64,000 nt of DNA from Pedobacter sp. L105. GTDB lineage: Bacteria; Bacteroidota; Bacteroidia; Sphingobacteriales; Sphingobacteriaceae. Shown in pieces: positions 1 through 64,000 of this stretch (the stretch's first letter is position 1; each line of letters begins with the position of its first letter). The translations under genes and the position numbers were made by a program. The stretch covers positions 372,001 to 436,000 of the forward strand of contig NZ_LMUP01000004.1 in NCBI RefSeq assembly GCF_009765875.1, read 5' to 3'. The notes under the pieces were generated by a model. The model saw nothing but the letters and a program-made list of their open reading frames with translations, ran no database searches and was not told the origin of the DNA.

Positions 1-512
1 TGGTCGGGGAAGAAAAAGTTGATCCCTATATTCAGCGGAAAATAAACTTCACTGGAGCTTGCCTGCATAGAATAAACGTAATCAGGATCTTCAACCGAAT
101 GCACCGTATAAACAGGACTGTTTTTAATGACCCCGATTCCGGCCCCTACATATATTCCTCTGATCCAGTTATTGCTGCCCCTGTAATGATCCTGCATAAA
201 TTCGCCCATAGATACTTTGCCATTGATGGAAAAGGATTGATAGGAATTGATAAACTGCCTGTTGAGTGGATCGGTCTGCACGTTTCCGCCATTGATTTCC
301 CCCTTTTGAAACTCCAGTCCCAGGCTGGTAAAAGGTGTAAACAGGTAATCAATGGTGCCGTATCCTGCAATACCGGTAGCATGTTTTGGCACTTCTGTAA
401 AAGATTGTGTAACGCCTGCCCCTCCGCCTATGGCAAACTGGTAAAAATTAGACTGGGCAAAGGAAGCAACTGTAGATCCGAGTAAAAGCGTTATTAAAAT
501 GATCCTTTTCAA
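1..512 (-). CDS. outer-membrane beta-barrel protein (3' end outside window)
   Basis: The minus strand is open from a TTG at 512 to the window edge (about 170 codons). The first 20 residues form a clear signal peptide (Lys-Arg, then a hydrophobic stretch, ending in Ala-Gln). The mature part alternates polar and aromatic or glycine-rich strands (for example YQFAIGGGAGVTQ and YVGAGIGVIKN), as in small outer-membrane barrels of the OmpA/opacity type. No ATG lies upstream in frame, so TTG is the likely start. Function is unknown; the C-terminus is not visible. It is divergent from pepT. Confidence 0.6.
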   Translation of the reverse strand, partial: MKRIILITLLLGSTVASFAQSNFYQFAIGGGAGVTQSFTEVPKHATGIAGYGTIDYLFTPFTSLGLEFQKGEINGGNVQTDPLNRQFINSYQSFSINGKVSMGEFMQDHYRGSNNWIRGIYVGAGIGVIKNSPVYTVHSVEDPDYVYSMQASSSEVYFPLNIGINFFFPD

Positions 513-570
513 GTTATTGAGATTGTTAAAAAGTAAAATATGATATTTGAAGAAATTACGTTTTAAAAAT

Positions 571-1827
571 ATGCTAAAATATCAGAATAATAATAGCGCT
601 TTAGAAAATAGATTTATTGAATATGTAAAAATTGATACGCAGTCAGATCCGGCATCATCAAGTATCCCTTCTACAGATAAACAAAAAAACTTGGGGAGAG
701 TATTGGTGGCCCAATTACTGGAAATCGGAATTGCTGACGCACATTTGGATGAATATGGATATGTATACGCTACTATCCCTTCTAATTCAGAAAAAAATGT
801 TCCTGTAATCTGTTTCTGCTCTCATATGGATACATCTCCGGATTGCAGCGGTAAGGACGTTAAACCTATTATTCATACCAATTATCAGGGAGAAGACCTG
901 GTTCTTCCAGACGATCATTCGGTAGTTTTAAAGATGACCGAACATCCCGACCTGAAGGCACAGATAGGAAATGATATCATCACGGCCAGCGGAATTACAC
1001 TTTTAGGTGCAGATAATAAAGCTGGTTTGGCAGAGATCATGGAAGCAGCGGCTTTCCTGGTACAGCACCCTGAATTAAAACATGGAACTATTAAAATATT
1101 GTTTACGCCCGACGAAGAGATTGGCCGCGGTGTGGATAAAGCAGATCTAAAAAAACTGGGGGCCGATTTCGCTTATACGATTGATGGTGAAACCTGCGGT
1201 TCTATTGAAGATGAAACGTTTTCTGCTGATGGCGCTGTTTTAACCATCCATGGGATCAGCTCACATCCAGGTTTTGCAAAGGGTAAAATGCAAAGTGCCA
1301 TTAAAATTCTGGGTGATGTGATCAGCGCCTTGCCAAAAGACAGGCTTACGCCAGAAGCTACAGCTAATAAAGAGGGCTTTTTACATCCGGTAAGTGTACA
1401 GGGAAGTGTAGAGCAGGCAGAAGCACAGTTTATTATTCGTGATTTTGATGACGATTTGCTGGCTGAACATGGGCGTACACTGGAAAGTTTGATTAAACAG
1501 GTTATGACCGCTTACCCCGGTGCCAGTTATGAACTGAAGATCAAAGCACAGTACCGGAACATGAAAAAGGTGCTCGACCAGTATCCGCAGGTGCTAGAAT
1601 ATGGGGTTCTTGCGATTGAAAGGGCTGGTATTCCGGTTAAAAAACAAAGTATAAGGGGCGGAACAGACGGATCAAGGTTGTCCCTAATGGGTTTACCTTG
1701 TCCTAATATATTTGCTGGCGAACATGCCTTTCATGGAAGGCAGGAATGGGCCTCGGTACAGGATATGGAGAAAGCCGTTCAGACTATCGTGAACCTGGCG
1801 CAGATCTGGGAAGAGAAAACTAATTAA
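571..1827 (+). CDS. pepT: peptidase T (tripeptide aminopeptidase)
   Basis: Cytoplasmic M20-family metallopeptidase that removes the N-terminal residue of tripeptides using two zinc ions. The motifs are in family order: SHMDTSPD (first metal His/Asp), GADNKAG (bridging Asp), TPDEEIGRG (catalytic Glu pair), TIDGE, a dimerisation insert with GISSHPG, and a C-terminal RGGTDGS...GEHAFHGRQEW block with the last metal His. About 418 residues is a normal length. The frame is open back to a TTG at 547, but the ATG at 571 gives the family-like N-terminus (FIEYVKIDTQSD), so 571 is preferred. Its stop is 3 bp from the convergent methyltransferase gene. Confidence 0.93.
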   Translation: MLKYQNNNSALENRFIEYVKIDTQSDPASSSIPSTDKQKNLGRVLVAQLLEIGIADAHLDEYGYVYATIPSNSEKNVPVICFCSHMDTSPDCSGKDVKPIIHTNYQGEDLVLPDDHSVVLKMTEHPDLKAQIGNDIITASGITLLGADNKAGLAEIMEAAAFLVQHPELKHGTIKILFTPDEEIGRGVDKADLKKLGADFAYTIDGETCGSIEDETFSADGAVLTIHGISSHPGFAKGKMQSAIKILGDVISALPKDRLTPEATANKEGFLHPVSVQGSVEQAEAQFIIRDFDDDLLAEHGRTLESLIKQVMTAYPGASYELKIKAQYRNMKKVLDQYPQVLEYGVLAIERAGIPVKKQSIRGGTDGSRLSLMGLPCPNIFAGEHAFHGRQEWASVQDMEKAVQTIVNLAQIWEEKTN

Positions 1828-1830
1828 AGA

Positions 1831-2529
1831 TTATTGCTCAGGACCAGCTAACCGCATTTCTGCCAGGTACTGGTCCTGGCCATCGTCAAATAATAAATGA
1901 CATTCCCAGCCAGATTCCCTGGCTATCTTTTTTAAGAGCTGCGGATCAATATACAGCCAGTTGAACCATTCTCCTTTTTCGTTTTTGTATTCGTACTGGT
2001 AAGATACTTCGCCATAATATTTATCGGCAGGCATCTCCATGTCTTCATATAGATAGGTAATATCAGAACTGTCAAACAACAGCTGACCACCTTCGTTCAG
2101 CAACGACTTTGCATGATTCAGGAATTTTTTGAATCCTTCCAGTGTTCCAGTCAGGCCTATGCCATTCATCAGGAAAAGTAAAGTGTCGAATTTTTCAGTC
2201 GTATAGTTAAAGATGTCGCCCTCAATGACATTTACTACGCCACGCTTTTTCATGATGTCTACAGCCACCGTCGAAATATCGAGTGCTGTGATTTCATATC
2301 CCCTTTCCTGAAGGATCAGCGCATGACTTCCTGCGCCTCCGCCTACATCGAGTACCTTTCCTTCACACATATCCAGTGCTTCCAGTTCAATATCGGGCAT
2401 CTCATCTTCCGTACGGAAAAAAATATCTACCGGCATTTCCTCCGGTTCATCATAGGAATTATTTAGCCACAGGGTTTCCGTGGTCTGATTGGTAAACTGA
2501 TCCTGTAATGCGCTTCCAAAAACATCCAT
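1831..2529 (-). CDS. class I SAM-dependent methyltransferase
   Basis: A 232-residue Rossmann-fold methyltransferase. The SAM-binding motif I is VLDVGGGAGSHAL at about residues 60-72, followed by an acidic motif II (ITALDIS) and a motif III-like segment (VIEGDIFNY). The N-terminal 55 residues are acidic and family-specific. The substrate cannot be read from the sequence; close relatives are annotated only as class I methyltransferases. A TATATTTG element lies four bases before the ATG, so the transcript may lack a leader. Confidence 0.8.
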   Translation of the reverse strand: MDVFGSALQDQFTNQTTETLWLNNSYDEPEEMPVDIFFRTEDEMPDIELEALDMCEGKVLDVGGGAGSHALILQERGYEITALDISTVAVDIMKKRGVVNVIEGDIFNYTTEKFDTLLFLMNGIGLTGTLEGFKKFLNHAKSLLNEGGQLLFDSSDITYLYEDMEMPADKYYGEVSYQYEYKNEKGEWFNWLYIDPQLLKKIARESGWECHLLFDDGQDQYLAEMRLAGPEQ

Positions 2530-2533
2530 AGGG

Positions 2534-2541
2534 CAAATATA
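2534..2541 (-). promoter_or_regulatory. -7 promoter element of the methyltransferase gene
   Basis: On the minus strand TATATTTG fits TAnnTTTG and is followed by CCCT and then the ATG. With transcription starting about 4 nt after the G, the mRNA would begin at the start codon. No good TTTG -33 box was seen. Confidence 0.5.
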
Positions 2542-2547
2542 CCAAAA

Positions 2548-3651
2548 TTAATTTTCAGGCAGTGGATGGGAGGGCTGGATTTCATCGGGCTGGCCCTTGT
2601 ATTCCAGTCTGGTTTTAGGCAGGCTACCCGGGTAGTTGTCCCTGATAAAAGCGATCATGTGTTCGCGGACATCACATCGCAGGTCAAATGCCTGCGAAGA
2701 GTTTCTTGCACTCATTAGAAAACGCACTTCTATGGTATGGTCCTTGTTGTCGGTTACCTGTACCACGTTTACCCGTTTATCCCATAGCGGATGCACGATA
2801 AGTACTTTAGTGAGTTCTTCTCTTAAAGGAGGGATAGGGGTGGTATAATCCAGATAAAGGAAAACTGTTCCCAACAATTGTGCCGATACACGTGTCCAGT
2901 TCTGGAAAGGCTTTTCTATAAAATAGGTAATGGGAAGGATCAGCCTGCGCTGGTCCCAGATATTTACCACCACATAGGTTAAGGTGATTTCTTCAACGCG
3001 CCCCCATTCTCCTTCTACAATCAGCACATCATCCATACGAATAGGCTGTGTAAAAGCAATCTGAAAGCCGGCAAGTAGGTTTCCTAATGATTTTTGTGCG
3101 GCAAAACCGATTATAATACCGCCTACACCAACTCCTGTCAACAGACCAGTGCCAATTTTTCGCATGCTTTCAAAACTCAGCAATACCATAGCAATAGTGA
3201 TCAGGACAATGAGGGAGATCACAAATTTTCTGATAAACTGTAATTGCGTCCTGATCTTCCGCTCCTTAAGATTGTCTTCCTTGTTCAGATCATATTTATG
3301 ATAAAAGAGCTGTTCAAGCACCGTAATGGTACGGATCAGGATCAGGGCGAAAGATACGGTCAGGGATATCTCCAGGACTCTGCTCAGCTGGGCACTAATA
3401 ACCTTATTCATGGTCATCAGGCTCAGCGATATATTTAACAACAACAAGGGGATGAAAATTTCTGCTGGCCCGTTGAGGTATTTAATGATCAGATCTATCT
3501 GGAAGGCGGCCCAGTATCTGGAAAAGAATTTGAATATTTTAAGGATGATAAATTTCAGGATAAGGCCTATAGCGATAGCAAAAACCCCCAGTATGATATT
3601 CTGGAGGAACTGAGGAACAGGGTATCCAAAAAAAGTATCTAAATACTCCAT
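2548..3651 (-). CDS. MscS-family mechanosensitive channel
   Basis: A 367-residue inner-membrane protein. Four hydrophobic helices occupy roughly residues 15-180; the last is the Gly/Ala-rich pore helix (LLTGVGVGGIIIGFAAQ), followed by the conserved SLGNLLAGFQIAFTQPIRMDD segment and the soluble beta domain with VEEITLTYVVV and PITYFIEKPFQNWTR. These are MscS hallmarks. MscS channels release solutes on hypo-osmotic shock. The ATG at 3651 overlaps the last 13 bp of the upstream metallo-hydrolase gene, so the two are probably co-transcribed. Confidence 0.88.
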   Translation of the reverse strand: MEYLDTFFGYPVPQFLQNIILGVFAIAIGLILKFIILKIFKFFSRYWAAFQIDLIIKYLNGPAEIFIPLLLLNISLSLMTMNKVISAQLSRVLEISLTVSFALILIRTITVLEQLFYHKYDLNKEDNLKERKIRTQLQFIRKFVISLIVLITIAMVLLSFESMRKIGTGLLTGVGVGGIIIGFAAQKSLGNLLAGFQIAFTQPIRMDDVLIVEGEWGRVEEITLTYVVVNIWDQRRLILPITYFIEKPFQNWTRVSAQLLGTVFLYLDYTTPIPPLREELTKVLIVHPLWDKRVNVVQVTDNKDHTIEVRFLMSARNSSQAFDLRCDVREHMIAFIRDNYPGSLPKTRLEYKGQPDEIQPSHPLPEN

Positions 3652-5060
3652 TCAGTTTCTTTTTTACAATCAAATTCCTGGTGGTATTCAGGAATGGTCA
3701 CATGTTTAAAACCATGTTCTTTGATACGTTGTGCAAATTTTTGCTGCACTTCATATTCCCCATGTACCAAAAACAGTTGTTGCACTAAGGCAGGATCCTG
3801 ACAGGAAAGGAAGTGAAGCAGGTCTTCATAATCGCCATGTGCACTCATCGATTTGATAGACCTTATTTCCGCTTTTACCTGGAGATGCTCTCTAAACAGA
3901 TAGATATTTTTATCGCCTGCCATCAATTTGCCTGCAAGTGAATCGGGTGAAGCATAACCAACCATTAAAATGGTATTTTTAGCATTGCCAACGGTATTAC
4001 GGATGTGGTGCCTGATCCTGCCTCCTTCTGCCATGCCTGATGCGGAGATAATTACGCAGGGACGGGGATCATTATTCAGTGCCTTTGATTCTTCTACGCT
4101 TTCAATAAATTTCAGTCCTTTAAAGCTGAATACATCTTCATCTACTTTCAGCACTTCCTTTACGCCATTGTTGTAAACTTCAGGATGGTTCTTTAAAACC
4201 TGTGTTGCCTGAATAGACAAAGGGCTATCTACATAAAAAGGAATATCCGGCAGTTTATTTTTCAGTTCGAGACCGTTAAGTGCATATAACAATTCCTGTG
4301 TACGGCCTACGCTGAATGCAGGAATAACTACTTTGCCTTTTTTTGTCAGGCAGGTTTCCCTGATGATCTCCAGCAGCATATTCTCTATAGGCTCCAGGTC
4401 TTTATGCAGCGAATCGCCATAGGTAGATTCCATAATGATATAATCAGCCTGCGGGAATGTCTGAGGGCTTTTCAATAAAAGGTCTCCATACCTGCCTACG
4501 TCGCCGCTAAAAGTAAGTCTGGAAATTTCCTTTCCTTCTTTCAGTACAAGGTGTACTGCCGCACTGCCTACAATATGGCCGGCGTCGGTAAACCTTACCG
4601 TAACCTCCGGACTAATTTTATAATCCTGATTATAGTCTACGATCTTAAACTGGCTTAAGGTTTTTACGACATCTTCTTCTGTATACAGGGGATCTTCGAT
4701 TTCTTCTCCATGGGCAAGGTGCCTGTTTGCATATTCGGTATCCTGGGTTTGGATCTTTGCCGAATCCATTAACAATATCCTGGTGAGGTCCATTGTTGCC
4801 GGGGTACAGTAAATGGTCCCTTTAAATCCTTCTGCTACTAAACGTGGCAATAATCCGCAGTGATCAATATGGGCGTGGGAAAGAATAACATATGTTACGG
4901 CCTTTGGGTTAAACCCAAAATAGCTGTTCAGTTTTTCTGTACTATCCCCCATACCCTGAAACAGGCCGCAGTCCAATAATATTTGTGTGTTGTTTTTTAA
5001 GGTAACCAGGTGTTTGCTACCGGTTACTGCACGCGCAGCACCATGAAAAGTGATTTTCAT
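3639..5060 (-). CDS. beta-CASP metallo-beta-lactamase-fold RNA-processing-type hydrolase
   Basis: A 473-residue protein. The metallo-beta-lactamase part has the zinc motif SHAHIDHCG (residues about 60-68), then DAGHIVGSA, and FSGDVGR. A beta-CASP insertion follows (PAFSVGRTQELLYAL, then SASGMAEGGRIRHH), and the C-terminal RNA-specificity motif is SMSAHGDYEDLL with VHGE. This architecture matches the bacterial CPSF-like/Ysh1-type proteins, which are predicted or shown RNA nucleases. The actual substrate is not evident. It starts at the ATG at 5060 and overlaps the MscS gene. Confidence 0.88.
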   Translation of the reverse strand: MKITFHGAARAVTGSKHLVTLKNNTQILLDCGLFQGMGDSTEKLNSYFGFNPKAVTYVILSHAHIDHCGLLPRLVAEGFKGTIYCTPATMDLTRILLMDSAKIQTQDTEYANRHLAHGEEIEDPLYTEEDVVKTLSQFKIVDYNQDYKISPEVTVRFTDAGHIVGSAAVHLVLKEGKEISRLTFSGDVGRYGDLLLKSPQTFPQADYIIMESTYGDSLHKDLEPIENMLLEIIRETCLTKKGKVVIPAFSVGRTQELLYALNGLELKNKLPDIPFYVDSPLSIQATQVLKNHPEVYNNGVKEVLKVDEDVFSFKGLKFIESVEESKALNNDPRPCVIISASGMAEGGRIRHHIRNTVGNAKNTILMVGYASPDSLAGKLMAGDKNIYLFREHLQVKAEIRSIKSMSAHGDYEDLLHFLSCQDPALVQQLFLVHGEYEVQQKFAQRIKEHGFKHVTIPEYHQEFDCKKETEWSI

Positions 5061-5092
5061 TCTTTATAATGAGTAAGGGAGGAAGGTATCAT

Positions 5093-5120
5093 AATAATGC
5101 CGGCTTTCACCGGCATTATT
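5093..5120 (-). terminator. stem-loop after the ytxH-like gene
   Basis: Perfect inverted repeat AATAATGCCGG / CCGGCATTATT with a 6-nt loop. It lies between the ytxH-like stop and the metallo-hydrolase start, in the right place to end the ytxH transcript. Confidence 0.6.
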
Positions 5121-5125
5121 TATAA

Positions 5126-5332
5126 TTAAGCTCTTACTTTAGAGATTTTGTCTTTTACAGAATCAGCAGCATCTGCTAATTTGTCTTTAGAAGCATCCAG
5201 CAGATCAGAGAACCAGTCTGCTAATTTATCTTTTACGTCATCGCTTTTATCAGAAGATAAGATTAAAGCTACCGCGGCACCCAGGGCAGCTCCTGCCAGT
5301 ATACCTGCAACAATTTTTGTTTCTTTTGTCAT
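5126..5332 (-). CDS. YtxH-domain small protein
   Basis: A 68-residue protein. Residues 6-26 form one membrane-spanning helix with the Gly/Ala pattern GILAGAALGAAVALIL. Residues 30-68 are a charged amphipathic helix with repeated D-K-L-A-D / V-K-D-K blocks, as in YtxH/LEA-like stress proteins. The molecular function of this family is unknown; several members are general-stress genes. It has its own stem-loop terminator and sits apart from the metallo-hydrolase gene. Confidence 0.75.
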   Translation of the reverse strand: MTKETKIVAGILAGAALGAAVALILSSDKSDDVKDKLADWFSDLLDASKDKLADAADSVKDKISKVRA

Positions 5333-5437
5333 AATAACTGTCTTTTAGTGTGAGTATAACAATGCCGTTATAAAATAGTTCTTCATTTATTGGAAATTAT
5401 TCAGTTTTGGGGCGGTATTTGCGTCAATGATAAAGTT

Positions 5438-5794
5438 ATGCTGAAGAATTTATCCTATCTCAACCTGATTTTATCAGTTGTTTATTTCCTGAGCTATCTG
5501 CAGAATGCTGGTTACTGGGTAGTTTCCGGACTGCTTTCAGTCATCGTTTTTAACTGGCTCACATTGCTTAGCCTGGATCGGGAACAAATTAAATGGTTTG
5601 TCTTTCAATGGTTTTTTGGTGCGATAACGCTGTTGTTTGCTTTATATATAGGTTATAGTGCGCTTCAGCTGCTGTTGGATGCGGTTGAACACAGCTATTA
5701 TCCGGGGGCTACGGTAGGGCTGGTCGCTGCTGGAATACTCTTTACGCTGCTATTACTTTTCCATCTCTTTTTGAGCAGGGCAAAAAAAGAGTAA
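5438..5794 (+). CDS. small integral membrane protein, function unknown
   Basis: About 118 residues with four hydrophobic segments at roughly 5-20, 28-47, 55-77 and 86-110, and a basic C-terminus (SRAKKE). I do not recognise the family. The frame is open back to a TTG at 5390, but the ATG at 5438 starts directly before the first membrane helix and is preferred. The rplM promoter begins 18 bp after its stop. Confidence 0.55.
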   Translation: MLKNLSYLNLILSVVYFLSYLQNAGYWVVSGLLSVIVFNWLTLLSLDREQIKWFVFQWFFGAITLLFALYIGYSALQLLLDAVEHSYYPGATVGLVAAGILFTLLLLFHLFLSRAKKE

Positions 5795-5811
5795 AAAAAG
5801 ATGAGTAACCA

Positions 5812-5842
5812 TTTGATAATTACACATTTTAATCTATCTTTG
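5812..5842 (+). promoter_or_regulatory. promoter of the rplM-rpsI-rpsB operon
   Basis: TTTG at 5812-5815, a 19-bp spacer, then TATCTTTG at 5835-5842: a near-perfect match to the Bacteroidota housekeeping promoter. The predicted start, about 4 nt after the G, falls at 5846. Confidence 0.8.
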
Positions 5843-5845
5843 CAG

Positions 5846-5862
5846 TCCCTAAATCTTAGGGA
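5846..5862 (+). promoter_or_regulatory. hairpin at the predicted 5' end of the rplM transcript
   Basis: TCCCTAA (5846-5852) and TTAGGGA (5856-5862) form a perfect 7-bp stem with a 3-nt loop. It begins at the predicted transcription start. It could protect the 5' end or serve ribosomal-protein feedback; neither is shown. Confidence 0.55.
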
Positions 5863-5898
5863 GAATAAATAATTGTTTAACAAATTAAATACAAGCAA

Positions 5899-6342
5899 GT
5901 GAATACGTTAAGTTACAAAACTGTCTCTGCCAATGCTAAAACTGTTAACAAACAGTGGGTTGTTGTTGATGCACAAGGCGAGATTTTGGGGCGCTTGTCA
6001 TCGAAGATCGCAATGATCATCCGTGGTAAAAACAAGCCTGAGTACACCCCACACGTAGACTGCGGCGATAATGTGATCGTTATCAATGCAGACAAGATTA
6101 AGTTGACCGGAAATAAACTAACCGATAAAACGTATACTTCGTATACTGGATATCCAGGTGGTCAGCGTTTCATTTCTCCAAAAGAGTTATTGGCGAAACA
6201 TCCTACACGTGTTATCGAGAAAGCCGTTAAAGGTATGCTCCCTAAAACAAAACTTGGTGCTAAATTATACACCAATCTTTTTGTTTATGCAGGTTCTGAG
6301 CATCCTCATTCAGCACAATCACCAACAACCATTACACTTTAA
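5899..6342 (+). CDS. rplM: 50S ribosomal protein L13
   Basis: A 147-residue uL13. Recognisable segments are WVVVDAQGEILGRLSSKIA near the N-terminus, GKNKPEYTPHVDCGDNVIVINA, the TSYTGYPGG loop, and VEKAV-like VIEKAVKGMLPKTKLG. The start is GTG at 5899; no better start lies near. It is first in the block rplM-rpsI-rpsB, with a 16-bp gap to rpsI, the conserved L13-S9 pairing. Confidence 0.97.
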   Translation: MNTLSYKTVSANAKTVNKQWVVVDAQGEILGRLSSKIAMIIRGKNKPEYTPHVDCGDNVIVINADKIKLTGNKLTDKTYTSYTGYPGGQRFISPKELLAKHPTRVIEKAVKGMLPKTKLGAKLYTNLFVYAGSEHPHSAQSPTTITL

Positions 6343-6358
6343 TTAAAGGAAGAAAGAA

Positions 6359-6745
6359 ATGTCAGTTACTAATACTTCAGGAAGAAGAAAAACTGCTGTT
6401 GCGCGAATCTACATGAAAGAAGGCAACGGTACCATTACTGTAAACAGTAAAGATCACAAAGTATATTTCCCAACACTACCTTTACAATACATCGTTAACC
6501 AGAGTTTTGAAGTTTCAGAACTGATCGGTCAATATGACGTAAAAGTAAACGTAGCAGGTGGCGGTATTAAAGGCCAGGCAGAAGCTGTTCGTTTAGCGAT
6601 CGCTAAAGCTATTGTCGAATTAGATGCTGAGAAAAAACCAGCATTACGTGCTAAAGGGTTAATGACCCGTGATATGCGTATGGTTGAACGTAAGAAACCA
6701 GGTCGCAAGAAAGCACGTAAGAAGTTCCAATTCAGTAAACGTTAA
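6359..6745 (+). CDS. rpsI: 30S ribosomal protein S9
   Basis: A 128-residue uS9. The N-terminal TSGRRKTAVARIYMKEGNGTI, the central GGGIKGQAEAVRLAIAKAI and the basic C-terminal tail ending RKKFQFSKR are diagnostic; the tail reaches toward the P-site tRNA. It follows rplM by 16 bp and precedes rpsB by 18 bp. An AAGGAAGAAAG stretch lies just before the ATG. Confidence 0.97.
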   Translation: MSVTNTSGRRKTAVARIYMKEGNGTITVNSKDHKVYFPTLPLQYIVNQSFEVSELIGQYDVKVNVAGGGIKGQAEAVRLAIAKAIVELDAEKKPALRAKGLMTRDMRMVERKKPGRKKARKKFQFSKR

Positions 6746-6763
6746 TCCTAAGAGACAAACACA

Positions 6764-7588
6764 ATGGCAAGAACTACATATCAAGACTTATTGGATGCAG
6801 GTGTACATTTTGGTCACCTTACCCGCAAATGGAATCCCAAAATGGCCCCATATATTTTTATGGAACGCAATGGTATTCACATCATAGATTTAAACAAAAC
6901 TTTAACTAAAACTGAAGAAGCTGCTTCAGCAATCAAACAGATTGTAAAATCAGGTCGTAAGATCTTATTCGTAGCAACTAAGAAACAAGCTAAAGAAATT
7001 GTTGCTGAACAAGCGAAAAAAGTAAACATGCCTTTCGTAACTGAACGTTGGTTAGGTGGTATGTTAACTAACTTCCAGACTGTACGTAAGTCCATCAAAA
7101 AGATGTCTAACATCGACAAGATGACTAAAGACGGTACTTACTCTATTCTGTCTAAGAAAGAGCGTTTGATGATTCAGCGTGAGCGTATCAAATTGGAAAG
7201 CTTATTAGGTGGTATCGCGGATTTAAACCGTTTACCAGCTGCTATCTTTTTAATTGACGTTAAAAAAGAACATATCGCTGTTAGCGAAGCGTTGAAATTA
7301 AACATTCCAACTTTTGCAATGGTAGATACTAACTCTGATCCGTCTAACATCGATTTCCCTATTCCGGCGAATGATGATGCAACTAAATCTATCTCTTTAA
7401 TTACCGATGTAATCATCAAAGCAATTGAAGAAGGTTTAGATGAGCGCAAACGTGAAAAAGATGATGAAGCTGAAAAAGAAGCTGTAGCTGCTAAAACTGC
7501 TGCTGACGCTCCTGAAGCTGCTGCACCAGGCGCAAGAAGAGCTAGAAAAGAAAACGCTGAAACTGAAGAAGGAACAAGCGAAGCTTAA
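6764..7588 (+). CDS. rpsB: 30S ribosomal protein S2
   Basis: A 274-residue uS2. Family blocks are LLDAGVHFGHLTRKWNPKMAPYIF, LFVATKKQAK, RWLGGMLTNFQT and the PTFAMVDTNSDPSNIDFPIPANDDA motif. The last 45 residues are a charged, Ala-rich tail (KEAVAAKTAADAPEAAAPGA) beyond the usual S2 core. It shares the operon with rplM and rpsI; tsf follows after a 101-bp gap that holds a large stem-loop. Confidence 0.97.
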   Translation: MARTTYQDLLDAGVHFGHLTRKWNPKMAPYIFMERNGIHIIDLNKTLTKTEEAASAIKQIVKSGRKILFVATKKQAKEIVAEQAKKVNMPFVTERWLGGMLTNFQTVRKSIKKMSNIDKMTKDGTYSILSKKERLMIQRERIKLESLLGGIADLNRLPAAIFLIDVKKEHIAVSEALKLNIPTFAMVDTNSDPSNIDFPIPANDDATKSISLITDVIIKAIEEGLDERKREKDDEAEKEAVAAKTAADAPEAAAPGARRARKENAETEEGTSEA

Positions 7589-7600
7589 TTAATATATTCT

Positions 7601-7660
7601 TGGGTTGTATGTTGTGCGTTGCGGGTTATACTTACAACAACAATATACAACCCATAATTT
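7601..7660 (+). promoter_or_regulatory. large stem-loop between rpsB and tsf
   Basis: TGGGTTGTAT (7601-7610) pairs perfectly with ATACAACCCA (7645-7654), and inner GTTGT/ACAAC segments can extend the structure. A short T-rich run (about 7658-7663) follows. It may be a partial terminator or attenuator between rpsB and tsf, or a processing site. Confidence 0.5.
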
Positions 7661-7689
7661 TTTAGATAAAAACTTAAAAAGAAAATAAA

Positions 7690-8526
7690 ATGTCAGTACA
7701 AATTTCTGCAGCAGATGTAAACAAATTACGCCAACAAACCGGTGCCGGTATGATGGATTGCAAAAAAGCATTAATAGAGGCCAATGGCGAATTCGAAGCT
7801 GCGGTTGATTACTTACGTAAAAAAGGTGCTAAAGTTGCAGCAAGTCGTCAGGATCGTGATTCTAACGAAGGCGTTGTAATTGCAAAAGCTACCACTGATG
7901 GAAAACGCGGTGTTGTAGTTGAATTAAACTGTGAAACAGATTTCGTAGCTAAAAATGCTGAATTCATTGCCCTGGCAAATAAATTCACTGATTTAGCAGT
8001 TGAAAAAAATCCTGCTTCCCTGGAAGAATTATTATCTCTTGAAGTTGATGGTCAGAAAGTTTCTGATATCATCATCGAAAACACAGGTAAAATGGGAGAG
8101 AAATTAGGTATCTCTAAATTTGAAACTGTATCAGGTGATAAAGTTGTTCCTTATATCCACGGTAACTATCGTTTAGGTGTTTTGGTTGCTTTAAACCAGG
8201 CTGTAGACGGTGCTGCTGAAGCAGGTAGAGATGTAGCGATGCAAATTGCTGCAATGAACCCGGTAGCTTTAGATAAAGCTGACGTAGATACACACACGAT
8301 CGAACGTGAAATGGAAATTGCTAAAGAGCAAATCCGTGCTGAAGGTAAACCTGAAGAAATGGTTGAAAAAATTGCTGCTGGTAAATTGAATAAATTCTAC
8401 AAAGACAGCACTTTATTAAACCAGGAATTTGTTAAGGATTCTTCTAAAGATGTTCGTAAATTTTTAAATGATACTGCTAACGGTTTAACGGTTACAGCAT
8501 TTAAACGTGTTCAATTAGGATCATAG
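7690..8526 (+). CDS. tsf: elongation factor Ts
   Basis: A 278-residue guanine-nucleotide exchange factor for EF-Tu. The N-terminal UBA-like domain has VNKLRQQTGAGMMDCKKAL, followed by the EF-Tu-contacting TDFVAKN motif (ELNCETDFVAKNAEF), the dimerisation region and a C-terminal module. The usual rpsB-tsf order is kept. A clear terminator follows at 8543-8575. Confidence 0.97.
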   Translation: MSVQISAADVNKLRQQTGAGMMDCKKALIEANGEFEAAVDYLRKKGAKVAASRQDRDSNEGVVIAKATTDGKRGVVVELNCETDFVAKNAEFIALANKFTDLAVEKNPASLEELLSLEVDGQKVSDIIIENTGKMGEKLGISKFETVSGDKVVPYIHGNYRLGVLVALNQAVDGAAEAGRDVAMQIAAMNPVALDKADVDTHTIEREMEIAKEQIRAEGKPEEMVEKIAAGKLNKFYKDSTLLNQEFVKDSSKDVRKFLNDTANGLTVTAFKRVQLGS

Positions 8527-8542
8527 TTCCTTCATGATAATT

Positions 8543-8575
8543 AAAAAGGTCCCTTATTTTAAGGGACTTTTTTTT
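8543..8575 (+). terminator. rho-independent terminator of the rpsB-tsf operon
   Basis: GTCCCTT (8549-8555) and AAGGGAC (8561-8567) form a stem with an ATTTT loop; eight T follow and an A-run precedes. Confidence 0.9.
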
Positions 8576-8597
8576 GCGCTATATTTAGCAAATCCCA

Positions 8598-9710
8598 ATG
8601 CATATGATAGCAATTACAAATTGTAAATTTTTTCGCGGTACACAACTGGATACAGGTTCTTCTATTTTGATAGCCGACGGACTGATCAGGGAATTGATCA
8701 CTGGTCCGGTACCTTCAGGTTATGAAATTATTGATGCAAAAGGATGTTACGTTTCGCCCGGGTTTATCGACCTGCAGTTATACGGAAGCGGCGGAAACCT
8801 TTTCTCCGCTTACCCGGTAGCTGAAACGCTGGAGCAGATGGATGCTGATCTGATCAGTAAAGGTACAATTGGTTTCCTGGCCTGTGTAGCTACCAATACC
8901 ATGGACATTGTTTATGAGGCCATTGCTGCTGCTAAAGCTTATCGTCCAAATGCCAAAGGTTTTTTAGGCCTCCATCTGGAAGGTCCTTATCTGAACCCTA
9001 AAAGATTGGGTGCCCATCCTGAAAAATACGTGCATAAGGCTACCCTCGATGAGGTGAAAAGAATAGTCGAAGAGGCAGATGGTGTAGTTAAAATGATGAC
9101 CATTGCCCACGAACTGCAGGATGATGAGGTAATTAATTACCTGCTTGATCAGGGGATCGTTCTCTCCCTGGGACATAGTGATGCAAATTTCGAGCAGGCC
9201 AATCAGGCTTTCAGCGCTGGTTTTACAACCACCACGCATCTCTTTAATGCCATGCCTTCTATACACCATAGAAATCCAAACCTGCCAGCTGCTGTGTTCA
9301 ATCACCCTTTGGCTATGGCAAGTATTATTGCCGATGGTTCCCATGTTGATTTTGAGATCGTCAAAATGAGCTACACGCTGATGAAGGAAAGATTGTTCCT
9401 GATCACGGATGCGGTTACTGCCTGTAATATAGGCCCCTATGAACACCGATTAGAAGGTGGTAGATATGTAACGGGTGAGGGTACGATATCAGGCTCTAAC
9501 ATTACTTTAAATGACGCCGTGAAGAATTGTGTACAGTTTTGCGGCATACCTCTTTATGATGCCTTAAATATGGCTTCATTGTATCCGGCACGTGTTCTCC
9601 ATCTGGAGGATCGTCTGGGAGCATTGGAGGCCGGAAAGGCTGCCACTTTATTGCTGTTATCAGATGATTTGGCCCTGCAAAAGGTATTTCTGGAAGGAGT
9701 TGAACAATAG
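8598..9710 (+). CDS. nagA: N-acetylglucosamine-6-phosphate deacetylase
   Basis: A 370-residue amidohydrolase-fold enzyme that converts GlcNAc-6-phosphate to glucosamine-6-phosphate and acetate in amino-sugar and cell-wall recycling. Visible motifs: SPGFIDLQLYGSGGNLFSA, the metal Glu in HLEGPYLNPKRLGAH, LGHSDA and TTHLFNAM with the two metal His, FLITDAV with the catalytic Asp, and the C-terminal ASLYPARVLHLEDRLGALEAGKAA. Either ATG (8598 or 8604) could start it. It begins right after the tsf terminator and is followed by pyrH, with no other nag genes in view. Confidence 0.93.
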   Translation: MHMIAITNCKFFRGTQLDTGSSILIADGLIRELITGPVPSGYEIIDAKGCYVSPGFIDLQLYGSGGNLFSAYPVAETLEQMDADLISKGTIGFLACVATNTMDIVYEAIAAAKAYRPNAKGFLGLHLEGPYLNPKRLGAHPEKYVHKATLDEVKRIVEEADGVVKMMTIAHELQDDEVINYLLDQGIVLSLGHSDANFEQANQAFSAGFTTTTHLFNAMPSIHHRNPNLPAAVFNHPLAMASIIADGSHVDFEIVKMSYTLMKERLFLITDAVTACNIGPYEHRLEGGRYVTGEGTISGSNITLNDAVKNCVQFCGIPLYDALNMASLYPARVLHLEDRLGALEAGKAATLLLLSDDLALQKVFLEGVEQ

Positions 9711-9735
9711 ATCTTAATTAATTAAAACAAATAGT

Positions 9736-9743
9736 TATTTTTG
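9736..9743 (+). promoter_or_regulatory. -7 promoter element of pyrH
   Basis: TATTTTTG fits TAnnTTTG and ends five bases before the pyrH ATG, predicting a leaderless or nearly leaderless transcript. No TTTG box at the ideal distance was seen. Confidence 0.55.
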
Positions 9744-9748
9744 GAGTC

Positions 9749-10456
9749 ATGAAGTATAAAAGGATCCTACTAAAGTTAAGCGGAGAATCGCTGATGGGCG
9801 AAAAGCAATATGGTATTGATAATGCAGTTGTAAAACAATACGCTGAAGAAATCAAAGCTGTTCATGCCCAGGGCCTGGAAGTTGCTATTGTTATTGGCGG
9901 CGGTAATATTTTCAGAGGCCTGAGTGCAGAAAAATCAGGTATGGATCGTGCTCAGGCAGATTATATGGGAATGCTGGCCACAGTGATCAATAGTATGGCT
10001 TTGCAGGATGCACTAGAGAAAGTAGGATTAAAAACCAGATTACTTACAGCCATTAAAATGGAACAGATCTGTGAACCTTTTATTCGCAGAAGAGCAGTAA
10101 GACATTTGGAAAAGGGCCGTGTGGTTATTTTCGGTGCCGGAACCGGTAATCCTTACTTCACTACAGACTCTGCAGCAGCTTTGCGCGCTATTGAAATTAA
10201 AGCTGATGTGGTACTTAAAGGAACCCGTGTAGATGGTATCTATACTGCCGATCCTGAAAAAGACCCTAATGCAACACGTTACTCCGAAATCTCATTCAAA
10301 GAGGTATATGCAAAGGGATTAAACGTAATGGATATGACCGCTTTTACACTTTGCGAGGAGAATGAATTGCCGATTATCGTTTTTGATATGAACAAAACAG
10401 GAAACTTTATGAAAATTGCACAGGGAGAAGAAATCGGTACCCTGGTTAAAGTTTAA
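9749..10456 (+). CDS. pyrH: UMP kinase
   Basis: A 235-residue kinase of the amino-acid-kinase fold that phosphorylates UMP to UDP. Motifs: [14 protein letters not shown] at the N-terminus, [10 protein letters not shown], the [18 protein letters not shown] helix, [20 protein letters not shown] and [17 protein letters not shown]. The pyrH-frr order, 27 bp apart, is widely conserved. Confidence 0.97.
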
Positions 10457-10483
10457 TAAAAATATATTTTTGAAAACTAAATT

Positions 10484-11047
10484 ATGAATGACCTCATAAA
10501 AAAACAATTACAGGATGCTCAGGCAACAATGGATAAAGCAATTATTCACTGTGAATCTGAACTGACCAAAATACGTGCAGGTAAGGCTTCAGCAGGTATG
10601 CTGGATGGAATTATGGTAGACTATTATGGCAGTGCAACAGGTTTGGGCCAGGTAGCAAGTATCAATACACCCGATGCACGAACTATATTAGTTCAGCCAT
10701 GGGAAAAAAACATGCTCATTCCTATTGAGCGTGCTATTATGGAAGCAAACATCGGGATCAACCCGCAGAATGACGGTATCGTTATTCGTTTAGGTGTACC
10801 TCCGCTGACTGAAGAACGCAGAAGAGACCTGGTAAAAAAGGTTAAAGAAGAAGCAGAGCGTGGTCGTATTACGGTTCGTAATATCCGTAAGGATGCCAAT
10901 GAGAAAATTAAAAAACTCAAAGGTGAAGGCGTATCTGATGATGACATCAAAGCTGGTGAGGCAGAAGTTCAGAAAATCACAGATCTTTATATTGTGAAAG
11001 TAGATAAACATGCTGAAGCAAAAGAAAAAGATGTAATGACGGTTTAA
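10484..11047 (+). CDS. frr: ribosome recycling factor
   Basis: A 187-residue RRF that splits post-termination ribosomes together with EF-G. The N-terminal helix bundle carries ELTKIRAGKASAGMLDGIMVDYYGS, followed by the small domain (NTPDARTILVQPWEKN) and the long C-terminal helix with LTEERRRDLVKKVKEEAERGRITVRNIR in part. Length is normal. It is co-transcribed with pyrH; a structured terminator lies 30 bp downstream. Confidence 0.97.
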   Translation: MNDLIKKQLQDAQATMDKAIIHCESELTKIRAGKASAGMLDGIMVDYYGSATGLGQVASINTPDARTILVQPWEKNMLIPIERAIMEANIGINPQNDGIVIRLGVPPLTEERRRDLVKKVKEEAERGRITVRNIRKDANEKIKKLKGEGVSDDDIKAGEAEVQKITDLYIVKVDKHAEAKEKDVMTV

Positions 11048-11076
11048 CAACCAGAAATATAATGTAATCGTAATTT

Positions 11077-11116
11077 AAAGGGAATGTAGCTTTTGCTAGA
11101 TTCCCTTTGTTTATTT
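11077..11116 (+). terminator. terminator of pyrH-frr
   Basis: AAAGGGAAT (11077-11085) pairs with ATTCCCTTT (11100-11108), and TAGC/GCTA extend the stem around a TTTT loop; GTTTATTTT follows. The structure covers the TTG at 11093, which argues against that codon as the start of the next gene. Confidence 0.8.
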
Positions 11117-11137
11117 TCGTGCTTTTATTATCTCCAA

Positions 11138-12877
11138 ATGAATCTATTAGTACAGTATCTTAAGAATTATAAATGGATAGTTTGCCTTGCACTCCTGCTG
11201 GCAGCTATCAACATCGGGTTTTCCCTGCTCGATCCTTACATCACTGGTCGTATTGTCGACCGTTTTATAGAAAAGAAAAATGTCCTGAGCCATCATGAGT
11301 TTGTATTGGGTGTATTGGGTTTAGTGGGCCTCGGCGTGGGCGCTGCCATGGTATCCAGGATCGCGAAAAACTTTCAGGATTATTTTACCAGTATCGTGGT
11401 GCAGAAAGTGGGCGCACAGATGTATGCCGACGGACTTAAACATTCACTGGAATTACCTTACCAGGTTTTTGAAGATCAGCGCAGCGGTGAAACACTGGGT
11501 ATTCTTCAAAAAGTAAGACTCGACAGTGAAAAATTTATCACCGCTTTTATCAGTATCCTGTTTGTAAGTCTGATCGGGATGGTTTTCGTTATCGTCTATT
11601 CTGTAGCCGTAAGTTATAAAGTAACGTTAATTTATTTTACGGCTATTCCGATTATCAGCTTTGTAAGCTGGTTCCTGAGCAGAAAAATAAAGACTATACA
11701 GCTAAAGATTGTGGCTGAAACCACAGCGCTGGCGGGTTCTACTACTGAGTCACTGAGAAACATCGAGCTGGTAAAGAGTTTAGGCCTGGCGAGTCAGGAA
11801 ATAGAGCGTTTAAATAAAACAACTTACAAGATCCTGGGATTGGAATTGAGAAAGGTAAAGTATGTAAGAAGCATGGCCTTTGTACAGGGCACTACCGTTA
11901 ACCTGGTACGAAGTATTATGGTTGTCGTGTTATTGATCCTCATCTTTGAAAATACGATCTCCGCAGGACAGTATTTCTCGTTTCTGTTTTATTCATTTTT
12001 CCTTTTTGGTCCTTTACAGGAACTGGGCAATGTAATCCTCTCCTGGAGGGAGGCTGAAGTTTCCCTTGGTAACTTTAAGAATATCCTGAGTACGCCGATT
12101 GACCAGAAACCATTAAATCCTAAAAAACTGAATAAAATTGAATCCCTTGAATTTTCTGATTTGAGTTTCAGGCACCTTACAGGTAAAACAAATGCCCTGA
12201 ATGAGATCAGTTTTAAGGTAAAAGATGGAGAGACCATCGCTTTTGTTGGTCCTTCAGGATCAGGAAAAACTACGCTGGTTAAGCTGTTGGTTGGTTTGTA
12301 TCAGCCGGTTGTGGGGGAAGTGTTATACAATAACATCACCAGTAAGGAAATCGATCTTGATCTGTTAAGAGAGAAAATAGGTTTTGTAACACAGGATACA
12401 CAACTGTTTTCTGGAACAATCCGGGAAAATCTTCAGTTTGTTCGTCCGGGGGCTACCGATGAGGAATGTCTGAATGTATTGGAACAGGCTGCCTGTCAAA
12501 GTCTGCTGTCACGTGCGGACAAAGGATTGGATACGGTGATCGGTGAAGGAGGGGTTAAAGTATCCGGAGGTGAAAAACAGAGGCTTTCTATTGCCCGCGC
12601 TTTACTTCGCAGACCAGATATCCTGGTTTTTGATGAAGCCACTTCGTCACTGGATTCATTAACAGAAGAAGAAATTACAGGTACGATCAGGGAAGTATCT
12701 GATCATACCAATCATATTACTATCCTTATTGCACACAGGTTATCTACGATACGCCATGCTGACAGGATTTATGTGCTGGAAAAAGGGCATATCATTGAGC
12801 AGGGAGAACATACAGAACTCCTTGCAGAGAAAGGCCTGTATTATGCCATGTGGCGCCAGCAGGTAGGAGAAAGATAA
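11138..12877 (+). CDS. ABC transporter, fused permease and ATPase
   Basis: A half-transporter of about 579 residues (dimer expected). Six membrane helices lie in residues about 15-300. The ATPase domain has Walker A GPSGSGKTTLVK, Q-loop VTQDTQLFSGTI, signature VSGGEKQRLSIARALL, Walker B ILVFDEATSSLD and the H-loop AHRLSTIRHAD. This is the exporter type (MsbA/LmrA-like); the substrate is unknown. The frame is open from a TTG at 11093, but that lies inside the frr terminator, so the ATG at 11138 is preferred. Confidence 0.88.
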   Translation: MNLLVQYLKNYKWIVCLALLLAAINIGFSLLDPYITGRIVDRFIEKKNVLSHHEFVLGVLGLVGLGVGAAMVSRIAKNFQDYFTSIVVQKVGAQMYADGLKHSLELPYQVFEDQRSGETLGILQKVRLDSEKFITAFISILFVSLIGMVFVIVYSVAVSYKVTLIYFTAIPIISFVSWFLSRKIKTIQLKIVAETTALAGSTTESLRNIELVKSLGLASQEIERLNKTTYKILGLELRKVKYVRSMAFVQGTTVNLVRSIMVVVLLILIFENTISAGQYFSFLFYSFFLFGPLQELGNVILSWREAEVSLGNFKNILSTPIDQKPLNPKKLNKIESLEFSDLSFRHLTGKTNALNEISFKVKDGETIAFVGPSGSGKTTLVKLLVGLYQPVVGEVLYNNITSKEIDLDLLREKIGFVTQDTQLFSGTIRENLQFVRPGATDEECLNVLEQAACQSLLSRADKGLDTVIGEGGVKVSGGEKQRLSIARALLRRPDILVFDEATSSLDSLTEEEITGTIREVSDHTNHITILIAHRLSTIRHADRIYVLEKGHIIEQGEHTELLAEKGLYYAMWRQQVGER

Positions 12878-12900
12878 ACCAGGAGTAATATCCGTTTAAG

Positions 12901-12937
12901 AAGGGGCTGTTCATTCATTATGATCAGCCCCTTTTTT
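12901..12937 (+). terminator. terminator of the ABC exporter gene
   Basis: AAGGGGCTG and CAGCCCCTT form a stem; the 3' arm runs into TTTTTTG. The remaining bases up to 13192 are AT-rich and hold no gene that I can support, only the upstream region of the arabinofuranosidase gene. Confidence 0.88.
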
Positions 12938-13192
12938 GTGTATGTAAACTTTTTATCATCGCTTATTAGTTCGTATTTAAAAGGATTCAGCTGATTGGAA
13001 TGTTACATTTATTATTTTTTAAATGTTAAGTTGACGATTAATGATTTTTTCCTACATTAGGCTTATAATTGAGCAATCAATTCAAAAAAATACCAAATAT
13101 AAATTAGCCCAGATAATTAAAAGCTATCCTGTTACAGGATGTCAAAGCCAGGATTATACGGCGAAACCTTGAATGATGAAATTAAAGGGATT

Positions 13193-14740
13193 ATGATCTT
13201 CAAAAAAACTCTCCTCCGGCTTAGCTGTCTGGCCGCTTTAACAGCTGGCAGTATCAACGTGCTTTTTGCACAGCAAACGACGGTTATTTTACATGCAGAT
13301 CGGCCGTCTGGCACTATCAGTAAAAATATCTATGGGCATTTTGCAGAACATCTGGGCAGGTCTATTTATGACGGTTTTTTTGTTGGGGACAGTTCTTCCA
13401 TTCCAAATACTGCGGGGGTAAGAAATGATATTATTGCGGCTTTAAAAAATCTTAATATTCCGAACCTCCGCTGGCCGGGCGGCTGTTTTGCCGACCGTTA
13501 TCATTGGAAAGATGGTGTAGGGCCAAAAGGTCTACGCCCTACTGTAGTTAATACCATGTGGGGAGGCGTAACCGAGGACAATAGTTTTGGAACGCATGAT
13601 TTCCTGAATCTGTGTAAATTGTTGGGAGCAGAGCCTTATCTGGCAGGTAATACCGGAAGCGGGACGGTACAGGAGCTGGCCGACTGGGTGCAATATGTAA
13701 ATTTTGACGGCAAAAGCCCGATGTCTGATCTGCGTGTTAAAAATGGACAGGAGAAACCATGGAATGTTAAATTCTGGGGCGTAGGGAACGAGGCTTGGGG
13801 ATGCGGTGGAAATATGACACCGGAGTATTACGTAGGTGAATACCGCAAGTACTCGACTTTCATGTCGGGAAATAATTTATTTAAAATTGCCTCAGGTGCC
13901 AATGTGGATGATTACCACTGGACGGAAACCCTGATGAAAGGTATTCCATTGAATATGATGAACGGCATCGCCCTGCATTCTTATTCCTTCCCCAGCTGGG
14001 AGAAGAAAGGTCCCGCAACGGGATTTACTGAGCAGAATTATTTCGAAACCATGAAAACTGCTTTGCGGATGGATGAACTGATCAGGAAACATACGGCTAT
14101 TATGGATCAATACGATCCGTCTAAAAAAATTGCTTTGGTGGTTGATGAATGGGGAGGATGGTATGATGTAGAGCCGGGTACAAATCCGGGATTTTTATAT
14201 CAGCAGAATACCATGCGTGATGCTATGATTGCAGGTTCCACACTGAATATTTTTAATAACCACAGTGATCGTGTGAAGGTGGCCAACCTGGCGCAATGTG
14301 TAAATGTTTTACAGGCAGTCATATTAACCCGTAAGGAAAAGATGATCCTTACGCCTACTTATTATGTGATGGAAATGTACAAGGTGCATCAGGATGCAAT
14401 TTTACTTCCTGTAGAAGTTAAAACAGATGACTATGTATTTGGTGGGGAGAAACTACCTTCCGTTTCTGTATCGGCTTCTAAAGATGCCAAAGGAGTAATA
14501 CACGTATCGGTTGTGAATATCAACAGCAGTAAAAGTGAGGAAATAGAAATTGATATTACCGGGCGGCAGTATAAATCAGTAAAAGGCAGAATACTGACTT
14601 CGGCTAAAATAGATGATCACAATACATTTGAAAAACCTGATCTGATTAAACCAGCTATTTTTAAAGGAGCAGCCCTGAAAGACGGAAAACTGAAAGTAAA
14701 ACTTCCTCCGTTTTCATTGGCCACGCTGGATTTAAACTAA
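13193..14740 (+). CDS. secreted GH51 alpha-L-arabinofuranosidase
   Basis: A 515-residue glycoside hydrolase of family 51 that releases terminal alpha-L-arabinofuranose from arabinan or arabinoxylan. The signal peptide spans residues 1-27 (ends VLFAQ). Catalytic residues by motif: acid/base Glu near 200 in GVGNEAWGCGG, nucleophile Glu near 319 in LVVDEWGGWYD. LRWPGGCFADRYHW and the C-terminal beta-sandwich complete the family plan. The frame extends to an ATG at 13139, but 13193 gives the proper signal peptide. The neighbours are a broken GH43 gene and a second GH51 gene, so this was an arabinan-use locus. Confidence 0.93.
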   Translation: MIFKKTLLRLSCLAALTAGSINVLFAQQTTVILHADRPSGTISKNIYGHFAEHLGRSIYDGFFVGDSSSIPNTAGVRNDIIAALKNLNIPNLRWPGGCFADRYHWKDGVGPKGLRPTVVNTMWGGVTEDNSFGTHDFLNLCKLLGAEPYLAGNTGSGTVQELADWVQYVNFDGKSPMSDLRVKNGQEKPWNVKFWGVGNEAWGCGGNMTPEYYVGEYRKYSTFMSGNNLFKIASGANVDDYHWTETLMKGIPLNMMNGIALHSYSFPSWEKKGPATGFTEQNYFETMKTALRMDELIRKHTAIMDQYDPSKKIALVVDEWGGWYDVEPGTNPGFLYQQNTMRDAMIAGSTLNIFNNHSDRVKVANLAQCVNVLQAVILTRKEKMILTPTYYVMEMYKVHQDAILLPVEVKTDDYVFGGEKLPSVSVSASKDAKGVIHVSVVNINSSKSEEIEIDITGRQYKSVKGRILTSAKIDDHNTFEKPDLIKPAIFKGAALKDGKLKVKLPPFSLATLDLN

Positions 14741-14764
14741 TTGATCAATTTTTTAAGAGACAGC

Positions 14765-15080
14765 ATGAATAAACAACGGATATCATCTTTCCTATTCCTA
14801 CCAGTTCCCGGAAAAGATCGCTTACGCCATGAGCCGTAAGGTGACAGGCCCCTGGGTTTTTAAAGGGATCCTGAATGAAATAGCAGGAAATTCCAATACC
14901 AATCACCAGGCGATCATCGATTTTAAAGGGAAGTCCTACTTCATTTATCATAACGGGTCTATCCCAACAAACGGGGGAAGCTTCAGAAGGTCTGTCTGTA
15001 TAGACCGGCTGAATTATAACACAGATGGCACCATGCAGCGCATAAGAATGACCACAGAAGGATTAAAAGCTTTGAACTAA
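14765..15080 (+). pseudogene. internally deleted GH43 arabinanase/xylosidase-type gene
   Basis: An ATG at 14765 starts what looks like a signal peptide (MNKQRISSFLFL), but its frame soon stops. In the +1-shifted frame, open from 14769, lies the end of a GH43 protein: NGYHLSYSYQFPEKIAYAMS, then GPWVFKGIL, QAIIDFKGKSYFIYHNG, RRSVCIDRL and the stop at 15080. About 100 codons of the C-terminal part remain of a protein that should exceed 300. The simplest reading is a deletion that joined the first dozen codons to the last third out of frame. It lies 24 bp after one GH51 gene and 21 bp before another. Confidence 0.8.
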
Positions 15081-15101
15081 GCTGATATAAAATCAATACA
15101 G

Positions 15102-17078
15102 ATGAACTTTAAACCAATTGTTATTACAGCTTTAGCCGTATTCAGTTTACTGAATGTAAGGGCACAAAAAAAGATAATCACTGTTAATCCCAGCCAGATC
15201 ACTGCACAGGTGCAGCCTGAAATGTGGGGCGTGTTTTTTGAAGACATCAACATGGGTGCAGATGGCGGTATCTATGCAGAGTTAATTAAAAACAGGTCTT
15301 TTGAGTTTGCTGCTCCGCTGATGGGCTGGACTACCCAGGGCACTCAATTAAAAGAAGGCGACCTGCTGATTTTAAACAGGCAGGAAAAGGATGTCAATAA
15401 CCCCCGTTTTCTGCGTGTAAAATCTACGGCAGTGAACAAGGGAGATCTAAGTATAACAAACGAAGGTTTTAAGGGAATAGGTGTTAAAAAGGGCTTGTCT
15501 TATGATTTCTCTGTTTTCTACAGGCAGACTTCTCCGGGAGTAAAATTGCATGCGGAACTGATAGACAGTACCGGTAAAGTATTGGGAAGCGGCGTGCTGA
15601 ACCCAGAAGGAAGTGATAACCAGTGGAAGCGCCAGTCGGTAAGCTTCATTGCAAATGAAACTGTAGAGAAAGCCAGCTTTAACCTTTGGTTTGAAGGTAC
15701 AGGACAGATTGATCTGGATATGATCTCCCTGTTTCCCGGAGATACCTGGAAACACAGAAAAGGTGGTCTTCGTGGCGATATGGTTCAAATGCTGGCAGAT
15801 ATGAGACCTGGATTTATCCGTTTTCCCGGTGGATGTATTGTTGAAGGCCGCGATTTATCTACCCGTTACCAATGGAAAAAAACCATAGGGCCGGTAGAAG
15901 ACCGCAAGCTGATCATCAACCGCTGGAATACTGAATTTAAACACCGCCCTGCGCCAGATTATTACCAAACTTTTGGTTTAGGCTTTTACGAATACTTCCA
16001 GTTGTCTGAGGATATAGGCGCAGAGCCTTTGCCTATTCTAAACTGCGGAATGGCCTGTCAGTTTAACACTGCAGAACTAGTTCCGCTGGATGAACTGGAG
16101 CCTTATATACAGGATGCGCTCGACCTGATAGAGTTTGCCAATGGGAACATAACTACACCATTTGGTAAGATCAGGGCTGATATGGGGCATCCTGCACCTT
16201 TCCATTTAAAGATGATGGGTATAGGTAATGAAAACTGGGGCCCGCAATATTTAGAGCGCCTGGCTTTATTTACAAAAGCTTTGAAAAGCAGGTATCCTGA
16301 AATTAAGCTGGTGAACAGTTCAGGGACAGATCCGAATGGCGAGCGCTTTGATCTGCTCAATACCTCCCTGCGGAAAATGAAAGCAGACATCATTGATGAA
16401 CATTATTACCGTTCACCGGAATGGTTTCTGAAAAATGCAAACCGTTATGACAATTATGATAAAAATGGCTCCAAAGTATTTGCCGGAGAATATGCAGCCC
16501 AAAGTGTAGGTATCGCACTTCCAACAAACAGGAATGCCTGGCAATGCGGAATGGCAGAAGCTGCTTTTATGACCGGGCTGGAAAGAAATGCTGATGTGGT
16601 ACATATGGCTTCTTACGCTCCTCTGTTTGCACAGATAGATGGCTGGCAATGGACACCAGATATGATCTGGGTAGACAATCTGAAAGTATATGGTACCCCT
16701 AATTATTATGTGCAGAAATTATATTCTTTGAATAAAGGAACTGATGTAGTGAGCATTCTGGAAGACGGAAAGTTAATAGAAGGACAGGATAGCATCTATG
16801 CTTCTGCAGTGATAGAACGGAAAACCAATGAACTGATTGTTAAAGTGATTAATACTTCCTCATCTCCTGTAACCAGGGATATCAAAGTAGATGGCAAAAA
16901 ACTCGCTTCAAAAGGTAAATTGACGTTGATGCAAAATGCAAACCTGAATGCGGTAAACTCATTCAGCAATGCTATTAACCTTAGCCCTAAGGAACAAACT
17001 CTAGCCGTTAAGAACAATGGAGTTGCCCTTAGTTTACAGCCTTATTCGTTCAATATTGTACGTATACCAATGAAATAA
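15102..17078 (+). CDS. secreted GH51 alpha-L-arabinofuranosidase with N-terminal binding-type module
   Basis: A 658-residue protein. Residues 1-21 are a signal peptide (ends VRAQ). The N-terminal 200 residues include a jelly-roll, carbohydrate-binding-like segment (SYDFSVFYRQ, FNLWFEGTGQIDLDMISLFP). The GH51 barrel has RPGFIRFPGGCIVEG, acid/base Glu near 377 in GIGNENWGPQY and nucleophile Glu near 463 in VFAGEYAAQ, then a C-terminal sandwich. It belongs to a different GH51 subgroup from the first enzyme. It is likely in one operon with it, with the broken GH43 gene between. Confidence 0.93.
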   Translation: MNFKPIVITALAVFSLLNVRAQKKIITVNPSQITAQVQPEMWGVFFEDINMGADGGIYAELIKNRSFEFAAPLMGWTTQGTQLKEGDLLILNRQEKDVNNPRFLRVKSTAVNKGDLSITNEGFKGIGVKKGLSYDFSVFYRQTSPGVKLHAELIDSTGKVLGSGVLNPEGSDNQWKRQSVSFIANETVEKASFNLWFEGTGQIDLDMISLFPGDTWKHRKGGLRGDMVQMLADMRPGFIRFPGGCIVEGRDLSTRYQWKKTIGPVEDRKLIINRWNTEFKHRPAPDYYQTFGLGFYEYFQLSEDIGAEPLPILNCGMACQFNTAELVPLDELEPYIQDALDLIEFANGNITTPFGKIRADMGHPAPFHLKMMGIGNENWGPQYLERLALFTKALKSRYPEIKLVNSSGTDPNGERFDLLNTSLRKMKADIIDEHYYRSPEWFLKNANRYDNYDKNGSKVFAGEYAAQSVGIALPTNRNAWQCGMAEAAFMTGLERNADVVHMASYAPLFAQIDGWQWTPDMIWVDNLKVYGTPNYYVQKLYSLNKGTDVVSILEDGKLIEGQDSIYASAVIERKTNELIVKVINTSSSPVTRDIKVDGKKLASKGKLTLMQNANLNAVNSFSNAINLSPKEQTLAVKNNGVALSLQPYSFNIVRIPMK

Positions 17079-17080
17079 TT

Positions 17081-17160
17081 ATGAAAACTATCACCGCCCT
17101 GTTATTTGTATGTTTTAGGAATTCAATTGGATAAATGGCTGGCCGGCGGTAAAATTATAA
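17081..17160 (+). pseudogene. remnant of a second secreted enzyme gene: start and tail only
   Basis: An ATG two bases after the GH51 stop begins a signal-peptide-like run (MKTITALLFVCF) that hits a stop at 17132-17134. In another frame the end reads FNWINGWPAVKL and TAA at 17158-17160, which resembles the WxxGWP ending of GH43 enzymes. So the first dozen and last dozen codons of a gene seem joined by an out-of-frame deletion. The family call is tentative because only about 12 residues are left. Confidence 0.55.
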
Positions 17161-17162
17161 AT

Positions 17163-18440
17163 TTAGTTAACCGGTTTCGCATTAATTTCATCCAGCGTCA
17201 GGCCCAAAAGGCTTTTGGTTTTGGTGTAAGTGATACCAGCAACTACAATGGTCATACAACCGCCAAATACTACTGCAGGAACAGTTCTCATCAATCTTGC
17301 CGTTAAGCCCGACTCAAACGCGCCAATCTCATTGGAAGAGCCAATAAACATGCTGTTTACTGCAGATACCCTGCCCCGCATTTGATCGGGGGTAAGCAGT
17401 TGCATTATGGTAGACCTGATCAATACACTTACACTATCAAATGCACCTTCCAAAAACAGGAATACCAGGGTCAGATAGAAATTTTTTGATAATCCATAAC
17501 AGATGATACTGGTAGCAAAACCAACTACGGCGATCAGCAGGTTTCTCCATGGTCTGTTCATTGGAGAGATTCTGGCCATAGCCAGCATGGTTAAAACAGA
17601 TCCAGCCGATGATGCAGCGCGCATCAGGCCTAATCCTTCAGATCCTACTTTTAAAATATCATTGGCAAATACCGGTAATAAGGCCACGGCACCGCCAAAA
17701 AATACAGAGAAGAGGTCTAAACTCATTGCACCCAGCATAATTTTATTTTTAAAGACAAACTGAACACCTTCATTGAGGCTTTTCATAATGCTCTCTTTAG
17801 GGATATAAGTTGCGGGGTGTTTTTTCAGGAAGAAGATACAAACTAAAGCAATGGCGATGAACAGCAGGATAACCACATAAGTAGCGGTAATACCAAAGAA
17901 ACCATAAATTAATCCACCTGCCGCCGGCCCGACAATAGAGGCGGTCATATAGGTAGAGCTGTTCCAGGTGGTGGAATTGGGATACAATTCCTTAGGAATA
18001 ATTTGCGCCATCAGGGAAAAAGTAGCGGGATTAAAAAATCCGCGGGCAATTCCGATAAAGAAAACACAGATATACATGATCGGAATGATATAGCCGACCG
18101 GAATATAGGGGCTCATTTTTGCTGATGTGGCGATCAGCATAATAAACGAACTCAGGAAAACACAGCAGAAGATTTTTAAGAGCAGTCCTCTTTTTTCCGA
18201 TTTATCGGCTATATATCCACCATAAAGGGCAATACCTATAGCTGGGATCGCTTCGCAAAGCCCTATTAATCCTAGTGAAAGTGGGTCTTTTGTTAAATGA
18301 TAAATATGGAAACCGATAATTACGGCCTGCATTTGATAAGCGAAGGTGAAGAAGAAACGCATACCAAGGTATGATCTGAATTCCCTGAAACGCAGGGCCG
18401 CATATGGATCTTTTTTTTCTACGATTTTGGGGCTGTCCAA
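17163..18440 (-). CDS. MFS transporter (MFS_3/enterobactin-exporter-like group)
   Basis: A 425-residue membrane protein with about 12 hydrophobic helices. It starts with LRFREFRSYLGMRFFFTFAYQMQ and has the cytoplasmic-loop motif GGYIADKSEKRGLLL between helices 2 and 3, FIGIARGFFNPATFSLMAQIIP and the second-half motif LTPDQMRGRVSAVNSMFIGSSNEIGAFESG. These fit the MFS_3 group, which exports siderophores or drugs. The substrate is unknown. The start is TTG at 18440. It converges on the broken gene at 17081-17160. Confidence 0.82.
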   Translation of the reverse strand: MDSPKIVEKKDPYAALRFREFRSYLGMRFFFTFAYQMQAVIIGFHIYHLTKDPLSLGLIGLCEAIPAIGIALYGGYIADKSEKRGLLLKIFCCVFLSSFIMLIATSAKMSPYIPVGYIIPIMYICVFFIGIARGFFNPATFSLMAQIIPKELYPNSTTWNSSTYMTASIVGPAAGGLIYGFFGITATYVVILLFIAIALVCIFFLKKHPATYIPKESIMKSLNEGVQFVFKNKIMLGAMSLDLFSVFFGGAVALLPVFANDILKVGSEGLGLMRAASSAGSVLTMLAMARISPMNRPWRNLLIAVVGFATSIICYGLSKNFYLTLVFLFLEGAFDSVSVLIRSTIMQLLTPDQMRGRVSAVNSMFIGSSNEIGAFESGLTARLMRTVPAVVFGGCMTIVVAGITYTKTKSLLGLTLDEINAKPVN

Positions 18441-18509
18441 GGGCGAATGATTTGCAGTAAAGGTAAGGTTTAACTGTTAGAGCTAAGGCTTTTTAGTATA
18501 AAAATAATG

Positions 18510-19142
18510 CTACATGATTTCGTTATAGAAATCCTCATAAGCGGTTTTCATGTCCGGTGCCTGATTGATTGCAGACGAAGCAGCAATACCAAATATGCCT
18601 GTTTCCATCAGTTTTGCTACATCTTCCAGTTTTACCCCGCCAACTGCCAGTACCGGCAGGTCAATTCCTTTTTCTTTTAATATAGAGATGATAGTCTCAT
18701 AACCGGACAATCCTAGTAAAGGTGAATTATTAGGTTTGGTAGTGGTAATACTAAAAGGGCCACAGCCTGCATAGTCAGCTCCTTCAGCAGCCAGTCTGAT
18801 CAAACCTTCAACCGTGTTAGAAGAACCACCAATGGTGATGTCTTCTCCGAGTTGCTCTCTGAGGGCAACAAAGTCGGCATCCATATCTTCAATATGAAAA
18901 CCCTGTATATCTGCTTTTCTGTTCAGGTGGATGTGGTTGGTTACGATAAGGGTAGCTCCCCAATCGTCACAGATTTCCGCAATTGCATGAATATCTTTCA
19001 AAAGGGATTCATCATCTTTGGTTAAACAGCGGTATTGAACCCATTTTGCTCCTGCTTCGCAGGCAATTTGTGCCTGTTCGATGTGAGTATGCTGAGCGAT
19101 ATCGTGTGTAATAAAGTGTAGCTTTTCGATGAATTTTTTCAT
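18510..19142 (-). CDS. thiE: thiamine phosphate synthase family protein, divergent
   Basis: A 210-residue TIM barrel. ThiE joins hydroxymethylpyrimidine diphosphate and thiazole phosphate to make thiamine phosphate. Family motifs seen: TLIVTNHIHL, IGGSSNT, GADYAGCGPFSITTTKPN and LPVLAVGGVKLEDV. Some positions differ from classical ThiE: WVQYRCLTKD replaces the usual QLREK-type segment, and GFHIEDMD replaces HLGQED. It may be the second ThiE/TenI-like type found in Bacteroidota. It follows a TonB receptor gene controlled by a TPP riboswitch, which supports a thiamine role. The function is likely; strict equivalence to ThiE is less sure. Confidence 0.75.
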   Translation of the reverse strand: MKKFIEKLHFITHDIAQHTHIEQAQIACEAGAKWVQYRCLTKDDESLLKDIHAIAEICDDWGATLIVTNHIHLNRKADIQGFHIEDMDADFVALREQLGEDITIGGSSNTVEGLIRLAAEGADYAGCGPFSITTTKPNNSPLLGLSGYETIISILKEKGIDLPVLAVGGVKLEDVAKLMETGIFGIAASSAINQAPDMKTAYEDFYNEIM

Positions 19143-19217
19143 TAGAATATATCTGTTTTATCAGTAGTATTTATAGTTTGTTATTGCCTTCTGGCTGCCT
19201 CCGGCGATTTAATAGTT

Positions 19218-19278
19218 ATGAAGCTATCATAAGCTTATTCATTGCGGTTTGTAAGCTGACTGCTTATGATAATTTCAT
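19218..19278. repeat. structured intergenic repeat, copy A (61 bp)
   Basis: Begins ATGAAGCT and ends TTTCAT. The arms TATCATAAGC and GCTTATGATA pair perfectly inside an ATGAA/TTCAT outer stem, with GTAAGCTG in the loop. Similar elements lie at 39366-39427 and 62858-62918. A TTGCCTTC block 34 bp upstream (19184) is shared with copy B. It lies between thiE and the TonB receptor gene. Confidence 0.7.
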
Positions 19279-19294
19279 TGTATAATTTCACATA

Positions 19295-19335
19295 ATGAAC
19301 CTGGCATAGTATTTTAAAAACTATAACAGGTTCAT
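19295..19335 (-). terminator. stem-loop downstream of the thiamine TonB receptor gene
   Basis: ATGAACCTG (19295-19303) pairs with CAGGTTCAT (19327-19335), with ATAGT/ACTAT extending it. It lies 16 bp after the receptor stop. No T-run follows, so it may be a weak terminator or a 3'-end stabiliser between receptor and thiE. Confidence 0.45.
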
Positions 19336-19351
19336 CGGGTAAAGATAGATG

Positions 19352-21802
19352 TTAGAATTTAACATTCAGTGACAGCAGGAAGTTAGTTCCTGCCTGCGGA
19401 AAGTAAAAATTCTCGTCTGTACGGCTGCCACCGCTTTGATATCCGTAAGTATAACCGTTGCTTTCATATTTTTTGTTCAAAATATTATTGGCTAGTAAAC
19501 CAATATTCATATTCTTCACGCCTTTGAAACTAAAGTCATATCCCAAACGTGCATTCTCAACAACATATCCGTTCAGCTTTCTGCTCTCACTTTGTGTATT
19601 GTCCATGTATTGCTTGCTCACATATTTGCTCTGCAGGGCGATAGCAAATCCCTTTGCTGGTTTATACACTACTTCGCCAAATACTACTGCATCAGGAGAA
19701 AAAGAGATGTCAGGATTTTTATAATTGTTTTCAATCACCGTGTTATTGTCATAGTTGGAAAGGTATTCCGTGAAGTTCTCTATTTTGTTTCTGCTGAAAG
19801 CGGCATTACCATTCAACTGGAAAAACCTGCTTAACGTATAAGAGCCGTCAAATTCTACGCCTATTCTTGAACTTTTTGGAACATTCTGACGAATACTGGC
19901 CCCTACATCACTCAGTTTACCGGTAATCACCAGCTGATCTTTGTAGAACATGCCATACACATTTAAGCCGGCACTGAAACCTGTGCCTTTGATACGGTAT
20001 CCTGCTTCGGCATCGTATAAACGCTCTGGCTTAGGCAGCGTACCCGGATTTGCATCTACATAATCGTCGCGGTCGCCTTCTTTATTGGCAATGCTGAAAG
20101 AAGAATAAAAATTACTTCCCGGGTTGATGGTATAAGTTGCGCCTAATTTAGGATTAAAGAAATTCTTTTTATCGTGGATATTGAAAGGCAGCAGGTCATT
20201 GTCATCCCCTGTAATATCATATTTGATTGCCCTGTATTGCATATCAGCGAAAATAGTCAGCTTTTCTACAGGCGTATAAGTAGCTTTTGCAAAAATGTTA
20301 AAGTCATTTTTATCACCGTCACCGTCATAATAATGATCGGAATTATTCAATGTAGAAGCTACCTGCTCCCAAACGATCTGTCCGTAATGTCTGCCGCGGT
20401 ATTGATTATAAGCACCGCCTACAGTAAAGTTTAAATTGGAAGCAGCTTTATAATTAAAGTTATACGTAGCCCCGTAAAAATCATTGTTCAGCCAGCGCCG
20501 GCGTACCAGGTCTGTGGCTGTTACCGGTGCTCCATTTATAATCGGGTTGGGTAATCCGTAATCTGAAAAATTCTGGTCTTTCATATACTCTTCATAATAC
20601 CCTCTACCGTAAGTATAATGGAGTGCCCCGTTAAAAGAGAACTTATCATTGAACTGTTTGGCATAGAGCATCTGGTAATTGTCCTGCGCATAATTATCAT
20701 TCTGATCTTTATAGGTGAAAGAATTATAAGTTCTGCTGTTAGAATTTAACAGGTTAGCGGCGTCTGCTGCATCCAGACCGTTTCTTGCAATATAGGCTTC
20801 CATTCCTGGTACATCTCCGTCAAGGCGCGACTGTGGTACACCATTCCAGGACTGGTATGTTTTCTCCGTTCCGGAGAAGACCACAAAGCGCAGCAGGTCG
20901 GTTTTTCCATGATAAGCACCCGATAGGAAATAAGATTTGAGCAGGGAGGCCCCGCGGTCTACATAACCGTCGGACTGTATCCTGGATAAACGACCATCAA
21001 AACTGAATTTGTTATCAATCAGTCCTGTTCCTAATTTGATTGTATTCTTTAGCGTATTGAAAGATCCGTAAGTGTTATTCACCTCTGCATAAGGTGTCAG
21101 TTCCGGCGCAGCAGTCTGTATATTTAAACTACCGCCAAAAGCACCTGCCCCATTGGTAGATGTTCCTACACCGCGCTGGATCTGGATACTTTCAACCGAA
21201 GAAGCAAAATCGGGCATATCTACCCAAAAGGAACCCTGACTTTCAGAATCGTTTACAGGGATACCGTTTACGGTGACATTTACCCGGGTTGCATCACTTC
21301 CCCTGATACGGATTCCTGTATAACCCACACCCGCTCCTGCATCTGAAGTAACCACCACTCCCGGGGTATTATTAATGATAAAAGGAAGATCCTGACCAAA
21401 GTTGTTGGCTTCAATCTCAGATTTACTGACGTTTTTATAGGTTGTACCTGATTTTTCCGTTGCTCTGGTGGCCATCACCACTACTTCATCCGCTAAAAAA
21501 GCAGAAGGAACAAGACTAAAATCTACCGTTTGGTCACTGCTGACGTCAATAGTTTTTTCCTGTGTTTCATAACCGACGTAACTTACGCTGAGGGTATATT
21601 TGCCCGCTTTAATCGTGTTCAGCTGGAATTTTCCATGGTTATCGGTAGTAGTGCCTTTAGCTATACCTTTGATGATAATGCTGGCTCCGGGTAAAAAAGC
21701 CTGACTCGTTTTTTCGGTCACGGATCCGGAAATAGTGAATTGCGCTTTGGTTAACAAAGGCAAGAGCAATACGGCTATTGCTGAGAGTAATAATTTTTTC
21801 AA
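19352..21802 (-). CDS. TonB-dependent outer-membrane receptor, probably for thiamine
   Basis: An 816-residue receptor. Residues 1-20 are a signal peptide (ends TKAQ). Residues about 22-105 are a carboxypeptidase-regulatory-like beta domain (SGSVTEKTSQAFLPGASIIIKG, in part). The plug follows (IINNTPGVVVTSDAG, GIRIRGSDATRVNVTVNGIPVND, IQIQRGVGTSTNGAGAFGGSLNI) and then the 22-stranded barrel, ending in an aromatic-type strand (LLSLNVKF). A TPP riboswitch in its leader points to uptake of thiamine or its phosphates across the outer membrane, powered by TonB-ExbBD encoded elsewhere. The start is TTG at 21802. Confidence 0.9.
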   Translation of the reverse strand: MKKLLLSAIAVLLLPLLTKAQFTISGSVTEKTSQAFLPGASIIIKGIAKGTTTDNHGKFQLNTIKAGKYTLSVSYVGYETQEKTIDVSSDQTVDFSLVPSAFLADEVVVMATRATEKSGTTYKNVSKSEIEANNFGQDLPFIINNTPGVVVTSDAGAGVGYTGIRIRGSDATRVNVTVNGIPVNDSESQGSFWVDMPDFASSVESIQIQRGVGTSTNGAGAFGGSLNIQTAAPELTPYAEVNNTYGSFNTLKNTIKLGTGLIDNKFSFDGRLSRIQSDGYVDRGASLLKSYFLSGAYHGKTDLLRFVVFSGTEKTYQSWNGVPQSRLDGDVPGMEAYIARNGLDAADAANLLNSNSRTYNSFTYKDQNDNYAQDNYQMLYAKQFNDKFSFNGALHYTYGRGYYEEYMKDQNFSDYGLPNPIINGAPVTATDLVRRRWLNNDFYGATYNFNYKAASNLNFTVGGAYNQYRGRHYGQIVWEQVASTLNNSDHYYDGDGDKNDFNIFAKATYTPVEKLTIFADMQYRAIKYDITGDDNDLLPFNIHDKKNFFNPKLGATYTINPGSNFYSSFSIANKEGDRDDYVDANPGTLPKPERLYDAEAGYRIKGTGFSAGLNVYGMFYKDQLVITGKLSDVGASIRQNVPKSSRIGVEFDGSYTLSRFFQLNGNAAFSRNKIENFTEYLSNYDNNTVIENNYKNPDISFSPDAVVFGEVVYKPAKGFAIALQSKYVSKQYMDNTQSESRKLNGYVVENARLGYDFSFKGVKNMNIGLLANNILNKKYESNGYTYGYQSGGSRTDENFYFPQAGTNFLLSLNVKF

Positions 21803-21828
21803 CTTTTAATGTTTTTAGTAAAACCTGC

Positions 21829-21848
21829 TGTAAGTAGGGGTACTTACA
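21829..21848 (-). promoter_or_regulatory. stem-loop between TPP aptamer and receptor start
   Basis: TGTAAGTA and TACTTACA form a perfect 8-bp stem with a GGGG loop (CCCC on the transcript). It sits where an expression platform is expected. Followed in the transcript by GCAGGTTTT, so a terminator is possible but weak. Confidence 0.5.
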
Positions 21849-21871
21849 GTTTAGTTAAACTCCATAACTCC

Positions 21872-21995
21872 AATCCCTCCGCCGGCATTACCCGGATCAG
21901 GTGCATATCTGCTCAGCAGGATTTAACGCTGCTCGCAGATAATGGGTATGTTCTCAGCCTGTCTTTGTGTTTTTTACAAAACAAGGCACCCCTTT
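21872..21995 (-). ncRNA. TPP riboswitch (THI element)
   Basis: Reading the minus strand, the leader has AAGGGGTGCC, GGCTGAGAACATACCC, then ACCTGATCCGGGTAATGCC and GGAGGGA. These are the conserved thiamine-pyrophosphate aptamer blocks (pyrimidine-sensing and pyrophosphate-sensing arms). It lies directly upstream of the TonB receptor gene and should repress it when TPP is abundant. Confidence 0.95.
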
Positions 21996-22004
21996 TGATA
22001 TCGG

Positions 22005-22034
22005 CAAATGTATAAATTAATTTAGGAAAATCAA
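22005..22034 (-). promoter_or_regulatory. promoter of the TPP-riboswitch transcript
   Basis: On the minus strand TACATTTG (22005-22012) fits TAnnTTTG, with TTG at 22032-22034 at a 19-bp spacing. The start would be just before the aptamer, so the riboswitch unit is separate from the pnuC/kinase genes upstream. Confidence 0.65.
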
Positions 22035-22052
22035 TTCAGCCTGCTCTTTAAG

Positions 22053-22577
22053 CTATTTTTGTTGCGATAGAAAGACATCTATGGCTGTGATGGCGTTATC
22101 CAGCCGATCTTCAATACCTCTGATCAATACATAATTGGCACCCAGGTTATCCAGTTCTTTATACCAGGTAGCCATGAAATGTTCACGCATATGCGGAAAA
22201 TCGCGCAGCGGATCTTCTTCCCAGGGCAGGTCGATGTCAAGTAATAGGTAAAGGTCGTAAGTTCTTTCTGTTAGCGCATCCAGTACAATTTGCGGGGTTT
22301 CACCCAGCATTTCATCACTCCATATTTTTACGGTTAAAAAGGTGGTATCGCAAAAGATGAAGTCTTTTTCTGCCATGGCCAGCACAGATTCTTCCAGGGC
22401 TACCTGCCCGTGGAACATATTGGTCTCATCCTGCATGGTACAAGGACCTGTCAGTGCAGCACAATAATAACGCGCAAATTCTGCTACCCAAAGCGTTTGA
22501 TAATGTTTGGCCAGGCTTTTGGTCAGTGTAGATTTACCCGTGCTTTCCGGGCCTACAATAGCGATCTTCTTTATCAT
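22053..22577 (-). CDS. NadR-like P-loop kinase (ribosylnicotinamide-kinase type)
   Basis: A 174-residue P-loop protein. Walker A is GPESTGKSTLTKSL at residues about 9-22. WVAEFARYY, FIFCDTTFLTVKIW and YDLYLLLDIDLPWEEDPLRDFP match the C-terminal kinase domain of NadR, which phosphorylates nicotinamide riboside. The NMN-adenylyltransferase domain of full NadR is absent. It overlaps pnuC by 4 bp, so the pair probably imports and traps a nucleoside-like vitamin. Nicotinamide riboside is the usual substrate, but the neighbouring thiamine genes leave open a thiamine role. Confidence 0.75.
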   Translation of the reverse strand: MIKKIAIVGPESTGKSTLTKSLAKHYQTLWVAEFARYYCAALTGPCTMQDETNMFHGQVALEESVLAMAEKDFIFCDTTFLTVKIWSDEMLGETPQIVLDALTERTYDLYLLLDIDLPWEEDPLRDFPHMREHFMATWYKELDNLGANYVLIRGIEDRLDNAITAIDVFLSQQK

Positions 22578-23197
22578 TTTAGTTCTTCCACATAAATTTT
22601 CTTCCAGCCTTTATAACCTACCCAGGCGATATAAACATACAGGGCATACATAATCGATGTAGCATACAATCCTTTGGAGATATATACCGCCACATAGATG
22701 ATGTCCACAAATATCCAGATCAGCCAGTTCTGCAATACTTTCCTTGCCAGCAATAATTGTGCTACCAGGCTACAGGCTGTACAAAAGCTATCTATAAAAG
22801 GAAAGGCCGCATCGGTATTTTGCCGTAGTACAAAACCCAGGATCGCTGTAAAAGCAATGATACTGACCACTGATAAAGCGATTTCCTTTTTCGTGATCAT
22901 CAATACCGGTGTATCGGCCTCCGCATTGTTTTTATTTTTAGTCCAGAAATACCAGCCATAACTGCTCATGGCTAAAAAGTAGAACTGAAGGCCCATGTCA
23001 GCATACAGTTTACTTTTATAAAAAATAAAAATATAAATGATCACGCTCACCAGGGCAATAGGCCAGTTCAGGATATTGTTTTTTGCAGCCAGCCACACAC
23101 ATAATATTCCGGTGATTACGCCGCACCATTCCAGGGGGCTGGTCTGGGTAAAAAAAGTTGTCAAACTCTGCCTGACCGCGTCAATCAATGATACCAT
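22574..23197 (-). CDS. PnuC-family vitamin transporter (nicotinamide riboside or thiamine)
   Basis: A 207-residue membrane protein with about seven helices. WCGVITGILCVWLAAKNNILNWPIALVSV in part, LYADMGLQFYF and SSYGWYFW are PnuC/SemiSWEET-like family features. PnuC moves nicotinamide riboside; the Bacteroidota paralogue PnuT moves thiamine. Coupling to a NadR-like kinase favours nicotinamide riboside, and position next to a TPP-controlled receptor favours thiamine. The sequence alone does not decide. TATATTTA lies four bases before the ATG. Confidence 0.82.
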   Translation of the reverse strand: MVSLIDAVRQSLTTFFTQTSPLEWCGVITGILCVWLAAKNNILNWPIALVSVIIYIFIFYKSKLYADMGLQFYFLAMSSYGWYFWTKNKNNAEADTPVLMITKKEIALSVVSIIAFTAILGFVLRQNTDAAFPFIDSFCTACSLVAQLLLARKVLQNWLIWIFVDIIYVAVYISKGLYATSIMYALYVYIAWVGYKGWKKIYVEELK

Positions 23198-23201
23198 GCG
23201 C

Positions 23202-23209
23202 TAAATATA
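23202..23209 (-). promoter_or_regulatory. candidate -7 element of pnuC
   Basis: TATATTTA on the minus strand is one base off TAnnTTTG and ends four bases before the ATG. It may give a leaderless transcript. Confidence 0.35.
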
Positions 23210-23211
23210 AA

Positions 23212-23242
23212 AAATCCGGCAGGGATGAACGTCCCTACCGGA
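23212..23242 (-). terminator. terminator of the lipoprotein gene
   Basis: TCCGGCAGGGA and TCCCTACCGGA pair with one mismatch around a 6-nt loop. On the minus strand a T-run (TTTTTTA) follows. It also abuts the pnuC promoter. Confidence 0.8.
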
Positions 23243-23305
23243 TAATAAACCAAACAAACTATTTATGAAGAATACCCTCAATGCAATAAATTGCAGAGGA
23301 TGCTT

Positions 23306-23827
23306 TTATTTGTTTTTTGGCGCAGCGCTGAAACCTAAAGAGGTTTTAACACTTACGTCCTGATCAAGGCCGTCTCTCAGCACATATTCCATACGTACTT
23401 TAATTACATTGCCTTTTACGTATTTGTCTAGAAAACGTGAATTATCTATGTCTAGTACCAGTTCTGAGCCAATATGTTCAGAAATATCATTTCGTGACGC
23501 TACCATGACCTCGCCGCTATTTCCGGTAGAAAGGAATATTTTTACCGACTTGAACATACCCATGCTTTTGTCTCTCGGATTGGTAGAAATTAACCTTGCG
23601 GAGGCCATTCTTACTTCTTTAATATATTTATTGCCATTGATATTACCAACAGATTCATCAAAGCTTCCTGCAATACTGGAAGCGGAAGTAACTTTGTCTT
23701 TTACTACTGTGGCAGGGATGATCAGGTTAGTGGTATAAGGAAAACTGGATTTAATAATAGACTGAACAGTTCCGCATCCGCTGAATAGAATAACTGCTGC
23801 GCAAACTGTGAATAATAATTTTTTCAT
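23306..23827 (-). CDS. lipoprotein of unknown function
   Basis: A 173-residue protein with a lipoprotein signal peptide (residues 1-18; lipobox LFSGC with the Cys at 19). The rest is a beta-rich domain with SARLISTNPRDKSMGMFKSVKIFLS and LVLDIDNSRFLDKYVKGNVIKVRMEY in part, reminiscent of periplasmic LEA/DUF-type beta sandwiches. I do not recognise a named family. It appears monocistronic, with its own terminator. Confidence 0.65.
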   Translation of the reverse strand: MKKLLFTVCAAVILFSGCGTVQSIIKSSFPYTTNLIIPATVVKDKVTSASSIAGSFDESVGNINGNKYIKEVRMASARLISTNPRDKSMGMFKSVKIFLSTGNSGEVMVASRNDISEHIGSELVLDIDNSRFLDKYVKGNVIKVRMEYVLRDGLDQDVSVKTSLGFSAAPKNK

Positions 23828-23988
23828 TTGATATGATTATAGAGAATAATGAATAATAACGTGCAAAACAAGGGTGAATTGCACGCTGCAAAAATAACTA
23901 GTTTAGCGTCATATGAGTGCGTTTTTTTAACAGAATTGCTTAATCATTTCTTTTTTTTAAAATCTGAAACTTATGTCGCCTAAAACTG

Positions 23989-23996
23989 TATCTTTG
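23989..23996 (+). promoter_or_regulatory. -7 promoter element of carB
   Basis: TATCTTTG fits the Bacteroidota consensus and is identical to the rplM element. A weak TCTG lies 22 bp upstream in place of TTTG. Confidence 0.6.
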
Positions 23997-23997
23997 C

Positions 23998-24019
23998 ATC
24001 CCGACAGAAGAGTCGGGAT
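23998..24019 (+). promoter_or_regulatory. hairpin at the predicted 5' end of the carB transcript
   Basis: ATCCCGAC (23998-24005) and GTCGGGAT (24012-24019) make a perfect 8-bp stem with a 6-nt loop, starting within 2 nt of the predicted transcription start. About 92 nt of leader follow before carB. Confidence 0.55.
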
Positions 24020-24111
24020 TCTTTATACTATAGCACAGAAAATCTCGCCAGCTATCAGGTCTTACAAGACCAGCATTTATTTATAAATACTTTAGACTTT
24101 TTTAAAGCCTT

Positions 24112-26928
24112 ATGCCTAAAGACACCTCCATACGTTCAGTATTGATCATCGGATCTGGACCTATTATCATTGGCCAAGCCTGTGAGTTTGACTACGCAGG
24201 ATCCCAGGCTGCATTATCCTTAAAAGATGAAGGAATTGAAGTTTCTATTATAAACTCCAATCCGGCTACTATCATGACTGATAAGGTAATTGCAGACCAC
24301 GTTTATCTCAGACCATTAACAGTGGCTTCTATCGAAGAAATTCTGATAGAACGTAAAATTGACGCTGTATTACCTACTATGGGTGGTCAGACAGCCTTAA
24401 ATCTTTGTATCGAAGCAGAAGAGCGCGGCATCTGGGAAAAATATGGTGTCAGGATCATTGGTGTTGATACTGCTGCAATTGAGAAAACTGAGAACAGGGA
24501 AGCCTTCCGCCAATTAATGGTAGATATAGGCGTAGGTGTTGCACCTTCAAAAATCGCGAACTCCTTCCTTGAAGGTAAAGAAGCGGCTCAGGAAATAGGT
24601 TATCCACTGGTTATTCGTCCTTCTTATACCTTAGGCGGATCAGGTGGTGGTTTTGTCCACAAAAAAGAAGAATTTGACGCCGCCCTTAAACGTGGTTTAG
24701 AAGCCTCTCCAACACATGAAGTGCTGGTAGAAAAAGCGGTTTTAGGCTGGAAAGAATATGAGCTGGAGTTATTAAGAGATAGCAATGATAATGTAATCAT
24801 CATTTGCTCTATTGAAAACTTCGACCCAATGGGTATCCATACCGGTGATTCGATCACGGTTGCTCCTGCGATGACCTTATCCGACAGGTGTTACCAGGAT
24901 ATGCGTAACCAGGCGATAAAAATGATGCGCGCCATAGGTAATTTTGCCGGCGGATGTAACGTACAGTTCTCGGTTAATCCTGATAACGACGATATCATTG
25001 CTATTGAAATTAACCCAAGGGTTTCCCGCTCATCTGCATTAGCAAGTAAAGCTACAGGTTATCCTATTGCTAAAATAGCTTCTAAACTGGCTATCGGTTA
25101 TAACCTGGATGAACTGGAGAACCAGATCACCAAAACTACCTCTGCTTATTTTGAGCCTACGCTGGATTACGTGATCGTAAAAGTTCCAAGATGGAACTTT
25201 GATAAATTTAAAGGTGCTAATATGGAGCTTGGCCTGCAGATGAAATCTGTTGGTGAGGTAATGGCCATCGGCCGTACTTTCATTGAAGCCCTGCAAAAAG
25301 CTTGTCAGAGTCTGGAGATCGGTCGCGCAGGTTTAGGCGCTGATGGCAAACATGTACGTAACATAGAAGACATCATGCACGGTTTGGAGCATCCAAGCTG
25401 GAACCGCCTGTTCCTGATCAAAGATGCGATGACGATGGGCGTTCCATTGGAATCTATTCGTAAAGTAACCAGAATTGACAAATGGTTCTTGTCACAGATT
25501 CAGGAACTGGTTTTCCTGGAAACTGAACTGAAACGTTATTCTTTAAATAATATTCCAAAGGATTTCTTCTTTACCCTGAAACAAAAAGGATTCTCTGATA
25601 TCCAGATCGCTTACCTGTTAGGTAACGTAACGGAAGATGAGGTGTATGACCGCAGAAAATCTTTAGGCATCAAACGTGTGTATAAGATGGTGGATACCTG
25701 TGCTGCTGAGTTTAATGCACAAACCCCATATTATTACTCTACTTTTGAAGACGAAAACGAATCTATATCATCCGATAAAAAGAAAGTGATTGTATTGGGA
25801 TCAGGCCCTAACCGTATAGGTCAGGGTATTGAGTTTGACTACTCTTGCGTGCACGGTTTACTGGCAGCAAAAGAAAGCGGATTTGAAGCGATCATGATCA
25901 ACTGTAATCCTGAAACGGTTTCTACCGATTTCAATATGGCAGATAAGTTATACTTTGAGCCGGTATTCTGGGAGCATGTACGTGAGATCATTGAGCTGGA
26001 AAACCCGGTAGGAGTGATCGTACAATTAGGCGGACAGACTGCTTTGAAAATGGCAGAGAAACTGGATGGCATGGGCATAAAGATCATCGGTACTTCTTAC
26101 AATGACATGGACGTAGCAGAAGACCGCGGACGTTTCTCTGACTTGTTAAAAGAATTGGATATTCCATATCCTAAGTATGGTGTTGCCGAAAATGCCGAAG
26201 AAGCTATCGTTGTAGCTAATGAAGTTGGTTACCCGGTACTGGTTCGTCCTAGTTATGTATTAGGCGGACAGGGAATGAGCATTGTGATCAATGATGAAGA
26301 CCTGGAAAAAGCAGTAGTTAAATTATTGGGCGACCTTCCTGGTAACAGGGTACTGATTGATCATTTCTTAGACAGAGCTGAAGAAACAGAATCTGATTCG
26401 ATCAGCGATGGTGAGGACGTTCATATTGTAGGTTTAATGGAACACATCGAGCCTGCGGGAATCCACTCCGGAGATTCATTTGCAGTATTGCCTCCATTTG
26501 GTCTTTCTGAAAAAGTAATGAACGATATGGAGACCTACTCTAAGAAAATCGCCAGGGCTTTGAATGTAATCGGACTGCTGAACATTCAGTTTGCTGTTAA
26601 AAATGAGAAAGTTTATGTGATAGAAGCAAATCCAAGAGCTTCCAGGACAGTTCCTTTTATTGCCAAGGCTTACGATGTTCCTTATATCAATATCGCTGCT
26701 AAGATCATGTTAGGGGTAAATAAATTGAAAGACTTTACTATTGAGCGTAAGCTGGTAGGTTATGCAATTAAAGAACCTGTTTTCTCTTATGATAAATTTC
26801 CTGAAGTACCTAAAGAATTAGGCCCGGAAATGAAATCTACAGGAGAGTCTATCCGTTTCATTAAAGATCTGGAAGATCCTTACTTCTTAAAGTTATACAA
26901 AGACAAATCGATGTACTTATCTAAGTAA
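24112..26928 (+). CDS. carB: carbamoyl-phosphate synthase large subunit, without the C-terminal regulatory domain
   Basis: A 938-residue protein that makes carbamoyl phosphate from bicarbonate, ATP and glutamine-derived ammonia, for arginine and pyrimidine synthesis. Both ATP-grasp halves are intact: IIGSGPIIIGQACEFDYAG, SYTLGGSGGGF and IEINPRVSRSSALASKATGYP in the first; VLGSGPNRIGQGIEFDYSC, PSYVLGGQGM and VIEANPRASRTVPFIAK in the second. The E. coli enzyme has a further ~135-residue MGS-like allosteric domain; here the stop comes soon after LGPEMKSTGES. There is no frameshift, so this is a natural short form. carA is not in the window. Confidence 0.95.
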   Translation: MPKDTSIRSVLIIGSGPIIIGQACEFDYAGSQAALSLKDEGIEVSIINSNPATIMTDKVIADHVYLRPLTVASIEEILIERKIDAVLPTMGGQTALNLCIEAEERGIWEKYGVRIIGVDTAAIEKTENREAFRQLMVDIGVGVAPSKIANSFLEGKEAAQEIGYPLVIRPSYTLGGSGGGFVHKKEEFDAALKRGLEASPTHEVLVEKAVLGWKEYELELLRDSNDNVIIICSIENFDPMGIHTGDSITVAPAMTLSDRCYQDMRNQAIKMMRAIGNFAGGCNVQFSVNPDNDDIIAIEINPRVSRSSALASKATGYPIAKIASKLAIGYNLDELENQITKTTSAYFEPTLDYVIVKVPRWNFDKFKGANMELGLQMKSVGEVMAIGRTFIEALQKACQSLEIGRAGLGADGKHVRNIEDIMHGLEHPSWNRLFLIKDAMTMGVPLESIRKVTRIDKWFLSQIQELVFLETELKRYSLNNIPKDFFFTLKQKGFSDIQIAYLLGNVTEDEVYDRRKSLGIKRVYKMVDTCAAEFNAQTPYYYSTFEDENESISSDKKKVIVLGSGPNRIGQGIEFDYSCVHGLLAAKESGFEAIMINCNPETVSTDFNMADKLYFEPVFWEHVREIIELENPVGVIVQLGGQTALKMAEKLDGMGIKIIGTSYNDMDVAEDRGRFSDLLKELDIPYPKYGVAENAEEAIVVANEVGYPVLVRPSYVLGGQGMSIVINDEDLEKAVVKLLGDLPGNRVLIDHFLDRAEETESDSISDGEDVHIVGLMEHIEPAGIHSGDSFAVLPPFGLSEKVMNDMETYSKKIARALNVIGLLNIQFAVKNEKVYVIEANPRASRTVPFIAKAYDVPYINIAAKIMLGVNKLKDFTIERKLVGYAIKEPVFSYDKFPEVPKELGPEMKSTGESIRFIKDLEDPYFLKLYKDKSMYLSK

Positions 26929-26946
26929 TCATCATATTTTTATTAG

Positions 26947-26974
26947 AGGCCTGCTGATGAAGCGGGCCTTTTTT
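26947..26974 (+). terminator. terminator of carB
   Basis: AGGCCTGCT and AGCGGGCCT pair (one G-U) around a 5-nt loop, followed by a run of T. Confidence 0.88.
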
Positions 26975-27005
26975 ATGTATAGCGGTTTTTAAATGGATTC
27001 TGTCG

Positions 27006-27157
27006 GCTATTTTGGCATTACCCAAGCGTGCTATTTTGGAATTTACCCTGCCATTTTGAAAATTTCACAACATTTTATGTTTTTATATCACCCAGAAAGC
27101 CAAAGCGTGATACTTTTCCCTTCCAAAATGAAAAACAACCCTTCCATTTTGGAAGGG
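27006..27157 (+). repeat. TATTTTGG-type repeats and an inverted repeat upstream of kup
   Basis: GCTATTTTGGCATTACCC (27006-27023) recurs as GCTATTTTGGAATTTACCC (27030-27048) with a 24-bp period, and a weaker GCCATTTTGAAAATTTCAC follows at 27050. Further on, CCCTTCCAAAATG (27118-27130) and CATTTTGGAAGGG (27145-27157) form a perfect 13-bp inverted repeat with the same TTTTGG core. The rest of 26975-27338 is AT-rich with no gene that I can support. Confidence 0.55.
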
Positions 27158-27338
27158 TGTAAAAGTTACACTCAATGATTTTAAATTTTTATTGACTGAT
27201 TGTTAGTTAGTTAAATGTATATTTATTTTATGGCATTTGAATTGGATATGGTGCAGCAAAATCAAGTGTCACTTATTTTACATTTTACCTAAGATTTTGA
27301 CCCTTCCTTTTATACATAACAGTTGCTAAAATTCAACA

Positions 27339-29312
27339 ATGAACATCAATCTTAAAAAACTATCTGCCGCTGGCATGTTAGTTACGCTGGGTATCATCTT
27401 CGGTGACATAGGAACATCACCACTCTACACTTTTCAGGTTTTATTAAAAGAAGGCGGGCAGGTTAATCAGGCTTTAGTATTGGGTGCTATCTCCTGTGTA
27501 TTCTGGACCTTAACGCTTCAAACCACTTTTAAGTACATTTTTATCACGCTTCAGGCAGATAATAAAGGCGAAGGAGGAATCTTTTCACTCTATGCTCTGG
27601 TGAAACGGTATGGAAAATGGCTGGCTATTCCTGCAATTATCGGGGCTGGTACGCTGCTGGCCGATGGGATCATCACCCCCCCAATCTCTGTTACCTCTGC
27701 TATCGAAGGATTGAGCCTCGTACCGGCGCTTTCTCATATTATTGTTCCGGGCAATCACCTGATCCTGCTGATCGTTATCACGATTATTGTATTGTTATTC
27801 TTTTTCCAGCAATTTGGAACTAAGGTGATCGGTGCGTCTTTCGGGCCGATTATGTTATGCTGGTTTTTAATGATCGCTGTTTTAGGCTTTATCCAGGTGA
27901 TACAATATCCTGGAATATTTAAAGCTTTAAGTCCTTATTATGGCATCAAACTGCTGGTAGAACATCCAAATGGGTTCTGGTTATTGGGTGCGGTATTTTT
28001 ATGTACTACCGGAGCAGAAGCTTTATATTCTGACCTTGGCCATTGCGGACGTAAAAACATCCAGGTAAGCTGGATCTTTGTTAAAACGGCGTTGGTATTA
28101 AATTATCTTGGACAAGGTGCATGGGTTTTAATGCAAAAACCAAACATGGATTTTACCGGAATTAATCCATTCTTCCAGATCGTTCCCCATTTATACCTGA
28201 TCCCTGTAGTTGCCATTGCAACTATGGCTACGATTATTGCCAGCCAGGCGCTGATATCCGGTTCATTTACCCTGATCAGTGAAGCGGTAAGTATGAACTT
28301 TTGGCCAAAGATTACCATCAAATACCCTACCGATGTACGTGGTCAGATCTACATCCCCAGTATCAACTGGTTATTGTGCTTTGGCTGTATCGCGGTATCC
28401 CTTTATTTCAGGACATCAGAGAATATGACGGCCGCTTATGGATTCTCCATCACGATTGCCATGCTCATGACCACCATTCTGATGTATTATTTTATGCGTT
28501 ATGTGAAACACTGGCCGGTTTGGCTGGTGGTGATCATCGTTTGCATCTTTGGTATTGTAGAGCTGTCGTTCTTCACAGCAAACTCTGTGAAAATTGTAAA
28601 AAGGTTATTCTTTCTGGTATTTGAAGTAGGCCTGATCTTTACCATGTTTGTCTGGTTCAAAGCCCGTAAGATCACCAATCGTTTCTTAACTTTCATTGAT
28701 TTGAATGAGCAGATCCCGATGCTGAATGCGTTAAGTAACGATCAATCCATCGCTAAATATTGTACACACTTAATTTATCTGACCAAAGCCAATAACGAGA
28801 AACAGATAGAGCAGAAGATCCTGTACTCCATTTTCAGCCGTAATCCAAAACGGGCGGATGTCTATTGGTTTGTTCATATTGAACGTACGGATGAACCCTA
28901 TACGATGGAATATATGGTTCAGCACCTGGATGACGATAAGATTATCCGTGTTGAATTCCGCCTAGGTTTCCGTATCCATCCAAGGATCAATGTGCTGTTC
29001 AGGAAAGTGGTACAGGAAATGGTGGCCAACAAAGAGATTGACATTACCAGTAAATACGATTCCCTGAACAGGTTTAACCTGGCGGCAGATTTTCGCTTTG
29101 TGATCATGGAAAAATTCCTTTCTTATGAAAATGAATTCAGCTTAAAAGATGGGTTTATCCTGAGAAGTTATTTTACGATCAAGAAACTTGCCCAGACTGA
29201 TACCAAAGCTTTTGGTTTGGACACCAGTGAAACTGTTCTGGAGAAAATCCCCTTGGTAGTTTATCCGGTAGCGAATATCCATTTAAAACGCATTCCTGCA
29301 CCCCAGGGATAA
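27339..29312 (+). CDS. kup: KUP-family potassium transporter
   Basis: A 657-residue inner-membrane K+/H+ symporter. About 12 helices lie in residues 10-430; the N-terminus has the family signature GIIFGDIGTSPLYTFQ, then NKGEGGIFSLYAL, LADGIITPPISVTSAIEG, TTGAEALYSDLGHCG and ASQALISGSFTLISEAV. The last 200 residues are a soluble domain. Monocistronic, with a repeat-rich upstream region and a terminator shared with radA. Confidence 0.93.
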   Translation: MNINLKKLSAAGMLVTLGIIFGDIGTSPLYTFQVLLKEGGQVNQALVLGAISCVFWTLTLQTTFKYIFITLQADNKGEGGIFSLYALVKRYGKWLAIPAIIGAGTLLADGIITPPISVTSAIEGLSLVPALSHIIVPGNHLILLIVITIIVLLFFFQQFGTKVIGASFGPIMLCWFLMIAVLGFIQVIQYPGIFKALSPYYGIKLLVEHPNGFWLLGAVFLCTTGAEALYSDLGHCGRKNIQVSWIFVKTALVLNYLGQGAWVLMQKPNMDFTGINPFFQIVPHLYLIPVVAIATMATIIASQALISGSFTLISEAVSMNFWPKITIKYPTDVRGQIYIPSINWLLCFGCIAVSLYFRTSENMTAAYGFSITIAMLMTTILMYYFMRYVKHWPVWLVVIIVCIFGIVELSFFTANSVKIVKRLFFLVFEVGLIFTMFVWFKARKITNRFLTFIDLNEQIPMLNALSNDQSIAKYCTHLIYLTKANNEKQIEQKILYSIFSRNPKRADVYWFVHIERTDEPYTMEYMVQHLDDDKIIRVEFRLGFRIHPRINVLFRKVVQEMVANKEIDITSKYDSLNRFNLAADFRFVIMEKFLSYENEFSLKDGFILRSYFTIKKLAQTDTKAFGLDTSETVLEKIPLVVYPVANIHLKRIPAPQG

Positions 29313-29320
29313 TCATAAAC

Positions 29321-29362
29321 GATGTATTTGCATTGTTATCCAAATAACAATGCAAATACATC
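29321..29362. terminator. bidirectional stem-loop overlapping the end of radA
   Basis: A perfect 19-bp inverted repeat (arms 29321-29339 and 29344-29362, CCAA loop). Its right half and loop encode the last residues and stop of radA on the minus strand. It should end both convergent transcripts, kup and radA. Confidence 0.7.
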
Positions 29363-30712
29363 TTCAATTTTACTCACACCTGTAATTTCAATATTGTACC
29401 GGTCGGTAATCAATCCCTTCAGGTTATAATTAGAAACAAATATCCTTTCAAAGCCCAGTTTATCTGCTTCAGATATCCGCTGCTCAATACGGTTTACCGC
29501 CCTGATCTCTCCTGACAGACCTACTTCTGCGGCAAAACAGATCTTGGATGAAATGAAGATATCTTCATGGGAAGAAATAATGGCAGCCAGTATCGCCAGG
29601 TCAATCGCCGGGTCTTCTACTTTAATACCGCCGGCAAGATTCAGGAATACATCCCTTAAGCTTAATTTGAAACCACAACGTTTTTCCAGTACGGCCAGCA
29701 GCATATTCATCCTTCGGGTATCAAAACCCGTAGCAGAACGCTGAGGCGTTCCAAATGCCGCGGTGCTCACCAATGCCTGCGTTTCAATTAACATCGGCCT
29801 TGCGCCTTCTAAAGTGGCTGCTATTGCGATACCGCTTAGCTCTTCATCCCTCTGGGACAATAGAATTTCTGAGGGATTGGATACCTGTCTTAATCCGCCA
29901 CTGTGCATGGCATAGATACCCAGCTCTGCAGCTGCACCAAATCTGTTTTTTACCGACCGTAAAATACGGTAAACATGATGTCTGTCGCCTTCAAACTGTA
30001 ATACGGTGTCAACCATATGTTCCAGGATTTTAGGCCCTGCAATTGCTCCGTCTTTGGTGATATGGCCAATCAGGAATACAGGTGTATCTGTCTCCTTGGC
30101 AAAACGTAAAAGTTCTGCGGTACATTCCCTTACCTGTGATACGCTTCCCGGTGTAGATTCGATATGGGCAGAATGTAAGGTTTGTATGGAATCAACGATA
30201 ATGATATCCGGTTCAAGTTGTTCGATCTGTTTGAATATATTTTGTGTAGAGGTTTCTGTGAGAATATAACAATCTGCTGTAGGGCTGTCGGTAATCCGTT
30301 CTGCGCGCATTTTGATCTGCTGTTCGCTCTCCTCACCGGAAATATACAATACCTTTTTTCCGGCAATATTCAGGGCAAGCTGAAGCATCAGCGTGGATTT
30401 ACCTATACCGGGTTCTCCACCAATCAGGATCACCGATCCGGCCACCAGGCCACCGCCCAGTACACGGTCAAGCTCAAGGTCGCTGGTAGAGATCTTCTGC
30501 TCTGAAGAAGATACGATATCGTTAATCTTATTAGGTTTATTGGATCTTTTGGTAGATCCGGTGGTTTCCCACGCCGGAACCTTAGCGCCAGGTTTTTCAA
30601 CGATCTCTTCTACAAAAGTATTCCAGGAATTACAGGAAGGGCATTTGCCAAGCCATTTGGCAGATTCATAACCACAACTCTGACAAAAATATGCTGATTT
30701 AGTTTTAGCCAA
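29336..30712 (-). CDS. radA: DNA repair protein RadA
   Basis: A 458-residue RecA-related branch-migration ATPase. The N-terminal zinc finger is CQSCGYESAKWLGKCPSCNSW (positions 10-30: CxxC...CxxC). The ATPase domain has Walker A GGEPGIGKST, Walker B DIIIVDSIQ and the RadA-specific KNRFG motif. The C-terminal Lon-like domain has GGIKVEDPAIDLAI and GEVGLSGE-type FAAEVGLSGEIRAV. It works with RecA in recombination intermediates. The start is TTG at 30712. Its end forms half of a palindromic terminator. Confidence 0.96.
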   Translation of the reverse strand: MAKTKSAYFCQSCGYESAKWLGKCPSCNSWNTFVEEIVEKPGAKVPAWETTGSTKRSNKPNKINDIVSSSEQKISTSDLELDRVLGGGLVAGSVILIGGEPGIGKSTLMLQLALNIAGKKVLYISGEESEQQIKMRAERITDSPTADCYILTETSTQNIFKQIEQLEPDIIIVDSIQTLHSAHIESTPGSVSQVRECTAELLRFAKETDTPVFLIGHITKDGAIAGPKILEHMVDTVLQFEGDRHHVYRILRSVKNRFGAAAELGIYAMHSGGLRQVSNPSEILLSQRDEELSGIAIAATLEGARPMLIETQALVSTAAFGTPQRSATGFDTRRMNMLLAVLEKRCGFKLSLRDVFLNLAGGIKVEDPAIDLAILAAIISSHEDIFISSKICFAAEVGLSGEIRAVNRIEQRISEADKLGFERIFVSNYNLKGLITDRYNIEITGVSKIEDVFALLFG

Positions 30713-30772
30713 TGGATTTGATTTTAAACGAATTTAAAGGTATTAAATTAATCATAAAAGAATTGTCATAAC

Positions 30773-30814
30773 ATGACTAAGCCTGACTACTTTTCAGCAA
30801 TCAGGCTTAGTCAT
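30773..30814 (-). terminator. stem-loop downstream of the RNase G gene
   Basis: ATGACTAAGCCTGA (30773-30786) and TCAGGCTTAGTCAT (30801-30814) form a perfect 14-bp stem, 20 bp past the stop. There is no strong T-run. Confidence 0.6.
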
Positions 30815-30833
30815 TATGTTTTGAACACGAGAT

Positions 30834-32384
30834 CTACAATTTTATTTCTTCGTCTTTAGAGGAGATAAAATGGAACTCTGTTAATAAGTAAGACGGAACC
30901 GACTTTACTTTAATTTTTTGTCCGAATTTAAAGAACCATTTCCATTGTAAGGAGTAAATACCTTTTTTAATGAAAGCTTCAATGTATGGATGTACACAAA
31001 GCGTAATATTCTTTTCGTTTTGCTCCCTCAGGATGTAATTCATGTTGCTTTCAATATCATCCATTAAAACGATACTGGCTTTAATTTCCCCGGTGCCGTG
31101 GCACATTGGACAAACTTCACTGGTTACAATATTCATTTCAGGGCGGACACGCTGACGTGTAATTTGTACCAGGCCGAATTTACTTGGTGGCAGAATAGTG
31201 TGTTTAGCACGATCCAGTGTCATCAATTCTCTCAGGTAATCAAAAAGCATTTTACGGTTTACCGGTTTGTGCATGTCGATAAAATCGATCACTACAATTC
31301 CGCCCATATCACGCAGCCTGAGCTGACGGGCAATTTCTTTTGCGGCTTCTTTATTTACCTGCAAAGCATTGTCTTCCTGGTTCTCTTTGTTGGCCGTTCT
31401 GTTCCCGCTGTTTACGTCAACAACATGGAGCGCTTCCGTATGTTCAACAACCAGATAAGCACCGCCTGCAAGGTTCACCGTTTTACCAAATCCATTCTTA
31501 ATCTGCTTTTCGATACCGAAATGCTCAAAGATGGGTTCTTTGTGTTTGTAAGGCTTTACGATTTTCTCCATTTCAGGAGAGATCTCATGCACATAAGAAC
31601 GGATATCTTCATACAAACCTGCATCGTTCACATACACATTGGTGAAATCCGAACTTAAGATATCACGGATCAGTGTAGATGTCCTGTCCATTTCTCCCCA
31701 AACACGTTTGGAAGGTTCTGCATCAGGCAGCTTTTTAATAAAGGTTTCCCATTTGGATACTGAATCCAGTAAATCCTTTTGTAGTTCTTCTACACCTTTG
31801 CCCTCAGAAACCGTTCTGATGATCACTCCAAAATTCTTAGGCTTAATACTTTCGATAATCTTTTTTAAACGATTACGTTCGGTATTGCTCTTAATTTTTT
31901 TGGAAATTGAAATTACATTGGAAAACGGGACCAATACGATGTACCGTCCTGCAATAGAAAGATCAGAGCTTAAACGCGGTCCTTTTGTTGAAATAGGCTC
32001 TTTAGCTATTTGAACAGGTATAAGCATGTTTTTGGAGACAACCTCAGATATTTTGCCAGCCTTGTTGATATCGGCTTCAAGCTTTAAATTGTCTAATAAT
32101 GTTCCACTAACAGTGCCATTCCGCTTAATTTTTGTAAGCTTTAATAGAGATTGAACTTGCGGACCAAGATCGAAATAATGCAAAAAGGCATCTTTTTCAT
32201 AACCCACATCTACAAACGCAGCATTTAGCCCCGGCATTATTTTCTTAATGCGGCCTAAATAGATGTCGCCAACGGCGTAATTTGTATTAATGAGTTCCTT
32301 GTGAAGTTCTACAAGCTGCTTATCTTCAATCAAAGCTATGGTCACCCCCGAGGGAGTTGAATCGATAATTAATTCCTTTACCAA
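30834..32384 (-). CDS. rng: ribonuclease G/E family protein
   Basis: A 516-residue endoribonuclease of the RNase G/E catalytic core, acting in rRNA maturation and mRNA decay. Domains: an S1 RNA-binding segment (YLGRIKKIMPGLNAAFVDVGYEKDAFL in part), the 5'-sensor region, the DNase I-like catalytic domain with HVVDVNSG and VVIDFIDM (metal-binding Asp residues), and the zinc-link Cys pair in VCPMCHGTGE. No long unstructured C-terminal scaffold is present, so it is RNase G-like. The start is TTG at 32384. A strong stem-loop separates it from the upstream small gene. Confidence 0.94.
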   Translation of the reverse strand: MVKELIIDSTPSGVTIALIEDKQLVELHKELINTNYAVGDIYLGRIKKIMPGLNAAFVDVGYEKDAFLHYFDLGPQVQSLLKLTKIKRNGTVSGTLLDNLKLEADINKAGKISEVVSKNMLIPVQIAKEPISTKGPRLSSDLSIAGRYIVLVPFSNVISISKKIKSNTERNRLKKIIESIKPKNFGVIIRTVSEGKGVEELQKDLLDSVSKWETFIKKLPDAEPSKRVWGEMDRTSTLIRDILSSDFTNVYVNDAGLYEDIRSYVHEISPEMEKIVKPYKHKEPIFEHFGIEKQIKNGFGKTVNLAGGAYLVVEHTEALHVVDVNSGNRTANKENQEDNALQVNKEAAKEIARQLRLRDMGGIVVIDFIDMHKPVNRKMLFDYLRELMTLDRAKHTILPPSKFGLVQITRQRVRPEMNIVTSEVCPMCHGTGEIKASIVLMDDIESNMNYILREQNEKNITLCVHPYIEAFIKKGIYSLQWKWFFKFGQKIKVKSVPSYLLTEFHFISSKDEEIKL

Positions 32385-32443
32385 AAGCTGTACATTTTAA
32401 AGGGTAAATCCCTTATTAAACATGGACTGAATATAAAAAAACA

Positions 32444-32497
32444 GATCAACGAGTAAGAGATACCAAAAGCAAATCTGGTATCTCTTACTCGTTGATC
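32444..32497 (-). terminator. 22-bp perfect stem-loop downstream of the 29-codon gene
   Basis: Arms 32444-32465 and 32476-32497 are perfectly complementary over 22 bp with a 10-nt loop. On the minus strand the structure is followed by TGTTTTTTTATA. It ends the small-gene/HU transcript before rng. Confidence 0.85.
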
Positions 32498-32511
32498 ATG
32501 AAGAAAAAAAC

Positions 32512-32601
32512 CTATTTTTTCTTATGCCTGTTTTTTCTTAAACGCTTTTTACGTTTGTGGGTGGCCATTTTATGTCTTTTTCTTTTTTTACCGCTTGGCA
32601 T
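32512..32601 (-). CDS. bS22/mS38-like (AURKAIP1/COX24) small basic ribosomal protein
   Basis: A 29-codon frame from ATG at 32601 to TAG at 32512-32514. The product starts MPSGKKRKRHKMATHKRKK and ends RLRKNRHKKK; about two thirds is Lys, Arg or His. The KxxKMxxHKxRKRxRxxR pattern matches the C-terminal domain of mitochondrial mS38 (AURKAIP1/COX24) and the tiny mycobacterial bS22, which bind the small subunit near the decoding site. A terminator directly follows. The match is by pattern only, but the composition and isolated position make it a real gene. Confidence 0.75.
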   Translation of the reverse strand: MPSGKKRKRHKMATHKRKKRLRKNRHKKK

Positions 32602-32636
32602 AATTGTGAGGTTTAAATATTTTTAAAATTTGTTTA

Positions 32637-33500
32637 TTAGTTTTTGTTTTTCAACTCGGCTACCTTTTTATCAATGAAAGTTGATAAAGTTGGATTGGCC
32701 GCCAGCTTCTTGCTATTCAGGTAAGCTTCAACAGCTTCCTTGTTTTTACCCAGGTTCTCATAAGCAGTACCCAGATAAAAATAAGCATCTGGTGAAGGCT
32801 TAATGGCAATGATGCTGTTAAACCTGGTAATAGCTTTATCAAACTGTCCGGATTTGATTGCAAAAGTTCCTAGACTCATGTTTGCTTTCATGTTCTTCGG
32901 ATCTTTTTTAACTACGTCCAGTAACATCGCTATTCCTGACATTGGGGCACCCATTCCGTTAACAATGGTAATTCCCAGTCCTGTTCTGGCTTCCAGATTT
33001 GCTGAGTCCAGCGCAACAGCATTGGTATACGCTGTGTTGGCTTTCTGCAACAATACAGGACCGATTAAACTGTCCTGTGTATTGTCAAATGCTTTCAGCA
33101 ATCCACCGCCAGCAGCTAACCAGTTTGTCAGGTTTCGCTGTTTGTTGGCAACGATTTCAAGATACAATGCACTTGGGGTGGCTTGCTCAACGTCATCCCA
33201 TTTTTGGGCAAGAACCTTCGCATCGCCTAACTGCTCATCATCAGATGCAGTTTTATATGCATTTTCCAATGTAGTGATTTCTGCAGCCAGATTTGCATTA
33301 ATTGAATTTTTGGCAGCGGTAGAAACCTCCGTCAAATTAATTGTACTCCCCGCCGAAGTGAGCTGGCCACCCGCGGGCATACCACTTGCTTGCTTCTTTG
33401 GCTTCACTAAACCCTTAATATCTCTCGTAAACAAAAATACTGCAAGTAGAATAACTACACTGATAATAATTGTTTGTTTAGACCGGATAGAGTTCATCAT
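32637..33500 (-). CDS. membrane-anchored tetratricopeptide-repeat protein
   Basis: A 287-residue protein with a single N-terminal membrane helix (residues about 9-24) and no cleavage site, followed by a Pro/Lys/Gly-rich linker. The C-terminal half holds TPR units, for example TAYTNAVALDSANLEARTGLG, KDPKNMKANMSLGTFAIKSGQF and PSPDAYFYLGTAYENLGKN in part. It is likely a periplasmic scaffold. It lies 7 bp downstream of the HU gene and is probably co-transcribed with it. Confidence 0.72.
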   Translation of the reverse strand: MMNSIRSKQTIIISVVILLAVFLFTRDIKGLVKPKKQASGMPAGGQLTSAGSTINLTEVSTAAKNSINANLAAEITTLENAYKTASDDEQLGDAKVLAQKWDDVEQATPSALYLEIVANKQRNLTNWLAAGGGLLKAFDNTQDSLIGPVLLQKANTAYTNAVALDSANLEARTGLGITIVNGMGAPMSGIAMLLDVVKKDPKNMKANMSLGTFAIKSGQFDKAITRFNSIIAIKPSPDAYFYLGTAYENLGKNKEAVEAYLNSKKLAANPTLSTFIDKKVAELKNKN

Positions 33501-33507
33501 GAGCAGA

Positions 33508-33810
33508 TTAAGCTTCTACGCTTAGTTTTTTTGAGTTGTTTTTCACTTTATCAACAAATACTTTTGCTGGTTTAAAACTTGGAACAAAATGCTCAGGAAT
33601 AATAATTGCAGTGTTTTTAGAAATGTTTCTAGCAGTTTTCTGCGCTCTCTTTTTAACAACAAAGCTTCCAAAACCTCTTACGTAAACATTTTCGCCACCG
33701 ATCATGCTACTTTTGATCACTTTGAAAAACGCCTCAACGGTTTCTTGTACGTCTACTTTTTCAATTCCTGTTTTTGTTGATATCTCGGAAATAATATCTG
33801 CCTTAGTCAT
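33508..33810 (-). CDS. HU/IHF-family DNA-binding protein
   Basis: A 100-residue nucleoid protein. MTKADIISEISTKTGI starts the helical dimerisation part, followed by VQETVEAFFKVI, the GGENVYVRGFGSFVVKKR beta-strand region, NP-type arm residues replaced by NISKNTAIIIPEH, and FKPAKVFVDKV at the end. It bends DNA as a dimer. It lies first in a probable HU-TPR unit; the bS22-like gene follows. Confidence 0.93.
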   Translation of the reverse strand: MTKADIISEISTKTGIEKVDVQETVEAFFKVIKSSMIGGENVYVRGFGSFVVKKRAQKTARNISKNTAIIIPEHFVPSFKPAKVFVDKVKNNSKKLSVEA

Positions 33811-34012
33811 ATTTTTCTATTATTAATTGTTGTGTGTTTAAATATTATAAGTGATTTGGGGTTGCAAAAGTATTGCTTTTTAATGAGATAGGAAAATAAA
33901 AGATCAATTATTTATCTCAATTTGTATCAGAGAACTGCAAGTTTTATTGGTAACTCTATTTTCCCGAAGATAAATAATAAATTATAAATGAATAAATTGA
34001 TGGATTTGACTG

Positions 34013-34020
34013 TATTTTTG
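34013..34020 (+). promoter_or_regulatory. -7 promoter element of mutY
   Basis: TATTTTTG fits TAnnTTTG and ends five bases before the mutY ATG, predicting a leaderless mRNA, as for pyrH. Confidence 0.5.
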
Positions 34021-34025
34021 GGGTT

Positions 34026-35075
34026 ATGGCATTTCAGGAAGAGATCATCAGTTGGTATCTGACCAACAAAAGAAGCCTCCCATGGAGAGATACACAAGAA
34101 GCATATGTGATATGGCTCTCGGAGATTATATTGCAGCAAACAAGGGTGGAGCAGGGGCTGCCTTACTTTAACCGTTTTCTGGAAGCTTATCCTACAGTGT
34201 CTGATTTTGCCGCTGCTACCGAAACGCAGATCCTAAAGTTGTGGCAGGGATTGGGCTATTATTCCCGTGGCAGAAATATGCTTTTCACCGCAAGGCAGAT
34301 TGAAGAATTGCACGGTGGTATTTTCCCCGTGGCTTATGATGAGCTGATCAAGTTGAAGGGAATAGGCGAATATACCGCCGCTGCCATCTCTTCTTTTTCT
34401 TCCGGTGAAGCAAAAGCTGTACTTGATGGGAATGTTTTTCGCTTATTGTCGAGGTATTTTGGCATTACAGCGCCAATAAATAGTACCCCAGGGAAGAAAC
34501 AGTTTTCTGAACTGGCACAATCGTTAATCCCACCTGCAGATGCAGCCCTGTATAACCAGTCGATCATGGAGTTTGGTGCATTGCAATGTAAGCCCAAATC
34601 GCCGGATTGTCCTTCCTGCCCGCTGCAGCTTTCCTGTTATGCAAGAAACAACGATTTGATAGGCATGCTTCCTGTGAAGTTAAAAAAGCTAACCGTAAAA
34701 ACCCGTTTTATCAATTATTTCATTTGCCGCCAGGGAGATGAAATTTTAGTGAATAAAAGGATTAAGGAAGATATCTGGCAGCACTTATATGATTTCCCCA
34801 GGATCGAGACTACTGAACCGGCGGATATGTTCAATGGAGCGTTCATCGAAGAGGTTAAACAAAATTTTGGTGAGGCTGTAACCCTGCTTCCTTTGCTGGA
34901 AATGAAACATTTGCTCACTCACCAAATTATATACGTTCAGTTTTTTGCTTTAGATAATTATATCATTAACTTTAATATTAACGCAGAAGCAAAATGGGTC
35001 TCCTGGACTGATTTTGACGAACTGCCCCAACCAAAAATTCTAACCAAATTTATTAACTTCTATTTTAACAAATAG
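34026..35075 (+). CDS. mutY: A/G-specific adenine DNA glycosylase
   Basis: A 349-residue base-excision enzyme that removes adenine opposite 8-oxoguanine. Visible: LPWRDTQEAYVIWLSEIILQQTRV (in part) with the catalytic Glu region, the helix-hairpin-helix KGIGEYTAAAISSF, the catalytic Asp in AVLDGNVFRLLSR, and the iron-sulfur pattern C-x6-C-x2-C-x5-C in CKPKSPDCPSCPLQLSC. A C-terminal NUDIX-like domain recognises oxoG. It precedes ssb by 13 bp. Confidence 0.96.
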   Translation: MAFQEEIISWYLTNKRSLPWRDTQEAYVIWLSEIILQQTRVEQGLPYFNRFLEAYPTVSDFAAATETQILKLWQGLGYYSRGRNMLFTARQIEELHGGIFPVAYDELIKLKGIGEYTAAAISSFSSGEAKAVLDGNVFRLLSRYFGITAPINSTPGKKQFSELAQSLIPPADAALYNQSIMEFGALQCKPKSPDCPSCPLQLSCYARNNDLIGMLPVKLKKLTVKTRFINYFICRQGDEILVNKRIKEDIWQHLYDFPRIETTEPADMFNGAFIEEVKQNFGEAVTLLPLLEMKHLLTHQIIYVQFFALDNYIINFNINAEAKWVSWTDFDELPQPKILTKFINFYFNK

Positions 35076-35088
35076 TAAACTCCAAATC

Positions 35089-35517
35089 ATGTCAGGTATT
35101 AACAAAGTAATTTTAGTAGGACATTTAGGCAAGGATCCTGAAGTTCGTCACTTAGATGGTGGTGTAACCGTTGCCAGCTTTCCATTGGCTACATCAGAAA
35201 CCTATAATAAGGAAGGCAAACGGATTGAGCAAACGGAATGGCATAACATTGTGCTGTGGAGAGGATTAGCCGAAGTGGCCTCTAAATATCTGCAAAAGGG
35301 GAAGCTCGTTTACATAGAAGGAAAACTGCGCACCCGCTCATTTGAAGACCGGGAAAAGATAAAAAAATACGTGACCGAGGTAGTGGCCGAAAATTTCACG
35401 ATCCTGGGACGCAAAAGTGATTTTGAAAATACACCGGTAACCAACAGTAATTCTACGCCTAAAAGCGAAAACGAATATATTGATGAGGAAGGTATATCAG
35501 GCGATCTGCCTTTTTAG
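35089..35517 (+). CDS. ssb: single-stranded DNA-binding protein
   Basis: A 142-residue SSB. The OB fold starts INKVILVGHLGKDPEVRHLDGG and contains TEWHNIVLWRGLAEVASKYL and KGKLVYIEGKLRTRS. A Ser/Asn-rich linker leads to the acidic tip GDLPF, the partner-binding tail. It is co-transcribed with mutY. Confidence 0.95.
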   Translation: MSGINKVILVGHLGKDPEVRHLDGGVTVASFPLATSETYNKEGKRIEQTEWHNIVLWRGLAEVASKYLQKGKLVYIEGKLRTRSFEDREKIKKYVTEVVAENFTILGRKSDFENTPVTNSNSTPKSENEYIDEEGISGDLPF

Positions 35518-35527
35518 TTCAGATTAT

Positions 35528-35576
35528 TTATAAACGAGAAAGGCTGCCCCATCCAGGCAGCCTTTCTCGTTTATAA
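35528..35576. terminator. bidirectional 21-bp stem-loop between ssb and the DUF4270 gene
   Basis: Arms 35528-35548 and 35556-35576 are perfectly complementary over 21 bp, with a 7-nt loop. It lies 10 bp after the ssb stop and 12 bp after the convergent DUF4270 stop. Confidence 0.8.
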
Positions 35577-35588
35577 GGGTTTTGATTT

Positions 35589-37046
35589 CTACTTGGTAGT
35601 CGTACCGGTTTTAACGTAGTAGATATTTAATCTAATTTTTCTGTTATTGGTATTGGAGCCTGCTCCAATTACAACTCTGCCCGCAGTATTGGGTGTAGGG
35701 TATATATCAAACTCACTAAAAGCAGTAGGGGCCAGATATGTGCCGTAATCAATCTGTTTTCCATCTATAATGTCCTGTACATAATCCGTTACGGTAAACG
35801 TATAAGTTTTACTAGGGTAAAACATCCCGCCAAATGGAATTCCGGAAGTAACAGGACGTAAATCTCCTGAAGTATTGGTGCTGGAATAAGGATTGTTATC
35901 AGGTAAATTTATCCGCTGACCTGCTATGTCGTATCTGTATAAAGACATACGCGCCGGGAATTTGAAAGGAATAGAATCGGTAGGATCAGCAGTGTCGATA
36001 ACCAATTCTGCTTTATTGATTACAATGTTAGAACCTATCTGTGCTTTCAGCTTACTTAAGTAAGGGAATGAGATTTTAGTTCTTACGCCACCCATTGCCT
36101 GCATGTAGGTTGTTTGGTAGACACCTGGGTTAGCTAACTGAGTAGCTACGGGTGTACCGGTATAATTATGCGTTACGGATGCAGCAATTGGGTTACTTGT
36201 ACCGATAATTGGAAAATCAGCTACTACTGTATCTCTTTTTGTAGCTGTCGTTGCATCCTGGTTCTTGTAGTAGATCTGCAAATTCGAAACAGTAGTAGTA
36301 AAATCCAGGAACATCATGGCACCGTGCGCATTTGTTGTCGTCGCAGTAACTTTTAATCCTTTAAAGGCCATGTTAAATTTATAATCACTGGTCAGCAGTA
36401 AAGAATCGAGACCCAGGATTTTACTTTGGATTAGAGCTGGGTTCAATTTAATCCGGAGCTGTGGTTCTACCACTACTGCTGTATCTGGTGCGCCGGTAAT
36501 AACACTGATTACTTTAAATTTTGTATTTGGTTTAACAGCACCAGTGAAAGTACCTAATACGTCGCCTGAAGGGTAGACCTGATTATCAAGGAAAGTACTG
36601 TATGTTTTTAAACTGGTAGTCAGCTGGCTTACTGTGATATTAAATACAGATGTACTGTCACCATAAAACTCACGGTTCTTGACCATTGCACTGTCTGTAG
36701 AAAAAGGCATAACCAGTACTACAGAGTCAATTACGGGAAGTTTACCAAAACTATAAGCCGCTGATGCAGGTAAATTAACAGCTAAAGCTAAACTGGAAGT
36801 TGTGATACCAAATACCGGATCATTCAAATAACCTAATGGGTATCGGGCAATTGCTACGGCAGAGGAATAAGTTGATGCCGGAATTTCTGTAACCGTATTC
36901 GAGGTAACTGTAACCGTATCCAGAAGGGTCCCTGTAATCTTACTGGTACCATCCAAATTTAAACCAATTGTACTGGCGTCTTTACAAGACGATAAAAGAA
37001 AAAGACTTATCAACAGGGTCAATAAGTCTAGTTTTGAAAATTTCAT
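35589..37046 (-). CDS. DUF4270 lipoprotein
   Basis: A 485-residue protein with a lipoprotein signal (lipobox LLSSC about residue 21), followed by Ser/Thr-rich beta segments (GLNLDGTSKITGTLLDTVTV, in part). It resembles the Bacteroidota-specific DUF4270 family, whose role is unknown; it usually lies beside the short starch-synthase-like gene and panC, as here. The frame extends to 37109, but the ATG at 37046 gives the lipoprotein signal. It lies 22 bp downstream of the GT5-like gene. Confidence 0.8.
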   Translation of the reverse strand: MKFSKLDLLTLLISLFLLSSCKDASTIGLNLDGTSKITGTLLDTVTVTSNTVTEIPASTYSSAVAIARYPLGYLNDPVFGITTSSLALAVNLPASAAYSFGKLPVIDSVVLVMPFSTDSAMVKNREFYGDSTSVFNITVSQLTTSLKTYSTFLDNQVYPSGDVLGTFTGAVKPNTKFKVISVITGAPDTAVVVEPQLRIKLNPALIQSKILGLDSLLLTSDYKFNMAFKGLKVTATTTNAHGAMMFLDFTTTVSNLQIYYKNQDATTATKRDTVVADFPIIGTSNPIAASVTHNYTGTPVATQLANPGVYQTTYMQAMGGVRTKISFPYLSKLKAQIGSNIVINKAELVIDTADPTDSIPFKFPARMSLYRYDIAGQRINLPDNNPYSSTNTSGDLRPVTSGIPFGGMFYPSKTYTFTVTDYVQDIIDGKQIDYGTYLAPTAFSEFDIYPTPNTAGRVVIGAGSNTNNRKIRLNIYYVKTGTTTK

Positions 37047-37068
37047 ATTTAATTTAATAATTCCTGTG

Positions 37069-37899
37069 TTATGCGATTGAAACCAATTCTTCAGTCGAAA
37101 TTTCCTCATATAATGAATAGAAGTTTTCGAAATTCTCGGTTAAATTAAAGGCTAAAGTTGGTTTATTTGAATCTTTAACAAATTTTAACACATTCTCATC
37201 AATCTTTTCATCTGCTAATACCACTGCGTCAGAGTAAGTTATCGCGCCAATATGTAATGTATTGGCGTCTGCATTTTCAAACACTTTAGTGTCGTCTGTA
37301 GTCATGTTGTTCATGATTGCTTTTTTATGCAGGTCTGCATTCAAAGTTTCTGTAAAGCAGTTTTCATACACGGAATAAACAACTTTAGAATTTTTAAAAG
37401 TCGGATCGTTCTTGTAAGAAGTTTTGATATACGCAGGAACCAGTGCAGTCATCCAGCCATGGCAGTGAACAATGTCAGGGGCCCAGCCTAATTTTTTAAC
37501 CGTTTCCAATGCACCTTTACAGAAGAAGATCGTTCTTTCGTCGTTATCTGCATAAAACTTATTCTCCTTATCTCTGAAAACATGCTTACGCTGGAAGTAA
37601 TCTTCATTGTCGAGAAAATACACCTGCATACGGGCTGCCGGGATTGAGGCGACCTTGATAATCAGTGGATTGTCATTATCATCAATCATGATGTTCATCC
37701 CCGATAAACGAATTACTTCGTGTAATCTGTTCCTTCTTTCATTGATGTTTCCGAACCTTGGCATCAGAATACGGATTTCAAATCCTTTTTCCTGCATTGC
37801 CTGTGGTAACTGACGGGTGATCTCTGAAATTTTGGTGAGTTCGAGGAAAGGCGACATCTCGTGTGTAACAATCAGTAGCTTCGTTTTTGCCATCTCCAT
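37069..37899 (-). CDS. short glycogen/starch-synthase-like protein (GT5 N-terminal domain only)
   Basis: A 276-residue protein matching only the N-terminal Rossmann domain of glycogen synthase: LLIVTHEMSPFLELTKISEI, IRILMPRFGNINERRNRLHE, YFLDNEDYFQRK and PDIVHCHGWMTALVPAYIKT. The C-terminal nucleotide-sugar domain with the retaining-GT4/5 Glu motif is absent, and there is no frameshift to explain it. In Bacteroidota this short form is common next to panC. Whether it is an active glycosyltransferase is unclear. It is divergent from panC. Confidence 0.82.
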   Translation of the reverse strand: MEMAKTKLLIVTHEMSPFLELTKISEITRQLPQAMQEKGFEIRILMPRFGNINERRNRLHEVIRLSGMNIMIDDNDNPLIIKVASIPAARMQVYFLDNEDYFQRKHVFRDKENKFYADNDERTIFFCKGALETVKKLGWAPDIVHCHGWMTALVPAYIKTSYKNDPTFKNSKVVYSVYENCFTETLNADLHKKAIMNNMTTDDTKVFENADANTLHIGAITYSDAVVLADEKIDENVLKFVKDSNKPTLAFNLTENFENFYSLYEEISTEELVSIA

Positions 37900-38042
37900 A
37901 TTTGTGAATAAATATTTATGTTAAAGAAAAGATAATCAAGGGGCAAAGGTAAGCAATTTATTCAAATTTATCAATATCTTGGCCCTATGTTTTGTTGGGA
38001 ATATTTAAATAACCAAATTGCACCCGAAATATAAAACCTGGT

Positions 38043-38882
38043 TTGGAAGTTATACATACAATAACAGCATTAAAAATGCTGCTGGAGCCACGCAAATTGG
38101 CTCAACAAAAAATTGCATTGGTACCTACTATGGGCGCTTTGCACAAAGGACACGTCTCTCTAATTAAGATTGCTCAGCAATACGCAGACATCGTTGTATG
38201 CAGTATTTTTGTAAATCCCACACAATTTACCGACCCCAAAGATCTGGAGAAATATCCTCGTCCGTTGGAACACGATATCGAAATGTTACAGGAAGCAGGC
38301 TGTGATTTTGTTTTTATGCCTTTAGTGAAAGAAATGTACCCCGCTCCTGAGCAGTGGCACATCGATTTAGGGAATGCAGAATTTTTACTGGAGGGGGAGT
38401 TTAGAAAAGGGCATTACCAGGGAGTAACGCAGATTGTTAAAAAACTTTTTGATGCGGTAGATCCCGACCTTGCTTTTTTCGGACAAAAGGATTTCCAGCA
38501 GATCTTAATGATCCGCCAGATGGTGGCTCACTTTGGGCTGACACTGGAGATCATATCCTGCCCAATCATCAGGGAAGACGATGGGCTAGCGATGAGTTCC
38601 AGAAATATCCATCTGTCGGCAGAAGACAGAAAAAATGCATTAGTGCTAAACAAAGCACTTCAGTATGTAAAAGATCATTTCAATGATTATAGTATAGAAG
38701 AGCTGCTGCAAAAAGCAATTGATATCATCAATAGTACGACCGGAGTGGAGCTTGATTATTTTACCATTGCCAATACAGATACTCTTCTTCCTGAGTATAA
38801 TAAGGGGGCCAAACAGTTGATTGCATTGGTTGCGGCTAAGGTTGGAGAGACCAGACTCATCGATAACATGATGCTGGACTGA
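38043..38882 (+). CDS. panC: pantoate-beta-alanine ligase (pantothenate synthetase)
   Basis: A 279-residue enzyme that condenses pantoate and beta-alanine to pantothenate using ATP, in coenzyme A synthesis. Motifs: IALVPTMGALHKGHVSLI (HIGH-type nucleotide site), SIFVNPTQFTDPKDLEKYPR, the pantoate-site GQKDFQQ, and DGLAMSSRN (KMSKS-type loop). The start is TTG at 38043. panD follows 44 bp later and supplies beta-alanine. Confidence 0.96.
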   Translation: MEVIHTITALKMLLEPRKLAQQKIALVPTMGALHKGHVSLIKIAQQYADIVVCSIFVNPTQFTDPKDLEKYPRPLEHDIEMLQEAGCDFVFMPLVKEMYPAPEQWHIDLGNAEFLLEGEFRKGHYQGVTQIVKKLFDAVDPDLAFFGQKDFQQILMIRQMVAHFGLTLEIISCPIIREDDGLAMSSRNIHLSAEDRKNALVLNKALQYVKDHFNDYSIEELLQKAIDIINSTTGVELDYFTIANTDTLLPEYNKGAKQLIALVAAKVGETRLIDNMMLD

Positions 38883-38914
38883 CAACAGGTGTAACAAATC
38901 AATTAAACTTTATC

Positions 38915-38922
38915 TAACTTTG
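38915..38922 (+). promoter_or_regulatory. -7 promoter element of panD
   Basis: TAACTTTG fits TAnnTTTG and ends four bases (CTCT) before the panD ATG. panD may have a leaderless transcript in addition to read-through from panC. Confidence 0.5.
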
Positions 38923-38926
38923 CTCT

Positions 38927-39277
38927 ATGATTATCGAGATATTAAAATCGAAAATACACCGTGTTAGGGTAACACAGGCAGAATTAAATTATGTTGGCAG
39001 TATCACTATCGATGAAGATCTGATGGATGCCGCTCAGATCATTGCCAATGAAAAGGTGCAGATCGTTAACAATAACAATGGCGCCAGGTTTGAGACCTAT
39101 GTGATTAAAGGTGAACGGGGTACAGGAACAGTATGTTTAAATGGTGCGACAGCCAGATTGGTGCAGGTAGGGGATATTTTAATTATCATGTCTTACGGAT
39201 CTCTGCCAATTGAAGAAGCTAAAATGTACCATCCGATACTCGTATTTCCGGATGATAACAACCATCTTTTAAAGTAA
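38927..39277 (+). CDS. panD: aspartate 1-decarboxylase
   Basis: A 116-residue proenzyme that makes beta-alanine. [20 protein letters not shown] holds the Gly-Ser self-cleavage site (Ser about 25) that becomes the pyruvoyl group; [11 protein letters not shown] and [18 protein letters not shown] follow. Full length for the family. It supplies the panC step directly upstream. Confidence 0.95.
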
Positions 39278-39365
39278 ATCAAAATATTTTCATTAGGGCA
39301 TTTGCTGGTTTATCGGAAGTGTTTTTTGAATTTCTTCTAGTTGCCTTCGGCCGGCTTTGCTGGTA

Positions 39366-39427
39366 ATGAAGCTTGGATAAGATAGTTATCGGTTTTTTAA
39401 GCTATAATCTTATGCAGATTTCGTCAT
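39366..39427. repeat. structured intergenic repeat, copy B (62 bp)
   Basis: Starts ATGAAGCTTGG and ends TTTCGTCAT. Arms ATAAGAT and ATCTTAT pair, with TTTTTTAAGCT in the loop. Same family as 19218-19278; the TTGCCTTC block lies 25 bp upstream (39341). It sits between panD and the acyl-CoA dehydrogenase gene. Confidence 0.6.
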
Positions 39428-39474
39428 TGATTTCGTTTTAGCAACAAGCTTTTATTAAAAATGCTATGCAGCCA

Positions 39475-39499
39475 TAGTATTTCCCAATTGGAAATACTA
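39475..39499 (+). promoter_or_regulatory. 10-bp stem-loop upstream of the acyl-CoA dehydrogenase gene
   Basis: TAGTATTTCC and GGAAATACTA are perfectly complementary with a 5-nt loop. It lies 36 bp before the ATG. It could be an operator or a leader hairpin. Confidence 0.4.
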
Positions 39500-39535
39500 A
39501 ATTTGGTGAAACGTATTTTTTTAAATATAAAGATT

Positions 39536-40675
39536 ATGCTATTTCAACTCAATGAAGAACAATTGATGATCCAGCAAGCTGCGCGTGATTTTGCACAGCA
39601 GGAGCTAAAGCCTGGGGTAATCGAAAGGGATGAACATCAGAAATTTCCGGCAGAGCAGGTAAAGAAACTAGGAGAACTTGGTTTTCTGGGAATGATGGTG
39701 TCAGAAGAATTTGGCGGAAGCGGATTAGATGCACTTTCCTATGTGTTAGTGATGGAGGAGCTTTCAAAGGTAGATGCTTCTGCTTCTGTGGTCGTGTCAG
39801 TCAATAATTCTTTAGTTTGTTACGGGCTCGAAGCCTATGGCTCCGAATTTCAAAAGAAAAAATATTTGGTACCCTTAGCTTCCGGTCAGCAGATCGGTGC
39901 ATTTTGCCTTTCAGAACCCGAAGCTGGTTCTGATGCCACTTCACAGCATACTACAGCAGAAGATAAAGGCGATCACTATTTGTTAAACGGAACAAAAAAC
40001 TGGATCACCAATGGTAGTACAGCCTCTACTTACCTGGTTATTGCACAGACCCATCCTGAATTAAAACATAAAGGAATCAATGCTTTTATTGTAGAGAAAG
40101 GAATGGAAGGATTTACGTTAGGGCCTAAAGAAAATAAAATGGGTATCCGTGGTTCAGATACACATTCTTTAATGTTCAGTGATGTAAAAGTACCCAAAGA
40201 AAATAGAATTGGAGAGGATGGATTTGGCTTTAAATTTGCTATGAAAACCCTGGAAGGTGGCCGGATAGGTATTGCTGCCCAGGCATTAGGTATTGCAGCC
40301 GGAGCTTACGAACTGGCACTGGAGTATTCCAAACAGCGTAAGTCTTTTGGTAAGCCTATTTCTGATCATCAGGCAATAGCTTTTAAGTTAGCAGATATGG
40401 CAACACAAATAGAAGCAGCGAGATTACTGGTGTACAAAGCAGCCTGGCTAAAAGACCAGGGTTTATCTTATACGCTTGCCGGCTCTATGGCAAAGTTATA
40501 TGCTTCAAAAGTAGCGATGGATGTGACTACCGAAGCAGTACAGGTGCATGGCGGTTATGGCTTTGTGAAAGAATATCACGTGGAGCGCTTAATGCGCGAT
40601 GCAAAGATCACTCAGATCTACGAAGGAACATCAGAGATCCAGCAACTGGTGATCTCCAGGGAAATACTAAGATAG
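39536..40675 (+). CDS. acyl-CoA dehydrogenase (short/medium-chain type)
   Basis: A 379-residue FAD enzyme that introduces the first double bond in fatty acyl-CoA oxidation. Seen: FCLSEPEAGSDATSQ (FAD/substrate loop), WITNGSTAS, IRGSDTHSLMFSDVKVP, ERQAF-type EYSKQRKSFGKPISDHQ, and the catalytic Glu near 363 in QIYEGTSEIQ. These fit the butyryl-CoA dehydrogenase group. An upstream TTG frame start (39461) passes through a hairpin; ATG 39536 gives the family N-terminus. It is the last core gene before an AT-rich accessory region. Confidence 0.93.
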   Translation: MLFQLNEEQLMIQQAARDFAQQELKPGVIERDEHQKFPAEQVKKLGELGFLGMMVSEEFGGSGLDALSYVLVMEELSKVDASASVVVSVNNSLVCYGLEAYGSEFQKKKYLVPLASGQQIGAFCLSEPEAGSDATSQHTTAEDKGDHYLLNGTKNWITNGSTASTYLVIAQTHPELKHKGINAFIVEKGMEGFTLGPKENKMGIRGSDTHSLMFSDVKVPKENRIGEDGFGFKFAMKTLEGGRIGIAAQALGIAAGAYELALEYSKQRKSFGKPISDHQAIAFKLADMATQIEAARLLVYKAAWLKDQGLSYTLAGSMAKLYASKVAMDVTTEAVQVHGGYGFVKEYHVERLMRDAKITQIYEGTSEIQQLVISREILR

Positions 40676-40778
40676 TGAATACCCACGCTTCTATCCTGAT
40701 AACTCCCATTTAAATAGAAATTTCAGTAAACAGACAAATCCCGCAATAGCTACTGGTTAGATGTTGCCCTGGATTTGT

Positions 40779-41014
40779 TTGGGAACGCGTTTGTAAGGAG
40801 CTTTAATGTTCCCCATTAGTAGTCTTATTGAAGCCCTATCATGTGTACCCCATCTATACCTGATCCGTACCCTAACTATACCCTATGTATACCCCCAGGG
40901 GTATACATAGGGTATAGTTAGGGTACTTTTTGAGTATACTTAGGGTAGAGTTGCATGGGCTTCAATAAGGGTACAACAGGAATTCTTTAAGGCTTTATAC
41001 AAATGCGTTCCCGA
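40779..41014. repeat. long imperfect palindrome with a perfect 29-bp core
   Basis: Arms 40867-40895 and 40898-40926 are perfectly complementary over 29 bp with only a CA between them. Further out, at exact mirror positions, TTATTGAAGCCC (40825-40836) pairs with GGGCTTCAATAA (40957-40968) and GGGAACGC (40781-40788) with GCGTTCCC (41005-41012). The fold is thus in register for about 236 bp without indels, with weaker pairing outside. No protein is encoded. It resembles a fold-back/MITE-like element. Confidence 0.75.
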
Positions 41015-41399
41015 ACGGTGCTCAGGCATGACCCTGCCGATATATTCCGGAGCTTCGTCTTGAAATTATGAAAATTCTTAGTTTCTGAATTTAAGTAGAA
41101 AATAGTATCTAATTTATCAGTCATACTTATCTGGCTATTAATAATCTCTAATATACTGCTCTTGACGGAATATGCATAATAGGCTTTTATGTGAATAGTA
41201 TAGGTTAATATTTTCTTGATAATAAGGTCAGTATATGATGTAGTTGATTATGGAGAAATAATGCTTTAGTTAATTGATTGTTAATTCTGGTATTATGAAT
41301 ACAAAAGGGTGTAGGCGTTGTTTTTTGAGTTTTGTTTTCTTTAATTGTTTTTTATCAATATTGTTACGAAATAATATTCTCATTATTTATCTATAGTAG
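41015..41399. other. AT-rich stretch without a recognisable gene
   Basis: About 385 bases, clearly more AT-rich than the surrounding core genes, with stops in all frames. I see no RNA gene or repeat in it apart from the decaying edge of the palindrome to the left. Confidence 0.5.
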
Positions 41400-41407
41400 T
41401 ATTTTTG
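41400..41407 (+). promoter_or_regulatory. -7 promoter element of the lipoprotein-lectin pair
   Basis: TATTTTTG fits TAnnTTTG, 17 bp before the lipoprotein ATG. No TTTG box was seen at the right distance. Confidence 0.4.
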
Positions 41408-41424
41408 TGAAAATTAAATAATTT

Positions 41425-41736
41425 ATGAAATATAAAACTATCAAATTAACTAAATTTACTCTCCTTCTCTTTGCTGTGTCAATGGGTTTGTATAGCTGTA
41501 AAAAAGATGGTGCAACGGATAATAAAGCTGTTGTGCCTGTTTCATCCGTAGGCCAGGTGAATGAACAAAATGTGCTTAAGTATTTATCAATCACATTAGG
41601 TGTTTCGCCTAGTGAGATTAAATTTGATCCATCGGACAATGATTATGTTGTAAGAGGGTTAAAATTAAATAAAGATACTGTGTATAGCCAGTATAGTAGA
41701 GCTAATGAATATAAACTTAATTTTGAAAAGAAATAA
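41425..41736 (+). CDS. small lipoprotein of unknown function
   Basis: A 103-residue protein with a lipoprotein signal: Lys-rich start, hydrophobic stretch, lipobox GLYSC with the Cys near 25, then KKDGATDNK. The mature part is short and mixed (EIKFDPSDNDYVVRGLKLNKD). I do not recognise a family. It ends 10 bp before a secreted lectin gene and is probably in the same transcript, so a partner or immunity-like role is conceivable but unproven. Low GC, unlike the core genes around. Confidence 0.6.
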   Translation: MKYKTIKLTKFTLLLFAVSMGLYSCKKDGATDNKAVVPVSSVGQVNEQNVLKYLSITLGVSPSEIKFDPSDNDYVVRGLKLNKDTVYSQYSRANEYKLNFEKK

Positions 41737-41746
41737 AACGTCAAAT

Positions 41747-42694
41747 ATGAAAAAAATAATATTCTTTTTTGTGGCAATCAGTTTTTTTTCCACTACTGTT
41801 TTAAAGGCGAGTATTTCCACCGTTTCTTTTGTTGTAACGAATGAGTTGACCGATGGGACATTTTATATCAATCCAAGTACCGGTGGACAAGTTGGTTATA
41901 GCTATCGTCTTGCAAGGGGATTTGTTCCTAATACAACTAATTTAGAAGATGGTAGCTGTATAGTTACTTTGGTTATGAAGGTAAGCGGTGCATATCAAAA
42001 TATTTCTTCTCCATTGAGTATTGCTGATGCAGATTGGCATGGGGAAGACTATTATTTACCAGCTTTTTCGTTATTTGCAACTATCCCAGCTCAGGCTACT
42101 TATGGCCCCGTTTATCTAAAAGTTCAACAGGGAACTACGATCACTTACAGCAGTATGTCATATGGCGTTGTAACTGTACCTAGCGCTGGTTTTCCAAGTG
42201 GGCTTAACAGTATGGTTCTTCATAGCTATGCTTATCCAAATGTGCCAAGTACAAAGTTTTATCCAAGTAGTACCACTCCTGCTCTTTCAGTTGGTCAATC
42301 AATTTATTCTCCTAATAATTTATACCGGCTCACTTTGCAGACAGATGGAAATCTTGTGTTGTATAAAGTTGGTGATGGTAATGCGTTATGGAATAGTCAG
42401 ACACAGGCAAATTCGATAAAATCAAAGACGCTTTATTTTCAGCCCGATGGTAATCTTGTCCTTTATCAGGGACTTTCAGATGGTGGTCCTTCAAACTGGG
42501 CGAGTGGTAGATACGATAGTAGTGGGCAGACCAGCTTGCAGAATAATGCATTTTATGCCTTGCAGGACGATGGTAATTTAGTTTTCTATTTTACATTGGT
42601 GCAGGCAGCAACGGGCATAAATTGGTGTTATGTTTTAGGGGAAACCGGAACAAATACCGGGGTCAGTACTCATAACGGAAAGTTAAGTCCTTAA
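41747..42694 (+). CDS. secreted protein with a bulb-type mannose-binding lectin domain
   Basis: A 315-residue protein. Residues 1-21 are a signal peptide (Lys-Lys, then a Phe/Ile-rich run). Residues about 22-170 are a beta-rich domain that I do not recognise. Residues about 185-295 form a bulb-type (monocot mannose-binding) lectin domain, with all three QxDxNxVxY site motifs intact: QTDGNLVLY, QPDGNLVLY and QDDGNLVFY, near residues 197, 231 and 271. Bacterial members include adhesins and the LlpA lectin-like bacteriocins, which carry two such domains without this N-terminal part. ATG 41747 is preferred over 41705 because it gives the signal peptide and avoids overlap with the lipoprotein gene. 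Confidence 0.8.
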   Translation: MKKIIFFFVAISFFSTTVLKASISTVSFVVTNELTDGTFYINPSTGGQVGYSYRLARGFVPNTTNLEDGSCIVTLVMKVSGAYQNISSPLSIADADWHGEDYYLPAFSLFATIPAQATYGPVYLKVQQGTTITYSSMSYGVVTVPSAGFPSGLNSMVLHSYAYPNVPSTKFYPSSTTPALSVGQSIYSPNNLYRLTLQTDGNLVLYKVGDGNALWNSQTQANSIKSKTLYFQPDGNLVLYQGLSDGGPSNWASGRYDSSGQTSLQNNAFYALQDDGNLVFYFTLVQAATGINWCYVLGETGTNTGVSTHNGKLSP

Positions 42695-42718
42695 AAGTCA
42701 TTATTTACTTATTTATAA

Positions 42719-42747
42719 AAAGGGTCTAAATATGTAATAAGTATATT
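42719..42747 (+). terminator. terminator of the lectin gene
   Basis: AAAGGGTC (42719-42726) pairs with GACCCTTT (42740-42747), with AAATAT/ATATTT extending the stem. Confidence 0.7.
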
Positions 42748-42786
42748 TGGACCCTTTCTGATTTTATAGAACAAGTAGTTTTGTCA

Positions 42787-43125
42787 TCAATCGCCAGTGA
42801 TGGCTCCAAAAATCGCTTTAATCAGTGCCACCACAATAGCTAATATAGCTGCAGCAATAAATCCTGAAACGGCAAATCCCGACATATTGTGGGCTACCAA
42901 AAGAATCATCAATACAGTGATAACGAATGACATTAACCCCAGGGTGAGGAAATTAATGGGGAAAGTGAGTATTCTTAAAACAAACCCGATCGTTGCATTT
43001 GCCAGTGCAATCAGCAGTGCGGCAATGATCGCTGTTCCATAACTGGCGACGTGAACTCCCGGAACGATATGGGCGCCAATCAGCAAAGCAAGCCCCATCA
43101 GTAAAATTTCGATAATAATCCTCAT
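42787..43125 (-). CDS. phage-holin-family (4-TMS) membrane protein
   Basis: A 112-residue protein that is almost entirely membrane helices (about 4), ending in GAITGD. GAHIVPGVHV near the N-terminus and RILTFPINFLTLGLMSFVI are typical of the small PF04020 'phage holin family' proteins, which are chromosomal and of unknown function despite the name. There are no phage genes nearby, so the holin label should not be taken as a lysis function. Divergent from the next lipoprotein gene, 18 bp away. Confidence 0.8.
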   Translation of the reverse strand: MRIIIEILLMGLALLIGAHIVPGVHVASYGTAIIAALLIALANATIGFVLRILTFPINFLTLGLMSFVITVLMILLVAHNMSGFAVSGFIAAAILAIVVALIKAIFGAITGD

Positions 43126-43143
43126 TATGTTTAGTTTTATAAA

Positions 43144-43578
43144 ATGTTTAAATGTTTTGTTCTATCGCCGCTACTGTTGCTTTGCGTGATCAGTTTGGTT
43201 TCCTGTTCATCTGCAAATAATAAGCCACTTTTGATCAAGTTTTCTCCCGATAGCTCGGCCATTGTGTTTTCTGGTATTGATCCTGCCGGCTTATTGCAGG
43301 TGCGAAATATCCCGCATATCGATACTGCATATTCAGCACTGATTTCCATCGTACAACAACCGGCTGAAAATGACTCATCCGCTATGGAACTACCCTTCCC
43401 TGGTAAGCTTAGTCTTACAGACAGCACCGTTGTCTTTAAACCATCGACCCCTTTTGTAAAAGGCAGAAGTTATGAGGTTGTATCCTATCTGAATGCAAAA
43501 TTCAACAATGCTGTGATGCTGTTCAGTGGGAAGTTAAATCACCGTGTTAAACCGGAACAGGCAATTCTTAAACGCTGA
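43144..43578 (+). CDS. lipoprotein of unknown function
   Basis: A 144-residue protein with a lipoprotein signal (residues 1-20; lipobox SLVSC). The mature part has a beta pattern with SLTDSTVVFKPSTPFVKGRSYEVV, which recalls Ig-like domains of the bacterial DUF type. I recognise no family. It converges on a TonB receptor gene with a 15-bp gap. Confidence 0.6.
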   Translation: MFKCFVLSPLLLLCVISLVSCSSANNKPLLIKFSPDSSAIVFSGIDPAGLLQVRNIPHIDTAYSALISIVQQPAENDSSAMELPFPGKLSLTDSTVVFKPSTPFVKGRSYEVVSYLNAKFNNAVMLFSGKLNHRVKPEQAILKR

Positions 43579-43593
43579 TAGCTGAGCTGATCA

Positions 43594-45879
43594 TCAGAAA
43601 AAAACCGTGACCTTAAGTTTCGCAAAAAATGGAACTCCCGGGGTGTAACTTACCTGGTCAACCGGGGCTGTTTCCCCCTTTAGCTGCGATACATATTCAA
43701 ACTGCGATTCATCCCATTTACGGTCCAGTAGATTTTCTACTGAAACCCCAAATTCATATCTTTTTTGTGTGTAATTTACAGAAAGATCGGTAATGAAGTA
43801 TCCCCTTGCCGTTAAACTGTAATCGCTGTTGGCAGCCCTGTCGTGAAGGTACCTGTAACTGATGCCGCCATTTATTCCATTTTTAAACCTGAAGTCTAAT
43901 CCGGCAGTACTGGTGAGCGTGGGTGCTAGTTCTACATAATTATGCCCTTTTGCACTATCCAGGTATTTAGGTTTAGCAGGATTGATATTCAAGTTTGCAA
44001 ACAACCATTTGGTAAGCTGGTAACGGGCGGAAAAATCGATTCCTTCCCTAACTGTTCTGCCGCTTGGCCTTACAGGTCCTGCTGGCTGGTCTACCAGGTC
44101 TTGCCCAAAGACAAACTCCTGCTGAAGATATAAATACCAGACAGTGGCATTGATAAAAAGATCGGGAATTGGTTTCCAGTTTAGCCCCAGGTCAGATCCA
44201 TAAGCTGAGGGTAAATCCTGAACACCCTGGTTGGCGATGACTACCCTGGCATCATTAGAATGTAAGCCTTTACCTGCTTTGAAATACAGTTGAAATTGAT
44301 TGTTAAAGGTATATTCTACATTGACTTTCGGACTGATAGCAACCTTGTGCGCATTTGGGCTGGCGTTATTAAAAAGCGAGGAAGCAATGGTATCTGTAGC
44401 GGGTACCATATTCTGGTAGTTGAAATGGAAATAATCGAACCTTACGCCGGCATTAAACAGCCATTTGCCATTACGTATTGTTTCGTCAAAATACCCGTCC
44501 ACATTGAGTTCTTTAGCGCGCCCATATTGAAGGTAATCCAAAAACTGCCCGTTTTCAGTATGGTCCAGTTCAATAGGAGAAATATTGTCGTAACGGAAAT
44601 TAGCGCCAGCCGTAGAGGTAAAAGTGGTGTTGTTAACTATGGTAGTTTTTGAGATCTTACCATTATAACCGCCCATATCCCTTCTTTCCCGTTGGCGGAA
44701 CTCATCACCGGTTGCAGGAAAATAGTAGTTAAAAGTGAAATTGCTTAGCAGGTTAAAATAGTAATGAGAGTACCACAATTGATTTTCCAGGGTCCAGTTA
44801 TTTCCGAGGTCAGTGATGAGTTTAAGGCTCGCATTTGTTCTGGCTGTATGGCCGCCTTGCGCACTATCTATTACTCCAAAACGGTTTGCGATATAACCTT
44901 CTGAAACTGCCCTGTCGGGGATTTCACCGGACGCACGCCAATCTGATTTTAAGGTCGATACGATAGCTGTTAGTTTGCTGTCAGAACCTATTTTGGTGTT
45001 AAATTTACCAAATACGTTGTAGCGAGTGAAATGCTCAGCGAGCGAGAAAGGGCCGCCGTCTGAAAATAAACTCTCGCCAGCTATATAGGCACTCTGACCT
45101 TTTTCTTTTGCCTTTTCACTCAGCAGGTTGATCATTGCCACCGCACGGTAGGTATTGAATTGTCCTACTTCAACTTTTACCATATCCTGGCTAAGTACGT
45201 TTTTCGTATTATAGGATACATAACCTGCAGTGGTAAAATCTCCTTTATCGGTATAATAGGGACCTTTGCCGAAATCATAGTTCGCTACCGTTTCGGGAAT
45301 AAGAAAATGCATATCTGCATAGCCCTGTCCGTGTGCGTGGGTAACCATATTCACGGGCATACCATCTACAGTAATATTTACATCAGTACCATGATCTGCG
45401 TCGAAACCACGCAGAAATATCTGCTCTGCTTTTCCTCCGCCCATATGCTGCGCAATGAACAAGCCCGGCACCAATCGCAGCAGGTCTTGTGCCGACTTAA
45501 CCGGCTGCATATTTAAATCAAGGCTGGTTAAGGTTTTATAGGTGTCGAAAGTAGTACTGCTATTGGTGATATTGACATCTTTAAGGGAAATCATTCCCCT
45601 GGCCAGCGTGATCAGCATAAGTTTTCCATGTTCAGCTTTTACCATCTTTGGCTGATAGCCGATATAGGAGACAGCTATGCTATCCCCTTTAAAAGTCTCT
45701 AAAACGAAATTTCCGTTTTTATCTGTACCTGCTTTGCTGTGTGTTTTGATGTCGGTTATTACGGCAGATTCAATAGGTTCACGGGTCAGTGTATCCAGTA
45801 CTTTTCCTTTAATCTTTTGCTGGGCGAATAATACATTTACGGCTGACAATAAAAGGATCAGGAGTAACAATTTTTTCAT
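43594..45879 (-). CDS. TonB-dependent receptor under a cobalamin riboswitch
   Basis: A 761-residue outer-membrane receptor. Signal peptide residues 1-19 (ends LFAQ); a carboxypeptidase-regulatory-like domain (KGKVLDTLTREPIESAVITD, in part); a plug with LRLVPGLFIAQHMGGG, IFLRGFDADHGTDVNITVDGMPVNMVTHAHGQGYADM; then the barrel ending in FFAKLKVTVFF. His-rich residues in the plug (HAHGQGYADMH) could contact a metal complex. It overlaps the upstream Ni/Co permease gene by 4 bp, and the pair follows a B12 riboswitch, so cobalt or a corrinoid is the likely cargo. Confidence 0.9.
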   Translation of the reverse strand: MKKLLLLILLLSAVNVLFAQQKIKGKVLDTLTREPIESAVITDIKTHSKAGTDKNGNFVLETFKGDSIAVSYIGYQPKMVKAEHGKLMLITLARGMISLKDVNITNSSTTFDTYKTLTSLDLNMQPVKSAQDLLRLVPGLFIAQHMGGGKAEQIFLRGFDADHGTDVNITVDGMPVNMVTHAHGQGYADMHFLIPETVANYDFGKGPYYTDKGDFTTAGYVSYNTKNVLSQDMVKVEVGQFNTYRAVAMINLLSEKAKEKGQSAYIAGESLFSDGGPFSLAEHFTRYNVFGKFNTKIGSDSKLTAIVSTLKSDWRASGEIPDRAVSEGYIANRFGVIDSAQGGHTARTNASLKLITDLGNNWTLENQLWYSHYYFNLLSNFTFNYYFPATGDEFRQRERRDMGGYNGKISKTTIVNNTTFTSTAGANFRYDNISPIELDHTENGQFLDYLQYGRAKELNVDGYFDETIRNGKWLFNAGVRFDYFHFNYQNMVPATDTIASSLFNNASPNAHKVAISPKVNVEYTFNNQFQLYFKAGKGLHSNDARVVIANQGVQDLPSAYGSDLGLNWKPIPDLFINATVWYLYLQQEFVFGQDLVDQPAGPVRPSGRTVREGIDFSARYQLTKWLFANLNINPAKPKYLDSAKGHNYVELAPTLTSTAGLDFRFKNGINGGISYRYLHDRAANSDYSLTARGYFITDLSVNYTQKRYEFGVSVENLLDRKWDESQFEYVSQLKGETAPVDQVSYTPGVPFFAKLKVTVFF

Positions 45880-46685
45880 ATGACTTCTGCTTTAACACTG
45901 CGCCTATAACGAATGTACAGGTCAAGGTAGAGCGACATGATGATGGCGATAAAACTTAAGCCTACTATATTATTTTGCAAAGTATTTAATTCTAATTTAG
46001 GGTAAAAATAACTGATCACTTTATAAATGGGTAAAGCAAAACACATGATGGTAATCAGTACGTTGAGTTTAAACCGGTGTGTTTGTATTTTCTTCTGATC
46101 GAAGGTTTTTAATAATTTGCTGAGTAAAAAGGAGTCGCAGGTGCCGGTCATGATCAATCCTACTGAAAATACAACTCCGCCTAATACGGCATACATCAGT
46201 TGGTTTGAAGCCGAAACAGCATAACCAAAGGCGGCAATTTGGGAGGAAGTATCAAAAATAAATCCGAAGATGATACCTGTTAGAATCACCGTAAAAGGAT
46301 TTAGATGTGTATTGAAGTATTTCGGCAGTAACATCTTCCTGAAACTGGTGACCTTTACCTGCTTTTTTTGGGTTAATGAGATGAAATTTGAAATCCCTAT
46401 CATTAGTAACATGACCAGGGGAAGCCACTCTACCAAAATATCCAACCAGACAGGCATATTAAATTTACTTTTAAGGATGCTCAATGAAAGTGCAATGACA
46501 ATGACCATCGCCCCATGTCCAAGAGCAAACAGCGTACCTACCCAGCGCGACCAGAGGCTCTTTTTTTCATGAAGGCGGTAGGTGTAACCATCGATTACAG
46601 TGATGTGGTCGGGATCAAGGCCATGTCGTAACCCGAGTACCAGCAGAATGATAAAACCTGTCAGATTTTGTTGAAATATATCCAT
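45876..46685 (-). CDS. NiCoT-family nickel/cobalt permease
   Basis: A 269-residue inner-membrane transporter. The signature RHGLDPDHITVID (His-x4-Asp-His) lies in the first helix region at residues about 20-32, and ALGHGAM near residue 54 is the second NiCoT motif. About eight hydrophobic helices. Homologues carry Ni2+ and/or Co2+. Placement directly under a cobalamin riboswitch argues for cobalt, needed for B12. Its stop overlaps the TonB receptor start. Confidence 0.88.
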   Translation of the reverse strand: MDIFQQNLTGFIILLVLGLRHGLDPDHITVIDGYTYRLHEKKSLWSRWVGTLFALGHGAMVIVIALSLSILKSKFNMPVWLDILVEWLPLVMLLMIGISNFISLTQKKQVKVTSFRKMLLPKYFNTHLNPFTVILTGIIFGFIFDTSSQIAAFGYAVSASNQLMYAVLGGVVFSVGLIMTGTCDSFLLSKLLKTFDQKKIQTHRFKLNVLITIMCFALPIYKVISYFYPKLELNTLQNNIVGLSFIAIIMSLYLDLYIRYRRSVKAEVI

Positions 46686-46799
46686 TTTTTTAATTATTGT
46701 AAATAATTATCCAAAGAAACAGGGGGCCACATCAAGATGGAACGAGTAAAACAAAACCAGTTACGTCCTATAGCCTTTCTCCCGAAAGCATTTGGATTA

Positions 46800-46960
46800 T
46801 GTTGTCTGGCAGGTCTTCTGACTCGTTCTGCTTTAACGCCTTCCCATCTGCTTAAGCAGACAGTGGCAAAGAATGTTAAAGTATGGATAGAACTTACAGC
46901 AGCGGGAACTGTTCTGGACTTTCACCAGATTCCCTTTTAATCTTAACTGCACCTGAATGC
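46800..46960 (-). ncRNA. cobalamin (B12) riboswitch
   Basis: On the minus strand the conserved blocks appear in order: AAAGGGAATCTGGTGAAAGTCC, in part GGTGAAAGTCC; CAGTTCCCGCTGCTGTAA; GCCACTG; GGGAAGGCG; and GAGTCAGAAGACCTGCC (B12 box region). About 115-275 nt separate it from the permease start, which leaves room for an expression platform. It should turn off the cobalt/TonB genes when B12 is plentiful. Edges are approximate. Confidence 0.93.
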
Positions 46961-47109
46961 AGTAAAAACCAAATAACGCAGTAAACCTAATTAAATTTAT
47001 TGAATTGATTAAAGTAGCTGTGTGATTTTTCTGTTGGAATTTTTCCAAAGGACAATCAACCGTTTTTTGGTGGTAACGGTTGATGTAATGTTATGTCCCA
47101 GAATAATGG

Positions 47110-47319
47110 CTACAGCTGGATAGTTTCTATTTCAGTAATTGTAAGCTTAGTGAATTCCGATATTTGATCAATAGGGAAATTCGCTAGTTTCATCCTAATA
47201 GCAATATCTAGGGCTTTATTATGTTCTCCTTTTTGAATCCCTCTTGTTTCTGCTTTCTCCTCTGCAAAAGCCATTACATTTTCATAATCCCATTTTGCTT
47301 TTATACCTGAATCGTACAT
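47110..47319 (-). CDS. free-standing copy of the Rpn C-terminal module
   Basis: A 69-codon frame from the ATG at 47319, 8 bp after the stop of the full-length Rpn gene. Its product repeats the last 59 residues of that protein: MYDSGIKAKWDYENVMAFAE matches MYDSDIKAKWDYENVMAFAE, and the ends LTITEIETIQL and LTVTEIETL match too. The first ~60 bases are nearly identical, the middle is diverged and 10 residues longer. It lacks the nuclease domain. It may be a duplication remnant, or a small protein acting on the nuclease, as intragenic C-terminal Rpn products do in E. coli. It has no Shine-Dalgarno of its own. Confidence 0.6.
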   Translation of the reverse strand: MYDSGIKAKWDYENVMAFAEEKAETRGIQKGEHNKALDIAIRMKLANFPIDQISEFTKLTITEIETIQL

Positions 47320-47327
47320 TGCTTTAA

Positions 47328-48170
47328 TTATAATGTTTCTATTTCAGTGACAGTTAGATTAGTGACTTCCGATATCTTGTCAATCGGGAAGTTCAACTGT
47401 TTCAATTTAAGAGCTACTTCTTGCTTTCCTTTTTTTTCTGCTTTCTTTTCTGCAAAGGCCATTACATTTTCATAATCCCATTTTGCTTTTATATCTGAAT
47501 CGTACATTGCTTTCTCCTTTTTAGTTAAATTACTTATTTCGGCGATTTTAAATACTTTCTGAAAAATCCGTTTGTTCAGGACAGCCGGTATTTTTTCCAA
47601 TTGATTCATATGTTTTAACAGGTAGAACCAGCGGTCAAGATCCGTTTCCAATTCTTCTTCTGTCTTTACAAAATTAGCCAATTCTAAAAATTTATAACTT
47701 AATTTAGGATAAAAAATTTCTCCTGTATCAATATTGGTTATGGCTGCATTGTGCAGGTGACGAAGAGGTAAACGACGATCAAAATTGAATTCCAATATCG
47801 CAATCAGATAGACTTCATTCAACTCGTAGTTCGAGTGTTCTTTCCCTTTGTTAAATTGTTCGTTGATTAATCTTGAGGTATAAAACACGGCCCGGTCTTT
47901 AAAATTCTGCTGTTCCCCTCTTTGCATTTCTATAATGAATTTCTCCCCGTTTTCCCCTGTGCAGAGCATGTCAAACACTGCCTTCTTTAAATCCTTATTA
48001 TCCCCGGAATGTTCTGTCGGGCTGTAGATCAGGTTAGTGATTACTTTCTCTCCCTTGAATAGTTCATTCAAAAAATTAATAAGGATATCCTTATTTGGTT
48101 CATTCCCAAATAAATGCTTAAACCCAAAATCACTGAGCGGATCAATAAAGCGGCTGGCCAACTGTTTCAT
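47328..48170 (-). CDS. Rpn/PD-(D/E)XK nuclease-transposase family protein
   Basis: A 280-residue protein. The N-terminus FIDPLSDFGFKHLFGNEPNKDIL and the nuclease core VFDMLCTGENGEKFIIEMQR (catalytic Asp, then Glu-x-Gln) define the PDDEXK_2/Rpn family, whose members include recombination-promoting nucleases and toxins of phage defence. Residues 222-280 form a separate C-terminal module. An internal ATG at 47507 (residue 222) has AAGGAG (minus strand, about 47514-47519) six bases before it, which is unusual in this phylum. A second copy of that module follows as a separate frame. Confidence 0.85.
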   Translation of the reverse strand: MKQLASRFIDPLSDFGFKHLFGNEPNKDILINFLNELFKGEKVITNLIYSPTEHSGDNKDLKKAVFDMLCTGENGEKFIIEMQRGEQQNFKDRAVFYTSRLINEQFNKGKEHSNYELNEVYLIAILEFNFDRRLPLRHLHNAAITNIDTGEIFYPKLSYKFLELANFVKTEEELETDLDRWFYLLKHMNQLEKIPAVLNKRIFQKVFKIAEISNLTKKEKAMYDSDIKAKWDYENVMAFAEKKAEKKGKQEVALKLKQLNFPIDKISEVTNLTVTEIETL

Positions 48171-48374
48171 TGTTTATTTAAAATCAAACACAAATATAAA
48201 AGATTAATATAATATCTTAAAAATTAATATTTGAACGTTTTTATAGCTTTTTGTCACCTGTAGAATTTTTTTATTTTTTTTCTAAATTTCATTATAGATT
48301 TTTTAAATTAGATACAGCATTCCACCCTACGGATTTAGATAAGGCATTTGTTTTTATTTTTGAAATAAAATTCT

Positions 48375-48382
48375 TACATTTG
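48375..48382 (+). promoter_or_regulatory. -7 promoter element of rimP-nusA-infB
   Basis: TACATTTG fits TAnnTTTG. TTTG boxes at 48347 and 48359 lie at non-ideal spacings. The region 48171-48374 is otherwise AT-rich and empty. Confidence 0.5.
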
Positions 48383-48400
48383 CGCTGTTATAGAGGAGCG

Positions 48401-48430
48401 AGAGGGGACAGGAGTCCCCTCTTTTCTTTT
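48401..48430 (+). promoter_or_regulatory. terminator-like hairpin in the rimP leader
   Basis: AGAGGGGAC (48401-48409) and GTCCCCTCT (48414-48422) form a perfect 9-bp stem with an AGGA loop, followed by TTTCTTTT. It lies about 15 nt after the predicted start and 25 bp before rimP, a position that suggests attenuation or a 5' protective structure. Confidence 0.6.
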
Positions 48431-48446
48431 ATCCACAAATTGGTTT

Positions 48447-48911
48447 ATGCAAGTAGAGAAGAGAGTCATAGAGTTAGTAGAGGAAAAAATTTCGGACAGA
48501 CCGGAGTTATTTTTGGTTGAGGTAAAGATGTTGCCAAACCACAAGCTTATCATTCATGTGGACGGCGATGAAGGAATTAGTATACAGGACTGCGCTGCGA
48601 TCAGCAGACATGTTGGTTTTCATCTCGAAGAAGAGAACACGATAGAAAAGGCTTATAACCTGGAGGTTTCTTCTCCTGGTGTAGGTGAGCCCTTAAAGCT
48701 AAAAAGACAATATCAAAAGAATATTGGACGAGACCTGAGTGTAAAGCTGGCTGGTGGAGAGATTAAAGAAGGCAAGCTATTGGCTGTGGATGAAAAATCC
48801 ATTACTATAGAAGCTAAAGTAAAAGAAAAAGGTAAAAAAGCACAGCTGGTTGAAACTGGTGTTGACTTTGATAATATAATAGAAACAAAGGTTTTAATTT
48901 CATTTAAATAA
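48447..48911 (+). CDS. rimP: ribosome maturation factor RimP
   Basis: A 154-residue protein for 30S assembly. The N-terminal domain has VEVKMLPNHKLIIHVDGDEGISIQDCAAISR (in part) and YNLEVSSPGVGEPL, the RimP signature; the C-terminal SH3-like domain follows. ATG 48447 fits the family. nusA begins 3 bp after its stop, the conserved rimP-nusA-infB order. Confidence 0.94.
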   Translation: MQVEKRVIELVEEKISDRPELFLVEVKMLPNHKLIIHVDGDEGISIQDCAAISRHVGFHLEEENTIEKAYNLEVSSPGVGEPLKLKRQYQKNIGRDLSVKLAGGEIKEGKLLAVDEKSITIEAKVKEKGKKAQLVETGVDFDNIIETKVLISFK

Positions 48912-48914
48912 AAA

Positions 48915-50150
48915 ATGAGCAATATTAATTTAATCGATTCATTTCAAGAATTTAAAGAATTCAAGAACATCGACCGTCCTACGGTGATCAGTGTGCTGGA
49001 AGAGGTATTTCGCAGTATGCTGCGTAAAAAATATGGTACTGATGAGAATTGTGATGTAATTGTTAACCCTGACAATGGTGATTTAGAGATCTGGCGCACA
49101 AGAAAAGTAATGGAAGACGGCTTTTCTGAGGATGATGACCTGGAGATTGAACTGGCAGAGGTGAAACAGTTAGATGCAGATATGGAAGTTGGCGACGACT
49201 ACATTGAGCAGATTACTTTAGAGAGCTTTGGAAGAAGGGCTATTTTAGCCGCTCGTCAAACACTGGTATCTAAAGTACTGGAGTTAGAGAAAGATGAAAT
49301 CTTTAAGAAATATAAAGACAGAGTTGGAGAGATCGTAACAGGTGAAGTTTATCAGGTTTGGAAAAAAGAAACACTGGTACTGGATGATGAAGGCAATGAG
49401 TTAATGATGCCTAAAACTGAACAGATACCGGCAGATTATTTCAAAAAAGGTGATACTGTACGTGCGGTGATCTTAAAGGTGGATATGATGAATAGTACAC
49501 CAAAGATCATTATTTCGAGGATCGCACCTGAGTTCTTACAGCGCTTGTTTGAAATCGAAGTTCCTGAGATCTTTGATGGTTTGATTACCATTAAAAAGAT
49601 TGTTCGTGAACCAGGAGAACGTGCTAAAGTTGCAGTAGAATCTTATGATGACAGAATTGATCCGGTAGGTGCCTGTGTTGGTATGAAAGGATCCCGTATT
49701 CACGGTATCGTAAGAGAGCTGAAAAATGAGAACATTGACGTTATCAATTTTACCAATAATATATCATTGTATATCACCAGGGCTTTAAGTCCTGCTAAGA
49801 TCACTTCCATAAAACTGGATGATGTAACTAAACATGCTTCGGTTTACCTGAAGCCTGATCAGGTTTCCTTGGCTATTGGCCGTGGAGGACATAACATTAA
49901 ACTGGCTGGTAAATTAACGGGATATGAGATTGATGTTTACCGTGAAGCAGGTGAAGAAGATGAGGATGTGGATATCGAAGAATTCTCGGATGAAATCGAT
50001 AGCTGGATCATTGACGAATTGAAAGCGATTGGTTGTGATACGGCAAGAAGTGTACTGGCTTTATCAGTAGATGAATTAGTAAAAAGAACTGACCTGGAAG
50101 AAGAGACAATTAAAGAAGTCATCAGTATTCTGCAGTCAGAATTTGAGTAA
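48915..50150 (+). CDS. nusA: transcription termination/antitermination protein NusA
   Basis: A 411-residue NusA. N-terminal RNA-polymerase-binding domain, S1 domain (GEIVTGEVYQVWKKETLV), and two KH domains with VGACVGMKGSRIHGIVREL and AIGRGGHNIKLAGKLTGYEI. The last ~60 residues contain one helix-hairpin-helix-like unit (ELKAIGCDTARSVLALSVDEL) instead of the two acidic repeats of E. coli NusA, so it is shorter than the 495-residue model. Between rimP and infB. Confidence 0.96.
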   Translation: MSNINLIDSFQEFKEFKNIDRPTVISVLEEVFRSMLRKKYGTDENCDVIVNPDNGDLEIWRTRKVMEDGFSEDDDLEIELAEVKQLDADMEVGDDYIEQITLESFGRRAILAARQTLVSKVLELEKDEIFKKYKDRVGEIVTGEVYQVWKKETLVLDDEGNELMMPKTEQIPADYFKKGDTVRAVILKVDMMNSTPKIIISRIAPEFLQRLFEIEVPEIFDGLITIKKIVREPGERAKVAVESYDDRIDPVGACVGMKGSRIHGIVRELKNENIDVINFTNNISLYITRALSPAKITSIKLDDVTKHASVYLKPDQVSLAIGRGGHNIKLAGKLTGYEIDVYREAGEEDEDVDIEEFSDEIDSWIIDELKAIGCDTARSVLALSVDELVKRTDLEEETIKEVISILQSEFE

Positions 50151-50187
50151 ACGTTGACTTGGTCAATTAAAAAGCAAATACATACGG

Positions 50188-50219
50188 ATAAAGATTGGGT
50201 CAGCCGACCCAATCTTTAT
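50188..50219 (+). terminator. 14-bp stem-loop between nusA and infB
   Basis: ATAAAGATTGGGTC (50188-50201) and GACCCAATCTTTAT (50206-50219) are perfectly complementary with an AGCC loop. A TACTTTTG promoter-like element follows at 50266-50273, so infB may have its own start. Confidence 0.65.
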
Positions 50220-50302
50220 ACCGATAAAAAACAATTTGTACTAATGAAAAAACAAGAATAAACGTTACTTTTGTATAAGAATTAAGAAAAAATAGGAGAT
50301 CA

Positions 50303-53300
50303 ATGTCAGACGACAAACCAATAATTTTATTCAAAGCAGTTAAGGAACTTAACGTAGGAATAGCTACGGCCGTTGAGTTTTTAGAAAAGAAAGGCTTTTC
50401 TGTTGAGAATAAACCCACTACTAAACTCTCCAGAGATATGTATAATGCATTATTGAAGGAGTTTCAGGGTGATAAAATCGTAAAGGAAGAAGCCAATCAA
50501 ATTGTCATTGGTAAAATTCGTCGTGATGAGCCGGAAGTAACTGAAAAAGTTGCTGAAGCACCTAGAAAAAATGTTGAATTTGAAAACGAAGGTATTTTAA
50601 TCAAAAACCTTCATTCTTATACTCCTCCTCCTGTTGAGAAACCGAAGGAAGAAGTGCCTGCACAGCCTAAAGTTGAAGCTGAAGCAGAGAAGGAGCCGGA
50701 AAAGGCTGACGAAGGAACATTAAAGGGTGTTAAAATCGTAGGGAAAATAAACCTTGACGATCTGAACTCAAAACACCGCCCTGCTAAAAAAGAAGAACTT
50801 CCTGTAGAACCTGTGAAAACTGAAGCACCCGTAAACGTGGCCGCTCCGGTTATTCCTGCAGAAAAACCCGCAGAAGTTATTCCGGAGGCACCTAAAGCTG
50901 TTCAGGAAGAAGTTAAACCGGTTGAGAAACCTGTGGAAGCTCCTGCTGAAGTTAAAGCTGAGGTCGCTCAACCAGCGGAAGAAGTAAAAGTAGAAGAAAA
51001 ACCTAAACCTGTGGAGTCACCAGTTGTTAAAGCAGAACCGGTTAAAGATATAGTAACACCAAAAGCTGATAAACCCGACGAAGTTGAGGTGATCAAAGCA
51101 CGTTCGGTGAAACTTTCCGGACCAAACATTATTGGTAAAATTGTCTTGCCGACAACGCCTGAGCGTAAATCACAACCTGTTGCCTCATCGGCTGACAGTA
51201 ATGATGCGAAAAGGAAACGTAAGCGTAAAAAAGCGCCTGGTGCACCAGGACAACATCAGCCGTCAACGGGAGGCCATCAGGCACCTGCAGGACAACAAGC
51301 TGGTCATCCTGCTGCGGCAGCCCCTGCAAGACCTGCCGGAGCACCGACATTTACCAACAGACCTGATTTCAGGAACAATACAAACAATACAGCCAACAGG
51401 CCTAACTTTAGAAACAGCAAACCAGGCGCGCCTGGAGGTCCTAAAGAAGAACCTACGGAAAAAGAAATACAAGATCAGATCAAAGCTACGCTTGCACGTT
51501 TAAGCGGAGCCGGTAAGTCTGGTAAGTTTGCACAACGCGCAAAACTGCGCCGTGGCAAACGTGATGATGTAGCCCTTTCAGCTGAAGAAGCTGCAATGGA
51601 ACTGGAATCACAATCCAAAGTGTTAAAAGTAACAGAGTTTGTTACGGCAAATGAACTGGCGAGCATGATGGATGTACCGGTTACCAAAATTATTGGTACC
51701 TGTATGAGTCTGGGTATGTTCGTATCGATCAATCAGCGTTTAGATGCTGAAACGTTAACGATCGTTGCTGATGAGTTTGGTTACGAAATACAATTCGTTA
51801 AACCGGATGATGAAAGTGACAGTATCATTGAAGAAGCAGATGAGCCGGAAGATTTAGTGCCAAGAGCACCGGTAGTTACGATCATGGGTCACGTGGATCA
51901 TGGTAAGACCTCATTGCTGGATTATATCAGAAAAGCAAATGTGGTAGCTGGTGAAGCCGGGGGTATTACCCAGCATATTGGTGCCTATATGGTAACCACG
52001 GCAACAGGTAAAAAAGTAACCTTCCTGGATACACCAGGTCACGAAGCCTTTACTGCAATGCGTGCACGTGGTGCGAAAGTTGCAGATATTGCGATTATCG
52101 TTATTGCGGCAGACGATGCAGTGATGCCTCAAACTAAGGAAGCAATCAGCCATGCGCAGGCAGCCGGAGTTCCTTTGGTATTTGCCTTCACAAAAATTGA
52201 TAAACCAGGAGCAAATTCTGATAAGATCCGTGAGCAATTATCGATCATGAATATCCTTGTTGAAGATTGGGGTGGTAAATTCCAGTCACAGGAAATTTCG
52301 GGTAAAAGCGGATTAAACGTAGATGTGCTGTTAGATAAAGTATTATTAGAGGCTGAACTGTTAGAATTAACAGCTAACCCTAACAAACGTGCTACAGGTA
52401 GTGTAATTGAAGCTACTTTAGATAAAGGCCGCGGTATTGTAACTACAGTACTGGTACAGGCTGGTACTTTAAAAGTAGGTGATCCGATATTAGCTGGTAG
52501 TTATAGCGGTCGTGTTAAAGCATTGTTTAACGAACGCGGTCAGAAAGTAGACCAGGCAGGCCCATCGGTACCGGTACAGGTATTGGGTATGCAGGGTGCG
52601 CCTACTGCTGGTGATAAGTTCAATGCTGTAGAGAATGAGTCTGAAGCGAGAGAGATTGCAAATAAACGTTTACAATTGATGCGTGAGCAGGGCTTAAGGA
52701 CGCAGAAACATATTACACTGGATGAGATTGGCCGTCGTTTAGCGATAGGTAACTTTAAAGAGCTGAACCTGATTGTTAAGGGTGACGTGGATGGATCAAT
52801 TGAAGCCTTAGCGGATTCATTACTGAAACTGTCAACTGAAGAGATCCAGATCAATATCATTAGCAAAGCGGTAGGTCAGATCTCAGAATCTGATGTATTG
52901 TTAGCTTCTGCTTCTGATGCGATCATCATTGGTTTCCAGGTTCGTCCATCTTCAGGTGCAAGAAAACTTGCTGAAGCTGAGCAAATCGATATCCGTTTGT
53001 ATTCTATCATCTATGATGCGATCAATGAGATCAAAGCTGCGATGGAAGGTATGCTTGCTCCAGAATTCCAGGAGAAAATTACTGCCAACGTGGAGATCAG
53101 AGATACGTTTAAAATCACTAAAGTGGGTACCATTGCAGGTTGTATGGTATTGGACGGAACGATTACACGTAATAGCAAGATCCGTATTGTAAGAGATGGA
53201 GTTGTAGTTTACACTGGTGAACTGGCTTCATTGAAACGTTATAAAGATGACGTTAAAGAGGTAGCAAGAGGTTACGAGTGTGGTCTGAACATCCACAATT

Positions 53301-53368
53301 TCAATAACATTGAAGTAGGTGACATCGTTGAAGCTTACGAACAAGTAGAAGTAAAAAGGAAGCTGTAA
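50303..53368 (+). CDS. infB: translation initiation factor IF-2
   Basis: A 1021-residue GTPase that brings initiator tRNA to the 30S subunit. The N-terminal ~410 residues hold an IF2-N domain ([22 protein letters not shown] in part) and a long low-complexity Pro/Glu/Lys/Val and Gly/Ala/Pro-rich linker. The G domain from about residue 525 has [32 protein letters not shown] and [10 protein letters not shown]. Domains III and IV and the tRNA-binding C2 domain follow. Third in rimP-nusA-infB. Confidence 0.97.
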
Positions 53369-53384
53369 TTAGCTATTCAAATAT

Positions 53385-53431
53385 AACCCTGCTCATGAAT
53401 CTGTAAACAGAAGAATGAGCGGGGTTTTTTT
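53385..53431 (+). terminator. terminator of infB
   Basis: AACCCTGCTCAT (53385-53396) pairs with ATGAGCGGGGTT (53415-53426; one G-U), followed by seven T. Confidence 0.88.
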
Positions 53432-53441
53432 ATGCCTGTTA

Positions 53442-54350
53442 TTATTTAATATTTCTCCATACTGCACTCAGCAGAATTTTATAATACAACGATTTTGCAG
53501 TCAGCGGATGCTTGAATAACAGATCTATTTCTTTCTTAAATTCCGGGGGCAGGCTGTTTTTAATGGGATAGTAATTTCTGAACTGCATCTTAAAAGCAGC
53601 GTGATAATCTTTTTTTGAGACTAGATTGCGCTCATAAAGTGAATTGATGATCTTTAGCGCTTCTAAAAAATTGAGGCCACTTTTAAAAGCTTTTCCGCTT
53701 ATATCCTTATCGTGTTTCCGGAAGTAATTAAGCACCCTGCCACTGATATGTACCTTACCCAGATTGGCTAATTCTATCCAGAATATCCAGTCACCACTTA
53801 ACTTGTAGTTTTTAAATTCTTTTGTGATTTTTGGAAATAGGTCCCGCTTCCATAATACCATGCTGGCATTAAAAATGGTGTTGTTCATGAGCATGTATTG
53901 CTTAATAAAAGCACTGCCTTCCATTAGTTCAGAAAGATAGGGGTGCTGTGATACCCAGCTGATCACATTTGTTTCGTAAACACAATAAGACTGGCAATAA
54001 CTGATTACACAATTTTGATCTTTTTCTATCCCAGTTACAAGTTCTTCAAGCAGGTTCTTCTCGCTCCAATCATCACTTTCTGCAATCCAGATGAATTCTC
54101 CATTGGCTACCTCAATTCCTTTCTCCCATTGTTTGAATGTACTTCCACTATTTTCATCATTATATATAATATGAGTGATTTTTGGGTGTCCTCTATACGT
54201 ATCGATAACTTTTGTGCTATCGTCTTTAGAGTTGTCATCCAATATAATCAATTCGAAATCCTGGTAAGATTGTGATAAAATGCTATCGATACGTTGTGTC
54301 AGATAAACAGCATGGTTATAATTTGGCAGGATGACGGATACTTTGGGCAT
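53442..54350 (-). CDS. glycosyltransferase family 2
   Basis: A 302-residue GT-A enzyme: VSVILPNYNHAVYLTQRIDSIL at the N-terminus, ELIILDDNSKDDS (nucleotide Asp) and FIWIAESDD (the DxD-type metal site). No membrane helix. It adds a sugar to a surface glycan; donor and acceptor cannot be told. ATG 54350 is preferred over the TTG one codon upstream. It is the first of a cluster of glycan genes on both strands. Confidence 0.88.
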   Translation of the reverse strand: MPKVSVILPNYNHAVYLTQRIDSILSQSYQDFELIILDDNSKDDSTKVIDTYRGHPKITHIIYNDENSGSTFKQWEKGIEVANGEFIWIAESDDWSEKNLLEELVTGIEKDQNCVISYCQSYCVYETNVISWVSQHPYLSELMEGSAFIKQYMLMNNTIFNASMVLWKRDLFPKITKEFKNYKLSGDWIFWIELANLGKVHISGRVLNYFRKHDKDISGKAFKSGLNFLEALKIINSLYERNLVSKKDYHAAFKMQFRNYYPIKNSLPPEFKKEIDLLFKHPLTAKSLYYKILLSAVWRNIK

Positions 54351-54496
54351 CAACGTTGATGTTTAGTTAATGAATGTTAATGTGGCCATATTTATAATAT
54401 AATGGCGATATTTGATCAAATATAAACAAAAGTAAAGCTGCTCTGCTCCTTATTTTTGAACTTATCCTATATCGTGCTATTTTTAAATTGTTGTGT

Positions 54497-55510
54497 ATGC
54501 CCTTAGCTTATAAAGTTGATTATTCAATAATAATCTGTACTTATAACCCTGATGAGAAAGTTTTCTCCCGATGTTTAGATGCCATTTCTACACTTGACAG
54601 TACTGCATTACAGCTGGAAATCATTCTCGTAGATAATAACAGTACAATAGCTATAACTGAACTGAAATATGTCAGGGATTTTTTAAGCAGGGTTCCGGAA
54701 ACAAAACTTCTCTTAGTTAAAGAACAGGGGCTCAACTATGCGAGGATGGCCGGTATAGAGGAGTCTGCCGGGGAATGTATCGTTTTTTTTGATGATGACA
54801 ATGTTCCTGATCGTAATTATATTCAGGTGCTGGCCGGGCTCAATAAGAATTATCCTAACGTTGGGGCCTGGGGGCCTGGTTCTGTCGATGTAAATTTTAT
54901 TGGTGGGATCGATCCATCACTCGAGACTTATGCTCTTACAGCATTTCAGGATCGGCATGAAAGGGCCATTACTTATTCCAATCAACGCTTATGGCAGCCT
55001 TGTTATCCTTATGGTACCGGATTAAGTATTCAAAAGGTTTATTTAGAGGAATACCTGTCACTTGCAAAGCAGAATAAATTTTCTTTAACTGGCAGAAAGG
55101 GTGAACAAACGAGTAGTGGTGAGGATACACAAATGATTCTTTTTTGTATAAGTAAGGGGGCTGCGGCCGGTGTTGCCCCTGATTTGAAGATAATTCATGT
55201 TGTACCTGCCAAACGTACAACTTTCGACTATCTGAAAAGATGGACATATGGAACAACTGTTTGTTACAGTACTTGTGTTGCAGAGGTTTTTCCGGAGTAT
55301 ATTTTGGAGTTGGAAAAAAAACGCGTTAGTGAGAGGAGTTTTGTCATTAAAACGCTTAGACGATATATATTGCTTTTTTTTGCGGGCAATCCTAAAAAAA
55401 CATTTCGCTTAGTAAGCTATATTGGAATGGTTTCCGGTGATTATAAAGTCTTAAATCTGCAGGAGCCTTTTTTGGTAAAGTGGGTATTGAAAAAGCTAAA
55501 GGCTATTTAA
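54497..55510 (+). CDS. glycosyltransferase family 2
   Basis: About 337 residues. VDYSIIICTYNPDEKVFSRCL, EIILVDNNSTI and CIVFFDDDNVPDRNYI (DxD-like acidic cluster) define a GT2 catalytic domain; the C-terminus has a basic, partly hydrophobic stretch (KTLRRYILLFFAG) that may attach to the membrane. It is transcribed divergently from the first GT2 gene. ATG 54497 is preferred over TTG 54488. Confidence 0.86.
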   Translation: MPLAYKVDYSIIICTYNPDEKVFSRCLDAISTLDSTALQLEIILVDNNSTIAITELKYVRDFLSRVPETKLLLVKEQGLNYARMAGIEESAGECIVFFDDDNVPDRNYIQVLAGLNKNYPNVGAWGPGSVDVNFIGGIDPSLETYALTAFQDRHERAITYSNQRLWQPCYPYGTGLSIQKVYLEEYLSLAKQNKFSLTGRKGEQTSSGEDTQMILFCISKGAAAGVAPDLKIIHVVPAKRTTFDYLKRWTYGTTVCYSTCVAEVFPEYILELEKKRVSERSFVIKTLRRYILLFFAGNPKKTFRLVSYIGMVSGDYKVLNLQEPFLVKWVLKKLKAI

Positions 55511-55554
55511 TCTTTTTTTATGTTAATGCTATTCTGCCAGGGTTCATAGTTCAA

Positions 55555-56544
55555 TTAAAGTCTCAGACTGGTACGCGATTTATCTTCGTATAATTTCCTG
55601 ATTTTTCCCATGATAGAATCTGTTTTCGGTTGAACACCGGATAAAAAGATAAGAATATCCTTCTGCTTTTCTTTATATTGAAATGGGTTTAGTACCGTTG
55701 CATTGAGGTAAGCTGTAAAGCGCATCCATATGCTGGCAAACTTATTTTTCTTGCACTTTGCAATGAGCTTGTTAGCCAGATAATATTTATCGAGTACCTG
55801 GTTGCTGTCTGCAAAACCCTTAAAAAGGGCTCTTGTATACTCTTTAGTTAATCTCGCTGATGGCATAAAGTGCTGGAAAATAAGATCCTCACTATAATAA
55901 AGGCTGTATCCCTGTAATATTAAACGCTGGCAATATTCGGCATCCTCTCCGGCTGTCAGGGACTTTTCAAAGCGTCCGGTTAAAAATGAGGGAAAGTTCT
56001 TGTAGGTGTCTTTGTAAAGGGCTGTACGGGATCCCAATCCTGCGCCCCATAAATGTCCCCTGGCTGTTACGTCGCCGGTGGTGGGACCTTGTTTCCCTGT
56101 GGCATAACCTTCTTCAAAATCTTTAAACCAGTGGGGTAGTTTACCTGATTCTGCCACGGCAATTCCTGTTCCGCCTGCGGCACCAATATTCGGGTTGTTT
56201 TCCAGGATAGCCTGCATTTTTTCTGCATACTGAGGGCTTAGCCAGTTATCATCGTCACAGATGATAAAATATTCATAAGAAGCTATGGAAACCCCTAATT
56301 CCAGCGCATTGATCTTTCCTGGCCTCGCTTCTGTGGCGATCACAAAGCGGGCTTTATTTAAGTCGTATTTCTTCCACTCCTTTATGGCAACTGCAGCAGA
56401 ATTATCAGTAGACGCATTATCAACAATGATGATTTCCATCATTTGCTGTTGAATGGCCGACTGCATTGCAAGATGTTTAATTGTTTCAGGTAGTCTCAAT
56501 GCCCCATTATAAGTACAAACAATTATAGAAATCCCTTTATTCAT
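55555..56544 (-). CDS. glycosyltransferase family 2
   Basis: About 329 residues from the ATG at 56544 (upstream in-frame starts at 56568 and 56553 are possible). ISIIVCTYNGALRLPETIKHL, MEIIIVDNASTDNS and YFIICDDDNWLSPQY give the GT2 nucleotide and metal sites; TAGEDAEYCQRLILQG is the conserved acceptor-side acidic motif (ED). It resembles the neighbour at 54497-55510 in plan but lies on the other strand. Confidence 0.87.
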   Translation of the reverse strand: MNKGISIIVCTYNGALRLPETIKHLAMQSAIQQQMMEIIIVDNASTDNSAAVAIKEWKKYDLNKARFVIATEARPGKINALELGVSIASYEYFIICDDDNWLSPQYAEKMQAILENNPNIGAAGGTGIAVAESGKLPHWFKDFEEGYATGKQGPTTGDVTARGHLWGAGLGSRTALYKDTYKNFPSFLTGRFEKSLTAGEDAEYCQRLILQGYSLYYSEDLIFQHFMPSARLTKEYTRALFKGFADSNQVLDKYYLANKLIAKCKKNKFASIWMRFTAYLNATVLNPFQYKEKQKDILIFLSGVQPKTDSIMGKIRKLYEDKSRTSLRL

Positions 56545-56699
56545 TATAACCATGTTTATTTCCGGCATTAATCCGGAACATTTACAAGATGAACCCCAAT
56601 CAGATAAGCAGGTTGCAAATATATTAATTTAATTTATTTTGTATTCCTAGTTAACGTATTTGTATAGAAAAGATTATATTTTTACATTTTATTGTGTGT

Positions 56700-57542
56700 T
56701 TAATTTTTGTCTTCTTCTTCCGGGACAGTCATTTTCGGAAGAAACAGCAATATTCCTTTGATCAGTGCTTTAAGTACTTTCCAGGCTACCGAATGTTTTT
56801 TGATGAAAAGCAGCTGTTTCACTCTCCGGTCCTGAAATTGTGAAATTTGGGTATAGTCTTCAACAAATGCCGGGAAGTACTTTTGAAGGGAAATTCTCCT
56901 TTCCTGGTACATGACTTCGTAGTTAACTGCATTTGACGATAGTCCCGTACCATCATAAATTGTAGTTAATAGCGGTAAATGTTTGTAAGGAACATTCTGC
57001 TTACAAATGGCATAGATGAAAAACTCCCAGTCAGACGCTATTTTGAATTTTTCATTGTAATAAAACAGCTCATCAAATAGCTTTCTTTTGATAAAACTGG
57101 CCTGGTGTGATAAATTAGCAGCGAAGAAAAAATTGAAGGTTAGCTGCTCCGGGAACACTACCTTTTTTTTCTGCTTTAGTTCTTCAAAAATAATATCCCC
57201 ATAATATATGCCATAACTTCCATCAATCATGCCAATTACCTTTTCAATCACATCTTTACCCGCCAGATAATCACCACTATTCAGAAACAGTAAATAATCG
57301 CCGGTTGACAAACTAATCCCCTTATTCATCGCATTATAAATGCCACTGTCAGGTTCACTTACCCATTTTGTAAATTGATCACTGTGAAGTGCTAATAATT
57401 CTTTACTTCCATCGGTACTATTTCCATCCACAACTATAAATTCAAAGTTTGTAGACGACTGTTCAAAAACGCTGTTTATTGTTTTCTGTAAACCTGTTTT
57501 ATTGTTATAATTTATAGTAATTATCGAAACTTTGTCATTCAT
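56700..57542 (-). CDS. glycosyltransferase family 2 (WcaA-like)
   Basis: A 280-residue GT2. VSIITINYNNKTGLQKTINSV, FEFIVVDGNSTDGSKELL, WVSEPDSGIYNAMNKGI and YLLFLNSGDYLAGKD are the typical 'exopolysaccharide GT2' signature (DGxSTDGT, SExDxGIYDAMNKG, LNSGD). It has a short basic/hydrophobic C-terminus. It precedes the GT4 gene on the opposite strand. Confidence 0.88.
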   Translation of the reverse strand: MNDKVSIITINYNNKTGLQKTINSVFEQSSTNFEFIVVDGNSTDGSKELLALHSDQFTKWVSEPDSGIYNAMNKGISLSTGDYLLFLNSGDYLAGKDVIEKVIGMIDGSYGIYYGDIIFEELKQKKKVVFPEQLTFNFFFAANLSHQASFIKRKLFDELFYYNEKFKIASDWEFFIYAICKQNVPYKHLPLLTTIYDGTGLSSNAVNYEVMYQERRISLQKYFPAFVEDYTQISQFQDRRVKQLLFIKKHSVAWKVLKALIKGILLFLPKMTVPEEEDKN

Positions 57543-57697
57543 AACTTATTATTAGGGACATTTAGCTTTTATTACCTGAATAATGCCCAAGGTAAGGCTA
57601 TTTTAAGTTAATTTTTGTTAAATCACGATTATTGGGATGGAGATGACAATTGTCATGACCCAATGCGTATTATTGTAGGTCAATTTTTTTGGATAAA

Positions 57698-58954
57698 ATG
57701 GTGAGTAAAAAAAGGGTCGCAATGATTGTTCAGCGATATGGTTTGGAGGTAAACGGCGGGGCCGAGTACCATTGCAGAATACTGGCAGAAAAGCTGACCC
57801 CCTTATTTGAAATCGAAATTCTGACCTCCTGCGCTAAAAGCCATTCTACCTGGGCTAACGAATATCCGGAGGGGGAAACCCTGGTTAATGACATTACAGT
57901 AAGGAGGTTTCCTGCACTTCAGGAAAGGGACCAGCGTGAAATTCGCCGCCTGAGCAAAAAATTAGGTAAAAGGTCTGCCTGGCATAAAATATTGAGATTT
58001 TTTGGTTTGCTGGAAAAAGTAGACCAGCAATTGAGCCCCGCTGATCTGGAAAAGGAAAGTTATGCCCTGGCCAAAGCACAGGGGCCCTTTGTTCCCGGTC
58101 TGATTAATTACCTGGAGCAACATCAGGAAGAATACACCGCACTTATTTTTTTTACTTATTTATATTTTCCCACGTTATACGGGTTAAGGGTAGCTCCTGA
58201 AAAATCGATACTCATCCCTACGGCACATGATGAATCTGCAATCTATCTGCCTGGATTTAGAAGTTTTTTTAAATTGCCTAAGGTGATCCTGTACAATACC
58301 AAAGCTGAAAAGAATTTTGTTAATCAATTATTCGATAACGGTGATATTTATACTGACATCGCTGGTGTAGGCATTGAGCGGTACCATCCTGAAAAGGAAT
58401 ATCAATCCAGTGATATTTTGAAATCTGAGGCACCTTATTTTATTTATATCGGAAGAATTGACAAGGGCAAGGGATGTCAAATGATGATTGATTATTTTTT
58501 AAAGTATAAAAAATTGACAGGTCATCAGGTAAAATTGGTACTGGTTGGGAAAGCATTCATGAATGTTCCTGAAAACGATGCGATCATCAGTCTGGGTTTT
58601 GTAAGCGAAGACATTAAACAGGCTCTTTTAAAAGATGCTATCGCATTGATCATCCCTTCTCTTTTTGAAAGCTTATCTCTCGTTACTTTGGAAAGCATGC
58701 TTGAAGGAATTCCTGTTGTGGCCAATGGCCATTCTGCGGTTCTTAAAGACCATATTGAAGAAAGTATGGGTGGGTTTACCTTTGAGGATTTTTCGGGCTT
58801 CAGGCTGGCATTGGATGCGCTAATAGAAAATAAAACCGACCTGGTATCGCTAAAAAGAAATGCAGAAAGATATGTAACTGATAAATATAACTGGAATGTG
58901 GTGCTCCGGAAGTTTACACAGGCTGTAAATTATATTACGTCACAAAAGAAATGA
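57698..58954 (+). CDS. glycosyltransferase family 4
   Basis: About 418 residues, GT-B fold. The N-terminus has IVQRYGLEVNGGAEYHCRILAEKL (in part); the C-terminal domain has YFIYIGRIDKGKGCQMMIDYF (first glycine motif) and the E-x7-E donor site in IPSLFESLSLVTLESMLEGIPVVA (in part). GT4 enzymes transfer hexoses to lipid-linked or surface glycans with retention. ATG 57698 is preferred over TTG 57689. It converges on the next GT4 gene with a 10-bp gap. Confidence 0.88.
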   Translation: MVSKKRVAMIVQRYGLEVNGGAEYHCRILAEKLTPLFEIEILTSCAKSHSTWANEYPEGETLVNDITVRRFPALQERDQREIRRLSKKLGKRSAWHKILRFFGLLEKVDQQLSPADLEKESYALAKAQGPFVPGLINYLEQHQEEYTALIFFTYLYFPTLYGLRVAPEKSILIPTAHDESAIYLPGFRSFFKLPKVILYNTKAEKNFVNQLFDNGDIYTDIAGVGIERYHPEKEYQSSDILKSEAPYFIYIGRIDKGKGCQMMIDYFLKYKKLTGHQVKLVLVGKAFMNVPENDAIISLGFVSEDIKQALLKDAIALIIPSLFESLSLVTLESMLEGIPVVANGHSAVLKDHIEESMGGFTFEDFSGFRLALDALIENKTDLVSLKRNAERYVTDKYNWNVVLRKFTQAVNYITSQKK

Positions 58955-58964
58955 TGAATGTCCT

Positions 58965-60014
58965 TTATTTGGTGAGGGTTTCTTTGTACACTTTCCAGTA
59001 AGCCGCTGCACTGGTTTCCCAGTTAAACTGGCTCGCATGTTTAATAATGTCTGCTGCTGGTTGTTTTTGCTGGTAATCGTTCATTCCATCGCGAAATACT
59101 TTCTGCATGTGTTCAGGATCATAATTATCGAAATAATAGGCAGCAGTTCCGCCAATTTCAGGTAAAGATGTAGTCCTGGATAAAAAAGTTGGTTTCCCAA
59201 ATCTCATAGCCTCTATAGGAGGAATACCGAAACCTTCGGCCAGGGATGGAAATAAAAAGGCTTCGCAATTTTTAAAATACCATGCTTTATCCTGATCAGA
59301 AACAGGTCCTGTGACTTTTACCCGGCTGGTTACGTTATATTTCTGCGCTTCGTCCATGATCTTCTGCTGATAGGCAGGATCTATCCTTCCCGAGATAATT
59401 AATTCCATATCATTGTTCACCAGGAGAGGAATTAAAACATGAAAGTTTTTTTTAGCATTTACTGTACCTAATGCAAAAAGAAAAGGTGCGGAAGGCTGGT
59501 AGGAAGGTTTAAGGTCTTTTAACACAGGTACATCGGCACAGCCATTATAGATCACTGTGATAGGCTTTCCATCGGTATGAAGGTATTTAAGAATATCGTT
59601 TTTTGTAAAGTTGGATATCGCAACAATATGATCGGCCCTGTCAATATTCCGCTGGTGCTTTTGCAAATAGTTCTTTTGCTTCCAGGCGGGTTTTTCTTCG
59701 TATAGAAAATTAAGATCGTGGATAGTGAGTACTTTCTTTATTTTATCGCTTTTAGGAACGTATACTGAGGTTTGATGCGTGATATGCCAGAGATCGACCT
59801 TACTGTAATTGGGAAAGATAAACTTATGGAGTACCTTCCTGACCAGGAACTCACTGGCAGGATCAAAATATTGCTGGTCACCGTCGCGGAGATAGTACTT
59901 GATATGGTCGTGCAGCGCCGCAGAGTCCTTTAATGCAAGGCCCAGGTGATGACAGTATTCGAATAAACCGGTGTGAGGATATTTCATCCGTTCACAGTCA
60001 AAAGCGATGTTCAT
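58965..60014 (-). CDS. glycosyltransferase family 4
   Basis: A 349-residue GT-B enzyme. MNIAFDCERMKYPHTGLFEY and LTIHDLNFLYEE lie in the acceptor domain; FLFALGTVNAKKNFHVLIPLL and the E-x7-E motif in FLFPSLAEGFGIPPIEAMRFG (in part) lie in the donor domain. The plan is that of mannosyl/glucosyl transferases of LPS and capsule. It lies 39 bp downstream of the ABC exporter gene and is probably co-transcribed with it. Confidence 0.88.
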   Translation of the reverse strand: MNIAFDCERMKYPHTGLFEYCHHLGLALKDSAALHDHIKYYLRDGDQQYFDPASEFLVRKVLHKFIFPNYSKVDLWHITHQTSVYVPKSDKIKKVLTIHDLNFLYEEKPAWKQKNYLQKHQRNIDRADHIVAISNFTKNDILKYLHTDGKPITVIYNGCADVPVLKDLKPSYQPSAPFLFALGTVNAKKNFHVLIPLLVNNDMELIISGRIDPAYQQKIMDEAQKYNVTSRVKVTGPVSDQDKAWYFKNCEAFLFPSLAEGFGIPPIEAMRFGKPTFLSRTTSLPEIGGTAAYYFDNYDPEHMQKVFRDGMNDYQQKQPAADIIKHASQFNWETSAAAYWKVYKETLTK

Positions 60015-60053
60015 GAGCCTGTTGTCTTGAAATTTATCGTAACGGAAACTATT

Positions 60054-61874
60054 TTAATCTGCAAACGACTGCATATCAATTAATCTTCTGTACAGGCCAT
60101 TTTTAGCCATTAGTTCTATATGGCTTCCTGTTTCGGCAATTTCACCTTTTTCAATAACTACAATGGTATCCGCATGCTGAATAGTGCTTAAACGGTGGGC
60201 AATTACAATAGAGGTCCTGTTTTGCATCAGTTTATTCAGGGCGTCCTGAACCAGTTTTTCTGATTCCGTATCCAATGCTGAGGTGGCTTCATCCAGCAGC
60301 ATAATCGGTGGGTTTGCCAGTACCGCCCTGGCGATGCAGATCCTCTGGCGCTGTCCACCGGAAAGCCTGTTTCCTCTGTCGCCTACAAAAGTCTGATAGC
60401 CATTGGCAGATTGCAGGATGAATTCATGCGCATTGGCAATTTTAGCCGCTGCAACCACTTCTTCTTCTGAAGCTTCAGGTTTTGCAAAGGCTATATTATT
60501 AAATATCGTATCGTTGAAAAGGAAGGACTCCTGGTTTACAGTACCCATTTTTTCCCGAATACTTTCAACGGTAAGATCTCTGTAATCCACTCCGTCTATT
60601 TTTATCACACCACTTTTTGGATCATGAAACCGGGGTATTAAATCCATAAATGTACTTTTTCCACCTCCGGAAGGGCCTACCAGCGCTATAGTTTTTCCTT
60701 TTGGAACCACTAAATTAAGATGGCTCAATACCTCTTTGTCTCCGTAGCTAAATGATACATTTTCAAAAACGAGTGATTCGTTGAATGCTGTTACTGGCTT
60801 TGCGTCCGGTTTATTCACCATCTCGGGTTTGGTATCAATCAGCGCCAGCACCCTTTCGCCTGCTGCAATACCAGAATGGATACCACTAAAAGAGTCACTG
60901 ATAGCTTTTACGGGCTGCATTACCTGTGAAAAGATAGCGATGTAAGTAATAAAATCTGAAGCGGAAAATTCTTTACTGCCGCTGATTACTAATCCACCTC
61001 CATAAAGCACAATGATCACTACCACTAAGATTCCTAGTGCCTGGGAAACGGGAGAGGCCAATTGCTGCCTCCTTGCCATTTTCCTGTTTAAATTGGAATA
61101 AAAACGGTTCTCTGCATCAAATTTTTCTTTTATCCTGTTAGTAGAGTTAAAGGCTTTGATAATTTTAACCCCGCTCAACGCTTCATCTAAAAATCCAATC
61201 ATCTTCGCAAAAGACTCGTGTGCTGCTGTTGCCTGCTGTTTCAATCTTTTAACAATTTTGCTGATGATAAACCCTGAAACAGGGATAATCAACAGGGAAA
61301 ACAAGGTGAGTTTTAAAGAAATACTGAAGAGTACAAATACATAAAAGATTAGCTGAACAGGTTCTTTAAACACCACCTGCAGGGTATTCGTTACTGTAAA
61401 TTGTACCACCTGAACATCAGAAGATACCTTGGATATAATATCTCCTTTACGCTCGTTGTTGAAAAAACCAAGGTGAAGGTCCATCACATTGCTAAATACT
61501 GTTTTGCGGAGATTGAGTAAGGTGTGTACCCTTAAATCTTCCATAAAACGCTGTGATAGATACCTGAAGAAATTAGATAGTAATACGGAGGAGAGAATAA
61601 CTGCGCACACAATTCTTAATGCACCTAATTTTCCTACGTCGGCAATGGTAAGGGCGATGTAGTTTTTAAACTGACCATAAAGATCTAATTTGCCAACAAC
61701 AGCCAATGTCTCTGTAGATGGTTTACCGGTAGAAAAAAGTGTACTCAGTAAAGGGGATAACAGTGCAAAGTTAAATGTATTGAAAAATATAGCTAGTAAG
61801 GTTGCCAGTATATAAGGTATAGCAAACTTTTCTATAGGTTTTGCAAAGGAAAGTAATCGGAAATAAGTCTTCAT
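60054..61874 (-). CDS. MsbA-like ABC exporter
   Basis: A 606-residue half-transporter. Six membrane helices fill residues about 15-310; the ATPase domain has GPSGGGKSTFMDLIPRF (Walker A), VNQESFLFNDTI (Q-loop), LSGGQRQRICIARAVL (signature), IMLLDEATSALD (Walker B) and AHRLSTIQHAD. In a glycan cluster it is a candidate flippase for lipid A or a lipid-linked saccharide. No dedicated wzx/wzy gene is in the window. It is divergent from nothing; the GT2 gene upstream is on the same strand. Confidence 0.9.
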   Translation of the reverse strand: MKTYFRLLSFAKPIEKFAIPYILATLLAIFFNTFNFALLSPLLSTLFSTGKPSTETLAVVGKLDLYGQFKNYIALTIADVGKLGALRIVCAVILSSVLLSNFFRYLSQRFMEDLRVHTLLNLRKTVFSNVMDLHLGFFNNERKGDIISKVSSDVQVVQFTVTNTLQVVFKEPVQLIFYVFVLFSISLKLTLFSLLIIPVSGFIISKIVKRLKQQATAAHESFAKMIGFLDEALSGVKIIKAFNSTNRIKEKFDAENRFYSNLNRKMARRQQLASPVSQALGILVVVIIVLYGGGLVISGSKEFSASDFITYIAIFSQVMQPVKAISDSFSGIHSGIAAGERVLALIDTKPEMVNKPDAKPVTAFNESLVFENVSFSYGDKEVLSHLNLVVPKGKTIALVGPSGGGKSTFMDLIPRFHDPKSGVIKIDGVDYRDLTVESIREKMGTVNQESFLFNDTIFNNIAFAKPEASEEEVVAAAKIANAHEFILQSANGYQTFVGDRGNRLSGGQRQRICIARAVLANPPIMLLDEATSALDTESEKLVQDALNKLMQNRTSIVIAHRLSTIQHADTIVVIEKGEIAETGSHIELMAKNGLYRRLIDMQSFAD

Positions 61875-61931
61875 GAAAATGAGAAAATTTAGCGAAGGTA
61901 CAAATTTTGTACTGGTATAGCAGTCAAGCGC

Positions 61932-62834
61932 TTATTTTAACAACTTATAGTTTTTATATTCCCCTATTCTCCATCCCGTGATCATTTCAATCCGGTGTAA
62001 CATCATCCTTCTTGGAGAGAGGTCTACCTTATTGGGATTATGTTTAAACACCCAGTCCTGCTTCTTAATCGTTTGCTGCATAGTTGCCGGATGCGGTTCA
62101 TTAAAAGGGGCCAGGATATCAGCTACAGTTTCAAAATCGAAGGTATCATAAGCGGCGAAACGCTCTGCTGTTTTTTCTTCAGACTGGTAATAATTGCTGA
62201 AGCGTTTGGCTTTTCCCAGCAAAAGATCGGGATTTCTGCAATAAGAATAATGAAATATACGGGCATTCAGTAATTTCACACGGAGCTTCCTGCTGTTGGT
62301 TTCGTTCTGGTAGTCGGTTAATGAGGGATAACTCCTAAATCCCTGCGAATCTTTATAAGAATAATAGGTGGGGTCGTTTCTAATGATCCTGATTTCCCGT
62401 CGGTGCCATTTTCGGGTAGTACCAATATGTTTGTAGTCGCCAATAAAGTGGATGAAATTGAAAAGAAAACCTTCTACTTTTTTGTCTTCCAGGTTATCTT
62501 CCATGGCTTTTTTTATTTCAGCAAGGTCATTTTCATGGAAAACCTCGTCCGACTGGATATGAAATGCCCAGTCGCCTGTTACAGCTTTTAGCCCAATGTT
62601 AGCTTGCTGCGCAAAAACTTTCCCTCCTTTAATCAGTTCATCATCCCATTCGGTATCTATAATCCTTATTTTGTCAGACCCAATAGCTACGATGGCCTCA
62701 CGGGTTCCGTCGTCTGATTTGCCAACTACAGCTATAAACTCATCGCATATAGGAAGTATAGATTTAATAGACTCAATCACGGGATATCCGTACTTGAAAC
62801 TATTCCGCATATAAGTGAAGCCGCTTACTTTCAT
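61932..62834 (-). CDS. glycosyltransferase family 2
   Basis: A 300-residue protein. MKVSGFTYMRNSFKYGYPVIES and CDEFIAVVGKSDDGTREAI form the GT2 start; AVTGDWAFHIQSDEVFHEND holds the metal site (QSDE in place of DxD). A later basic segment (KHIGTTRKWHRREIRIIRND) is typical of this subgroup. It lies 57 bp upstream of the MsbA-like exporter gene, so the three minus-strand genes at 58965-62834 may be one unit. Confidence 0.82.
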   Translation of the reverse strand: MKVSGFTYMRNSFKYGYPVIESIKSILPICDEFIAVVGKSDDGTREAIVAIGSDKIRIIDTEWDDELIKGGKVFAQQANIGLKAVTGDWAFHIQSDEVFHENDLAEIKKAMEDNLEDKKVEGFLFNFIHFIGDYKHIGTTRKWHRREIRIIRNDPTYYSYKDSQGFRSYPSLTDYQNETNSRKLRVKLLNARIFHYSYCRNPDLLLGKAKRFSNYYQSEEKTAERFAAYDTFDFETVADILAPFNEPHPATMQQTIKKQDWVFKHNPNKVDLSPRRMMLHRIEMITGWRIGEYKNYKLLK

Positions 62835-62857
62835 GGGTATGTATTTTTTTATCGTTT

Positions 62858-62918
62858 ATGAAGCTTGCATCAGCTTGTTCATCATTTTTTGTAAGCTGTA
62901 AGCTAATGCAGGTTTCAT
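62858..62918. repeat. structured intergenic repeat, copy C (61 bp)
   Basis: ATGAAGCTTGCATCAGCTT opens it and TTTCAT closes it. TGCAT/ATGCA and AGCTT/AAGCT arms pair, with GTAAGCTG in the loop, although the arm sequences differ from copies A and B. It sits between two divergent genes. Confidence 0.68.
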
Positions 62919-63010
62919 CAGTGTATATTGTTTTTATAAAGATCTATGAATAAATTTATTTTGCCGGAGCATATATATTCTGGTTCTTTGCAACAAAGAT
63001 AGATTTATCA

Positions 63011-63907
63011 ATGAATACCATACCGCAATTTTTATCTGAAATAAAAAAGGGTGATTATCTTTCTCTGGCCAGGGCTTTAACATTAGTTGAAAATGAATTG
63101 CCGGGCAGTATCGAATTACTGAACACGATAGAAATTGATCAGTATATCCCTGTTATCGGTATAACCGGCCCACCTGGAGCAGGGAAAAGTACACTGGTGA
63201 ATGCCATGATTGAACAGCTGAGCCGGCAGGATAAAAAGATTGCTGTTCTGGCGGTAGATCCAACCTCTCCTTTTAACCTGGGTTCTTTACTGGGCGATAG
63301 GGTGCGGATGGCTGCGCATTTTAATAAACCAAATGTATTTATCCGTTCTGTTGCTGCACGTGGTTCTGTAGGCGGCCTTTCTGCTAAAATTATAGAGATG
63401 ACCGATGTATTAAAAGGCGGGGCATTCGATTATATCTTTGTAGAAACTGTTGGGGTAGGGCAATCGGAAATTGAAATTGCAGGCCTGGCAGATCTTACCC
63501 TTATTGTTTTGGTTCCCGAAGCCGGGGATGAGATCCAGCATATCAAATCTGGTTTGATGGAAATCGGAGATGCTTTTATAGTGAATAAGAGCGACCGTGA
63601 AGGGGCTGATACTTTCGCTAATCAATTAAAAAAAATGCTTCATCAGCGTACTCACAGTGTGCCGGTATTTAAAACTACTGCGGATAAACAGGAGGGGATA
63701 ACAGAATTAATGCATTGGCTTAGCCTTTCCGGGAAACAGAAAAACGAAAAAAAACTATTTCTTTATGCAGAGAAAGCCTTCAGACTGATACAAAATAACA
63801 GGATGAAAGACATTTCTAAAAAAGACTTGCAGCAAAAACTGGCTGAGGCTTATGAGCAGAATGATTTTAATTTGTACCGTTTTATAACAGCATATACCCG
63901 GCAGTAA
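63011..63907 (+). CDS. meaB: methylmalonyl-CoA mutase-associated GTPase
   Basis: A 298-residue G3E-type GTPase that protects and reloads adenosylcobalamin-dependent methylmalonyl-CoA mutase. Motifs: GITGPPGAGKSTLVNAM (P-loop), LAVDPTSPFNLGSLLGDRVRM (switch I, in part), ETVGVGQSEIEIAGLAD (switch II), and FIVNKSDREGAD (NKxD base motif). The mutase genes are not in the window. It links to the B12/cobalt theme of the region at 43.6-47 kb only by function. Confidence 0.94.
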   Translation: MNTIPQFLSEIKKGDYLSLARALTLVENELPGSIELLNTIEIDQYIPVIGITGPPGAGKSTLVNAMIEQLSRQDKKIAVLAVDPTSPFNLGSLLGDRVRMAAHFNKPNVFIRSVAARGSVGGLSAKIIEMTDVLKGGAFDYIFVETVGVGQSEIEIAGLADLTLIVLVPEAGDEIQHIKSGLMEIGDAFIVNKSDREGADTFANQLKKMLHQRTHSVPVFKTTADKQEGITELMHWLSLSGKQKNEKKLFLYAEKAFRLIQNNRMKDISKKDLQQKLAEAYEQNDFNLYRFITAYTRQ

Positions 63908-63908
63908 T

Positions 63909-64000
63909 TTAAACCAATGGCTTAAGTACAGGCGTAGTCAGTTGTTTCTTTTTCCAGTGATCACCTTTTTGATAAAGAAAGAACTTCCCTAGTTTATATT
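63909..64000 (-). CDS. C-terminal end of a gene that continues past the window
   Basis: The minus strand is open from the window edge to TAA at 63909-63911, giving about 29 residues: YKLGKFFLYQKGDHWKKKQ, then LTTPVLKPLV. The basic, aromatic tail is unlike meaB. No family can be assigned from this length. It converges on meaB with a 1-bp gap. Confidence 0.5.
   Translation of the reverse strand, partial: YKLGKFFLYQKGDHWKKKQLTTPVLKPLV

What the first reader, a model, noticed from the sequence alone, without database searches (positions are those of the whole stretch)
19218..19278. Family of ~61-bp structured intergenic repeats, three copies in the window
Elements at 19218-19278, 39366-39427 and 62858-62918 all begin ATGAAGCT, end in TTTCAT or TTTCGTCAT, carry an AAGCT motif in the loop and fold into a hairpin. 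The arms differ between copies yet still pair (TATCATAAGC/GCTTATGATA; ATAAGAT/ATCTTAT; TGCAT/ATGCA plus AGCTT/AAGCT), which is the pattern of compensating change. The length is almost constant. They sit between genes of unrelated function. This looks like a REP/BIME-like or RNA-structured family not covered by standard models.
Basis: seen in the sequence. Interest (0 to 1): 0.65.

Follow-up and report, generated by a model that had tools for sequence, protein, structure and literature searches.

The report
Hairpin elements that invade start codons
The three hairpins belong to a large family of roughly 86-base mobile DNA hairpins in Pedobacter and its relatives that mostly insert right at gene start codons reading ATGAAA, leave the gene intact and put a new leader in front of it, usually with a four-codon mini-gene.

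Summary
The three copies belong to a palindromic family with 64 candidate places in this genome (probably Pedobacter), found in 127 of 251 sampled genomes of its family and in one sampled genome outside it. The 19-bp stem shows compensatory change. It is not in Rfam.

The unit is a ~25-nt spacer plus the 61-nt hairpin, lying directly after a TTTCAT. That TTTCAT is usually the ATGAAA start codon of a gene on the other strand. Orthologous empty sites have one TTTCAT; filled sites have one at each end; occupancy among orthologues is sporadic. So it is a mobile element that lands on start codons, between promoter and gene. The displaced ATGAAA becomes a mini-ORF with a stop exactly at codon 5 in 133 of 160 copies (window copy 1, not copies 2 and 3).

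Conserved G·T pairs put the structure on the strand antisense to the gene, against a leader riboswitch. Strict REP membership fails: no GTAG/CGTC foot, no Y1/RAYT match in this genome, no link with Y1 across 251 genomes. The enzyme is unknown. I favour single-strand insertion guided by foot ATGAA pairing with TTCAT; that is inferred.

The parts
19137..19142 (+). Copy 1, left TTTCAT (within TTTTTTCAT 19134-19142); its CAT is the start codon of thiE on the - strand
19143..19217 (+). Copy 1, spacer, here 75 nt: standard spacer parts with about 50 extra nt that include a small GC-rich hairpin-like stretch
19218..19278 (+). Copy 1, hairpin ending in the right TTTCAT (19273-19278); in gene sense ATGAAATTATCATAA, stop at codon 5
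   Evidence: (69.3 bits)
18510..19142 (-). thiE (thiamine phosphate synthase), the gene whose start codon carries copy 1
39288..39293 (+). Copy 2, left TTTCAT, just after the panD stop codon; no ORF of 60 aa or more starts there, an exception to the start-codon rule
39294..39365 (+). Copy 2, spacer, 72 nt, with the same kind of extra stretch as copy 1
39366..39427 (+). Copy 2, degenerate hairpin, right end TTTCGTCAT
   Evidence: (54.5 bits for 411366-411424 of contig C23)
62829..62834 (+). Copy 3, left TTTCAT; CAT 62832-62834 is the start codon of the glycosyltransferase gene on the - strand
62835..62857 (+). Copy 3, spacer, 23 nt
62858..62918 (+). Copy 3, hairpin ending in the right TTTCAT (62913-62918); in gene sense codon 5 is TTA, so it lacks the early stop
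   Evidence: (82.2 bits)
61932..62834 (-). Family-2 glycosyltransferase-like gene whose start codon carries copy 3

Best explanation
A non-autonomous mobile palindromic element. The unit, written antisense to the gene, is nnGAATATATTTGTTTTTTAATGGTT then ATGAAGC..hairpin..GGTTTCAT. It inserts directly 3' of TTTCAT, usually the complement of an ATGAAA start codon, in one orientation. SHOWN by comparison: the insertion point, TTTCAT at both ends against one in empty sites, sporadic occupancy among orthologues, head-to-tail arrays, and a retained promoter-like stretch upstream at bshA. SHOWN in sequence: in gene sense the old ATGAAA lies upstream and mostly meets a stop at codon 5 (MKPA, MKPS), while the gene's own ATGAAA follows an A-rich spacer carried by the element. 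INFERRED: the hairpin foot ATGAA(G) acts as a guide pairing with target TTCAT on a single strand, as guides do in IS200/IS605 and REP elements, with an enzyme that is not Y1/RAYT; ribosomes loading at the old start stop after four codons and initiate anew at the gene start, so insertion is tolerated and may tune expression.
For: TTCAT 18-31 nt left of the hairpin in 164 of 193 copies, against 3-18 of 193 in six control windows; 75 of 91 among copies found by R1 only. Of non-coding anchors 119 of 140 are gene starts, against 70 of 158 background TTTCAT sites. Clean empty/filled pair L281/L289, and 7 of 7 relatives empty at C23:1212096. R1 matches upstream of only 4 of 30 bshA and 2 of 30 fabG orthologues. 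Promoter-like stretch shared by filled and empty bshA leaders. G.T pair 6 in 173 and T.G pair 8 in 174 of 192 copies; among R1-only copies 71 and 73 of 89. Stop at codon 5 in 133 of 160 copies, 59 of 69 among R1-only copies, and in two of the other hairpin types. Copies 95-100% identical over about 95 bp at unrelated sites in G092.
Against: No enzyme identified. 29 of 193 copies lack the left TTCAT in the expected place (about a dozen because of the extra stretch); 21 of 153 classified anchors are non-coding non-starts and 13 fall in called coding. The direct repeat is longer than TTTCAT in a minority, which pure guide-type insertion does not predict (25 of 104 match at two more bases, 9.6 expected), though array remnants could do it. 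The terminator site L071 has TTTTTTCAT on one side and TTTTTTAT on the other. C, not A, at -3 in 70% of spacers fits poorly with a strong Bacteroidota start context. Window copy 3 lacks the early stop. No mobility or translation experiment.
Confidence: 0.6

Rival explanations
1. A REP family spread by a RAYT (TnpA-REP) whose gene has since been lost from this genome, for example by a relative of the Bacteroidetes subclass 2.6, described as flanked by atypical structures.
For: Size, dispersal, arrays, structure on one strand with G.T pairs; PMC6006769 (passages) describes subclass 2.6 genes in Bacteroidetes flanked by atypical structures without the GTAG foot, with copies elsewhere in the genome.
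Against: No Y1_Tnp in this genome; presence unrelated over 251 genomes (71 both, 56 element only, 67 Y1 only, 57 neither; p 0.80); 11 of 23 genomes with 8 or more copies have no Y1. Of two partly overlapping sets of Y1/RAYT loci, 1 of 28 (about 1.9 kb away, fetched because of that) and 0 of 30 carry the element. Six RAYT-like genes that I inspected have other repeats around them.
Confidence: 0.15
2. A cis-acting RNA leader (riboswitch-like or protein-binding) of a dispersed regulon.
For: Fixed place in front of start codons, compensatory changes, promoter-like stretch upstream.
Against: Structure is better on the antisense strand (187 of 194 copies; 84 of 91 R1-only copies); sporadic among orthologues; genes unrelated; arrays.
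Confidence: 0.07
3. A retroelement-like unit copied by target-primed reverse transcription from T-rich targets.
For: T at -7 in 119 of 142 anchors, insertion at a terminator T-tract (L071), longer direct repeats in a minority, and a distant copy (L352) with ACACAATGAA on both sides.
Against: 5 of 11 element-rich genomes have no RVT_1 match (one of these, G143, is 87% complete).
Confidence: 0.1
4. No transposition: copies spread by recombination and tandem duplication between similar gene starts.
For: Arrays share the same bases beside TTTCAT, which suggests that arrays themselves grow by duplication.
Against: In the G092 copies the shared DNA ends after about 95 bp and the flanks are unrelated; insertion with one fixed junction at orthologous sites.
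Confidence: 0.05

Closest known systems
REP / BIME elements with RAYT (TnpA-REP) transposases (PMC3733652, PMC6006769: passages seen)
   Same: Short palindromic repeats between genes, many copies, clusters, G.T pairs in stems, structure at one end
   Different: Foot ATGAAG instead of GTAG/CGTC; whole unit ~86 nt with a conserved spacer; sits at start codons; head-to-tail arrays; no RAYT link found
Atypical structures flanking TnpA-REP subclass 2.6 of Bacteroidetes (PMC6006769, passages seen)
   Same: Bacteroidota, no GTAG foot, copies elsewhere in the genome
IS200/IS605 ends (guide-directed single-strand insertion; passages of PMC6006769)
   Same: Insertion 3' of a short fixed target; a sequence at the hairpin foot is complementary to it (sequence observation; pairing not tested)
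   Different: One hairpin only, no gene, guide inside the stem, no Y1 transposase in this genome
MITEs of DDE transposons (recalled)
   Same: Small, no gene, short direct repeats at both ends
   Different: The two ends of the unit do not form terminal inverted repeats; fixed target word
Pedo-repair RNA, RF01715 (table entry in PMC2864571, passage seen)
   Same: Structured motif reported from Pedobacter
   Different: cmscan gave no match of the elements to it: whole window at gathering cut-off, five loci at E up to 10

Membership tests
REP/BIME (RAYT-associated) | Short palindrome in many intergenic copies | tested here: met
   64 places in this genome; stem counts
REP/BIME (RAYT-associated) | GTAG or CGTC tag at the foot | tested here: not met
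   Foot is ATGAAGCT / GGTTTCAT in alignment A4 and R1-only copies
REP/BIME (RAYT-associated) | RAYT / Y1 transposase in the genome or linked to the repeats | tested here: not met
   0 in own genome (the search rings in 5 of 14 control genomes); no association in 251 genomes; loci (1 of 28, 0 of 30); profile A8 0 of 11 (no positive control)
IS200/IS605-type element | Insertion 3' of a fixed short target | tested here: met
   Empty and filled sites, anchors
IS200/IS605-type element | Y1 (HUH) transposase | tested here: not met
IS200/IS605-type element | Guide-target base pairing used in cleavage | not testable with these tools
   Only the complementarity ATGAA / TTCAT is seen
DDE-type MITE | Terminal inverted repeats | tested here: not met
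   By eye only: spacer end and hairpin end are not inverted repeats
Cis-regulatory RNA leader | Structure on the mRNA strand | tested here: not met
   Antisense strand more stable in 187 of 194; G.T polarity
Cis-regulatory RNA leader | Conserved in front of orthologous genes | tested here: not met
   4 of 30 bshA, 2 of 30 fabG
Pedo-repair RNA (RF01715) | Match to the Rfam model | tested here: not met
Integron attC site | Paired core boxes recombined by an integrase | not tested
   Considered from memory only

The most novel reading that the evidence does not exclude
A mobile element that targets start codons as such and is built to be harmless or useful there: its foot is complementary to the start-codon word, it turns the old start into a minimal ORF with a stop at codon 5, and it carries its own translation-initiation leader. 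It spreads by an enzyme outside the known Y1/RAYT class and lays a shared translational control on unrelated genes.
Probability: 0.33. Interest if true: 0.86.

Novelty: new variant of a known kind. Interest (0 to 1): 0.68.

Why it matters
Small palindromic repeats are usually seen as sitting anywhere between genes. Here a family widespread in Sphingobacteriaceae lies directly in front of start codons, including those of conserved genes (bshA, fabG, thiE), and rebuilds the translation start. That makes it a natural test of how bacteria that lack Shine-Dalgarno sequences start and restart translation, hints at an unidentified insertion enzyme that may choose its target by base pairing, and affects start-site and leader annotation in these genomes.

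Tried and rejected
Rfam: nothing on the elements at gathering cut-offs in the window; on five loci at E up to 10 only models far below their cut-offs touch the elements. Y1/RAYT partner: no association. Reverse transcriptase as a needed partner: no match in 5 of 11 element-rich genomes. Vehicle: no exact match in viral contigs for two arm types, no match in plasmids at E<=0.001; phage records were not searched. A fixed duplication longer than TTTCAT: only a minority of copies, left open. Generic leader: by eye, leaders of other window genes lack the spacer motif. Longer autonomous copies: blast of 20 loci showed shared stretches of mostly 80-135 bp around the element, apart from one orthologous pair and repeats within loci. 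Literature: nine searches of the held PMC library ran (three returned no paper); nothing in the listings and passages that I saw describes this family. That is not proof that it is unpublished.

Dropped before counting: six of 28 first pattern hits as chance, by eye, for lack of pairing arms (L003, L004, L008, L009, L013, L028); own-genome places under 33 bits (10 of 64), reverse-strand double hits and identical copies before the set of 194; one copy near a locus end (193 of 194); copies under 50 nt (2 of 194); copies without right TTCAT before the 160; 38 of 142 tandem-like copies before the 104. The first alignments had mis-oriented rows and were replaced. 81 of the 194 copies came through a pattern that fixes the outer arms and 22 through one that fixes the outermost letters; counts for the other 91 are, though R1 itself was built from pattern copies.

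Full report
CHECK OF THE OBSERVATION. A loose pattern for them occurs three times in the window against 0.43 expected by shuffling. Copies 1 and 3 fold clearly better than shuffles; copy 2 only weakly. Rfam gives nothing on them (five loci with genome copies).

FAMILY. The pattern over the whole genome (6.39 Mb, 26 contigs) gave 28 hits against 1 for the reversed control. I kept 22; with window copy 2 they form alignment A4 of 23 rows. A 19-bp stem is paired in 94.7% of cells with 31 two-sided changes; 0 of 500 shuffles reach either. Covariance model R1 gives 80 matches at E<=1 here, 64 places after merging strands. At E<=0.001 it is found in 127 of 251 genomes of the family, in 15 of 25 genera. 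It was found in 0 of 23 genomes of other families. In a class-wide sample of 295 genomes it is found in 6 at E<=1e-4, one of them (G564) outside the family; that copy has the same layout, gene start included. An exact pattern over the species collection gave 88 stretches. The 80 listed bear the names Pedobacter, Parapedobacter, Sphingobacterium, Olivibacter, Daejeonella, Hufsiella, Paradesertivirga or unnamed Sphingobacteriales or Sphingobacteriaceae. That all these genera are Sphingobacteriaceae is recalled; only Pedobacter was looked up. The window's genus is probably Pedobacter: G006, of the same genus, has a contig of exactly the length of CP060294.1, Pedobacter sp. PAMC26386. This rests on length only.

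ANATOMY. The flanks show one layout: TTTCAT, then mostly 23-27 nt (nnGAATATATTTGTTTTTTAATGGTT), then ATGAAGC..hairpin..GGTTTCAT. Of 193 distinct copies, 164 have TTCAT at 18-31 nt to the left; six control windows give 3, 9, 10, 17, 17 and 18. Some copies, window copies 1 and 2 among them, carry about 50 nt more inside the spacer. Head-to-tail arrays share the TTTCAT: three units of 85 bp at C24:106518, two at C10:141533, and a seven-unit array of shorter hairpins in L285. In genome G092, copies 95-100% identical over about 95 bp have unrelated flanks.

TARGET. The left TTTCAT is usually the complement of an ATGAAA that starts a gene on the other strand. By one rule used for elements and background alike, 119 of 140 non-coding anchors are starts (13 more fall in called coding), against 70 of 158 background sites. 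For TTTTTCAT it is 70 of 78 against 31 of 48. The background was the window and 20 stretches of relatives, elements not masked. So much of the preference follows from the word itself, with an excess at starts beyond it. Window copy 1 (thiE) and copy 3 (glycosyltransferase) obey the rule. Copy 2 lies just after panD and does not. Two copies lie at terminator-like T-tracts (L071; one in L264).

MOBILITY. Syntenic stretches of relatives were compared with own copies. At C23:1212096 the seven relatives shown lack the element and have a single TTTTTCAT or TTCTTCAT. At C23:1161788, five of seven relatives are empty, L289 has a copy (40.8 bits) and L285 has the array of short hairpins. The cleanest pair is L281 and L289: empty AATGTTTTTTTCAT then TTCAGATTT; filled, the same two stretches with the unit, ending in TTTCAT, between them. 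At bshA the filled leaders keep the conserved stretch AATTGCAATTGTTTAACA..TACTTTGC of the empty ones, with the element between it and the gene. That this stretch is a promoter is recalled from Bacteroidota consensus, not tested. R1 matches lie upstream of 4 of 30 bshA and 2 of 30 fabG orthologues (a weak hit in L212 lies downstream of fabG and is not counted). FabG and BshA are named by NCBIfam models over their cut-offs.

STRAND. Stem pairs 6 and 8 are G.T and T.G in 173 and 174 of 192 copies. These are A.C mismatches on the gene's strand. In copies not found through a pattern they are so in 71 and 73 of 89. The antisense strand folds better in 187 of 194 copies, mean -25.5 against -16.6 kcal/mol. 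The selected fold is thus on single-stranded antisense DNA or RNA, not on the leader of the mRNA.

THE OLD START. In gene sense the far TTTCAT mostly reads ATG AAA CCN NNN TNA. A stop stands exactly at codon 5 in 133 of 160 copies, in the main arm types (TGCAT 74 of 87, ATCAT 43 of 47, TCGAT 7 of 7). Of 141 copies with TNA the free base is A or G in 129. The distance to the gene's ATG is spread over the three frames (53, 49, 41). Of the window copies only copy 1 has it; copy 3 reads TTA there, and copy 2 has a stop one codon later (read). Own-genome copies found only by R1 are weaker here (10 of 16). At the fabG site a hairpin family with different arms (L196, L198) and the own copy (L193) also have it; L209 does not. 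The L285 array has a stop at codon 7 in all seven units. Copies are related by descent, so this is suggestive and not a formal test. The spacer is A-rich with A at -6 in 81% but C at -3 in 70% of 155 copies. PMC6847099 (abstract and passages) reports A at -3 and -6 as favourable in Flavobacterium johnsoniae, so the leader fits only in part.

HOW IT MAY WORK. The data fix where and in which orientation it inserts. The foot ATGAA(G) is complementary to the target TTCAT; PMC6006769 (passages) describes guide-target interactions in IS200/IS605 and guide sequences in REPs. I infer a comparable single-strand process. The expected enzyme was not found: no Y1_Tnp in this genome, no association across 251 genomes, no match to a profile of eight family RAYT-like proteins in 11 element-rich genomes, a search without positive control. 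Y1/RAYT loci do not carry the element, with one exception about 1.9 kb away that was fetched because of it (the two sets overlap). No RVT_1 match in 5 of 11 element-rich genomes. The direct repeat beyond TTTCAT is in excess in a minority of copies. It may be array remnants or a hint of another mechanism. The effect on the gene (early stop, then renewed initiation) is inferred from sequence only.

VERDICT. A real, widespread, mobile hairpin family that mostly targets start codons: REP-like in kind but failing the defining foot and partner of REPs. A new variant of a known kind, with an unexplained enzyme.

Noticed in passing
window 46791-46988 (-): Cobalamin riboswitch, 109.4 bits.
   Followed up: no
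window 19143-19217 and 39294-39365; also L020, L069, L070, L075, L084, L133: About 50 nt of extra sequence inside the spacer, often with a GCCTTC..TTCGGCGG-like stretch: perhaps a second small repeat family nested in the first.
   Followed up: partly
L285:9400-9860: Seven-unit array of 36-nt hairpins with the same foot ATGAAGCTTGC..GCAGGTTTCAT at the gene start where other relatives have the long element or nothing.
   Followed up: partly
L196, L198, L204 (fabG leaders): A sister hairpin family with different arms but the same layout in front of ATGAAA.
   Followed up: partly
L327, L328, L329, L330, L335, L336: RAYT-like genes of the family with their own, different repeats at both sides (e.g. 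GTCTTAGCG..CGCTAAGAC).
   Followed up: no
L211, L215, L217, L222 (fabG leaders): Another dispersed repeat, TCTTCGACAGGCTCAGACTGACA, in front of fabG in several genomes.
   Followed up: no
L096:1589-1697 and L094: Hairpins whose loop or arm holds a further repeat, AAGAACTCGCAA..GGTTC.
   Followed up: no
L140:6765-6801 (-): DUF805b RNA match above its gathering score in a Daejeonella MAG.
   Followed up: no
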